39,448 bases of DNA from a virus: positions 1-39,448 of IMG/VR virus record IMGVR_UViG_3300032282_001127; one strand, written 5' to 3'. The position numbers and the translations under genes are program-made. The notes under the pieces were generated by a model. The model did not search any database. It saw only the letters and a list, made by a program, of their open reading frames with translations, and was not told the origin of the DNA. Positions 1 to 39,448 of the stretch are shown here, piece by piece (within the stretch, counting starts at the first letter, position 1; each line of letters starts with the position of its first letter).

Positions 1-1
1 A

Positions 2-2293
2 TGGAATGCAATGGGCGTAAGCCCTGATGAGTTCTACGCAGCGGCTTTGGCAAATGATCCCAAGTATGCTGGCTGGACTAAGGAAATGCTCCAAAGGGGC
101 TACAACTTAGACAAAGGCGCGTATGCTTTAACCGCCCAAATAGCAAAAGACAAAATAGCTGCCGACCCTAAATTTGGTTACGACAAGCAGTGGGTTAAGT
201 TTATGGATGACAATGGTTATTCTGTAAATGATATGGCGCAGGCGTTTGGTATATCTAAAAACGAAGTGCAACGTCGGTATAACGACGTTAAAGACGCGGC
301 AAAAACAACTGTAACCGGTACAGGTGGTGGCGGTGGTGGTACAACTACAAATCCTGTAACAACTACAGTACTACCAACTACCCCAAAAACCAACGCGCCC
401 CCCGGCACGACCAACCCCTACGGCAACGTAAACAACCCCGGTGATTTGACGTTCAACAACGACGGCTCTATCACTGTGCAGCCCAACATTCCCGGTCGTC
501 CATACGGCGGCTTCTCGGGCATGGACGAAGTCAAGAACGCATACACCGCTGGTGGCGGCAGCTTGGGCTACATACCCAAAGCGCCCCAGACAATGGACGA
601 GTTCAACACGATGTTTAACAGACAGACTGGTGACTCCATGGCTGCGTACGAGTACCTCATGGGCAAAGCTGGCGCTAAGTACCCAGTCCAAAGCAAAGCG
701 GCTTCTGGCGCTGAAGGCATCATGCGCCCATACTGGTCTGCCGGTATGAAGTACAAGCCTAAGTTCTTGTCTTATGACAAAGACGGCACAATCAAATCTA
801 GCGAAACAAGCGGGGCCAAGCCTGATGCTAACGCTGCTGCAAACAAAGCAGCTTCCTCTGGTAACTACGATTTGACTGATCCTACAGTGCAGCCTCCAGA
901 AGACAACAACGGCACGTGGCAGTGGGAACCCTCATTAAAAAGATGGGTTCAGATAGGCAAAGCTGCTAACGGCGGTTTGATGGGCTACGCTGGTGGCGGC
1001 GTTACCGGCGACGGCAACTTGAACCTACACATCCCCCTTGATTTTGGCGGTGGCGGTGGCGGTAGCGGTGGCGGCATCGGGGCTACTTTTGGTGGTGGCT
1101 TTGGTGGCGGTTTTGGTGGCGGTTTTGGTGGCGGCTTGGGTGGCGGTGGCGGCAATGGTGGTGGCAGTACGTACAATCCTGCTGGTAGTGGTTTTGGTAC
1201 AACGGCTCCTTCTATTGGCGGCACGACGACAACTTCTACATATCCCGGCGCCCCTGTCAATATTCCATCTGGCTACGGTCCGTTGGTCAGCCCAAGGCCA
1301 ACAGTAGACGGTGCCCCGCCTCCAAACTATGGTTCAATGATAGAACGCATGCCGGGCGGAACAAACGTGCAGCAGTCAGGCTTGCCACAATACCAATACG
1401 ATGCTTTCCGACAGGAGTCAAGCGCTCTTGACAAGCAAATGCAACAACTGCCTGCTATTCAAGCGTACCAAAATTACGCGCAGTCAATTGCTGGCCGTCC
1501 CCCTACAGCCAAAGAAATGGCGCAAATTGAGCAGTTGCGATCCGCTGTTCAACAAGATTCCGGTTATTTAGGCCTCCAGCAACAACGTAAAGCGCTGGGA
1601 GACCTCTTTTCGCGTGGCAACACCAACTCAGCAGTATTGCCAAGCATAGGCCAACCAGCAAGGTACCATGAAGGCACTGGCGGCGGTATGCGATTAGCCG
1701 ATGGTACGGGTGGCAGCAGCCCTAGCTACGCAAACACCACCACTACTCAAGACATTATGGGGGGTCGTAGAGGATCTACTATTCCATTTGGACAGACTAT
1801 GTCGCAACTTGGTATGCCCGCAGGTTTAGACGACACAATGACCCCCGGCATGATGGCGGAGAATGCGGCTAATCAGCAACGAAACGCAGCAAGCCGAGCA
1901 AATTCAGCAGCAAATCCCGCATCAATGGCTGATCTTGCAAAACGTCTTGGTATTGGAATGGCCAACGGCGGCATAACAGGCTACGCCATGGGTGGCGGCT
2001 TGGGCTCTTTGGGCGCTTACTCGGATGGTGGTCGCTTGCTCAAAGGCCCCGGTGACGGTGTGTCTGACAGCATCCCTGCAACCATTGGCGCTAAAGGCCA
2101 ACCCGCACGCCTTGCCGATGGTGAGTTTGTGATTCCTGCACGTATTGTGTCTGAGTTGGGCAACGGCTCAACAGAAGCAGGCGCAAAGAAACTCTACGCC
2201 ATGATGGATCGTGTTCAAAAAGCACGCGGCAAAACCACAGGCAAAAACAAAGTAGCGGCCAACAGCCGCGCTGATAAATATCTTCCCGCTTAA
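2..2293 (+). CDS. Gly-rich virion structural protein, 5'-partial
   Basis: This is a late structural protein of unknown exact role, probably tail or internal virion. The reading frame is open to the window edge. The first in-frame ATG (11) lies inside the segment AMGVSPDEF, which resembles the later AFGISKNEV, so the gene probably begins upstream. In order it has short HTH-like repeats (about residues 1-95), a Thr/Gly linker, a middle domain, a poly-Gly tract at nt 1040-1160, a Gln/Ala-rich helical part, and a C-terminus with GPGDGVSDSIPA and LADGEFVIPA. As I recall, that terminal block is common in phage virion proteins. Two copies of a GG-x-x-GYAxGG motif occur near nt 965-1000 and 1958-2000. 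It is the first of four consecutive plus-strand virion genes; the next starts 10 bases later. Confidence 0.75.
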   Translation, partial: WNAMGVSPDEFYAAALANDPKYAGWTKEMLQRGYNLDKGAYALTAQIAKDKIAADPKFGYDKQWVKFMDDNGYSVNDMAQAFGISKNEVQRRYNDVKDAAKTTVTGTGGGGGGTTTNPVTTTVLPTTPKTNAPPGTTNPYGNVNNPGDLTFNNDGSITVQPNIPGRPYGGFSGMDEVKNAYTAGGGSLGYIPKAPQTMDEFNTMFNRQTGDSMAAYEYLMGKAGAKYPVQSKAASGAEGIMRPYWSAGMKYKPKFLSYDKDGTIKSSETSGAKPDANAAANKAASSGNYDLTDPTVQPPEDNNGTWQWEPSLKRWVQIGKAANGGLMGYAGGGVTGDGNLNLHIPLDFGGGGGGSGGGIGATFGGGFGGGFGGGFGGGLGGGGGNGGGSTYNPAGSGFGTTAPSIGGTTTTSTYPGAPVNIPSGYGPLVSPRPTVDGAPPPNYGSMIERMPGGTNVQQSGLPQYQYDAFRQESSALDKQMQQLPAIQAYQNYAQSIAGRPPTAKEMAQIEQLRSAVQQDSGYLGLQQQRKALGDLFSRGNTNSAVLPSIGQPARYHEGTGGGMRLADGTGGSSPSYANTTTTQDIMGGRRGSTIPFGQTMSQLGMPAGLDDTMTPGMMAENAANQQRNAASRANSAANPASMADLAKRLGIGMANGGITGYAMGGGLGSLGAYSDGGRLLKGPGDGVSDSIPATIGAKGQPARLADGEFVIPARIVSELGNGSTEAGAKKLYAMMDRVQKARGKTTGKNKVAANSRADKYLPA
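1091..1150 (+). repeat. 12-bp tandem repeat encoding GGGF/GGGL
   Basis: Five adjacent 12-base units of the form GGTGGCGGTTTT (variants GGTGGTGGCTTT and GGTGGCGGCTTG, and a last divergent unit) encode a flexible Gly-Phe/Leu stretch in the structural protein. Near-identical units make copy-number change by slippage likely. Confidence 0.85.
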
Positions 2294-2303
2294 GGAATAG
2301 ATC

Positions 2304-3314
2304 ATGGCTGATCCACAACTGTCCTCGTCAACGATTACGCAGACTTCTATCCCCGACTACGCTAAGCCGTACGTTGAGGACTTGCTTGGCAGCGCCGCAG
2401 GTCTTACTGACATAAATCAGAATCCCTACATGCAGTACATGGGGGATCGCGTAGCGCAGTTTACGCCTTTGCAACAGCAGTCGTACCAAAATGCGGCGTT
2501 GATGCAGACGGCTCCTCAGTTGCAAGATGCTTCTGCCATGGCTGGTATGGCCGGTTTAGGCGCACTCAATACGCAGTACACCTACATGCCGTCGAACTTT
2601 ACGTCTAAAGACTTCGATGCAAAGAGCAATCCATACATGCAAAGCGTGGTAGCCCGGCAGCAACAAGACGCCCAGCGTCAAGCCGATATTGCCGCTCAAT
2701 CCATGAATGCACAAGCGGCTCGTGCGGGTGCGTTTGGTAGTAGTGGTAACCAACTTATGCGCATGCAAGCGCTGGGTAATTTAGCGCGTCAGAAGGGCGA
2801 CATCCAAGCCCAAGGTTTGCAAAACGCGTACAACCAAGCGATGCAACAGCACAATACTGAGTACCAACAAAATGCTCAGCAGCAACAGTTTGGCGCGGGT
2901 CTTGGATTGCAAGGTTTGCAAACAGCCAACCAAGCGGCCAGCAACTTGGCTAATATTGGTCAGACACAGTATGGCCAGAACATGGGCATTTTGAATGCGC
3001 AGAACCAGCTTGGCGGTCAGCAACAACAGCAAACACAGAACATCTTGAACACGCAGTATCAAGACTATTTGAACGCTCAGAACTACCCATACAAGCAGTT
3101 GGGCTTCATGTCCGACATGTTGCGTGGCTTACCTTTGACTCAGCAATCTTCAAGCGTCTACTCAACACCACCATCGATGTTGTCTCAAGTAGCAGGTTTG
3201 GGTATTTCAGGAAAAGCTTTGGGTGCATTTGCTAAAGGCGGTGCGGTTGAGGACGTCGAATATAGAGACAGACCTGCTGGTCTGGCAGACTTGGCTATCT
3301 ATAACATGGGCTGA
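2304..3314 (+). CDS. Gln/Ala-rich virion structural protein
   Basis: A probable virion protein of 336 aa with no enzymatic motif. The N-terminus contains PDYAKPYVEDLL, an opening I recognise from uncharacterised phage structural proteins. Residues about 100-260 are rich in Gln, Asn and Ala and should be mostly helical. The C-terminus has a short Gly-rich stretch (AFAKGGAVEDVEY). The start has an AAGGA site about 9 bases upstream. The gene lies between two other virion genes, 5 bases before the transglycosylase gene. An internal core or ejection protein is the likeliest role, by position rather than by homology. Confidence 0.7.
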   Translation: MADPQLSSSTITQTSIPDYAKPYVEDLLGSAAGLTDINQNPYMQYMGDRVAQFTPLQQQSYQNAALMQTAPQLQDASAMAGMAGLGALNTQYTYMPSNFTSKDFDAKSNPYMQSVVARQQQDAQRQADIAAQSMNAQAARAGAFGSSGNQLMRMQALGNLARQKGDIQAQGLQNAYNQAMQQHNTEYQQNAQQQQFGAGLGLQGLQTANQAASNLANIGQTQYGQNMGILNAQNQLGGQQQQQTQNILNTQYQDYLNAQNYPYKQLGFMSDMLRGLPLTQQSSSVYSTPPSMLSQVAGLGISGKALGAFAKGGAVEDVEYRDRPAGLADLAIYNMG

Positions 3315-3319
3315 AGAAC

Positions 3320-5620
3320 ATGGCATTACCAAACTCCGAAAAGATCACATCGCAGATTGCGATGTTGCCCGATGCTGCTTTGAAGCAGATGGCCATGATG
3401 CACAAGAGCGATCCGTACGTTCTTCCTTTGATTATTTCCGAAGACGGCCGCCGTAAACAGATGCGCCAAGCCGCGCAAGCTCAGATGGCCGCAATGCCAC
3501 AGCCCAAAGTAAACGAAGCCGCTTTAGCTCAGATGGGGATGCTTCCTGAAGACCAAGGTATTGGTATGCTCGCCGCCCCAAATATGCAGCGCATGGCTGA
3601 CGGCGGTATTGCGGGTTATGGCGATGACGAAGGTATGGCGCAGGGAGGTATGCTTGACTTTGCCCAGCGTAGCGAGCCTGTGCTTCGCATGGCTTCTGGC
3701 GGTGTACCCGGCTATAAAGTCGGTGGTCTGACCCCAGAACTAGAAAAGTTCATTGACGAACAAGCCAAACTGAACGGTATTCCTTCTTCTACGTTGCGTG
3801 CCGTTATTCAGGCTGAGAGCGAAGGCAAAGTTGGCGCACAAAGCAAAACTTCTACTGCGCAGGGCTTGATGCAAATCATTAACGACACGTTCCGTCGTGG
3901 CGGTGGCGATCCTGAAAAGCGCAAAGATCCCTTTGAAAACATTCGCGTAGGTGCTAAGGTCTTGGGTCAGGATGCGGCTGCTTTGCGTGGCCAGTTAAAG
4001 CGGGATGTCACGCCAGAAGAACTGTACGCAACTCACGTACTTGGCCGCGGTACAGGTTCACGCTTGTTGCAAGCCGACCCCAACATGACAATGGCACAGG
4101 TTCTCAAATCGGCTGACCCAGAGAATGCCGACAAAATTATCAGCAGCAACTCTAAGTTGTTTGGCGATGGCAAGAAAACCGTTGGCGAAGTCATGCAGAC
4201 GTTTTCTAACAAAATGGCGTCAGCCATGCCAGTTGCTTCTGCGCAAGCAGGCGAGCCACCAAAAAATACTTCCACGCAACCAGAAGCTCTGACCGAAAAA
4301 GAACGTGCTGCGCTTGAACAGCCAGCATTTATGACGCCTTCATCTGGCAAAGGCCGTAAAGAAGGCAAGTTGTCCGAAGTTATTAAATCTGGTGAAGCAC
4401 CTCGTCAAATGGCTTTGGGTGTGGGCGACTTGCCCTATAACCTTGCCGGCGCTCCTATGGATATTGGGTATGCTGTTAGTAAAGCGTTTGGCAACAAAGG
4501 CCCTGCGCCCGCCCTTGGCAGTGAGCATTTAAAACAGCTTGGCACTAAGTACTTAGGGCGCGAAGCAGACTCAACAGACCCCACATTGCGCGGTTTCCGT
4601 ACTGCTGGTGAGTTGGGTAGTATGGTTGTTGACCCGTTTTCTGCAACCCGTAAAGTAGCGCAAACCGCTGAAGGTTTAGAAGCCCTAGCCCTTGCACAAA
4701 GAGCTAAAACCGCTGAAGCCGAAGCTAAAGTTGCCACGCCTGTAGGCATGCGTTTAGAGCCGCCCCGTACAGAACCCCCTGTCATGGTTGCTGATGCTCA
4801 AGGCCGTGTTATGCCTGCGGATACCCGCGCTCGTGTACAACAAGCTTTGGCTGACGAAGCCGCTGTGGGTACGGAAGCTGCAAAAGCGGCTCAACTGGAA
4901 AAACAAGCCGCCGCATACCCCGGCTCTATGCAACGCGCAGAAATGGAACGTTTGGCAGGTACGTCAGACAAAGTGCGTGGGACGGCGTTGGCCGCAGAAG
5001 CTGGTGATCTTGCTGAGTCTGGCATCAAAACGCTTACCAAAACAGAAGCACCCACTGAACGCCCAGAAGTTGGTGAATCTGTTTCGGGTACGTATGACAC
5101 CACAATACCCAAACCTTCTGATGTTATTGCCGCGGCTAAAGAGGCTACGCCTGCTAAAGAACGCAAAGGTTTTGACAATGAAGATTTGTTGATGCTGGGC
5201 TTAAGTTTGATGGCTAACAAGTCACCCAACTTCTTCAATGCTCTGGGCGAGTCCGGTATCCAAACGCTGACTGCCAAAAAAGCGCGTGAGAAGAACGAGA
5301 CTGACATTGAGTACAAAGACATCATGAAGAAGTACTACGGCGCTCTTGGCACAAAAGCCGAAGCAGAGTCCAAGAACTTGGAAGCCGGTACAAAGTACAA
5401 CGCGGCTGCACGCCAGCATGCTATGGACAATATCTCACGTGAGATGGCTAAGTGGTACTCTACACTGGGCGGTATGAACCCCACACCACAAGAGGAAGAA
5501 ACCAAACGCAACTCGTTGGTACGACAATACTTCCCCTTGGCAGGGTTAGAAGTTCCCAGTACAATTAGTGCACCAGCGCCCTCTGCCGGATTTAAGGTTT
5601 TAGGGAGCCGCCCACAATAA
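3320..5620 (+). CDS. Virion protein with lytic transglycosylase (SLT) domain
   Basis: A 766-aa virion-associated murein hydrolase, expected to make a local opening in peptidoglycan during DNA entry. The SLT-type domain spans about residues 137-270. The putative catalytic Glu166 is in VIQAESEGK, followed by the family motif STAQGLMQI (178-186) and a conserved YATHVLGRG stretch near 236-244. Residues 90-135 carry two copies of an MA-x-GG-x-x-GY motif shared with the first gene. The rest is Ala/Glu/Lys-rich helix, with a hydrophobic LLMLGLSLMANKSPNF segment near 618-633 of a kind common in phage structural proteins. It lacks a signal peptide and holin neighbours, so it is an entry enzyme rather than the lysis endolysin. 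Its place just before the giant ejection-type protein fits a podovirus internal-protein set. Confidence 0.85.
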   Translation: MALPNSEKITSQIAMLPDAALKQMAMMHKSDPYVLPLIISEDGRRKQMRQAAQAQMAAMPQPKVNEAALAQMGMLPEDQGIGMLAAPNMQRMADGGIAGYGDDEGMAQGGMLDFAQRSEPVLRMASGGVPGYKVGGLTPELEKFIDEQAKLNGIPSSTLRAVIQAESEGKVGAQSKTSTAQGLMQIINDTFRRGGGDPEKRKDPFENIRVGAKVLGQDAAALRGQLKRDVTPEELYATHVLGRGTGSRLLQADPNMTMAQVLKSADPENADKIISSNSKLFGDGKKTVGEVMQTFSNKMASAMPVASAQAGEPPKNTSTQPEALTEKERAALEQPAFMTPSSGKGRKEGKLSEVIKSGEAPRQMALGVGDLPYNLAGAPMDIGYAVSKAFGNKGPAPALGSEHLKQLGTKYLGREADSTDPTLRGFRTAGELGSMVVDPFSATRKVAQTAEGLEALALAQRAKTAEAEAKVATPVGMRLEPPRTEPPVMVADAQGRVMPADTRARVQQALADEAAVGTEAAKAAQLEKQAAAYPGSMQRAEMERLAGTSDKVRGTALAAEAGDLAESGIKTLTKTEAPTERPEVGESVSGTYDTTIPKPSDVIAAAKEATPAKERKGFDNEDLLMLGLSLMANKSPNFFNALGESGIQTLTAKKAREKNETDIEYKDIMKKYYGALGTKAEAESKNLEAGTKYNAAARQHAMDNISREMAKWYSTLGGMNPTPQEEETKRNSLVRQYFPLAGLEVPSTISAPAPSAGFKVLGSRPQ

Positions 5621-5638
5621 GTTCAAGGATGTTAAATC

Positions 5639-8600
5639 ATGCCCATTTACAGCGTGCAAGGCCCGGATGGGCGTATCTACGACATCGAGGGGCCTGAAGG
5701 CGCATCCGATGCGCAAGTTATATCGGCGCTTGAAGAACACTTAGCATCCAAGCCAAAGCCCAAAAAGGGGCTGCTTGCCGCCCTTGGCAAAGGCATAGAG
5801 TCGGCAGCTAGTCAAACACGTACGGGTGTAGCTGGCGCGTTTGGTTCAGCCGAAGAAGCGGCTATGGCCGGCATACAGCGCGGCGAAGACATTGGCGACA
5901 GGTACGCAGAACAAATTGGTACTGAAAAGGTCAAGGAAGCTTTTAACAAAGACGGCGTAGTTGCTGCTGCAAAAGAAGTAGCGCGTCAAATTCCCCTAGC
6001 TATCGCTCAACAAGCTCCTAACCTTGCTATTGGTGCAGGCGGTGCTCGTCTTGGCGCTATGGCTGGAGCGCCGTTTGGCCCTGTAGGTTCTTTAATCGGT
6101 GGTGGCCTTGGAGCCGCAGCCGCTTTTTATCCTATGGTGGCAGGCAGTCACATCGAACGTCAAGCTCAAGAACAGATTGCCCGTAAAGAACCCGTTAACA
6201 TTGATGCGGCTGCAGCTTATGGGTCTGCCGTGCCGTCTGCTGGTGTCGAAGCGCTTCAGCAAGCGATTCCTTTTGGCGGTAGGTTAATCAGCAAACTGGT
6301 AGGAATCCCCGAAAAAGCTTTCTTTGGTAAGACCGCAGAACAGGCGGCAAAACTTGCCGATGAAAGACTGCTGGCTACCCTTGCAAAAGGTACAGCCAAA
6401 GGCGTGGCAATGGAGATTCCTCCTGAGATTGCCCAGCAGATGATTGAACGTGCGCAGGCAGGGTTATCCCTTAGTTCCCCTGATGCGTGGAAAGAATATG
6501 GCGAAACCGCATACCAAGTTGGTTTGCTTGGCCCCTTGGGTGCCGTTGGTAGGTTGTCGGAAAAGGGTGCAGCCCGAGATGAAGTAGCCGCCAGACAAGC
6601 CGCAGAACAAGAAGCCGCTGCCCAAGCAGCGCAAGTGCCGCCTCCTCCACCCCCACCAGAAGCTCCTGCGCCAACCGAAGCCGCCCCACCCCAAGCGCAG
6701 TTGCCTGCGCCCGAGCCAATGTTGGCTTTGCCTGCGCCTACTGGAGAAGCTCCACCTCCTCCCGTTGTTGTGCCCCAAGGTGTCAGAGAAACTGAACGCC
6801 CCGGTGCGGTTATGGCCGGTCGAGTTATGCCTGAGAAACCTAATTTGGGCCGGGCAATGGAAGCGCACGACCTGTTAAAAACCAAACTTGCAAACCTGCA
6901 AAAGCAGATGCAAGATGCTGCAAACGCGGGTGACACCGCCAAGATCAACGAGTTGTATGCACAGTATGAACCGTTGGCAAAAGAAGTAGAAACTTCTGCG
7001 CAAACCATCGAAGGTCTAGGCGGCACGACACAGACGCCAGAAGAGTTAGAGACACAGTCTAAAGCCGCGCTTGCCAGCATTGATACTAAGATCAAGAACG
7101 CGCAAAAGAAACTTGCGGACGCAGCGCAGCTAGGCTCGTTTGGTGAGCTACCCAAACTAACAGCCAAACTGGACGAACTTAAGCAAGAGCGTACCGACCT
7201 GATGGATAGCTTTGGCCAGAAACGTTCTGTTCTTCAAGAGAAACAAGTTAACCAAGAGCAACGTGGACAAACCCGCGACTTGTTCACAGAGGAAGAAGCG
7301 CCTATTCCTGTGGCGCAAACCAAGGAAGAAGCCTTGGCCGTGGAGCAGCCGCCTACTGCCGCGCCCACTGAAGTCCTGAAAGAAACACCTAAAGCCGACA
7401 CGTCCACCATGGACTTGTTTGGCGAAGCCAACTTGCTTCGCACGGCCATCAACAACGGCGATGAGTCGGCCATTGAACGAGCCGCCAAAATTGAAGAGCA
7501 ACGCCAGCGCAAAGCGCGTAATGCCAAAGTTGAGGAAGAAAAAACCACAACCGACAGTTTAATTAAAGCGTTGGACGACCGCCTTGACTTGGCCGGTGTT
7601 AAACGTGAACGTGCTGACTACTTTGGCCAGTACTACGACAACAAACAAAAAGCCCAGTTTGACAACGGCACAAACAACGAAACTATTCAGCGTCCTCGTT
7701 TGGATAAAAACGGCCAAGTTGTTATTGGCAAAGACGGTTTGCCGATCATAGAAAACGTCAAGCTTCAAGACGTATACGACAAAGGCGGTGCATCTGCGGT
7801 CGAGTACGAACTTATCAGAGATGAGATTGACGCCCAACTACGCAAGATCAGCACACGTCAAGGCAATGCCAAGAAATCTGTGTTGGAAAGAATCGATGAG
7901 TACAACGACCAACTAAACACTTTAAGCGACCAGCTTGAAAGCGGTATTGCCGCCCCTACGATGGCCGAGAAGGTGGAGAACCTTAAAGCCAAGCAAGGCA
8001 AAGGCAAAGCTCGTGGTGCGCGGCAGTTGGATGCCAAAGAGAAGTACGACCTCAAGCGCAAGATTGACGCGCTCACAAAGAAACGCGATGCTTTGGTTGA
8101 GACAAACCTTAAGCCGATTGAGAAAGCCATAGAAGCCATCCACGCCAAGTTGTATACAACTAAGCCCGTGGAAAAGAAAAGCGTTGCGGTTAACAAAGCC
8201 AAAGCCGCGCAAGAAGCCAAGCAAGAGAAGTCAGAAGACTTGCGCTCATTGGCCATTAGGCTTGGCAAAGAGCAAGACGCTTACAAGACATACGAAGACA
8301 AAGTAAACGAAAACATTGCCGCCAAAACGGAACAGTTTGGAGAAGACAGCAGTCAAGTTAAACGCTTGTATGAACGTCGCGCCGTAGAGACGGAACAAAA
8401 AGCTTTGGAGCTTGGCAAAGCCACGCCTGAGTACCAGAAAGCTTTAGCTGCGGAGATTGAGTCTCGCAAGGCAGCGGGTGATGTCTATACTAGGCCAACG
8501 ATTAGCCGTGCCGCAAAGACAACCAAGCGTATCAATGAAGGCAACGTCCGCAAAGAAGCCGAAACATCTGAGAAGATGCGTGCCCTTGCGCTTGAATTGG

Positions 8601-11600
8601 GTGAACGTGAACCTGAGTTTGAAAAGTTTAGCAAAGACTTGACCAAGCGCATGATTGCGTTGGAAACAAAGTACGGCGATGATGATCCCAGAGTACAAGA
8701 GTTCCGCCGATCTACGGCTGACATGTACACCAATAAAGCTATTGAATTGGGCAAGAAGACGCCTGAGTACAAGGCTACGTTGAAAGAGCAGATTGCTTAC
8801 TTCCAAGAAGCGTTGGCTCAAAGCAAGCAAGAGACACCAACCAAACGCACTACGCAAGAAACCCGTAAAGTAAATCGCGCTCCCAAAGAGTTGCGTACTG
8901 CCACGGGCGAAGCCGTTAAAGAAGGCTCACAAACAGTCAAGATTAAAACCCGCAAAGGCACTACGGAAACGGCAGGGCCAGAACGTACGGGCAAGCCTCC
9001 CATGGCGGAGAAGAACTTGCCTAAACCGTTGCGTATACCCGGCAAGCTGTCGGTTAAGGAACAAGAACGCCTTATCAGGGAAGTTAACGATTCCGACTTG
9101 GGCACAGCTTACCGCACCCGTGAGACAGAAGGCGGCACGATTGATGCCAAAGAAGCCGCTGACTTCATGGAAAAAGTGCAGAGTAAATTGCCAAACAACG
9201 TGAAGCTGGTATATGCAGCTAATCCCGGCAAGATTCCTGTGGCGCTTCTCAAGCGCATGTCCGAAGAGGGTATTGACCCAACCGAGGCCATGGTGCAAGG
9301 CGCTGTGTTCCGCGATGGCACTATCTTGGTGGTGGGTGACCAGCACGCTGACCTTGCAGACTTGGAAGCCACAGTGTTCCATGAGATCGTAGGCCACTAC
9401 GGTATCGATACCATCATCGGCATCCCACGCTTGCAAGCGTATGCCAATAAGACAGACTTGCGTAAGCTGGCGCTGGACATTGGCGGTCAGAAACTATTGG
9501 ACGAAGTCACCCGCACTGCGCAACTTAACGCAGCCATGGGTCGCAGTGAAGAAGTTCAAAAACTCCAAGTTTTGCGTGAGATCATTGCGCACACCGAAGA
9601 AGCTCGCGTAACTGAAAGCTTCAGGGAAAAAGCTGGCCGATGGCTCAAAGAGTTTGTCGGCATGATTCGCGCAGGCTTGCGTGATCTGGGCTTTACTTCT
9701 TCCTCTGTACTATCAACATCTGACGTCTTCTATGCTTTGAAGGAATCCCGCAAAGCGTTTGAGAACAAAACAATCGGTGCTTACAGGGCGGCGGATGGCG
9801 AGATGGCCTTCCGCACCAAGAAAGAACCCACGCAGTATGGCGCTTCTTTCATTGCCAAAGAACCCTCGATCAAAGATAAGTTGCTTGGCAACATCATGGG
9901 GCTGACTGGCCGTGTTCAGTTTGTGGACAAAGACGCAGCCCTGTCTGAAGCTTTTAAACGTGGCGTGGCCAACAACGTCATCACTTCTTTGGAAGCCCAG
10001 AACGCTGAGTTCTATTTGCGATTTGGTCAACAACGTAGCCAGTATGCGGGTCAAGCGCTGACCAACGGAAAACTTATCTTACGCAAAGGCGAAGGTGGTG
10101 GCTACGTGTACGACAGCGTCAAGGGCGCTAACATGGTTGAAGTGGCAGAAGCCTTGCACAAGGGTAAGTTTGCCAACGACTCTGAAGCCGAAGCCATCCT
10201 GACAGCGTACGTGGCAGGAGAAAGAGCCAAGGTCAAGGGCTGGCAAAAGCTGAACTACGAGAACCCTGCTCTGGCCGAGAAGGAATACAACGATGTCATG
10301 CGCTTACTCAACAGCGACAAGACAAAGAAAGATGCCGTGCTGGAAGCCGCACGTATCTACAAAGAGTTTAATGACGGACAAGTTGACTTCCTTGTACAGA
10401 CAGGCGCTATCACAGAGAAGTTGGCCAAAGAACTTAAGTCCGTACCTTACATCCCGTACTACCGCGTCAACAGCAACAGCGGCAACATCGAGTTGATGGT
10501 GGACAAAGAGACGCCTGTTCGTATTGGCAACGTCAAGACAGAACCACAACTGAAAGAGTTGGTGGGCGGTAACAAGAACATTTTGCCAATCTTTACAAGC
10601 TCGGTACAGAACACGTTCATGCTGACTGACTTGGCACTACGCAACCAGATGGTTAAAGAGTCTGCGTTCTTGCTCAAGAAGATGGGCATGGCTTCAGCGC
10701 TTGGAGAAGGCTCGGGCCCCGCAAGCGACAGCACTGTGCGGTTCAAGGTTGACGGCAAAGACCACTTTGTTTTCATCGACAAAGAGGTTTACGGTATCCC
10801 CGCTGAACTCGTCATCAAAGGTATGGAAGGTATCAAGACCACGATGCCAGCCGCTATCAAAATGATGGGTATCCCCGCTGATATTCTGCGTAAGTTTGTA
10901 ACACGCAACCCAGCTTACGCTGTGCGTCAGACCATACGCGATCCTTTAAATGCTTGGTTGACTACGGGCACAGACGCTACGCCAGTGCTTAGTTCGTTTA
11001 GAGAATTGGCCACCATGGTGGCCGGACGCAGCGAAGTTGAATCCAAGTTAATGCGATCAGGCGCTATCAGTAGCAACGTTTTCACTGGCGACCAGCGCGA
11101 TGCGTCTAAATTCCTTAAAGAAATTACTTCAGGTAAATCTGGCTGGACTAAACTTGTCGCCAGACTGGATGCGTTTGCTATGCAAGGCGATGCGTCTACA
11201 CGTGCTGTCGTATACAAAGACTCCCTAGCCAAAGGGATGTCCGAGCAAGCCGCGCTACTGCGTACGCTAGAGTCCATGAACTTTAGCCGCCGTGGTCTGT
11301 CGCCTAGCATGCAAGCGCTGTCGATTGTTATCCCGTTCTTCAACGCTCAAATTCAGGGTTTGGATGTGCTTTACCGCGCATACACAGGCCAGATGCCGTT
11401 CAGTGAACAGCTTAAGATTAAGCAGAAGATGATGGCTCGGGGCTTGATGATTGCCGCAGGCACACTGGCTTATGCCGCCATGATGTCTGACGACGAAGCA
11501 TACAAACGCGCCAAGCCTGAAGAACGCTACGGTAGTTGGTTCGTATACCTTCCCGGCTTTGACGAGCCTGTGCGTGTACCGATCCCGTTTGAATTGGGTT

Positions 11601-12403
11601 ACTTGTTCAAAGCATTGCCCGAAGCGGTATGGGACATGGCGTCCAACGACGAGAAGGCATCCAAGGCGGTGGGCGGTTGGCTCAAACTTGTAGCGCAGAC
11701 CAATCCGTTTACGTTGCCGCAAGCCATCAAACCCCTCACTGAAGTCTATCTTGGCAAGTCTTTCTTTGGCGGGGACATCGAGTCACAACGTGAGCAGAAA
11801 ATGCTGGCGGGTGAGCGTTCACGCGAGTCCACCACAGAGTTTGCCAAGTTGCTTGGTAGCATCACGGGTAGCGAAACGATCAAACAGATCACAGGCAAAG
11901 AAGGTTTGTCGCCTATCGGTATTGACTACCTCATCCGTGGTTATACCGGCGGTATGGGTATCGCTGCTGTGCAGTTGGCCAACCCGCTACTGAACTGGGA
12001 AATGAAAGAAGACGTTGCCAAGCCTACGCTCAAAGCTAGTAAGATGCCAATCATTGGTGGTTTGTTCCAGCCCGTTGAAGGCAGGGGCACCCTTGATGAA
12101 GCGTACGACATGATGGAGAGTATCCAGCAAACCAAAGGCACGTTTAACCGCCTCGTGGAGCAGGGCAAGACAGCCGAGGCCAAAGCGTTTGCCCAAGAGC
12201 ATGCCGACAAGTTGGCAGCAGCATCGGTGTCTGGCTCGGTACAGCAGAAGCTTGGAGATTTTGCCAAGTTCCGCCGTCAGGTAGAGTCGTCGCCCAAGCT
12301 GACCACAGAGCAAAAAGACGAGAAGCTGGCACAGATCGATAAGGCACAGACGGAATACGCCCGAGCCTTTATCAAAGCAATCGATAAAACCACACGCCAG
12401 TAA
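5639..12403 (+). CDS. Giant ejection-type/polyvalent virion protein with HExxH motif
   Basis: A 2254-aa protein, probably carried in the virion and delivered with the DNA. The N-terminal 35 residues (starting MPIYSVQGPDG) match a short module I know from large phage virion proteins. Residues about 130-165 form a Gly/Ala-rich hydrophobic stretch. A Pro-rich linker lies near 335-385 and long charged helices cover about 400-1100, including two related segments starting at residues 868 and 980. A zinc-protease-like motif FHEIVGHYG places His1248, Glu1249 and His1252. Residues about 1500-1950, with NPAYAVRQTIRDP near 1754, resemble the LPD38-type domain of large polyvalent proteins. A hydrophobic segment (LMIAAGTLAYAAMM) follows. 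The start has AAGGATG upstream. It is the last gene of the plus-strand operon. The protease activity is inferred from the motif only. Confidence 0.8.
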   Translation: MPIYSVQGPDGRIYDIEGPEGASDAQVISALEEHLASKPKPKKGLLAALGKGIESAASQTRTGVAGAFGSAEEAAMAGIQRGEDIGDRYAEQIGTEKVKEAFNKDGVVAAAKEVARQIPLAIAQQAPNLAIGAGGARLGAMAGAPFGPVGSLIGGGLGAAAAFYPMVAGSHIERQAQEQIARKEPVNIDAAAAYGSAVPSAGVEALQQAIPFGGRLISKLVGIPEKAFFGKTAEQAAKLADERLLATLAKGTAKGVAMEIPPEIAQQMIERAQAGLSLSSPDAWKEYGETAYQVGLLGPLGAVGRLSEKGAARDEVAARQAAEQEAAAQAAQVPPPPPPPEAPAPTEAAPPQAQLPAPEPMLALPAPTGEAPPPPVVVPQGVRETERPGAVMAGRVMPEKPNLGRAMEAHDLLKTKLANLQKQMQDAANAGDTAKINELYAQYEPLAKEVETSAQTIEGLGGTTQTPEELETQSKAALASIDTKIKNAQKKLADAAQLGSFGELPKLTAKLDELKQERTDLMDSFGQKRSVLQEKQVNQEQRGQTRDLFTEEEAPIPVAQTKEEALAVEQPPTAAPTEVLKETPKADTSTMDLFGEANLLRTAINNGDESAIERAAKIEEQRQRKARNAKVEEEKTTTDSLIKALDDRLDLAGVKRERADYFGQYYDNKQKAQFDNGTNNETIQRPRLDKNGQVVIGKDGLPIIENVKLQDVYDKGGASAVEYELIRDEIDAQLRKISTRQGNAKKSVLERIDEYNDQLNTLSDQLESGIAAPTMAEKVENLKAKQGKGKARGARQLDAKEKYDLKRKIDALTKKRDALVETNLKPIEKAIEAIHAKLYTTKPVEKKSVAVNKAKAAQEAKQEKSEDLRSLAIRLGKEQDAYKTYEDKVNENIAAKTEQFGEDSSQVKRLYERRAVETEQKALELGKATPEYQKALAAEIESRKAAGDVYTRPTISRAAKTTKRINEGNVRKEAETSEKMRALALELGEREPEFEKFSKDLTKRMIALETKYGDDDPRVQEFRRSTADMYTNKAIELGKKTPEYKATLKEQIAYFQEALAQSKQETPTKRTTQETRKVNRAPKELRTATGEAVKEGSQTVKIKTRKGTTETAGPERTGKPPMAEKNLPKPLRIPGKLSVKEQERLIREVNDSDLGTAYRTRETEGGTIDAKEAADFMEKVQSKLPNNVKLVYAANPGKIPVALLKRMSEEGIDPTEAMVQGAVFRDGTILVVGDQHADLADLEATVFHEIVGHYGIDTIIGIPRLQAYANKTDLRKLALDIGGQKLLDEVTRTAQLNAAMGRSEEVQKLQVLREIIAHTEEARVTESFREKAGRWLKEFVGMIRAGLRDLGFTSSSVLSTSDVFYALKESRKAFENKTIGAYRAADGEMAFRTKKEPTQYGASFIAKEPSIKDKLLGNIMGLTGRVQFVDKDAALSEAFKRGVANNVITSLEAQNAEFYLRFGQQRSQYAGQALTNGKLILRKGEGGGYVYDSVKGANMVEVAEALHKGKFANDSEAEAILTAYVAGERAKVKGWQKLNYENPALAEKEYNDVMRLLNSDKTKKDAVLEAARIYKEFNDGQVDFLVQTGAITEKLAKELKSVPYIPYYRVNSNSGNIELMVDKETPVRIGNVKTEPQLKELVGGNKNILPIFTSSVQNTFMLTDLALRNQMVKESAFLLKKMGMASALGEGSGPASDSTVRFKVDGKDHFVFIDKEVYGIPAELVIKGMEGIKTTMPAAIKMMGIPADILRKFVTRNPAYAVRQTIRDPLNAWLTTGTDATPVLSSFRELATMVAGRSEVESKLMRSGAISSNVFTGDQRDASKFLKEITSGKSGWTKLVARLDAFAMQGDASTRAVVYKDSLAKGMSEQAALLRTLESMNFSRRGLSPSMQALSIVIPFFNAQIQGLDVLYRAYTGQMPFSEQLKIKQKMMARGLMIAAGTLAYAAMMSDDEAYKRAKPEERYGSWFVYLPGFDEPVRVPIPFELGYLFKALPEAVWDMASNDEKASKAVGGWLKLVAQTNPFTLPQAIKPLTEVYLGKSFFGGDIESQREQKMLAGERSRESTTEFAKLLGSITGSETIKQITGKEGLSPIGIDYLIRGYTGGMGIAAVQLANPLLNWEMKEDVAKPTLKASKMPIIGGLFQPVEGRGTLDEAYDMMESIQQTKGTFNRLVEQGKTAEAKAFAQEHADKLAAASVSGSVQQKLGDFAKFRRQVESSPKLTTEQKDEKLAQIDKAQTEYARAFIKAIDKTTRQ

Positions 12404-12413
12404 AGCCGTCCCT

Positions 12414-12519
12414 GATCCCGATCTTGGCTCGGGCATCAAACAAACGGATACCGAGGGCCTTGTTCAAGCCCTCGGTTCTAACAGCCGCAGTGTCGATGCA
12501 GGGGACGAAGAACCCCTGC
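12414..12519. terminator. Hairpin cluster between convergent operons
   Basis: Three hairpins lie between the stop of the giant protein gene (12403) and the stop of the primase-helicase gene (12526). They are 12414-12437 (GATCCCGA with TCGGGCATC, one bulge), 12450-12476 (perfect 9-bp stem ACCGAGGGC/GCCCTCGGT, 9-base loop) and 12498-12519 (7-bp stem GCAGGGG/CCCCTGC). Read leftward, the middle one is followed by ATCCGTTTGTTTG, moderately T-rich. None has a long T-run on the plus strand. They probably end or block the two converging transcripts. Confidence 0.6.
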
Positions 12520-12525
12520 CCCCGT

Positions 12526-15489
12526 TCAAGCCGCGGCCACGGATAGAGGATTGATAACTTCTTCATCCAAACTAGAAATTTCTCTCGAAATCTTCATGGT
12601 AGCTACCCGCATGGGTGGGCCACTGGTTCTTGCCATCAAGTCTTTCTTGGGCATGTAGGACACTACAAATTGTTTCTCAAGCTGGCGCTTAAAGTCAGCG
12701 TAGCCAAAGCTCATGTTGGAGCAGAAAGTTTTCAGTAAGCGTTCCTCAATGTAGAAGTCAACGTGGTTGGCTGTTACGCCGTGCTCCACGCGCCCCATAA
12801 CTACCGAGCGGGTTGTGGACGAGTCAATCAAAGCGGTGTCCCCAAGCAAAGCACTAGCGCCTGACTTGGCGTTGAAACGCACCACCACAAACTTGCCGTA
12901 GTTCTCTTGGATGAAGCCGTTGAGCACATCCTCTGCGTTGCGCTTGCTCGACCTGACTGTGCCACGGGCTACGTTGACACGGCCTTTCAAGAATTCCTTG
13001 ATCTCATTGAGTGGAAAGTCAACAATGTTCAGATACTTATTGCCGAGTACTGCGCCCGCCGTCATGATTGTGCCCACACCCGCCATCCAAAAGCGTTCGT
13101 CGTTTGTGGCGTTGAAATCTTTGTAGCAGTTGCGCACGACATCAGGCACAAGCGTTTTGAGCATCGGTACATTCTTGGCCAAGAACTCAGCCAACTCGTG
13201 GCCAACTACGCCGTAGTTGTCTTGCAAGGACTTGATGACTTCAATCTCATGGGGTTCCCACGACAGTTCTTCGTCCATGACAAACTCCAGAACACGGCGC
13301 ATCTCACCTTCCGATGAGTGCTTGCGGGAGCCTGTTAGGTAGTCCACTACGTGGGTGTTGGAGGACATGATGGCCACTGTCTGCCAGATAGAAAGGTTCA
13401 AGCGTTCCTTGTTAGCGCCTGACTCCATACGCTCCTTGCCGCGACCCTCGGTCATGTCCAGTAGGAACTCGGGAAACCACTCAGCATCCTTGCGGTTCTT
13501 GGCGGTGATCTCATCGGTCACCAAGGGCAAACTTTGCAGCAGACCAAGGCGTTGCTGCATTGCAACAGGAGAAGTGCTCTTGCCTGTGCGGTAATGGGTT
13601 GGATGCCCCCAGATCGAAGCCGCCCCTTCCAGTGCCAGTGACTTACCTGTACCGGACTCGGTTGAACCGCAGTGATAAGTCATGCCGTAGATGCCCGTAA
13701 ACCGCATAAAAGGGGCGCTGGCGCCTGCCAAAATGACAGAGAGGTGCCCATACAGCCTCTTGGCAATAAGCATCTTGATGAACGTCACCCAGTTCTCAAT
13801 CGAGCCCTTTGGTTTGGTGTTGGCCACAATGTTTTCTAAGCCGGGCATCGGCACTTCCACAGGTGCGGATGTGGCACTGTAAATTTTACCAGCGTAAACA
13901 AAAGTACTATTCTCTTGCCAGCCGTAGTTGGCCGGAACTTTGACGGGTGATTTGTCGTTGCTCATCTTCTCAACGCTTGCGCGTATGTAATCAAACAAAT
14001 TCTTATCGTTACCTCGGCCAAATGCCGCCACGATGTTTTGATTGGCCAGCGTCTTAACTGTTTCGTCTTGGCTCACGACAGCCTTCTGCGCCATCGTAAT
14101 GGTCTGCGCACCCTCGCGCCTGATGGCCATGAGGTGTACTGTGTGCTCTCCGTTGTGACTCAAGATGTCCACAGGGAAAAGATCGTAGGGAATAATCATG
14201 ACGTTGCGCATAACTTTGTTGCCCTGCGCGTCTTCGTCTTCCTTCTGAATAAACACGCCACCACGCTCGCCGTAAGCGTAGCCACGGGGTGCTTCAGGGC
14301 GAAGCACTTTCTTGACTTCCTCATCCATCGCAACGCGGGGCAACTCCACCACGCTTTCAACAGTCGTCACCGACATCTCACGCCCAAAGATCAGCGGGTT
14401 TGTAATTTTTCCCCAGTGTTGACAGCCGGGGCAAACACCGGGGTTTTCCGAGTCCATCTTGGTGCAGGGGTAGGGGCCTTTGATCTCAGCCAACTTGGTG
14501 CGCATGCGGTCTTCGCTGTAGGGGTGCATGTCACTGATCCACTTTGATGCACCTTCGCCATCCACACAGACCTTCGTCCATGAAAGGATTCCGCGCCACA
14601 GAGGTTCCATCCCATCTTCAGCCGCGTGTTCCACGTAGTGTGAAATCTGGCCACAGCCTGTACCCGCACGGGTCTTGACCACGATGTTCTTAAAGCGCGT
14701 GACGCTGTTCTCAAACAACTTGACCTGACTTGCGCTTGGTGCGGCTGGCCTAGTACCGGGAAGCTCAACCACATTGTCAGGCGGCTTGGCCATGCTTACT
14801 TCGTACTGCGTACCAATCAGATTCTTCTCAACGACAGCGCGGATGTCTACCAAATCGAACACAGCGCCTTCGCTCATGAAGCGCACGTTGGTTTGCTCCC
14901 GAACCTTCTTCTTGTTCTTGATGCCGGTATTGATTGTGGCAGGGATACGCAAAACGCGGGATGCGTCTGACGTAACTGTGGGGTCAATGTCCAGCTTGTT
15001 CTGGTAGCACATGCGCTTGAACGCCTCGGCCACAGGCTTCCACTCGTTGACATCCACGGCCTCAGTCAGCGGCCAGTATGCGTGCACACCACCGCCAGAC
15101 GCCACCATCCAAGGGTCGCCTAATGCAGACAGCCCAGTAGTCTCGGTGAAATCCATGATGGCTTGAGCCGCCAGCTTCGCACTAGCGTATGCCTTGGGTT
15201 TGATGTTGCCTTCCGCATCCGGCAAGTCTTTGGGATGGTTGCAGTCTACGTCGATGGCAAAGGTCTTGACCATGTGCACGTTGTCCGCAGTCCGGTTGTT
15301 GTCGTCCCCGAATGTACCTAACGCAAAGTAAATGTCTTCACCCGCCTTCTTCCATCTGTTGATGAAAGGTTGTGCTTCCTCCAGTGTGTGAACATAGGCA
15401 TGCTCTTTTTTTCTTGAAAGTTCCACCACGCAATAGCGCCCATTTCCGGGCGGTGGCAAAACCGCCGCTACAAACTCAAGCGGTTCCAT
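12526..15489 (-). CDS. Primase-helicase (AEP-like primase plus DUF927/SF3-like ATPase)
   Basis: A 987-aa replication protein expected to make primers and unwind DNA at the phage fork. The N-terminal domain looks like an archaeo-eukaryotic-type primase: FAIDVDC gives Asp80 and Asp82, SGGGVHAYW gives the Ser-Gly-Gly/His136 motif, and SRVLRIPATIN (about 177-187) follows. A middle part with CPGC may bind zinc. The C-terminal ATPase has Walker A GSTESGTGKS at about residues 606-616 and Walker B-like LVTDEI after it, as in DUF927 helicase modules. A weak AAGG site precedes the ATG by 8 bases. It is the last gene of early unit C, downstream of the candidate SSB and HTH genes. The primase assignment is less certain than the ATPase. 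Confidence 0.82.
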   Translation of the reverse strand: MEPLEFVAAVLPPPGNGRYCVVELSRKKEHAYVHTLEEAQPFINRWKKAGEDIYFALGTFGDDNNRTADNVHMVKTFAIDVDCNHPKDLPDAEGNIKPKAYASAKLAAQAIMDFTETTGLSALGDPWMVASGGGVHAYWPLTEAVDVNEWKPVAEAFKRMCYQNKLDIDPTVTSDASRVLRIPATINTGIKNKKKVREQTNVRFMSEGAVFDLVDIRAVVEKNLIGTQYEVSMAKPPDNVVELPGTRPAAPSASQVKLFENSVTRFKNIVVKTRAGTGCGQISHYVEHAAEDGMEPLWRGILSWTKVCVDGEGASKWISDMHPYSEDRMRTKLAEIKGPYPCTKMDSENPGVCPGCQHWGKITNPLIFGREMSVTTVESVVELPRVAMDEEVKKVLRPEAPRGYAYGERGGVFIQKEDEDAQGNKVMRNVMIIPYDLFPVDILSHNGEHTVHLMAIRREGAQTITMAQKAVVSQDETVKTLANQNIVAAFGRGNDKNLFDYIRASVEKMSNDKSPVKVPANYGWQENSTFVYAGKIYSATSAPVEVPMPGLENIVANTKPKGSIENWVTFIKMLIAKRLYGHLSVILAGASAPFMRFTGIYGMTYHCGSTESGTGKSLALEGAASIWGHPTHYRTGKSTSPVAMQQRLGLLQSLPLVTDEITAKNRKDAEWFPEFLLDMTEGRGKERMESGANKERLNLSIWQTVAIMSSNTHVVDYLTGSRKHSSEGEMRRVLEFVMDEELSWEPHEIEVIKSLQDNYGVVGHELAEFLAKNVPMLKTLVPDVVRNCYKDFNATNDERFWMAGVGTIMTAGAVLGNKYLNIVDFPLNEIKEFLKGRVNVARGTVRSSKRNAEDVLNGFIQENYGKFVVVRFNAKSGASALLGDTALIDSSTTRSVVMGRVEHGVTANHVDFYIEERLLKTFCSNMSFGYADFKRQLEKQFVVSYMPKKDLMARTSGPPMRVATMKISREISSLDEEVINPLSVAAA

Positions 15490-15502
15490 ATTGTTTGCCT
15501 TG

Positions 15503-15685
15503 TCAGAAAAGGTTTAGTTGTTGGGGGTCTATAAATGGCGTTTCATCCGATGGTGCAAGCACCACGAACCGGCGTAGTAATTCCTTCTGCCACTCTTTGG
15601 GCATGCCGTACGGATCATCTACCGCATCAGCGCAGTAGTTGATAAGTTCCCTGTTAGTCAGGGTTCTAGGTTGTATTCCTTGCAT
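15503..15685 (-). CDS. Small hypothetical protein (60 aa)
   Basis: A short acidic protein with no recognised domain. An upstream in-frame ATG exists at 15697, but the ATG at 15685 has GGAGAA spaced 6-7 bases before it and fits better. The gene overlaps the end of the HTH gene by 28 bases and ends 13 bases before the primase-helicase start, so it is co-transcribed with replication genes. The hydrophilic sequence, with EWQKELLRRF in the middle, gives no hint of function. Confidence 0.6.
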   Translation of the reverse strand: MQGIQPRTLTNRELINYCADAVDDPYGMPKEWQKELLRRFVVLAPSDETPFIDPQQLNLF

Positions 15686-15936
15686 ATCTTTCTCCATGCT
15701 TGTTCTGCGTCCCGTGAGGACTTCATTATTTCTAAAAGGAGTTCAACGCGGTTTTGATACGCGACAAAAACATCCTTACCTTCGAACCAGTTGTACACAG
15801 TTTGGCGAGTGACTCCAAGTGCGTAAGCAATCTTCGTCACAGGGAAATCTAAATAGATTGCCCAACGCCCAAGCTGATTGCCGGGCGTTTTCTTGGCAGC
15901 CATGACTGCGTCAATTACTCTTTGTGAATAGGCCAT
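15658..15936 (-). CDS. HTH DNA-binding protein (Cro/Xre-like)
   Basis: A 92-aa protein with a clear helix-turn-helix at about residues 33-52 (KIAYALGVTRQTVYNWFEG), typical of Cro/Xre-type phage regulators. It lies between the candidate SSB and primase-helicase genes, so it may regulate early transcription or act in replication. No good Shine-Dalgarno site precedes the ATG; upstream reads CCACCTAAAACACT. The 67-base gap on its 5' side has no obvious promoter. It is one of four candidate regulators in this window for the shared operator. Confidence 0.7.
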   Translation of the reverse strand: MAYSQRVIDAVMAAKKTPGNQLGRWAIYLDFPVTKIAYALGVTRQTVYNWFEGKDVFVAYQNRVELLLEIMKSSRDAEQAWRKICKEYNLEP

Positions 15937-16003
15937 AGTGTTTTAGGTGGGGGTACTAACTGCTCGTCCGCAAGCATGTTGCACAGCTTTCCCCCCGATT
16001 CAA

Positions 16004-16972
16004 TTACTCATCGTCCCAGTCGGACACGATGTCTGCAAGCTTGCCTTTCTTGGCTGGCACAGCAGACGGCTTAGCCGCTTCCTTGCGAACTTCTGGTTCG
16101 GCATCTTCCTCCACCTCGACAGGCTTGGCTTTCGCCTTGCTAGCCTTGGCCGCGATGGGCTCGTATGCTGGAGCGTCTTCTTCCTTGGTCAACTCACCCA
16201 TGGGGCGCTTGCCTTCGATGGCCAACTTAGGTGCAGTCTTAACACCATCGGCGGCGGCAACAGTCATCACAACTGCACGCTTGGCTTCATCGCTGTCGCC
16301 TTGCGTCTTAACGATTGCGTACTCCTCGTCAGTCAGCCAACGGCTAGGCGCGAAGTGCAACTTGGGCGCTTCTGCTTTCGTGTCGAACTTCATGCGAGTG
16401 ACAATCATCTCGGGGCTGATGGGAGGGTTCTGCATTGCCAAGTTGCGAGCGAAGGCTTGCAGTGGGCGCTTGTCTCCGTCTTCCTTACCGAACACCGAAG
16501 TGGCTGGCAAAGTCAACTGCAGTATGTCGCCTTCAATGTTGTTCTCAAGCACCACAGCCAAACGTTGTTGGTAGCGGCAAGCACGGCTGTTGCCTTGGCC
16601 AGAACCTGCGATGTTCTGGGGGCAACTCATGCAAGTAGTACCTTGCTTGTTCTCAGCGGATGCGTCTGGGCGCTCACCATCGTTGCTCCAGCAGTCAGGG
16701 CCAGTGATGTTGTCACCGTCATAAGACTTAGCGTAGAAGATGCGGCTGACCTTGGGTGCAGCCTTAACAATAATGACATCCAAGAAGCGCTCGTCAATAG
16801 AAGCGATCTCCTTGCCACCGGCCAGCAAACGGAACACACCACCTTTGATGGAGATGCGTTTGCTGCTAGTGCCTACGCCACCACCTGTCAGGGCTTTGGC
16901 TGTGTCAGACAACTCGTTGTTGCGTGCGAATGAGGGAACATTGGAAGGGTTGAATAGTGCGATATTAGTCAT
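16004..16972 (-). CDS. Putative single-stranded DNA-binding protein
   Basis: A 322-aa protein that I read as a phage ssDNA-binding protein. The folded part covers about residues 35-260. Four cysteines (94, 114, 117, 132; pattern C-x19-C-x2-C-x14-C) could bind zinc. The C-terminus is a Lys/Ala/Glu/Pro-rich linker ending in DIVSDWDDE, an acidic tail of the kind SSBs use to bind partner proteins. It is the second gene of unit C, 7 bases after the preceding stop, and is followed by the HTH and primase-helicase genes, as expected for a replication module. The ATG lacks a strong ribosome site and may rely on coupling. The assignment rests on architecture and context, not on a diagnostic motif. Confidence 0.6.
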   Translation of the reverse strand: MTNIALFNPSNVPSFARNNELSDTAKALTGGGVGTSSKRISIKGGVFRLLAGGKEIASIDERFLDVIIVKAAPKVSRIFYAKSYDGDNITGPDCWSNDGERPDASAENKQGTTCMSCPQNIAGSGQGNSRACRYQQRLAVVLENNIEGDILQLTLPATSVFGKEDGDKRPLQAFARNLAMQNPPISPEMIVTRMKFDTKAEAPKLHFAPSRWLTDEEYAIVKTQGDSDEAKRAVVMTVAAADGVKTAPKLAIEGKRPMGELTKEEDAPAYEPIAAKASKAKAKPVEVEEDAEPEVRKEAAKPSAVPAKKGKLADIVSDWDDE

Positions 16973-16979
16973 GATAAAT

Positions 16980-17393
16980 TTACTTGGTTGGTTTAGTTAC
17001 GCGAATCTCAAACTCCGTTACAGAGTTCAAGCCCGGAGGGAGAGAGCCCGGGTTCTCTTCGAGGTACCGTGCCATGTTGGTTTGCGCGATGCGTTTCTCC
17101 AGCAAGTCCACGACTTCATGCTCAAGAATAAACTTCTTGAATGAGTCCCAGTCCTGCGTGTTGTAACGCGTCTTGGTCACCATTGACACAGTTCCAAAGG
17201 AAGTCTGCACGGACTTGACGCCCATGGACTTCATCTGGTCTTTCATCGCAAAGCGAACTTCATCTTGCTGTGCCTTCAGAGTTTCGATCTCGGTGTCGTA
17301 CTCTTGAGTCAGCAGGTCGATGCGCTCCTTGATCTTGCGATAGATTTTTGCGAGCCTGTCCAGAGGGACTGGCTCTTGGGTTTCTTCAGACAT
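16980..17393 (-). CDS. Coiled-coil early protein of unknown function
   Basis: A 137-aa protein, first gene of unit C. The N-terminal half (about residues 12-60) is a charged helix likely to form a coiled coil. The second half contains SVQTSFGTVSMVTKTRYNTQ, a beta-rich pattern. The layout (helix, then a strand with KxxFGTV) resembles phage Gp157 or Gam-like nuclease-inhibitor proteins, but I cannot assign it firmly. GGAG lies about 8 bases before the ATG. It precedes the SSB candidate directly, so a role in DNA protection or recombination is plausible. Confidence 0.6.
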   Translation of the reverse strand: MSEETQEPVPLDRLAKIYRKIKERIDLLTQEYDTEIETLKAQQDEVRFAMKDQMKSMGVKSVQTSFGTVSMVTKTRYNTQDWDSFKKFILEHEVVDLLEKRIAQTNMARYLEENPGSLPPGLNSVTEFEIRVTKPTK

Positions 17394-17416
17394 TGTGCTT
17401 TCTCCTGTGTTTGTTT

Positions 17417-17460
17417 TTGTCTAAGGTTTGACAGTTTACATATATTTAATCGTGTTGCAA
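17417..17460 (-). promoter_or_regulatory. Promoter with shared operator, unit C
   Basis: On the minus strand, -35 TTGCAA (17460-17455) and -10 TAAACT (17438-17433) are separated by 16 bases. The dyad TTGTCTAAGGTTTGACAG (plus-strand reading, 17417-17434) begins at the -10 and covers the expected transcript start. It is the least symmetric of the three related dyads. The first gene starts at 17393. Confidence 0.6.
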
Positions 17461-17467
17461 CCCCCTT

Positions 17468-19027
17468 TCATGAATTTATTTCTGTGTCGAACATTTCTGT
17501 AAGTAAAGAGTTGTCACTTACTTTGTCTTCTAATGCTTTAAACATCTTCTTCTCGATTGGGCTACCCTGAATGTGTATCACAGTAACTTTGTCGGAGTCT
17601 TGACCTTTGCGATCTGCTCGTGCTATGCACTGCACGTACTGCTCCACGCTCATGAGTGGCCCATAGAAGATCACTGTGTCAGCGGCAGTTAGGGTAATCC
17701 CGTGTGCACTAGCTTGCGGTTGCATCACCAACACGCGGGGGTCAGGCTCACTCTGGAATCTACGGATGGTGTCTGCGCGTTTGGGCGGTGTCACACTGCC
17801 ATGGATGCACTCGTTGGCGATGCCCTTCTTCAAGAGGTGGTTGTGGATAGAGTCGATGGTGCTACGGAACAAAGCGAAGATGATGACCTTGCGCGTTGTC
17901 TCCTCTAAGATTTCCTCAAGCACACCAAGGCGAGGCGCTGAGTCAAACTCCACAACTTCCTTGTCGTCCGTGTAGGCCGCACCGCAACTGATCTGTAAGA
18001 GCTTGGATACACCAGCGGCGGCATTAACCGCACTGATTGTTTCCCCTGCCGCATACACCATCATCTTGTCTTTCAGCATGTTGTAATACTTGGCTTGCTG
18101 TGGGGTCAGCGGGACTTCACGCGTCATGGTAATGACAGGCGGTAGGTCTAGGCACATCTCTTTGGTAAAGCGAATGGCCGGTTGTAGGGCTTCATGTACC
18201 AACTCGGGCGCGTTGGGTTTAGCCGCCCATTTAAACAGTGTGATCTTGTGCATCACCATGTCACGCCACGCAGTGAAGAACTTGGGCACACCATCGGGGT
18301 TGACCAACTTGGCTAGGCCGTACGCATCCGCAGGGGACTGCGATGCGGGCGTGCCTGTCATCATCCACAGGAATGTGTTGGGCTTGATGATGGACTTCAG
18401 GGTCTTCCAACGCTTGGTCGTCATGGTCTTGTAGGCGTTAGCCTCATCAACAATAACTAAGTCAAAGCGGCCATCGTTGTTGATCTCGTCAGCAATCAGG
18501 TTTAACCCATCGTAGTTGGCAATTACAAATTCGTAATCTTGCTGAACCATCTCGATACGCCGACTAGCCTGCGCATGGTGCGCGACGATGGCAGAACGAT
18601 GGATGATGCTGTTGTTCAGATCGCCAAGCCATGCAGACTGCATGATCGACAAGGGGCACAGTATCAAACAGCGCTTAACCTCACCGCGTTGCATCAAGTA
18701 GTCAGCCGCCCACAAAGCTGAGAGCGTCTTGCCAGTGCCCGGCTCGCTAAACACAAAGGCTTTGCGATTAAGCGTTAAGAAAGATGCAGTATCAATCTGA
18801 TGCGCCATAGGCGTATATTTACCCGGCCAGTTGTAGCGCCTAGTGATAGGCGATTGAATGTTTTTAACACCTAGATTACGCAGTACCCGACATTCATCAA
18901 GACCCCAATACACAGCGACATCGAAGCCGCCATCATCTCGTTCAATGACTTTGTGTTTGGGTATTACTTGATACTTCTGTGGGTTGCGGGTGCGAAAGAC
19001 AAGTGCTTTGTCCTCGATAATTTCCAT
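17468..19027 (-). CDS. SNF2-like superfamily 2 helicase
   Basis: A 519-aa ATP-dependent helicase or translocase of the SNF2-like SF2 group, typical of phage replication or recombination modules. Motif I is SEPGTGKT (94-101). Motif II is DEAN (194-197) in place of DEAH or DEGH. Motif III-like TGTP is at 224-227, and the C-terminal lobe carries motif VI, QCIARADRKGQ, starting at 466. The two RecA-like lobes cover most of the protein. An ACGGAGAAAGC ribosome site precedes the ATG. It is the last gene of early unit B, 11 bases after the HNH gene, and is followed by the unit C promoter. It may remodel replication forks or help displace proteins; its substrate cannot be told from sequence. Confidence 0.9.
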   Translation of the reverse strand: MEIIEDKALVFRTRNPQKYQVIPKHKVIERDDGGFDVAVYWGLDECRVLRNLGVKNIQSPITRRYNWPGKYTPMAHQIDTASFLTLNRKAFVFSEPGTGKTLSALWAADYLMQRGEVKRCLILCPLSIMQSAWLGDLNNSIIHRSAIVAHHAQASRRIEMVQQDYEFVIANYDGLNLIADEINNDGRFDLVIVDEANAYKTMTTKRWKTLKSIIKPNTFLWMMTGTPASQSPADAYGLAKLVNPDGVPKFFTAWRDMVMHKITLFKWAAKPNAPELVHEALQPAIRFTKEMCLDLPPVITMTREVPLTPQQAKYYNMLKDKMMVYAAGETISAVNAAAGVSKLLQISCGAAYTDDKEVVEFDSAPRLGVLEEILEETTRKVIIFALFRSTIDSIHNHLLKKGIANECIHGSVTPPKRADTIRRFQSEPDPRVLVMQPQASAHGITLTAADTVIFYGPLMSVEQYVQCIARADRKGQDSDKVTVIHIQGSPIEKKMFKALEDKVSDNSLLTEMFDTEINS

Positions 19028-19038
19028 GCTTTCTCCGT

Positions 19039-19272
19039 TTATTTATTATCTGATCGGTTCGCTGACTTACTTCGCATGCGTAAGTTTCCCTTCGCTGACG
19101 TACCGCCTGAGCGCATAGGCTTGATGTGATCCACATCTTTGCCGTCACCCTTGGTGGCTGCACCCGTCTTCTCCATCACGCGGCGAGCTTTGACTCGCTC
19201 TGCACGTTTCTTGATCTGATCGGGCTTGCCTTGGTAGTTGTCGTACTCACTGCGGTAGTTGCGTGTAGCCAT
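19039..19272 (-). CDS. HNH-like small nuclease
   Basis: A 77-aa protein with the compact pattern DVDHIKPMRSGG (46-57), then GNLR (62-65) and a final ANRSDNK. The Asp48-His49, Asn63 and Asn72 spacing is that of minimal HNH proteins common in phages. The N-terminus is very basic and should bind DNA. It has GGAG 5 bases before the ATG. It lies between a 103-aa gene and the helicase gene. It could nick DNA in recombination or packaging, or be an inactive DNA-binding relative. Confidence 0.65.
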   Translation of the reverse strand: MATRNYRSEYDNYQGKPDQIKKRAERVKARRVMEKTGAATKGDGKDVDHIKPMRSGGTSAKGNLRMRSKSANRSDNK

Positions 19273-19280
19273 GATTGCTC

Positions 19281-19592
19281 CTAATGTTTAACAGGGGGTT
19301 TAAGTAATTCGGCGAGAGAGACATCAGACTCAACCGTCATGAGACGCACCATCTCGGGCGCCATCTGTTCTACGATTGCTTTAGCTTCGAAGTTTGCTTT
19401 CTCTGCTTGCTTTGAGAACTGTTTGGTAACAGTCACCATGACGGCTCCATCTGTCTTGCCGTTGAGCATGACTCTGTTTTTCTCAAGCGCGTCTTGTATC
19501 GCGTCAGCCATGTTGGTGGCTTGCGCTGTCCACGCACTGAACGTGCGGCCTTCGTCTGAGTCGGTCATGATGTCGATGTCGTATACGTGCAT
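19281..19592 (-). CDS. Hypothetical early protein (103 aa)
   Basis: The frame is open to 19700, but the ATG at 19592 has an ideal AAGGAG 8 bases before it and begins MHVYDIDIMTDSDEG, so I use that start. The ribosome site overlaps the stop codon of the nuclease gene (19603). The protein looks mixed alpha/beta, with a helix near NMADAIQDALEKNR. No domain recognised. Confidence 0.65.
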   Translation of the reverse strand: MHVYDIDIMTDSDEGRTFSAWTAQATNMADAIQDALEKNRVMLNGKTDGAVMVTVTKQFSKQAEKANFEAKAIVEQMAPEMVRLMTVESDVSLAELLKPPVKH

Positions 19593-19602
19593 AATTTTCT
19601 CC

Positions 19603-20271
19603 TTAATGTTTTGGGTGATTTTCGCAGGTTGTAACGGGACACCAAGGACACAGCGGTGAGGGTCTTGGGTTCCATACGCCTGTTGCATGCGCTTGCTCAA
19701 TCCTTGCTACGCGTTGGCGATACTGCCACCACTCTGCATCGGCTTGGTCAACCGTATATGACGCCCTAACCATATCATCCTTGACCACGAACAGCAATGC
19801 TGCGTTGACCTTACGGATGTGTGGGAAGTGGGCGAATACCATGAGCGCCATCAGTTTAAGTTGCTCACGGTCTGGGTACTTGTTGTTGCCGGTTTTGTAG
19901 TCCACAACCCAACCAGTTAAGTTCTCATCGTCAATGATGAGCAAGTCCGCGATGCCGCGAAGCCACACATCTTTGCCAAGGAACTCGCAGGGCTTCAGAT
20001 CAACAGTCAGCCCCATCTTGTACTCACAAAGCTTTCTTCCGGGCTTGACGTTCAGGGCATCGAGCGTGTCCTTGATGAACGCAAACTCTGGTGGGATGGG
20101 CTTGCCTTCCTTGATGTAAAGCTCAGCGGCTTCATGCAGTACCGTGCCGTAGCGCGTTGCTTCAGTCTCTTGGAACTTGTAGTTCTTCAAGACCTTGACT
20201 TCGTGATACCTACGGGCGCAGCCCTCGTAATCCTTGAGGGATGAGTGGCTCCATGTAATTGGCTTGGTCAT
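19603..20271 (-). CDS. PD-(D/E)XK nuclease, Cas4/RecB-like
   Basis: A 222-aa exonuclease-type protein, probably for recombination or end resection. Motifs from the N-terminus: SHSSLKDYEGCARRYHE, GTVLHEAAE (His at about 46), RGIADLLIID (Asp at about 109), then WVVDYKTG (Asp about 124, Lys about 126), the nuclease core. A Cys in the first motif plus a C-terminal C-x2-C-x4-C (CPWCPVTTC) matches the four-Cys iron-sulphur layout of Cas4/AddB-type nucleases. A GTG at 20340 would overlap the preceding stop as GTGA and add 23 residues, but the conserved domain begins just after the ATG at 20271. It lies directly after the zinc-protease gene. Confidence 0.82.
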   Translation of the reverse strand: MTKPITWSHSSLKDYEGCARRYHEVKVLKNYKFQETEATRYGTVLHEAAELYIKEGKPIPPEFAFIKDTLDALNVKPGRKLCEYKMGLTVDLKPCEFLGKDVWLRGIADLLIIDDENLTGWVVDYKTGNNKYPDREQLKLMALMVFAHFPHIRKVNAALLFVVKDDMVRASYTVDQADAEWWQYRQRVARIEQAHATGVWNPRPSPLCPWCPVTTCENHPKH

Positions 20272-20336
20272 TCGTTTTCTTTCAGCGTGGGCTAAGGTGT
20301 GGGCGGCGAGGGTAGTTAGTAAAAATACACGCCGCT

Positions 20337-20642
20337 TCACTCAAACTTCGCAGTCTTTATGGCTACTGTTAATCGGTTGGCAAACTGGGTGACAAACGCC
20401 TCGTTCTTGTTGAGATCGTATTGCCCCATGTCTTCCAGTATGGCGTGGACTACCTCGTGCCAGAACGTGTCAGCCAATTCTTCCTTGGTGAACCTGCGCC
20501 CCGTGATGTTGCTTGTCTTGCCAAGCCGGATGCACTGCTCTGGGTAGAACGTGCGCCCCATATCTCGGCGGTGAAGCATGGCTTCCACCACCTCCACGCT
20601 GTACCATTTTCTGCCCACACGCATACGCGTTGGTAACTTCAT
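20337..20642 (-). CDS. Small zinc metalloprotease-like protein
   Basis: A 101-aa protein with WHEVVHAIL (His62, Glu63, His66), the HExxH zinc motif of SprT/ImmA-like minimal proteases. It has no signal peptide, so it acts in the cytoplasm. Possible roles are cleavage of a host repressor or of a DNA-bound protein; neither is shown. AAGGAG lies 5 bases before the ATG. It lies between the DNA polymerase gene (11 bases downstream of its stop) and the Cas4-like nuclease gene. Confidence 0.75.
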   Translation of the reverse strand: MKLPTRMRVGRKWYSVEVVEAMLHRRDMGRTFYPEQCIRLGKTSNITGRRFTKEELADTFWHEVVHAILEDMGQYDLNKNEAFVTQFANRLTVAIKTAKFE

Positions 20643-20653
20643 ACTCTCTCCTT

Positions 20654-22669
20654 TTAGTTTTTTGCTAATCCATAACGACGATGCGCACCACCGTCAGCGT
20701 CCAATGGTATGCCGGGCATGTAGCTCGGCTCCATGGTCATCTGTGCCAAGACCCAAGTCTTAGCTTCCTCGACTTCAGCTTCAGGCACAACAACGATCTG
20801 CTCGTCATGTACCGTTCCCGCCACAAAGTATCTCTTTGCGGTTCGCAGCATCCCGTCTGTCATCACAATACGCGCAGTGCCCTGCACCACATTGTTCGTG
20901 ATCTTTCCTGCATACAGCTTGGTTGGCTTGACGCCTTCCTCACCATATACCCAATTCATTTTGGAGCGACCTTGCTTATCCGCAATCACCTTGCCGCTCG
21001 CGTCCTTGTCAGGTTCTTGGCGTAGGTTGGGGTACAACAAGCTCATGCCGTTAGGCAGAACAATCTCTCCTTTTTTGAAGGTGATACATTTATACACGAA
21101 CTCGTTGCCGTCTGCAAGTGCTGTTTGTATGAGGCCCGTACACATCTCCCAGAAGCTCACAACGGGGTGCGCTGTAGCCCTGTACTTGTCGATGATTTTC
21201 TTGGCCGCTACGCAGTGAATGAGTAGCTCCTGCTCGGTACAGATGTGGGGTATCTCCAGCATCTTGACGTAGTTGTCATCCCACCCAAGGAACTTGTCGA
21301 TGTACGCGCCATCTACGCCTAGCTTCTTTGCAAAATCTTTCTCATAGCGTACGGGCGGTGCTCCGAGAAATCCGACGAGAAGTTGAGACGCAAACGCTGC
21401 CCAACCGAGGCCGTAACCGCACCCAAGTAACGCAGACTTCGCAGACTGGCGTAGGTCTGGGTGGGATTCCTTGGAGAGCCCGGGTATGTTGAACATCTGC
21501 GCCCCGAACGCGGCATAAGGGTCACCGCCTGCCCTGAAGATCGTGAGCATATCTTGATAATCTGAAAGCCACGCGAGAACTCGCGGTTCAATCTGCGATA
21601 AGTCGCCCACAACGAGTTGACTTCCTTCCGGAGCCATAATTGCTTTTCGTAGGAACGAGCCTCGCTTGAGGTTTTGCATGTTGATGGCCGAGCCTTTGGC
21701 CGCCGTCCACCTACCCGTCTGCGCACCGTAGTAGGAGAGAGGTACTGGTAAGGCGCCGCGTTGACTAATGTCAAGGAATCTCTGAGCCCTTGTGCGCTCG
21801 GTGGTCGATTTAACCCGAAGACGCGCTTCACAAAGTAGGGCAACGTCTTCACGTTCACTGTTGAGTAGCGTTTGAAATAGGGCATCATTCTTAGCGAGGG
21901 CAAGTGCTTCTTTCCCAGTCGTCTTACTGATCTTGGTTGGCGGAACCACGTCGAGTTTTTTAAGTAGTTCAGCAAACTTCGGGTTCGAAGCCAGTGCAGT
22001 TTCATCCACGCCGAGCTTTTGTAGTAGTGCGTCACGATCTTCTTTCTCCTTTTCGATTGCGTTATGTAGCATGAGGGCGTCAAGCTGCAACACTGGGCGT
22101 GTGTACATCTTGAGGGTCATGTCGATGAGGCGTAGCTCCTTGGATGGGTAGCCAACAGCCAAGCGTTTGAATATCTCCTCGCACAGATACACATCGTGGG
22201 CACAGTACGCGGCCAACTCTTTCTCCATCTCAGGCGTGAGCTTCTCGTAGCCGTTGGTGTTGTACACAGCGTTACCCTTGGGCGGTAGCCCGAAAGCATC
22301 GGCCAGCTTCATCAACGAATTACCAACCTCCACGCCCCTAAGAGCACGAGCCATGGACAGAGAATCAAAGATAAAGCTTGGGTGCCAGTCATATACCCAT
22401 TCCAATATAGATATATCGAACTGAGCGTTATGAGCCAGAACAGCAGTAGAAGACTGAGGATAGCAAGCCAAGATGCGAGGCAACTCGTCCCCTCTGTACC
22501 ACTGGGTTGGCTTGTCTGATCCGTACTCATGGATGCAGGCTCCAAAGGCTTTGAATCTTGGGTCACGTATGTACTCCTCGGTTGTCATTTTGCTGAGCGT
22601 GTAACCTTCCTTGGTGTCCCAGTAGGTTTCGAAGTCGATGGTGATGATTTGTTTGTACGGTGCGCTCAT
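20654..22669 (-). CDS. DNA polymerase, family A, with 3'-5' exonuclease
   Basis: A 671-aa replicative polymerase of the Pol I/T7 type. The proofreading domain shows DFETY (Asp12, Glu14), HNAQFD (Asp85) and AHDVYLC (Asp159). Polymerase motif A is VVGDLSQIEPRVLAW (Asp356, Glu361), motif B is RQSAKSALLGCGYG (Arg407, Lys411, Tyr419) and motif C is GTVHDEQIV (His621, Asp622, Glu623). All key residues are present, so the enzyme should be active, with proofreading. It lacks an N-terminal 5' nuclease domain. The start overlaps the previous gene by 4 bases (ATGA). It works with the primase-helicase and SSB candidate in unit C. Confidence 0.95.
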   Translation of the reverse strand: MSAPYKQIITIDFETYWDTKEGYTLSKMTTEEYIRDPRFKAFGACIHEYGSDKPTQWYRGDELPRILACYPQSSTAVLAHNAQFDISILEWVYDWHPSFIFDSLSMARALRGVEVGNSLMKLADAFGLPPKGNAVYNTNGYEKLTPEMEKELAAYCAHDVYLCEEIFKRLAVGYPSKELRLIDMTLKMYTRPVLQLDALMLHNAIEKEKEDRDALLQKLGVDETALASNPKFAELLKKLDVVPPTKISKTTGKEALALAKNDALFQTLLNSEREDVALLCEARLRVKSTTERTRAQRFLDISQRGALPVPLSYYGAQTGRWTAAKGSAINMQNLKRGSFLRKAIMAPEGSQLVVGDLSQIEPRVLAWLSDYQDMLTIFRAGGDPYAAFGAQMFNIPGLSKESHPDLRQSAKSALLGCGYGLGWAAFASQLLVGFLGAPPVRYEKDFAKKLGVDGAYIDKFLGWDDNYVKMLEIPHICTEQELLIHCVAAKKIIDKYRATAHPVVSFWEMCTGLIQTALADGNEFVYKCITFKKGEIVLPNGMSLLYPNLRQEPDKDASGKVIADKQGRSKMNWVYGEEGVKPTKLYAGKITNNVVQGTARIVMTDGMLRTAKRYFVAGTVHDEQIVVVPEAEVEEAKTWVLAQMTMEPSYMPGIPLDADGGAHRRYGLAKN

Positions 22670-22899
22670 TTTTGTTTTCTTTCTCCTAGAATTTTATTGC
22701 TCCACTCAACTTTGTAGATGCCACCATCCAAGCCAAAGTCAATTCGTATGTTGCACTCGACAAGGTATGGATGCAGGCTTACACCCAATCCATCCATGTT
22801 CTGATTCACCCTGTAATACTTACTGACCATTGTCTTGCCACGATCTTCTTCGGGCGTGAACTGCCTGTACAGTGGCTCAGGTGTTTTTGATTTGCTCAA
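22666..22899 (-). CDS. Small hypothetical protein with TTG start
   Basis: A 77-aa protein with no recognised domain. The start codon is TTG, supported by AAGGAG 8 bases upstream and by TTGA overlap with the previous stop. It overlaps the DNA polymerase start by 4 bases, so polymerase translation may be coupled to it. The sequence is mostly polar, with predicted beta structure in YLVECNIRIDFG. Confidence 0.65.
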   Translation of the reverse strand: MSKSKTPEPLYRQFTPEEDRGKTMVSKYYRVNQNMDGLGVSLHPYLVECNIRIDFGLDGGIYKVEWSNKILGERKQK

Positions 22900-23225
22900 G
22901 TGTTCTTCTCCTTGAGTTTGGCTTCAATGGCGTTGTAAAAATGACCCCATCCATCCATTTCGTGTTTCTTGTAAAGCTCACGCTGTTCCTCATATGTCAG
23001 CCCAACCCAAGGGCGCTCAATGATGTCGTGCCCTGCCTGCGCATAGGCTTCGGCTCGCCATCTGGCGGCGCGGTTCTTGTGGTACTCACAGTTTGGGCAG
23101 TCAGCCGTAATCTGTTGCTCCTCTAAAAACAAAGGCCACACCTGACCAAGCGGTGTGAACAAAGGGCTGTCTTTGTCTGTGCTGACCATGCCGTTAGTTG
23201 GGTCGTACCATGCGATTGGTTTCAT
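22896..23225 (-). CDS. Hypothetical phage protein with CPNC and ERPWVGLT motifs
   Basis: A 109-aa protein with CPNC near residue 43 that may bind metal, and IIERPWVGLTYEEQREL in the C-terminal half. I recognise the WVGLT-x-EE phrase from many small phage proteins of unknown role. GGAG lies 8 bases before the ATG. It overlaps both neighbours by 4 bases, within a chain of coupled small genes upstream of DNA polymerase. Confidence 0.65.
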   Translation of the reverse strand: MKPIAWYDPTNGMVSTDKDSPLFTPLGQVWPLFLEEQQITADCPNCEYHKNRAARWRAEAYAQAGHDIIERPWVGLTYEEQRELYKKHEMDGWGHFYNAIEAKLKEKNT

Positions 23226-23419
23226 GTGTTGTGCTCCAAAACTTTTTCCATAAAGTTATCAAACCCCACGTATTGTTGGGTGATATTGCATCCCAAGTCT
23301 TCTTCCCAAGTTGCCCACTCCAATAGCCATTGCCACATGCGGTACTCATCACCACCACGAAAGTTGTATTGGGCAAGTAACAAGCAATCTTCTTTGGTTG
23401 GTCGTTCTGCGTCCGTCAT
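23222..23419 (-). CDS. Small hypothetical acidic protein
   Basis: A 65-aa protein rich in Trp, Glu and Asp (MWQWLLEWATWEEDLG in the middle). No domain recognised. It has a GGGAGGG ribosome site close to the ATG and overlaps both neighbours by 4 bases. Acidic, aromatic small early proteins are often host-protein inhibitors, but nothing here shows a target. Confidence 0.6.
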   Translation of the reverse strand: MTDAERPTKEDCLLLAQYNFRGGDEYRMWQWLLEWATWEEDLGCNITQQYVGFDNFMEKVLEHNT

Positions 23420-23679
23420 TGCACCCTCCCCCGCATAGCCGCAACCTGCGCACTTTGCTGATCCATCAGGTAGTCCCGCTGTTTGCTTGCCAGTTCGTAC
23501 ATGGCGTGTAGGGTTTCGATCTTGGCTTGCATCTCCGCGCCCTTGTCTTCTATAAACTTGTTAGCCAACGCAAACGCATCGAGCAAATCTATTACAAGGA
23601 TCGAGCGCCCCTCGCTGTCTTCGTAAATGGTTTCGTGCATTGAATGCTGCACGCGTTGTACAAATTCTTGGTATGTCAT
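23416..23679 (-). CDS. Small helical hypothetical protein
   Basis: An 87-aa protein; residues about 38-80 form a long charged helix likely to be a coiled coil. AAGGAG lies 5 bases before the ATG. It overlaps the next gene by 4 bases. No function recognised. Confidence 0.6.
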   Translation of the reverse strand: MTYQEFVQRVQHSMHETIYEDSEGRSILVIDLLDAFALANKFIEDKGAEMQAKIETLHAMYELASKQRDYLMDQQSAQVAAMRGRVQ

Positions 23680-23688
23680 AGTTTCTCC

Positions 23689-23958
23689 TTAATTAAAGTT
23701 TTCCTTGGGTGGTGCGTCGAGGACGTTTAGAAAGCCGAAAAAATCGTTTGCCGCCAACATGAGTTGCGACGCCTCCATCTCGTTACAGTTTAGGGTAACG
23801 ACTCCTGCGACATTATCTTCAGCGCGTCCAATGATGAACACGCCCTGTGCTTTGCCTTCGCCATAACACATCACTATTTTGTGAATCAGTAATCTGAAAT
23901 GGTGTTGCTCCTCATCCGACATGGCCTCGACCCTGCGTTCGAGTTCCTCTTCTGTCAT
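23689..23958 (-). CDS. Hypothetical protein (89 aa)
   Basis: The frame opens at 23985, but the ATG at 23958 has AAGGTGA about 8 bases upstream, overlapping the VRR-NUC stop, and avoids a 20-base gene overlap, so I prefer it. The protein begins MTEEELERRVEAMSDEE and has a mixed alpha/beta middle (GVFIIGRAEDNVAGVVTLN). No domain recognised. It follows the VRR-NUC gene directly. Confidence 0.55.
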   Translation of the reverse strand: MTEEELERRVEAMSDEEQHHFRLLIHKIVMCYGEGKAQGVFIIGRAEDNVAGVVTLNCNEMEASQLMLAANDFFGFLNVLDAPPKENFN

Positions 23959-23965
23959 TGAGAAA

Positions 23966-24289
23966 TCACCTTGTACGTAACTCATCTCGTAACCCCATCA
24001 GTAGTTGTTGTAAGTCTTCAAGGTTGTCTTCTCTTGCGATGAAGACTGTACCGCCATGGTTGAGGATGGCGTTGAGTTCTCTGTCTTGAAGGGCTGTGGT
24101 TGTGCCTTTGCCAGCTTTACACTCGATGGCGATGAAGTGTCCGTCCATGCAGCCAACGATGTCAGGTATACCTGCTCGGCCAAAGCCATTAGCAGGGGGC
24201 ATGAAGTGGTAGATGTCAAAGGCATTAAGCATTTTCCTCACTGCCGTCTTCACTTTCGCTTCCGGTGTATTCGCCATAGTAGTTCGCAT
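23966..24289 (-). CDS. VRR-NUC domain nuclease
   Basis: A 107-aa PD-(D/E)XK-fold nuclease of the VRR-NUC family, often linked to Holliday-junction or branched-DNA cleavage. The core motif is GIPDIVG (Asp43), then AIECKAG (Glu56, Lys58) and a conserved Gln68 in LQDREL. The length is normal for stand-alone phage VRR-NUC proteins. An ATG at 24277 is an equally possible start; neither has a clear ribosome site, and the gene overlaps the previous one by 53-65 bases. It probably processes replication or packaging intermediates. Confidence 0.82.
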   Translation of the reverse strand: MRTTMANTPEAKVKTAVRKMLNAFDIYHFMPPANGFGRAGIPDIVGCMDGHFIAIECKAGKGTTTALQDRELNAILNHGGTVFIAREDNLEDLQQLLMGLRDELRTR

Positions 24290-24794
24290 TCATAAGTTCA
24301 GAGTAATCAAAGTGGTCGTCAAGACAGTCAACGATGTTGACGTCAGGGCCTTCGGTATCAAACACAGTGTCGTTGTAGATGTACTTGTACTTGGGCACAA
24401 ACAGTTGGTTGTATGCAAACTGCAAGCCTAAGTCCGTTGGCCTCCATAGCCCTGCCGTACGGCTCTTCGCACCCTTCACAGGCGCGTTCTGCACCATGTG
24501 CCAGTGCTTCAATGTCCCAAGTTGGGGGGAGCGTAGCATCCAGTCAGGTGCAGTGCGTTGTACGTCCACCCAGCCGTCCTCCCGAGGGTTTTGTTTGCAC
24601 AGCCAGATCAGGTGTCGCGCCATGTTCGCGTTGATGCCGCGCCTGTATAGCTTACCCCACCTGTCGCACACAGGGCAGTGACCGCCATCGCTCTTGATAA
24701 TACTGCCCCATATATGGCCAGCTTGCTCAAGCGTAGCGCCTTCGTAGAGGCTTGAATAGTTTGGCTCAGTGCCGTCTTCAATCAGTTCAATCAT
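24225..24794 (-). CDS. Zinc-binding hypothetical protein (189 aa)
   Basis: Residues about 28-55 contain GGHCPVCDRWGKLYRR, a C-x2-C knuckle followed by basic residues, and His/Cys pairs follow (ARHLIWLCKQ). The middle has TLKHWHMV and an RPTDLG segment that resembles a winged-helix. The C-terminus is strongly acidic (SESEDGSEEN). The whole suggests a nucleic-acid-binding or regulatory protein. AAGGAG lies 8 bases before the ATG. I recognise the CPVC opening from uncharacterised phage proteins but know no function. Confidence 0.6.
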   Translation of the reverse strand: MIELIEDGTEPNYSSLYEGATLEQAGHIWGSIIKSDGGHCPVCDRWGKLYRRGINANMARHLIWLCKQNPREDGWVDVQRTAPDWMLRSPQLGTLKHWHMVQNAPVKGAKSRTAGLWRPTDLGLQFAYNQLFVPKYKYIYNDTVFDTEGPDVNIVDCLDDHFDYSELMNANYYGEYTGSESEDGSEENA

Positions 24795-25008
24795 TTTCTT
24801 CTCTCCTTCTGTTTAAAAACACAGCGTCAGCAGGGTTGTGCATACGCGCCAGTTCGTTGTCGTAGTATTTCTTGGGCATGGGTGCTTTCTTCTCGACAAG
24901 CTTGCGTAGCCAGTCGGCTCCACCCAATTCATTAAACATAATCCACTGTCTGTCAGACATTCGAATCTGTCTTCCTATCAGTGGCTCTGGTGGCTTTGGT
25001 CTTGGCAT
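24787..25008 (-). CDS. Small RHH-like protein
   Basis: Starting at MPRPKPPEPL the protein has 73 aa and the pattern IRMSDRQWIMFNELGGADWLRKLVE, like phage proteins with a short strand and two helices (ribbon-helix-helix type). The frame stays open to 25068 and other Met codons lie upstream (25026); AAGGA lies about 10-11 bases before 25008. It overlaps the next gene by 8 bases and the preceding one by 56. It could be a small transcription regulator. Confidence 0.5.
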   Translation of the reverse strand: MPRPKPPEPLIGRQIRMSDRQWIMFNELGGADWLRKLVEKKAPMPKKYYDNELARMHNPADAVFLNRRREEND

Positions 25009-25267
25009 GTTCCAGTGTTCCTTCATGTTTGTTTGGTTGTCTTTCTTTGGCGCGGGTGTATGTGCCAAATTGTTTGTAGCCTAAGCCTTCATCATCGGTA
25101 ATCGTACCCGTTGCAATCTTTGCACGAAAGCGTACGTCTTCCATGAAGATGCTAGGGCGTGGGTCTTCCTTCCAACGGAAGGGGCTCAGGGGTGGTGTGT
25201 GTTTGTTGTCTTTCAAAACAAAGCAGCCTTTCTCTGTGTCGTAACGAACAAGGTCAAGCACCTTCAT
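24953..25267 (-). CDS. Hypothetical protein (104 aa)
   Basis: A basic protein starting MKVLDLVRYDTEKGCF, with Lys/Arg/Thr-rich C-terminal third (residues about 70-104). No recognised domain. It overlaps the glutaredoxin gene by 4 bases and the following gene by about 56 bases, more than is usual here, so one of the two starts may be misjudged. Confidence 0.5.
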   Translation of the reverse strand: MKVLDLVRYDTEKGCFVLKDNKHTPPLSPFRWKEDPRPSIFMEDVRFRAKIATGTITDDEGLGYKQFGTYTRAKERQPNKHEGTLEHAKTKATRATDRKTDSNV

Positions 25268-25512
25268 ACCGACATCCCAAGTTTGCGCAAGGCGGCTTGC
25301 AGTCCAGCCACACCACCTACGCGTTGGTCGTTAATGAATATCTGCGGCATCTGACGGGCATCAGGAAACTCTTTGAGAAAGTTAGCCATACGCTCCCCCA
25401 CCTCGATGTCAACGTCTGCATACTTCAGCCCTGCGCTGTCCAGTATGAGCTTGGCCGTCACGCAGTTAGGGCAGTCGTCCTTGGTGTACATTGTGATGTG
25501 TGTGTCTTTCAT
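25264..25512 (-). CDS. Glutaredoxin
   Basis: An 82-aa thiol-disulphide oxidoreductase. The active site CPNC is at residues 14-17, with the cis-proline in RQMPQIFI (Pro56) and the glutathione-site Gly pair in VGGVAG (66-70). Length and motif order are those of classical small phage glutaredoxins. Such proteins usually reduce ribonucleotide reductase; no reductase gene is seen here, so the partner may be the host enzyme. AAGGAG lies 5 bases before the ATG, and the gene overlaps the sigma-like regulator stop by 4 bases. Confidence 0.92.
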   Translation of the reverse strand: MKDTHITMYTKDDCPNCVTAKLILDSAGLKYADVDIEVGERMANFLKEFPDARQMPQIFINDQRVGGVAGLQAALRKLGMSV

Positions 25513-26303
25513 TGTTTCTCCTTCATAAGATGTGCATACTCTTTGATATTGTTAAAACGTTCTTCGCCTACGCCACAGTAAGCGCAAACACTTACTCCGT
25601 TTGGGTTCATGTAGAACAGGTGATGTACGCCTTCGCACAAAGGTGTTTTTGCTTTTTGTTTTTGATCGGGAGATCGTTCGTACGTAGGCATTAGCTGACG
25701 TAACGCATCCGCCCTTGACGGATTTTTCATTTTACGCAAAGCCTTGGCTTCGATCTGTCGGACACGCTCCCGCGTTAAATCAAACTTGTCTCCGATCTCC
25801 TCAAACGTGTGCTCCTCACAACCTAAGCCAAAGCGCATCCGCAGTACCAAGGCCTCACGCGGAGTGAGCGACTCCAGTTGTTCATCGACAACCTTCACCA
25901 TCTCATGCTTGAGCACAGTTTCGTCAGGGTCATCTGGCTTCATCAACTCAAGCATTTCTTCAGCGTGCATGCCAAGCGCAGCCCTCATACCTTCAGAGCT
26001 TACGTCACGTTGTGCGGTATTGCGTTTAAGTTTCAGCGTTAGTTGCTCTGATGTCCACAGATCGGTTGGTGCAACGCACAACTCATCCATGAGTAGCTTA
26101 GCCATGTGGCTGAACTCACCATTGGTGTTAAGCGGTGGCTTGCGCATGGCGATCAGTTCTGTAACCTTTTGAGGTGACATTCCTATTGACTTACAAAAAG
26201 CCGCTACGCTTTTGTGGCCAGCGTTCTCAATCGCATTCAAGATCAAGTTGTTTCTAACTGTGACCTTGATGCGGTATTCGTTGACTGGTTCATCTTCGTA
26301 CAT
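25509..26303 (-). CDS. Xre-like domain fused to sigma-70 region 4 and C-terminal zinc knuckle
   Basis: A 264-aa transcription factor with an unusual build. Residues about 12-90 look like an Xre-type HTH (VAAFCKSIGMSPQKVTELIAM). Residues about 130-203 are a clear sigma-70 region 4 (LTPREALVLRMRFGLG, then TFEEIGDKFDLTRERVRQIE), the part that reads the -35 box and binds the RNA polymerase flap. The C-terminus has PLCEGVHH and VCAYCG, a possible zinc knuckle. Region 2, needed for -10 recognition and melting, is absent. The protein may redirect host polymerase or activate phage promoters. ATG at 26303 follows AAGGAG by 5 bases and overlaps the previous TGA by one base (TGATG); the GTG 3 bases upstream is too close to the ribosome site. 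Confidence 0.8.
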   Translation of the reverse strand: MYEDEPVNEYRIKVTVRNNLILNAIENAGHKSVAAFCKSIGMSPQKVTELIAMRKPPLNTNGEFSHMAKLLMDELCVAPTDLWTSEQLTLKLKRNTAQRDVSSEGMRAALGMHAEEMLELMKPDDPDETVLKHEMVKVVDEQLESLTPREALVLRMRFGLGCEEHTFEEIGDKFDLTRERVRQIEAKALRKMKNPSRADALRQLMPTYERSPDQKQKAKTPLCEGVHHLFYMNPNGVSVCAYCGVGEERFNNIKEYAHLMKEKQ

Positions 26304-26482
26304 CACTTCTCCTTGAGGATGGCTTCAAGCGCGTCAAGCGCCTTGTCCCAGTTGTTGTAGTCGATGCTGTTACTAAATGCTTTCATCACAGCAAGGGCTG
26401 CTTGCTCAACGGCTTTGAGGCGTTTGTTCTCTTGCAGTAGGTCAGCTAGTTGGAGGTCGAGTTCTCTTTCTTGCTCAGTCAT
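26303..26482 (-). CDS. Small coiled-coil protein (59 aa)
   Basis: Starts at MTEQERELDLQL; residues 1-32 form a leucine-rich heptad helix likely to dimerise. The longer frame reaching 26581 lies inside the previous gene. The chosen ATG overlaps that gene's stop by 4 bases (ATGA), the rule in this operon. Its stop overlaps the start of the sigma-like gene, so translation of the two may be coupled. Confidence 0.6.
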   Translation of the reverse strand: MTEQERELDLQLADLLQENKRLKAVEQAALAVMKAFSNSIDYNNWDKALDALEAILKEK

Positions 26483-26721
26483 TCTGGATCCGTCTCCTCT
26501 CTTACTTTTAGCATTGCGTCCGCCAAACCATAAGCTAGTAACGCTATGTATCGTGCGTCTTCTTCGATGTCCCATGTCCACTTCTCGCCCAAGGCTTTGT
26601 CAGTGGTTTCTTTCTCCATCTGCATCGCAAGGGGCAAAGCCTTTGCCGCAAAGTAGTCACGTATGCTTATGCCGTAGTTGTTCTCGTCAGGGAACGCTTG
26701 TATTTGGGTACTGTCTTTCAT
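26479..26721 (-). CDS. Conserved-type phage protein with IRDYFAAKALP motif
   Basis: An 80-aa protein starting MKDSTQIQAF. A perfect GGAGG lies 5 bases before the ATG at 26721; an in-frame TTG at 26733 is part of that site and is rejected. GISIRDYFAAKALPLAMQM followed by an ARYIALLAYGLADAML helix is a pattern I know from many phages and prophages, function unknown. Confidence 0.7.
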   Translation of the reverse strand: MKDSTQIQAFPDENNYGISIRDYFAAKALPLAMQMEKETTDKALGEKWTWDIEEDARYIALLAYGLADAMLKVREETDPE

Positions 26722-26722
26722 C

Positions 26723-27337
26723 TTAGCCTCCAAACATTTGCTTCAAGTGGTCATACAACTCACGCGCTTGATACACAGTCATGTTGCCGATGATGTCCTC
26801 GGGTGTCTTTGTGCGTACTAACTTTGTGAGGGCTGGTCTATGACCACCCATGGCGTACGCGGCCGCATCAAGCGCATCTTGGCTAGGCATAGGGGTGTTC
26901 TCCAGCTTCTCACGTAGCAACGCACCGATGCCTGTCACGGCTTTCTTCTCGTACTTGCGCTTAGCCTCGACTGGCTTGGCCACAACCTTGGCCACCTTCT
27001 TCTTGGCCTTCAACGGGCGGTACTCATCCACGATGGTGATGTATCGGCCACGATCATCGCGCTCAGCTAAGCCTTGCTTGGCAAACTGCGCAAGGAGTGA
27101 ACCTACTGAACTTGACTTGTACCCTAGGCGCTCCATTGATGCGCATATCTCAGCCGAGGTTTCATTGGGGTGGTGCTGTACGTATTCAAACGTAGCGCGG
27201 GTTACGTTGTTGGTGATGTCAAAGAACCTAGTGGACTTTGGTTGTGTGTTTGTTTGTGTGGTTTGCATATCGTCTTTCTCCCAGTCGTTGATTGTGGTTT
27301 TTAGTGCGTTACTTAACGCGGTTTGCATGTCAGGCAT
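26723..27337 (-). CDS. Winged-helix-like DNA-binding protein
   Basis: A 204-aa basic protein. Residues about 44-100 (TRATFEYVQHHPNETSAEI to RYITIVDEY) look like a winged helix-turn-helix, with the recognition helix near SSVGSLLAQFAKQG. A Lys-rich linker (110-135) leads to a C-terminal helical part. AGGAGG lies 8 bases before the ATG. As the second gene of unit B it may be an early regulator. The start overlaps the previous gene by 8 bases. Confidence 0.6.
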   Translation of the reverse strand: MPDMQTALSNALKTTINDWEKDDMQTTQTNTQPKSTRFFDITNNVTRATFEYVQHHPNETSAEICASMERLGYKSSSVGSLLAQFAKQGLAERDDRGRYITIVDEYRPLKAKKKVAKVVAKPVEAKRKYEKKAVTGIGALLREKLENTPMPSQDALDAAAYAMGGHRPALTKLVRTKTPEDIIGNMTVYQARELYDHLKQMFGG

Positions 27338-27551
27338 TTGTGTTTCCTCCTATTAAAAAAATGCCAATGATGATGAAGGCTATAAGCCCGATGGTTTGAA
27401 TTGTCACGAGCGCAAGCTCGTCCATCCCTTGCTTGTCGCCAAGCAAAACGCCCTGTATCCAATCGGACTCAGGGGTAGTTTCAGGGGGTGGTTCGGTGTA
27501 GAGCAGGCCGATCTTGACCTTGCCCGTGTCATAGGGTGTGTGTTTTTGCAT
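27330..27551 (-). CDS. Single-pass membrane protein (73 aa)
   Basis: First gene of unit B. The N-terminal 45 residues are polar and acidic, then ALVTIQTIGLIAFIIIGIFL (about 47-66) forms one membrane helix at the C-terminal end. No signal-peptide cleavage site. AAGGAG lies 5 bases before the ATG. The promoter -10 is only about 20 bases upstream, so the leader is very short. It may act at the host membrane early in infection; no family recognised. Confidence 0.65.
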   Translation of the reverse strand: MQKHTPYDTGKVKIGLLYTEPPPETTPESDWIQGVLLGDKQGMDELALVTIQTIGLIAFIIIGIFLIGGNTNA

Positions 27552-27572
27552 AGCTTTCTCCTTATTTTACCC

Positions 27573-27602
27573 ATTATTTGTCTAGGCTTAGACAGAAGTC
27601 AA
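27573..27602 (-). promoter_or_regulatory. Promoter with operator in its spacer, unit B
   Basis: On the minus strand -35 TTGACT (27602-27597) and -10 AATAAT (27578-27573), each 5 of 6 to consensus, are 18 bases apart. The dyad TGTCTAGGCTTAGACA (27579-27594) fills the spacer, so a bound protein would shut the promoter. First gene start is 27551. Confidence 0.75.
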
Positions 27603-27633
27603 GGGGAAATTCCCCTGCGTTTAGGGAATTCCC
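27602..27633. repeat. Two related GGGAATTCCC-type palindromes
   Basis: AGGGGAAATTCCCCT (27602-27616, 7-base arms, one central base) and GGGAATTCCC (27624-27633, perfect) lie 7 bases apart, just upstream of the unit B -35. They could be sites for a second regulator, or hairpins ending unit A transcription; no T-run follows. Confidence 0.55.
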
Positions 27634-27659
27634 GCATGAAAAAGAGTTGTTGATAGTAG

Positions 27660-27752
27660 TCAGAAGGGACGCCAGTACAAGAGGTCAAGGGCAAGGACAA
27701 TGACCGCTAACAAAAGTATTACCCGCTCGAACTTCTCGTAGGGTGTCATCAT
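27660..27752 (-). CDS. 30-aa membrane miniprotein
   Basis: ATG at 27752 has GGAGG 7 bases upstream and overlaps the previous stop by 4 bases. The product has a short polar N-terminus followed by VILLLAVIVLALDLLYW, a membrane helix, ending WRPF. It is the last gene of unit A. Start context and overlap make it as convincing as its larger neighbours despite its size. No family recognised; it might be a small inhibitor or a lysis-associated peptide. Confidence 0.6.
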   Translation of the reverse strand: MMTPYEKFERVILLLAVIVLALDLLYWRPF

Positions 27753-27925
27753 GCCTCGTCCTCCATGTCTGCGCGTAGCTGTTTAATCCACGCACCAATC
27801 TGTTCATCGGTGTGGTACATGAGAATCCAGTTGGCTAGTTCATGCACAGGGTTTTGTAGCAAGCAGTCGTACAGCATGTTCAGTCCGTCTTTGCCGTAGC
27901 GTGTTTCAATTTCTTCAGGCGTCAT
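27749..27925 (-). CDS. Small hypothetical protein (58 aa)
   Basis: Begins MTPEEIETRYGKDGLNMLYD and is helical throughout, ending in acidic DMEDEA. GAGGAG lies 8 bases before the ATG, and the start and stop overlap both neighbours by 4 bases. No domain recognised. Confidence 0.6.
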   Translation of the reverse strand: MTPEEIETRYGKDGLNMLYDCLLQNPVHELANWILMYHTDEQIGAWIKQLRADMEDEA

Positions 27926-28119
27926 TTTGTTTTCTCCTCAAGTAAGTCAATGATTTGAACATCGTCGAATGGCCCATCGCCACAGAAGTGTTCGTACGAA
28001 TCGTAGAGCGCAATGCACTCATCGTTCAGGCCAATGCAGCGCCCATCTTTCAAGATGATGAAGTCCACAAAGAACCCACCACCTACGCGCTCAGTAAATA
28101 CTCTGTCTATGTATTTCAT
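27922..28119 (-). CDS. Small hypothetical protein (65 aa)
   Basis: An acidic, probably alpha/beta protein (GGGFFVDFIILKDGRCIGL). Overlaps both neighbours by 4 bases. No domain recognised. Confidence 0.6.
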   Translation of the reverse strand: MKYIDRVFTERVGGGFFVDFIILKDGRCIGLNDECIALYDSYEHFCGDGPFDDVQIIDLLEEKTK

Positions 28120-28481
28120 TTAAATGTCTCCTTGATATATTGTTGAGCTTCGCGCTTGGTATCGAACCCTCGATACTCGCCGTCCTCATCTATCCACTCG
28201 TCTGTGGTGTTGCCGTAGATAACCCAGATGTCGCCTGACCTTTCAACGTGCCAACAGTTGGGGTCATTGAACCCTTCCATGTACAACTCATGCACAATCT
28301 TCTTACATGTCGTGTCGTCATACCCTGTCAGGCGCTCAAGTTCAGCGGGGTGATGCTCCTCCAGTAGCTCGATGATCTTCTCTTTCAGTCGTCCCATTTC
28401 TTCCTCCTTGTATGCTTGCTCATCTATTGAGCGTTGGTGTTCGGCCAGTAGGCCATCGTAGTATGCGTCTAGTCCTTGCAT
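28116..28481 (-). CDS. Hypothetical protein (121 aa)
   Basis: The N-terminal half is a charged helix (residues 1-50). The C-terminal half contains WHVERSGDIWVIYGN and ends with FDTKREAQQYIKETF, a beta-alpha pattern resembling small nucleic-acid or protein-binding folds. AAGGAG lies 6 bases before the ATG. Overlaps the next gene by 4 bases. Function unknown. Confidence 0.6.
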   Translation of the reverse strand: MQGLDAYYDGLLAEHQRSIDEQAYKEEEMGRLKEKIIELLEEHHPAELERLTGYDDTTCKKIVHELYMEGFNDPNCWHVERSGDIWVIYGNTTDEWIDEDGEYRGFDTKREAQQYIKETFK

Positions 28482-28482
28482 A

Positions 28483-28662
28483 TCATTCTCCTTGTGTTGT
28501 TACTGAAACAATTTGCCAATCCGAACAGGGGTCACCATTGTCTATGTCGAAGTCACCTCCGTCCATACCCTCGGCAATGGCACGCGCCTCGTCCTTATCC
28601 TTGGCCTCAACGAGAGCGTGGCAATACACCACGTAGCTTGCTTGTATGTAATAGCGTTTCAT
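28483..28662 (-). CDS. Small alpha/beta protein (59 aa)
   Basis: Begins MKRYYIQASYVVYCHALVEA, then DKDEARAIAEGMDGGDFD and SDWQIVSV, a strand-helix-strand order I know from small phage proteins of unknown function. GGAGG lies shortly before the ATG and overlaps the end of the previous gene. Its 3' end contains the ribosome site of the 121-aa gene. Confidence 0.65.
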   Translation of the reverse strand: MKRYYIQASYVVYCHALVEAKDKDEARAIAEGMDGGDFDIDNGDPCSDWQIVSVTTQGE

Positions 28663-28663
28663 T

Positions 28664-28864
28664 TCATTCCTCCATTAAAAATATGCCCTTGTCTACACAA
28701 GTGGCGAACAAGGCGTCATCAGGATAATTGATGAACCCTCTAAACCCATGCAGTTGGATGTGTCGGAACACCTCCCTCTGTTCCGCAGGTTCTCTATCAA
28801 AGAACCACTCCACTTCGTAGTCAGCGCAGGCGTTTACCATTTGCGTCTTAGTTATTGCAGTCAT
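28664..28864 (-). CDS. Small hypothetical protein (66 aa)
   Basis: A polar protein (VEWFFDREPAEQREVFRHI in the middle) with no recognised domain. The start lies in one of five exact copies of a 15-base start-site cassette and overlaps the previous stop by 4 bases. Confidence 0.6.
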   Translation of the reverse strand: MTAITKTQMVNACADYEVEWFFDREPAEQREVFRHIQLHGFRGFINYPDDALFATCVDKGIFLMEE

Positions 28865-28875
28865 TTACTTTCTCC
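28861..28875 (-). repeat. Start-site cassette copy 1
   Basis: GGAGAAAGTAAATGA on the minus strand: ribosome site plus the ATG of the 66-aa gene. It also encodes the C-terminal GESK and stop of the upstream gene. Confidence 0.85.
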
Positions 28876-29127
28876 TTTGATAAAATCTTGACATACTTTC
28901 CACCATGCTTTGAATTCGGACAGCATGTACAAACTCTTACTCATATGGTTTCTCGAACGAGTCATAAGCACGGGCTTGGGTGATGGGCACGCCTTGCTAT
29001 ACCCTCTGATACGGCTCAGCAGCACCGCGTGCTCGATGCCAAGCTTGTCGGCTATCTCTTCCAATGTATACAACGGCTCCTTTTTGGCGTTGGGTATTTT
29101 GTCGAGAGTAGAAGTAAAAAGTTTCAT
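28861..29127 (-). CDS. Small HTH-like protein (88 aa)
   Basis: TLEEIADKLGIEHAVLLSRIRG (about 21-42) looks like a helix-turn-helix with a basic following segment, so DNA binding is plausible. The C-terminal residues GESK and the stop are encoded by the shared start-site cassette of the next gene. GAAAGGA lies before the ATG. It follows the Cro/YdaS-like gene with a 4-base overlap, and the two may form a regulatory pair. Confidence 0.6.
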   Translation of the reverse strand: MKLFTSTLDKIPNAKKEPLYTLEEIADKLGIEHAVLLSRIRGYSKACPSPKPVLMTRSRNHMSKSLYMLSEFKAWWKVCQDFIKGESK

Positions 29128-29366
29128 TTCATTTCCTTTCTTAGCGCATCCCAGTCCAAGTCTGGGCGTACTTGTTGTGGGGTAATGACGACCCCTAGCT
29201 TCTTGCCAAGACGTATCAGGTCTAGAACCCTTTCAACGGGTATGCCCTTGCCTTGTCTGTGCATCCACTGCGAGACTGCCTGCGGTCTAACGCCTAGCGC
29301 CTTGCCCACGTAGGTTGAACCCCCCAGTGTTTGAATTACGTCCATTAAGTTTTCTTGCGGTTTCAT
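29124..29366 (-). CDS. Cro/YdaS-like transcription regulator
   Basis: An 80-aa DNA-binding protein. Residues about 12-50 (LGGSTYVGKALGVRPQAVSQW) match the YdaS/Cro type, with the recognition helix at RPQAVSQWM. Such proteins turn off early promoters or control lysogeny. It is a good candidate to bind the shared dyad upstream of the three early units, or the GGGTCA-N3-TGACCC dyad directly upstream of its own ribosome site (29389-29403). AAGGAG precedes the ATG within the start-site cassette. Confidence 0.78.
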   Translation of the reverse strand: MKPQENLMDVIQTLGGSTYVGKALGVRPQAVSQWMHRQGKGIPVERVLDLIRLGKKLGVVITPQQVRPDLDWDALRKEMK

Positions 29367-29377
29367 TTACTTTCTCC
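29363..29377 (-). repeat. Start-site cassette copy 2
   Basis: Exact copy of the 15-base cassette, providing ribosome site and ATG for the Cro/YdaS-like gene. Located 11 bases from a GGGTCA dyad. Confidence 0.85.
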
Positions 29378-29388
29378 TTTTTAAATGT

Positions 29389-29403
29389 GGGTCACAGTGA
29401 CCC
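29389..29403. repeat. GGGTCA dyad copy a
   Basis: GGGTCACAGTGACCC, 2 bases after the stop of the zinc-peptidase gene and just upstream of the ribosome site of the Cro/YdaS-like gene. Confidence 0.85.
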
Positions 29404-29405
29404 GC

Positions 29406-30539
29406 TTATGCTTCACAGTGAATGGCATCGAACAACGTACACAGTACAGTTGCCGAGTCGTAGGTGCGCGCTTGTGTTACCGCGTCTTGTAGTAATTCGT
29501 CAGTCAGTAGCCTGCGGTTGAGGAACCGCAACGCTAGGTCAGGTTGTTCGGGGTAAACCGCCTCGCTGATCTGCTCAAGTAGGAAGTCGTAGCTCCCTGC
29601 CATCGCATCGTATAGGCCATCGAGTAAGTCCTCCGTCTCCCAGTAGTCATCGTCTTGCCATGTGCCGAAGTATTTGCTGTCGATGTGTTTGTTGTGTGCG
29701 TTGGTGTCGTCATACACGCCGTAGTTAGTCCACCATGCGGTGTCGTACTTGGTCTGCTTGTACTCAGGCACAGTGGGGTCACGATCAGTAGGCAGCTTGT
29801 CCCACTCAACTTGCAGTACCGCTTGAGACAGTAGCTCGTAGTGGTGGATGTTGAGCGTCTCCTGTTGACTGTGCTCGTGGTCGTAGCCCACGCTGATGTT
29901 GGTACATTCAGGGATGATGTCTGTGAACTCGGCAGTGTCCGTATACACACCAGTATCGTCAGGGGTATACATCAGGTTCTCATCGTGTAGGTTAAGCGCA
30001 TCGGCCAGTGCCTGACAGAATGTATCGGATGCACAACGACTCCAGCCCTGATGACTGATGATGCTGTCTGTACCCCTGCGATCAAACGCTATGGCTCTGT
30101 CGAATTGCTTCAGTAAGTCAGCGTGATTCTTCTCCAAGAACTTAGCACCGATGCCACCGCACTCCTCGCCTTGGCTGAAGATGTAGTAGCCCTTGACCCC
30201 ACTGTGCATCATGTGCATAAGCATGGCCACACCCGCACCATCGTCAGCACCGAGAGCCGCGCCGTCTGCATACCATGTTGATGCGGTCTTCCTGATCTTG
30301 TTAGCACCTGTCTCTTTGTGTACTGTGTCAACGTGAGCGATGAACAGGGTACGGCTACCTGCTACGCGGTTGTCGATGTGTAGGTTACCCGCGCCATCCA
30401 CAGATGTGAACGACTTGAGTTTAGCGGGTAGCGCATTGAACAGCCACTCGGTAAAGTCAGAGACAGCGACAGTATTGTGCGGACGCTTGGCGGACAACGC
30501 ACGGGCTAGGGTTTTGTGTAGTATTGATTTCTTGTTCAT
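29406..30539 (-). CDS. Zinc peptidase-like protein (M20/M28 type)
   Basis: A 377-aa protein with the co-catalytic zinc layout of M20/M28 exopeptidases. Residues are His69 and Asp71 in IAHVDTVH, Asp99/Asp100 in LGADDGAG, Glu125/Glu126 in QGEECGG, Asp153 in AFDRRG and His221/His223 in YDHEHS. All expected ligands are present, so it may be active on peptides or deacylate small substrates. It has no signal peptide. ATG at 30539 has AAGGAG 8 bases upstream; the ATG at 30545 overlaps the previous stop but is too close to that site. A full-length exopeptidase in a phage early operon is unusual. It could degrade peptide signals or host peptides; this is a guess. Confidence 0.82.
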   Translation of the reverse strand: MNKKSILHKTLARALSAKRPHNTVAVSDFTEWLFNALPAKLKSFTSVDGAGNLHIDNRVAGSRTLFIAHVDTVHKETGANKIRKTASTWYADGAALGADDGAGVAMLMHMMHSGVKGYYIFSQGEECGGIGAKFLEKNHADLLKQFDRAIAFDRRGTDSIISHQGWSRCASDTFCQALADALNLHDENLMYTPDDTGVYTDTAEFTDIIPECTNISVGYDHEHSQQETLNIHHYELLSQAVLQVEWDKLPTDRDPTVPEYKQTKYDTAWWTNYGVYDDTNAHNKHIDSKYFGTWQDDDYWETEDLLDGLYDAMAGSYDFLLEQISEAVYPEQPDLALRFLNRRLLTDELLQDAVTQARTYDSATVLCTLFDAIHCEA

Positions 30540-30541
30540 GT

Positions 30542-32263
30542 TCATTCTCCTTGTGTTTCTAAGTATTTGTTTGCGATCTCATTGGCTTGTGCCATGAGGT
30601 TGGTGCTGAGTTCGGTGCGTATCAGTTTGGTGAACGCCTCGTTGTCGATACCGCTAATGAACTCCAGTGTGAAGACACGCTCGGCATATAGCATACGGCC
30701 GTCAAGCGTGTAAGTCAGGCTGATCTTTACTCGGTCAACATAACAGGCGTAGTCCCATATCATCATCACCTTGTCAAGCATATCCATCGTCAGCATGGTA
30801 GGCATACCCTCGTCCTCATCGATGCGCTTGTCAGCCGTAGCGTCAGCTATCTCCTGCGGTACGTAGTCATCGTGGTAACGCTCGCCCTTGTACTCGGTGA
30901 ACTTGTCGCAGTCGTCAGAGTACCAGTTGCATGACGAAGCGCATTGCCATCCGTCCTCGGTCAAGCCGTACTCATCGGTGTCCTCGAACCGACACACACG
31001 CTCATCGTCCATCAGGTACCAGTCACCATTGATCTCAATGGCCTCATCCATCGGGGCGTACTCACCGCACTCAAGCTCGATGATCTCGTTATCAGACAGG
31101 TAGTCCATATCGTAGGACTCACTCTGCGAGTCGACATACACCACGTTGTCCTGATGCACATAGTATTGATTGCCACGCCTGCCATACACATAGGTGTAGT
31201 GGTCATTGAGACACGACTCGCAGACACGAGTGTCCTCACCACGTCCGATCCAGTACCCGTCATCGTCAGAGGTGCGGTCGCCACAGTCCTCGCAGTCAAA
31301 GGAGTTCTCATCCTCCTCATCGTTGGTAGCATACCCGCCTGTGTTCTCGCATATCCAGTCACCATCGGAGTCGATCACAAGCCAACGCTCATGCTCGTTG
31401 ACCTCAACATGACGCTCACCGCCATCGAGGTAGGGTGCAAGGAAGTTGTCCCGCGCAGGATGGTACGCCAGCTTCTCACCATCACGCCAGTAACTCTCCT
31501 TGGTGTAGCCTTGTTCCTTGAGCCAAGTATCCATGCCGTCATCTGTCTGACTGTACGAAGACTCACTGGAAGGACGCAAGTAACTGCGAACGAAATACTT
31601 CTTGCCATCTTGCGGTGAGGTCATACACAGAGCACGACCCATCGTCACATCACCCTCGATGCGAACCGCCATGTGCCAGCCATACTTGGGATCGTATGCC
31701 TCGTAGGGGTGACGGGTCACGCCATCATCACACTTAATACCATGATCCTCGCTCCACACCATGCACGACTTGGGCCCACGATGTAGGTGGTAGATCATCT
31801 CAGCGGTAGTGTGTACGAGTTGGAAGCGTGCGGCTGATCCGTAGCGTGAGACAAGATCACGGATGGTGTGATCGGGTAAGTCGAAGTGGCGGTTGAGATA
31901 CTTGCCTACTGATGTGACAGTCTGAATATCTTTCTGACCCTTGGCCTCGTTCTGTGTGTAGGCAATCTTTGAGCGATCACCTTGGGACTCATGCGGATGC
32001 TCAAGCAGTAGTTGGTGCCAGTCTCTTGGCCGTGCCAGCTTGATGGCCGCATTGATGACGCCATGCACGGGATACTTGTCGAACTCACGAATGATCCAGT
32101 ACCTAGCCTCACGCTTGGCGCTGAGTGCCGCCATCTCGTCTCTGTCATCTGCGAGGTGCCATTGGCGTCTAAGCTCACCATCGACACGGCGTATCGCATC
32201 GTATGCTCTGCGCATTGTGTCGACCATGTCTTGCCAGTCGTATGTGTTGTTTGTAGTTGTCAT
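30542..32263 (-). CDS. Large acidic protein with zinc knuckles
   Basis: A 573-aa protein, the largest of unit A, of unknown function. Residues 1-170 are helical and moderately basic. Residues about 290-500 are strongly acidic and carry paired cysteines (FDCEDCGDRT near 323-333, VCESCL near 349, later CASSCNW), which suggests repeated zinc-binding knuckles. Tyr/Asp-rich segments such as DNEIIELECGEYAPMD look like tandem small beta units. The C-terminus (about 505-573) is a separate folded part. AAAAGGAG precedes the ATG, 20 bases from a GGGTCA dyad. It overlaps the zinc-peptidase frame by one start codon choice, so the two are co-translated. DNA mimicry or scaffold roles are possible but not shown. 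Confidence 0.6.
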   Translation of the reverse strand: MTTTNNTYDWQDMVDTMRRAYDAIRRVDGELRRQWHLADDRDEMAALSAKREARYWIIREFDKYPVHGVINAAIKLARPRDWHQLLLEHPHESQGDRSKIAYTQNEAKGQKDIQTVTSVGKYLNRHFDLPDHTIRDLVSRYGSAARFQLVHTTAEMIYHLHRGPKSCMVWSEDHGIKCDDGVTRHPYEAYDPKYGWHMAVRIEGDVTMGRALCMTSPQDGKKYFVRSYLRPSSESSYSQTDDGMDTWLKEQGYTKESYWRDGEKLAYHPARDNFLAPYLDGGERHVEVNEHERWLVIDSDGDWICENTGGYATNDEEDENSFDCEDCGDRTSDDDGYWIGRGEDTRVCESCLNDHYTYVYGRRGNQYYVHQDNVVYVDSQSESYDMDYLSDNEIIELECGEYAPMDEAIEINGDWYLMDDERVCRFEDTDEYGLTEDGWQCASSCNWYSDDCDKFTEYKGERYHDDYVPQEIADATADKRIDEDEGMPTMLTMDMLDKVMMIWDYACYVDRVKISLTYTLDGRMLYAERVFTLEFISGIDNEAFTKLIRTELSTNLMAQANEIANKYLETQGE

Positions 32264-32282
32264 TGCTTTCTCCTTTTAAAGT

Positions 32283-32297
32283 GGGTCACTGTGACCC
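32283..32297. repeat. GGGTCA dyad copy b
   Basis: GGGTCACTGTGACCC, 1 base from the stop of the 65-aa membrane-protein gene and upstream of the ribosome site of the acidic protein gene. Confidence 0.85.
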
Positions 32298-32298
32298 G

Positions 32299-32496
32299 TT
32301 AATTGTTTGTTTCTGTTGCGCTAGATACGAAGTAGTCGAAGACCTGATACGCCAAGCCGTACGCCCCGATGGTGTACATCCCTAGCCACAGGTATCCGAT
32401 ACCAAACTCGTCCATCATGATGAACCCCATGTACATCATCGCCATGCACATCACTGTGAATAGCAGGTACGCTGCTTTGTATGTCTTTGTTTTCAT
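32299..32496 (-). CDS. Small two-helix membrane protein
   Basis: A 65-aa protein with two membrane helices, about residues 8-27 and 33-52, joined by a short acidic loop (MMDEFG). Met-rich. The ATG lies in a start-site cassette. Early phage membrane proteins of this size often affect host membrane transport or exclude other phages; no family recognised. Confidence 0.65.
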   Translation of the reverse strand: MKTKTYKAAYLLFTVMCMAMMYMGFIMMDEFGIGYLWLGMYTIGAYGLAYQVFDYFVSSATETNN

Positions 32497-32507
32497 TTAC
32501 TTTCTCC
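32493..32507 (-). repeat. Start-site cassette copy 3
   Basis: Exact 15-base copy giving ribosome site and ATG of the 65-aa membrane protein; it follows directly after the stop of the upstream gene. Confidence 0.85.
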
Positions 32508-32714
32508 TTAAGTTCTTGGTGTCCACTGTGAGTGGGTCGTTGTGTCCCAGTAACGCTTGCCGTTGGGTGCGGTAAATGTAAGACTCTCATCTGTCCCTAC
32601 TGGTGCATGGTCGGCAACCAAAGTGCCGTCTCTCGCTTCTATAACCCAGCGCCCATTGATCTCGCCTTGAGACTTGATGTCCCGCCAATAGATGGTTGAC
32701 TTAGTTGTGTTCAT
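32508..32714 (-). CDS. Small beta-rich protein (68 aa)
   Basis: Pattern of short strands and turns (WVIEARDGTLVADHAP, then LTFTAPNGKRYWD) suggests a small beta fold. No family recognised. Overlaps the previous gene by 4 bases; ATG lies in a start-site cassette. Confidence 0.6.
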   Translation of the reverse strand: MNTTKSTIYWRDIKSQGEINGRWVIEARDGTLVADHAPVGTDESLTFTAPNGKRYWDTTTHSQWTPRT

Positions 32715-32725
32715 TTACTTTCTCC
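32711..32725 (-). repeat. Start-site cassette copy 4
   Basis: Exact 15-base copy. It encodes the C-terminal GESK and stop of the 67-aa gene and the ATG of the 68-aa gene. Confidence 0.85.
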
Positions 32726-32914
32726 TTCGATTGAATAGTCTTCAGGGTTCTGTGTGCGTAGGTCATCCATCTCGGACAGATACGCTTCGATCTCTTTGAG
32801 TAGGTACTCAGGTAGGTGCGGGGTCAAGTCCTCAGTCCTGCGGTCATTCCACATTACATAGAGGTTGAAGTTGGTAATAGCGTGTGTGTATTTGCTATGT
32901 GGTTCTCTTTTCAT
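32711..32914 (-). CDS. Small hypothetical protein (67 aa)
   Basis: Basic N-terminus, then an acidic helical C-terminal half (LPEYLLKEIEAYLSEMDDL). Ends in GESK through the overlapping cassette. No domain recognised. Confidence 0.6.
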   Translation of the reverse strand: MKREPHSKYTHAITNFNLYVMWNDRRTEDLTPHLPEYLLKEIEAYLSEMDDLRTQNPEDYSIEGESK

Positions 32915-32925
32915 TTACTTTCTCC
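32911..32925 (-). repeat. Start-site cassette copy 5
   Basis: Exact 15-base copy giving ribosome site and ATG of the 67-aa gene. Confidence 0.85.
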
Positions 32926-33099
32926 TTATTCCATTCCGTTGTCTGCATCTGTACCGAAGGTCATCAGATGTTGGTTCATTAAGTCTTCCGCTTCCGCGTA
33001 GGTATCGAATAGGTTGTCGCCGTTGATGTCATGGATGTAGTCACCCGCATCGTCCTCGACCATGTACCCATTCATTGTTATGATTACTGATAATTTCAT
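32926..33099 (-). CDS. Small acidic protein (57 aa) behind a pseudoknot
   Basis: ATG at 33099 follows AAGGAG by 6 bases; the longer frame to 33156 runs through a structured leader and is rejected. The protein starts MKLSVIITMNGYMVEDD, with a strand then acidic loops and a helix (TYAEAEDLMNQHL), a small alpha/beta fold of unknown function. The pseudoknot at 33122-33170 ends 10 bases upstream of its ribosome site and may control its translation. Confidence 0.6.
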   Translation of the reverse strand: MKLSVIITMNGYMVEDDAGDYIHDINGDNLFDTYAEAEDLMNQHLMTFGTDADNGME

Positions 33100-33121
33100 T
33101 TCATTCTCCTTAGTTGCAAGT

Positions 33122-33170
33122 GCCGTGTGATTTTCAAGGTAGGGTGCGACTGCCACACGGCGAAGCAGTC
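33122..33170 (-). ncRNA. Candidate H-type pseudoknot leader
   Basis: On the minus-strand RNA, stem 1 is GACTGC (33170-33165) with GCAGTC (33153-33148). Stem 2 is GCCGTGTG (33161-33154) with CACACGGC (33129-33122). Loop 1 is TTC, there are 0 bases between stems, and loop 3 has 18 bases. Both stems are perfect. It begins 11 bases after a stop codon and ends 10 bases before the next ribosome site, so control of translation is likely. Confidence 0.65.
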
Positions 33171-33178
33171 ACACATTC

Positions 33179-33193
33179 GGGTCACTGTGACCC
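33179..33193. repeat. GGGTCA dyad copy c
   Basis: GGGTCACTGTGACCC, flanked by C and G. The stop codon (33184-33182) and final residues GSQ of the upstream coiled-coil gene lie inside it. Confidence 0.85.
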
Positions 33194-33898
33194 GTATTTG
33201 TTCAGCCCATGCCACGTTGCAGGCACAGGCTCGTCTTCATCTAGTACATCCATCAGGTCTAGCGCATATCTGATCTGCCTCACCTTGGACTCGTTGTCCT
33301 CGCATGGGTCTAGCGTTTGTGTTTGTTCTGCGATGGCCAACTCTTTTAGTGTGCGGTTCTTCAACCGCGTAAGCTGCTTGGCGTGAAGCGTTGCGGGCAC
33401 TAGCCTCTCGAATGGGATTTTGATTTTCGCCTTTGGCTTGCGTTCGATCTGCTCGAACAGGTCGAGCACCCGCCCTTTGATTTTCGCGGGTATCCAATCA
33501 GTCCAGTGTGTGCCATCGTTGGGCAAGTCCTTGTCTGACGCAATCATCGTGGGCGTCTTGCGATCTTGCTTGCAGTGGTTAATCATTTTCGCTTTCAGTG
33601 CGTTGAGCACAGTCAGGTATGCCTCCAGTGCATCGCGCCTTGCCTCATCATTTTCGCCACCTTTGTATCGCAACATACCTTGCACGTTGTCACGCTCAGC
33701 TTCAAGGGGTTGCATGAACTCACGCCACAGATGCGTGAGTTGTTTGGTTCTGGCGTTCTCAGACTTGAGTAACGCCTGTTGTTCGGCTACGATTTTCTTG
33801 ATCGACTCGGCTTGGAATGGCGGGGTTTTGCGTGCCACGAGGCGAGCGTGAAGCTGGTTTGGGGTGAGTTTTAAGTAGTGTTTGTAGGGGGTATCCAT
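33182..33898 (-). CDS. Basic helical protein of unknown function (238 aa)
   Basis: A Lys/Arg/Gln-rich, almost all-helical protein with coiled-coil potential at about residues 30-110. AKIKIPFE and AKIKGRV segments share the underlying DNA word GCGAAAAT. No domain recognised. The gene starts directly beside the candidate origin (33924-34213), so a role in replication initiation or DNA binding is a reasonable guess from position and charge. The ribosome site is weak (AGAAAGCG before the ATG). Confidence 0.55.
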   Translation of the reverse strand: MDTPYKHYLKLTPNQLHARLVARKTPPFQAESIKKIVAEQQALLKSENARTKQLTHLWREFMQPLEAERDNVQGMLRYKGGENDEARRDALEAYLTVLNALKAKMINHCKQDRKTPTMIASDKDLPNDGTHWTDWIPAKIKGRVLDLFEQIERKPKAKIKIPFERLVPATLHAKQLTRLKNRTLKELAIAEQTQTLDPCEDNESKVRQIRYALDLMDVLDEDEPVPATWHGLNKYGSQ

Positions 33899-34244
33899 GA
33901 TTTTCGCTTTCTAGGGTTGGAGGTATCCGTGAACTTTCGCAACTATCCGCAAGGTCAGACACTCTGCAGACCGCATGAACGCTAGTGTACAGGTAAAAGT
34001 GTCCAAGTATCTATCTGTTTTGAGAAATGCTTTCAATCTACAAGGTTTGCAGGGATGGTCGAGCTTGCGGAAATGTGCACACATATAAATAAATACTCCC
34101 ATATATATAAGTATATTTAAAAAGATAGATAGATGGACAGTTTTTCAAGGACGCCAGTATCCACGCGGGTTTGCGGATGTCTGACCTTGCGGATAGTTGC
34201 GAAAATGTGGATAGGTAGTTTTTGAGTGTGATTTTCGCGACTCG
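33899..34244. other. Intergenic region: candidate replication origin with long inverted repeat
   Basis: 346 bases without a gene. Arms 33935-34021 and 34119-34204 form an imperfect inverted repeat around a 97-base AT-rich core. The outer 27 bases (33935-33961 with 34178-34204) are perfect. The inner 21 or so (34001-34021 with 34119-34138) match at about 18 positions. TATCCRCA-type words, one base from DnaA boxes, occur at 33924, 33944, 34158, 34172 (reverse), 34188 (reverse) and 34206 (reverse). Dyad, AT-rich core and boxes together suggest an origin. A miniature transposable element or a large structured RNA are the alternatives. Confidence 0.5.
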
Positions 34245-34421
34245 TCATTTTCGGGTCATCGTGACCCGTATTTCGGCTTGGGCTTCCATGTCTTCCACGC
34301 GTCTGAGCATGAAGCTACGCTTGGCATCACGCTCGATCTTCTCCATGTACTTGGGGCGTTGCTCGTTGTTCCACTTAGCGAGCGCGACTTGCTTGGGTGA
34401 GTAGTGTTTGAATTTAGACAT
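34245..34421 (-). CDS. Small basic protein (58 aa)
   Basis: Begins MSKFKHYSPKQVALAKWNNE and is highly charged and helical, ending IRVTMTRK. The last seven codons are made from a copy of the GGGTCA dyad, as if the repeat had extended the gene. GAGGAG lies 6 bases before the ATG. The gene lies directly beside the candidate origin. Confidence 0.55.
   Translation of the reverse strand: MSKFKHYSPKQVALAKWNNEQRPKYMEKIERDAKRSFMLRRVEDMEAQAEIRVTMTRK
34253..34267. repeat. GGGTCA dyad copy d
   Basis: GGGTCATCGTGACCC, arms identical to the other copies, centre TCG. It is inside the 3' end of the 58-aa gene. Confidence 0.8.
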
Positions 34422-34424
34422 GGT

Positions 34425-34598
34425 TTACTCCTCGATGCGGGCAATGATGTTGAGAACTGTACGGGCGGTGAAGCCTGTGAAGATGAGTAAGGCTTGGCGT
34501 AACCAAAAGCCATCGCCATCCCACGCGATGTAGAGTGTGAAGCAAGTTAGTGCCATGCCGATAACTGAGGCAACGGCTAAGTGTTGATTGTTTGTCAT
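34425..34598 (-). CDS. Small membrane protein (57 aa)
   Basis: ATG at 34598 has AAGGAG 8 bases upstream; the longer frame is not supported. Two hydrophobic helices (about 7-25 and 33-50), the first ending TLYIAWDGDG. No family recognised. Four bases separate its stop from the 58-aa gene start. Confidence 0.65.
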   Translation of the reverse strand: MTNNQHLAVASVIGMALTCFTLYIAWDGDGFWLRQALLIFTGFTARTVLNIIARIEE

Positions 34599-34642
34599 AA
34601 GATTTTCTCCTTGGGGTTTTTGAATAGACAAGAAACGAAACA

Positions 34643-34697
34643 ACGAGAGAAGCTCTTTCTCTCGTGTTCGCAGAAAAAAGCGGGTCACAGTGACCCG
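34643..34697 (-). terminator. Tandem hairpins, leftward terminator
   Basis: On the minus strand the GGGTCA dyad (34681-34697, stem CGGGTCA/TGACCCG) is followed by CTTTTTTC. A second stem (ACGAGAGAA 34043-type arm at 34643-34651 with TTCTCTCGT at 34657-34665, 5-base loop) is followed by TTGTTTCGTTTC. They lie just after the 126-aa gene, so transcription into the rest of unit A may be reduced. Confidence 0.65.
34682..34696. repeat. GGGTCA dyad copy e
   Basis: GGGTCACAGTGACCC within a terminator-like hairpin; 5 bases after the stop of the 126-aa gene. The only copy followed by a T-run on the minus strand. Confidence 0.85.
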
Positions 34698-34701
34698 AAA
34701 A

Positions 34702-35082
34702 TCATGCAACGAGAACCGCCAAGGCTTTGCGTTGCTGTGCAGGGGTGAGTTTGCCAAAGGCTTCGATGATTTTCGCAACAGGGTCAGCAGGTTCTTTCTT
34801 GCCACTCGACGCCCTGCGCGTAGTTCCTTCGATCATCAGCATGATGTCACGCACCACAGTCTTCGCGCCCTCGTAGTTCGTGCTACTGGTGACGAGCATG
34901 GCCTTGGTTTTCGCCTTGTTCCACCGATACTCCGCGCCAGTCTTATCGCAAGCCCACTCGATCACAATGGGTTTGCACGCTTCCACTGTGGTGTAACCCG
35001 CATCACGCATACCCTTGATGAGTGAAACGCGAGAATCAGCGAATGTGTCGAGAACTGTAAATGCTTTTGCTTTGTTTGACAT
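34702..35082 (-). CDS. First early protein of unit A (126 aa)
   Basis: A basic protein, mostly helical, with no recognised domain. Two parts are visible: residues 1-90 (with TVEACKPIVIEWACDKTGAEYRW) and a Lys/Pro linker before a C-terminal helix (VAKIIEAFGKLTPAQQRKAL). AAGGAG lies 8 bases before the ATG. As the first gene after the strong early promoter and followed at once by terminator-like hairpins, it should be the most abundant early protein. Host takeover or DNA binding are plausible roles. Confidence 0.65.
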   Translation of the reverse strand: MSNKAKAFTVLDTFADSRVSLIKGMRDAGYTTVEACKPIVIEWACDKTGAEYRWNKAKTKAMLVTSSTNYEGAKTVVRDIMLMIEGTTRRASSGKKEPADPVAKIIEAFGKLTPAQQRKALAVLVA

Positions 35083-35184
35083 GGTGTTTTCTCCTTGATG
35101 TCGTTGTTGCTTCAGAGCGAATCCCTGAAACTGTCTCCATTGTGCGGTGACCCCTGTTTGATCGCCCTCTATCCCTCTGTTTTC

Positions 35185-35199
35185 GGGTCACTTTGACCC
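35185..35199. repeat. GGGTCA dyad copy f (degenerate centre)
   Basis: GGGTCACTTTGACCC, arms GGGTCA/TGACCC with centre CTT. Two further TTTTTGACC half-sites follow at 35212-35220 and 35232-35240, spaced about 20-22 bases. Confidence 0.7.
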
Positions 35200-35405
35200 T
35201 GTTTTGGGGTGTTTTTGACCTTTTTTGGCAGTTTTTGACCCCTACCCTACCCCCACCAGCCCAAATTCCCATGCACCCACGCTGCCAGATACGAACACTG
35301 TTCCATAACCGCACAGCAAACTTTGTAATAACTTAGTTCTAAATCACCCCACCCCCCAAATAAAACCAAGAAATTCCTACAAACCAAAGTATTCACCCCA
35401 TAAAT

Positions 35406-35446
35406 TTTATAAAAATTCAGAAACACCTTTGTCTAATCTTAGACAA
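35406..35446 (-). promoter_or_regulatory. Early promoter with operator, unit A
   Basis: On the minus strand -35 TAGACA (35435-35430) and -10 TATAAA (35411-35406), each 5 of 6 to consensus, are 18 bases apart. The -35 is one half of the perfect dyad TTGTCTAATCTTAGACAA (35429-35446), so a repressor there would block polymerase. The transcript would have a leader of about 320 bases before the first gene (35082). Confidence 0.75.
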
Positions 35447-35450
35447 CCCC

Positions 35451-35493
35451 AAATAAAAAAATCCCCCGGGCATCTGCAGACGTTCCGGGGGAT
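35451..35493 (-). terminator. Leftward terminator without an upstream gene
   Basis: Perfect 9-bp stem ATCCCCCGG (35461-35469) with CCGGGGGAT (35485-35493). On the minus strand it is followed by TTTTTTATTT, a classic Rho-independent pattern. No minus-strand gene lies to its right in the window. Confidence 0.8.
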
Positions 35494-35543
35494 GAAGATG
35501 GCAACTGGATACCACCAAGGAGAAAGCAAGCGAACTTGATGAG

Positions 35544-35560
35544 TTTGGCCAAAGGCCAAA
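35544..35560. repeat. Small perfect hairpin before the terminase operon
   Basis: TTTGGCC-AAA-GGCCAAA, 7-bp stem with a 3-base loop, about 70 bases upstream of the small terminase start. May affect translation or bind a protein. Confidence 0.55.
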
Positions 35561-35629
35561 ACGATCTTGCGCACCCACTCCATTTAAGTGTACATTAGAG
35601 TCATCGCAGGTTCAAGGGCTTATGCGCAG

Positions 35630-36205
35630 ATGTTAGATCACTTAATCAATTTCGAACCCGAGGTGCAGGAGCATCAGGGGGACTTTCGCTCCATGGACAA
35701 GACTGATCCATCGGACGTGGTCGACGGCATGGCCAAAACGGTTGACTGGCTCAAGGAACTTGGAGCCATAGACACAGATACTTTGGTCAATGAGTCCCAA
35801 AGCCAAGCAGCGCGTACTGCTTTCACAAGTATCGTCACCGCCAAACCTGCGGAAATGACGCATACCTCTCTAGCAAATATCAAAACGCCAGAAGCCGTGC
35901 AACGTTTGGTCGGCATGCTCTCCGCCTATGACTGGGAATTTATACAGCAGGCCAAGGAAATCAGAGGCTACACAGTGGCCAAGCTGGTAGAAGAAACCGA
36001 ACACCCCAACGCCAACATCCGCTTGAAAGCGCTGGGTTTGCTGGGTAAAGTCACGGAAGTTGGCCTCTTTACAGAGAAGATTGAGGTCAAGAAGACCGAG
36101 TTGTCAGACACAGAGTTGGAAACGCGCATCAAAGAGAAGCTCAACAGGTTCATGGGCGTGATCGATGTGATCGACGTTACGGAAGACAAATCTGATGAAG
36201 CGTGA
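35630..36205 (+). CDS. terS: Terminase small subunit (putative)
   Basis: A 191-aa protein expected to recognise phage DNA and feed it to the large subunit. The second half has LVGMLSAYDWEFIQQAKEIR and EETEHPNANIRLKALGLLGK, then KVTEVGLFTEKIEV, a pattern I know from small terminase subunits of tailed phages. The C-terminus ends in a charged tail. I use the ATG at 35630 (AAGGG 11 bases upstream, somewhat far); an in-frame GTG at 35588 lacks any ribosome site. The 3' end overlaps the large subunit gene by 11 bases, the usual terS-terL order. Confidence 0.75.
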   Translation: MLDHLINFEPEVQEHQGDFRSMDKTDPSDVVDGMAKTVDWLKELGAIDTDTLVNESQSQAARTAFTSIVTAKPAEMTHTSLANIKTPEAVQRLVGMLSAYDWEFIQQAKEIRGYTVAKLVEETEHPNANIRLKALGLLGKVTEVGLFTEKIEVKKTELSDTELETRIKEKLNRFMGVIDVIDVTEDKSDEA

Positions 36206-37736
36206 TGCTTTTACAACACTGAGCAAGATTGAGCTTGAGGCCATGGAGAAAGCGCTCCCGTATATGAGCGTGCAGGAAAAGATGGAACTCTTCGAAGACT
36301 TGGAGCTTAGAGAGAAACGCGCCAGCTTGAAAGCGGCAGGAACCAATATGTTGGGGTTTGCGCAAGCCGTGTACCCCGGATTCAAAATTGGCCCTCACCA
36401 TAAAAAACTAGCAAAAATTTTCACAGATGTGGTCGAAGGCCGCAAGAAGCGCGTGATTATCAACATCGCGCCGCGTATGGGTAAGTCTGAGTTCTCCTCA
36501 TACTTGTTCCCTGCATACTTCCTAGGTAAATACCCTGAGAAGAAAATCATCATGGGCACGCACACTGCGGGTCTGTCGGAGGACTTTGGTCGGCGTATTC
36601 GTAACTTGATTGATTCGGAGGAGTACCGTGAAGTCTTTCCTGAAACAATGGTGGCAGACGACCAGAAAGCTGCCGGTAAGTGGTCTACAAGTGCCGGAGG
36701 CCAGTATTACGCTGCTGGCGTGGGCGGTGCTCTTGCTGGACGTGGTGCTGATCTATTTGTTATTGACGACCCTCATTCTGAACAGGATGTGAAATCCAAC
36801 AGCCGTCTAGCGTTTGACACGGCGTGGTCTTGGTTCCAAACAGGCCCCTTGCAGCGTCTGATGCCGGGCGGTGGGATCATCATTGTGATGACGCGCTGGT
36901 CGCTCCTAGACCTGACTGGGCGTTTGATTGACTACCAGACCAAGAACCCGGAAGCTATTCCATGGGAGATCGTGGAGTTGCCGGCTATTCTGAACGATGG
37001 CGAAGAGGACGAAAAGTCCCTCTGGCCAGAGCAGTGGTCGCTTGAGGCGCTCAAATCTACCAAGGCATCCATTGACCCACGGTACTGGAACGCGCAGTAC
37101 ATGCAGCAGCCCACCGCTGAGAACTCGGCCATCGTGTCCAGAAAGATGTGGCGGATCTGGGAGGGCGAGGAGCCACCAAGCTGTGAGTACATTATCCAGT
37201 CTTGGGATACGGCGTTTGAAACCAAAACCAACTCGGATTATTCCGCGTGCACCACGTGGGGTATCTTCTACAACGAGGAAGAAAATGACTCGCCCCAACT
37301 TATCTTGCTCGACGCTTTTAAAGACCGGATGGCTTTTCCCGAACTTAAGGTCGTTGCCCTTAAGCACTATAAGGAGTGGGAACCTGACGCGTTCATTGTG
37401 GAGAAAAAGGCGGCTGGCGCACCACTGATCCAAGAGCTTCGGGCCATGGGCATACCTGTGCAAGAGTTCAGCCCATCGAGGGGGAACGATAAGACTGTGC
37501 GTGTCAATGCAGTTGCGGATTTATTCAGCAGTGGTAAAGTCTGGGCACCCGACACACGCTGGGCACGGGAAGTAATTGAAGAGATGGCCGCGTTCCCAGT
37601 CGGGGAGCACGACGACTACGTGGATACGACAACACAGGCGCTGCTACGCTTTAGGCAAGGCGGCTTTATTTCTTTGGACACGGACGAGAGAGACGAACCT
37701 GAACTTTTCCGCCGTAAGACACACGCATACTATTAG
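36195..37736 (+). CDS. terL: Terminase large subunit
   Basis: A 513-aa packaging motor and nuclease. The ATPase domain has Walker A APRMGKS (92-98) and Walker B LFVIDD (187-192), with Asp191/Asp192. The nuclease domain has SWDTAF (Asp338), VEKKAAG and HDDYVDTTTQ (Asp473/Asp474). All core motifs are present and the length is normal. It starts inside the small subunit gene and is followed 8 bases later by the portal gene. The packaging type (headful or site-specific) cannot be decided from the motifs. Confidence 0.93.
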   Translation: MKRDAFTTLSKIELEAMEKALPYMSVQEKMELFEDLELREKRASLKAAGTNMLGFAQAVYPGFKIGPHHKKLAKIFTDVVEGRKKRVIINIAPRMGKSEFSSYLFPAYFLGKYPEKKIIMGTHTAGLSEDFGRRIRNLIDSEEYREVFPETMVADDQKAAGKWSTSAGGQYYAAGVGGALAGRGADLFVIDDPHSEQDVKSNSRLAFDTAWSWFQTGPLQRLMPGGGIIIVMTRWSLLDLTGRLIDYQTKNPEAIPWEIVELPAILNDGEEDEKSLWPEQWSLEALKSTKASIDPRYWNAQYMQQPTAENSAIVSRKMWRIWEGEEPPSCEYIIQSWDTAFETKTNSDYSACTTWGIFYNEEENDSPQLILLDAFKDRMAFPELKVVALKHYKEWEPDAFIVEKKAAGAPLIQELRAMGIPVQEFSPSRGNDKTVRVNAVADLFSSGKVWAPDTRWAREVIEEMAAFPVGEHDDYVDTTTQALLRFRQGGFISLDTDERDEPELFRRKTHAYY

Positions 37737-37744
37737 GACTAAAC

Positions 37745-39448
37745 ATGGCAACGAACATCGACAAAGCGCTGTACCAACAACCAATGGGCATTGACGCGCT
37801 GGGTGAACAAGAATCCCCCTTGGAGATCGAGATCGTTGATCCCGAAGAAGTCACCATTGGTATGGATGGGATGGAGATCACCATTGGCAAGGGCGAGCCA
37901 GAGGAAGAAGGCTTTGATGACAACTTGGCCGAGTACATAGACGATGGTGCCTTGCAGTCGTTGGCCGGCGACTTGGTTGCTGACATTGACCAAGACAAGC
38001 AGTCACGCAAAGAGTGGGAGAAGACTTACGTTGACGGTCTTAAGCTCTTGGGCTTGCAGATTGAAGAGAGAACAGAGCCGTGGCAAGGCGCGTGCGGTGT
38101 GTTCCACCCTATGATTACCGAAGCGGTTGTACGCTTTCAGTCCGAGACAATCACCGAGACGTTCCCCGCCCAAGGCCCTGTGCGGTCTAAGATTCTGGGC
38201 AAAGACACGCCTGAGATGCAAGAGATCGCGGCCAATGTCGAAGATGACATGAACCACGAGTTGACGGAAGTCATGACTGAGTACCGCTCCGAACATGAGC
38301 GCATGCTCTGGTCACTGCCAGCTACGGGCTCCGCGTTCAAGAAGGTGTACTACGATCCCAGTTTGGGACGTCAGGTGTCCATGTTCATCCCTGCGGAAGA
38401 CATGTTGCTCCCCTACGGCGCGACCGATTTGGATACTTGCTACCGCGTCACGCACGTCATGCGCAAGACCAAGAACGAGATCGTTAAATTGCAGCAAGCC
38501 GGCTTCTACCTCGACATCGAGTTGCCTGATGCGCCCAAAGATCGCACGGACATTCAGAAAGCCAAAGACAAAGAGACAGGTTTCAACGACCTGAACGACG
38601 ACCGCTACACCATCTATGAGTGCCACGTGGACTTGAACCTTGAAGGTTACGAGGACATGACTGAGGGTGAAGACGGTGAGGAAGAAGAAACCGGCATCAT
38701 GTTGCCGTACGTTGTCACCGTTATCAAAGGCACAAACGACATCCTGTCAATCCGCCGCAACTGGAACGAAGACGATGACCTTAGACTCAAGCGCCAGCAC
38801 TTTGTACACTACCAATATATCCCCGGCTTCGGAGCGTATGGCTTTGGACTCTTCCACCTTATCGGTGGTTTTGCCAAGTCAGCCACTAGCCTTATGCGTC
38901 AACTGGTCGACGCAGGAACGTTATCTAACCTTCCGGGCGGACTCAAATCAAGGGGCCTCAGAATTAAAGGTGATGACACGCCGATTGCCCCGGGAGAGTG
39001 GAGAGACGTCGATGTAGCCTCTGGCAACATCCGTGACAGCATTTTGCCGCTGCCTTACAAGGAACCTAGCGCTACGCTGTTCAACTTGATGCAGACCATC
39101 GTTGATGAAGGTCGCCGGTTTGCCGCGACTGCTGACATGAAGGTGTCTGACATGAGCGCGAATGCGCCCGTGGGCACAACGCTTGCGTTGTTGGAGCGTC
39201 AGTTGAAAGTGATGACGGCTGTTCAGGCGCGCGTGCACTTTGCCTTGAAGCAAGAGTTCAAGCTCTTAAAGAACATCATCCGCGATTACACAGACCCAGA
39301 CTACACATACACGCCTGAGTATGGGACTCGTAAAGCCAAGAAAGCTGACTACGACAAGGTAGACATTATTCCCGTGTCTGACCCTAACGCGGCCACCATG
39401 AGCCAGCGCGTTATTCAGTACCAAGCTGTAATCCAGATGGCGCAGATG
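37745..39448 (+). CDS. Portal protein, 3'-partial
   Basis: At least 568 aa, running off the window. The N-terminal 70 residues are acidic, followed by ETITETFPAQGPVRSKILG, ERMLWSLPATGSAFKKVYYD and YRVTHVMRKTKNEI, patterns I recognise from tailed-phage portal proteins. It then has HYQYIPGFGAYGFGLFHLIG and AATADMKVSDMSANAPVGTT. It forms the DNA channel between head and tail and binds the terminase. AGGA lies 6 bases before the ATG. Position right after terL confirms the call. Confidence 0.88.
   Translation, partial: MATNIDKALYQQPMGIDALGEQESPLEIEIVDPEEVTIGMDGMEITIGKGEPEEEGFDDNLAEYIDDGALQSLAGDLVADIDQDKQSRKEWEKTYVDGLKLLGLQIEERTEPWQGACGVFHPMITEAVVRFQSETITETFPAQGPVRSKILGKDTPEMQEIAANVEDDMNHELTEVMTEYRSEHERMLWSLPATGSAFKKVYYDPSLGRQVSMFIPAEDMLLPYGATDLDTCYRVTHVMRKTKNEIVKLQQAGFYLDIELPDAPKDRTDIQKAKDKETGFNDLNDDRYTIYECHVDLNLEGYEDMTEGEDGEEEETGIMLPYVVTVIKGTNDILSIRRNWNEDDDLRLKRQHFVHYQYIPGFGAYGFGLFHLIGGFAKSATSLMRQLVDAGTLSNLPGGLKSRGLRIKGDDTPIAPGEWRDVDVASGNIRDSILPLPYKEPSATLFNLMQTIVDEGRRFAATADMKVSDMSANAPVGTTLALLERQLKVMTAVQARVHFALKQEFKLLKNIIRDYTDPDYTYTPEYGTRKAKKADYDKVDIIPVSDPNAATMSQRVIQYQAVIQMAQM

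Follow-up and report, generated by a model that had tools for sequence, protein, structure and literature searches.

A conserved inverted repeat with an AT-rich core, probably a stem-loop replication origin, in a group of uncultivated phages

The inverted repeat and its genomic setting

The DNA analysed here, called the window, comprises the full 39,448 bases of an IMG/VR virus record. It looks like a fragment, as close relatives that share its gene order reach about 60 kb. Leftward transcription of the early region begins at a divergent promoter region near 35.4 kb, and the one sizeable gap that an earlier note on this DNA had described within the early region is indeed there: 357 bp separate the open reading frames at 33182-33898 and 34256-34519 (both on the minus strand) and are filled by a long inverted repeat, the dyad. 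The first of these frames encodes a conserved protein of 238 aa, and in nearly all relatives its gene lies directly downstream of the dyad. The protein is predicted to be all-helical (AlphaFold2 pLDDT 89), and it gave no family match and no Foldseek match in the PDB below an E value of 0.99; on account of this fold and the missing structural match it was rejected as a candidate initiator. The phage also encodes a sigma-region-4 protein.

The left arm of the dyad (33924-34045) was delimited by aligning it locally to the right arm (34099-34213) in reverse complement; the right arm is also supported by covariation among 19 relatives, and the best-paired parts are 33935-34020 and 34119-34204. The alignment scores 106, against a mean of 23.5 (sd 4.1, maximum 39) for 200 dinucleotide-preserving shuffles, and no other dyad of the window comes close to it (126, with 76 for the runner-up). 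Its outer part is a perfect repeat of 27 bp, 33935-33961 on the plus strand being the exact reverse complement of 34178-34204, the copy on the minus strand. The inward continuation of the pairing that had been noticed earlier was found as well, the 86-nt arms (33935-34020 and 34119-34204) being 76% complementary, and the loop, described as AT-rich, contains the 60 bp with the highest AT content in the window (48 of 60). Positions 33000-35500, used as a DNA query against the phage collection, gave no match.

Short palindromes of the form CGGGTCAnnnTGACCCG occur in the gaps around the dyad, at 33178-33194, 34252-34268, 34681-34697 and 35185-35199, and a clear T-run is present in only one of them. 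Palindromes of the same form and of other sequence occupy similar places in relatives (CGGGGACAnnnTGTCCCCG in G003, GTGGGACAGCTGTCCCAC in L051 and GGGGTCAAAATGACCCC in L189). Such elements might have a lineage-specific role, as operators or terminators or as processing hairpins.

The terminase small subunit gene (35588-36205) lies about 1.4 kb from the dyad, and this proximity would suit a packaging site (pac or cos) or a site for the processing of concatemers. However, the terminase gene belongs to a different transcription unit and the contigs of the relatives begin at varied places, not at the dyad. Moreover, we know of no pac site with an architecture of dyad plus core, and we regard such a function as very improbable.

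Conservation of the place and of the pairing

The dyad was recovered in relatives by several routes. A query with a 573-aa early protein (30542-32263) returned 48 loci, and where the region is present, the highest-scoring dyad of the locus lies at the equivalent position in most cases; related IMG/VR phages have it immediately upstream of their version of the 238-aa gene. When whole relatives were considered, the dyad ranked first in three of four genomes and second in the remaining one. An independent scan of 2.9 million IMG/VR contigs for the pattern of the core gave 33 contigs, flanked at the dyad by genes of the same neighbourhood, and the dyad score was high in all but one, whose contig begins at the core. 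A second set of relatives was found through the primase-helicase discussed below (60-66% identical), and in seven of the eight genomes of this set with an adjacent 238-aa gene the dyad ranks first within the stretch that was retrieved. Within the same set, G007 has the dyad in place although its 238-aa gene is about 4 kb off, and G010 has kept the core with weak arms. The dyad is also weak in some other core-bearing relatives (L012, L025-L027 and L039). The alignment of relatives, which had been proposed as a check, came out in favour of the dyad: it is found in the same place, and its pairing is kept while the letters diverge. The dyad at 33924-34213 is real and conserved.

Some contigs end close to the core or the dyad (L072, L080 and L093), perhaps because a long inverted repeat breaks the assembly. 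The same dyad was not recognised in the scanned parts of the records of the isolates HTVC023P, DSL-LC04, Rollin and RHph_TM3_14A. AT-rich non-coding gaps are present in the last two. In Pseudomonas phage Rollin, positions 1-980 of the locus (L066) are non-coding, carry four palindromic repeats of 25-30 nt like AAAAGGTAGCAAGTTACTACCTTTT and are very AT-rich near 520; the phage has a related primase-helicase, and the stretch is possibly its iteron origin.

Covariation of the arms was evaluated on an alignment of 19 relatives with a structure of 36 pairs. Standard pairs occupy 85.9% of the cells, compared with 66.9 +/- 1.2% in shuffles, and both sides have changed in 29 of the 36 pairs; since the structure was derived by RNAalifold from the same alignment these figures lean towards it, but controls in which the partner was slid by 1-3 columns are still far off (31-46% paired, and 10-34 double-change cells as against 129 in register). 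Among nine non-overlapping pairs of relatives, Watson-Crick pairing was kept in 14 of 18 double changes. The arms can form a large stem-loop in which the pairing, and not the sequence, is conserved.

The core, the flanking boxes and the level of action

The conservation is of another kind in the core of the dyad. This AT-rich element (34096-34123, minus strand; TTTTTAAATATACTTATATATATGGGAG) is asymmetric, reads TTTTTAAATATATATTTATATATAGGAG on the minus strand and is a candidate unwinding element. Its sequence is nearly fixed among the loci of the relatives and its orientation never varies. The motif was found in six of eight records, with one copy per whole relative genome of about 60 kb, and in all four whole relatives examined the 60 bp richest in AT are those of the core. 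No exact match was obtained in bacterial or archaeal genomes. Loose matches outside the group (L199 and L202) fall in TA repeats on contigs from which the marker genes are absent; in L199 (IMGVR_UViG_3300044986_000600), an unrelated-looking contig with none of the marker genes found on it, the match is at 4877 of the locus and a long near-perfect inverted repeat flanks a TA run.

This conservation bears on the possibility that the dyad is a quasi-palindrome without function. Template switching between inverted repeats homogenises their arms (PMC8604942) and could have kept the two arms alike; it is nevertheless hard to reconcile with a core whose sequence is conserved across lineages and whose place and orientation are constant. 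We give this explanation the least credit of all.

Two inverted boxes of 18 bp flank the core. One is CCGCATNAATACTRGCGT-like and reads here CCGCGTGGATACTGGCGT (34151-34168, minus strand), its partner is CCGCATGAACGCTAGTGT (33971-33988, plus strand), and in several lineages the pair is placed about -60 and +120 relative to the core. Inverted boxes at a fixed spacing, around an AT-rich core upstream of a gene and in a phage that encodes a sigma-region-4 protein, are what would be expected if sites for a phage regulator flanked an AT-rich promoter, that is, a double operator serving the early operon or the 238-aa gene. Nevertheless no sigma-70-like promoter was found at the dyad, the core is present once per genome, unlike a promoter class, and the pairing extends far past two operator-sized sites, which makes this reading improbable.

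The earlier note had also raised a structured RNA of the minus strand, on the view that the inner mismatches are mostly transitions and that many of them would form G-U pairs there. The count does not bear this out: 6 mismatches are G-U, 8 are A-C and 10 are of other kinds. Across 26 genomes, in an alignment that scores G-U and A-C equally, the leftward strand has 187 G-U against 314 A-C mismatches; the ratio of 0.60, compared with 0.76 expected from base composition (shifted-register control), amounts to a small excess on the other strand, with cells that are not independent. G-U pairs on the leftward strand are, if anything, depleted. The region folds into structures far more stable than those of shuffled sequences (z of about -12 and -9), with the two strands about equally stable, and Rfam gave no match at the gathering score.

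A long hairpin in the mRNA, acting as the 5' leader of the 238-aa gene, as an RNase III site or as a regulatory RNA, would agree with the position of the dyad by the start of this gene in a region transcribed leftward, with the stability of the fold and with the strong covariation; the weak tilt of the mismatches would even suit a rightward-strand RNA. The leftward strand, however, is the one without G-U enrichment and folds no better than the other, the Rfam search was negative, and in G007 the dyad has stayed in place with the 238-aa gene about 4 kb away. We consider such an RNA unlikely. As G-U pairs are not enriched on the strand that a leftward RNA would use, a role at the level of the DNA is more likely than one in a minus-strand RNA, and a DNA-level function of the dyad is the simplest reading.

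A probable origin and its candidate initiator

The proposal that the dyad is a replication origin was at first founded in part on DnaA boxes, and this part of its foundation was rejected. Six TATCCRCA-type words had been claimed in and beside the arms, whereas only three exact matches are present there (33944 on the plus strand, 34188 and 34206 on the minus strand), two of which are the arms of one dyad; TATCC or GGATA of any kind occurs five times in 33900-34240. The DnaA-like box at 34206, CTATCCACA, does have a single mismatch as stated, but it is one of 11 such boxes in the window. Among 21 elements none has the perfect box TTATCCACA, and one-mismatch boxes are present in six, at differing positions. 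Since most relatives lack both the TATCCRCA words and the DnaA-like boxes, a DnaA basis is not supported. The skew check was negative as well: the turning point of GC and purine skew is not at the dyad but some 1.25 kb from it, where the minimum follows the divergent promoter, and since the skew follows gene direction it does not mark the dyad. A search for the single-subunit RNA polymerase that would accompany a T7-like primary origin (PF00940) gave no match in six relatives, with control genomes equally silent.

An origin remains the best explanation on other grounds, namely the conserved position, the covarying arms, the single-copy AT-rich core and an initiator-type helicase-primase that the phage itself appears to encode. 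We believe that the dyad is probably a phage replication origin of the stem-loop type. Our confidence is restrained by the weakness of the dyad in some relatives, its distance from the initiator gene and a skew that is uninformative.

The candidate initiator is a protein of 987 aa (12526-15489, minus strand), whose gene lies at 12.5-15.5 kb, about 20 kb from the dyad at 34 kb. It matches the Pfam family DUF927 (E=1.6e-20); the model of the Cch1 cassette helicase is matched weakly, far below its cut-off. The structure predicted by AlphaFold2 (mean pLDDT 74.6, pTM 0.46) was compared with known folds. The helicase half (residues ~397-980) resembles SCCmec Cch (5dgk; Foldseek 5e-14, Z 21.5) and the SaPIbov1 Rep initiator (8tch; Foldseek 6e-13, Z 19.2), and the N-terminus (~1-224) resembles the AEP PrimPol of cyanophage S-2L (6zp9; Z 18.1) and the RepB' primase of RSF1010 (Z 13.2). 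A search of the PDB by protein sequence returned nothing relevant, so that only the comparison of folds gave matches. Judging from the model, the protein is an archaeo-eukaryotic-type (AEP) primase fused to a helicase of the self-loading initiator type. Relatives of the primase-helicase are encoded in 268 IMG/VR stretches. DUF927 domains in AEP proteins are predicted helicases of mobile-element replication (PMC5862659) and SaPI Rep helicases recognise and bind their cognate origin (PMC7581432); by analogy, a Cch/SaPIbov1-Rep-like initiator is the kind of protein that needs an origin of its own. We infer that the 987-aa protein acts at the dyad.

The following course of events can be envisaged. 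The primase-helicase, with its DUF927/MCM-like self-loading helicase, would recognise the inverted arms, and the AT-rich core beside them would melt. The exposed strands, able to refold into the arms, would serve for helicase loading and primer synthesis; helicase rings would load, the linked primase would prime the exposed strands, perhaps once per strand, and forks would depart from the dyad. The conjectural parts of this scheme are the binding of the initiator at the dyad, the melting of the core as the first event, the direction in which forks travel, and arms that act as a hairpin and not just as inverted sites for a protein. A broader version would hold for the whole group: the extruded stem would be what is selected, one polypeptide would combine PrimPol and SaPI-Rep/Cch-like parts, the core would melt and each strand would have its priming hairpin. 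This version is tentative, and we find it somewhat doubtful as it stands.

If the dyad is an origin, these dsDNA phages would offer a natural covarying set for an origin of the hairpin type, and its likely initiator as well. It would become directly testable whether AEP-primase-helicase initiators recognise a hairpin or duplex sites in inverted orientation, and the dyad would be a landmark for annotating replication in this uncultivated group of ~60-kb phages.

Comparison with known origins

The AT-rich core recalls the AT-rich unwinding region accompanied by short boxes of a DnaA-dependent oriC, although the DnaA-like boxes are not conserved here. Herpes simplex oriS has inverted origin boxes round an AT-rich spacer and forms a hairpin in the unwound origin (PMC12543377), a likeness that is an analogy only as the proteins and the viruses are unrelated.

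SaPIbov1 Rep and SCCmec Cch, the closest structural matches of the helicase half, are self-loading initiators. SaPI origins contain arrays of short iterons next to rep (PMC7581432), whereas the phage has a single long dyad at a great distance from the initiator gene and a primase fused to the helicase. An iteron array typical of SaPIs was not evident in the window, which holds only three 12-nt near-copies ending in TTGCGGA, and the origin directly downstream of rep is replaced by a separation of about 20 kb.

The Sulfolobus plasmid pRN1, which encodes an AEP-primase-helicase, has a stem-loop of 100 nt whose structural integrity is required for replication; the structure is conserved with low sequence conservation and a similar stem-loop exists in phage BIP-1 (PMC4234260). 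It is the putative origin, direct proof of initiation there being lacking according to the same paper (PMC4234260). The dyad shares with this type the large stem-loop of conserved structure and poorly conserved sequence, as well as a primase and a helicase in one protein. It differs in being about three times longer, in its AT-rich, sequence-conserved core and in a helicase that is DUF927/Cch/SaPI-Rep-like; moreover the stem-loop of pRN1 lies directly downstream of the initiator gene. As the adjacency of origin and initiator gene that characterises both the pRN1/BIP-1 and the SaPI types is missing here, the candidate is assigned to neither. The oriV of RSF1010 depends on three separate proteins and iterons, unlike the single polypeptide of the phage, but at its ssiA and ssiB hairpins an AEP primase, RepB', works on stem-loop sites (PMC4234260, PMC4538821), as is proposed for the dyad described here.
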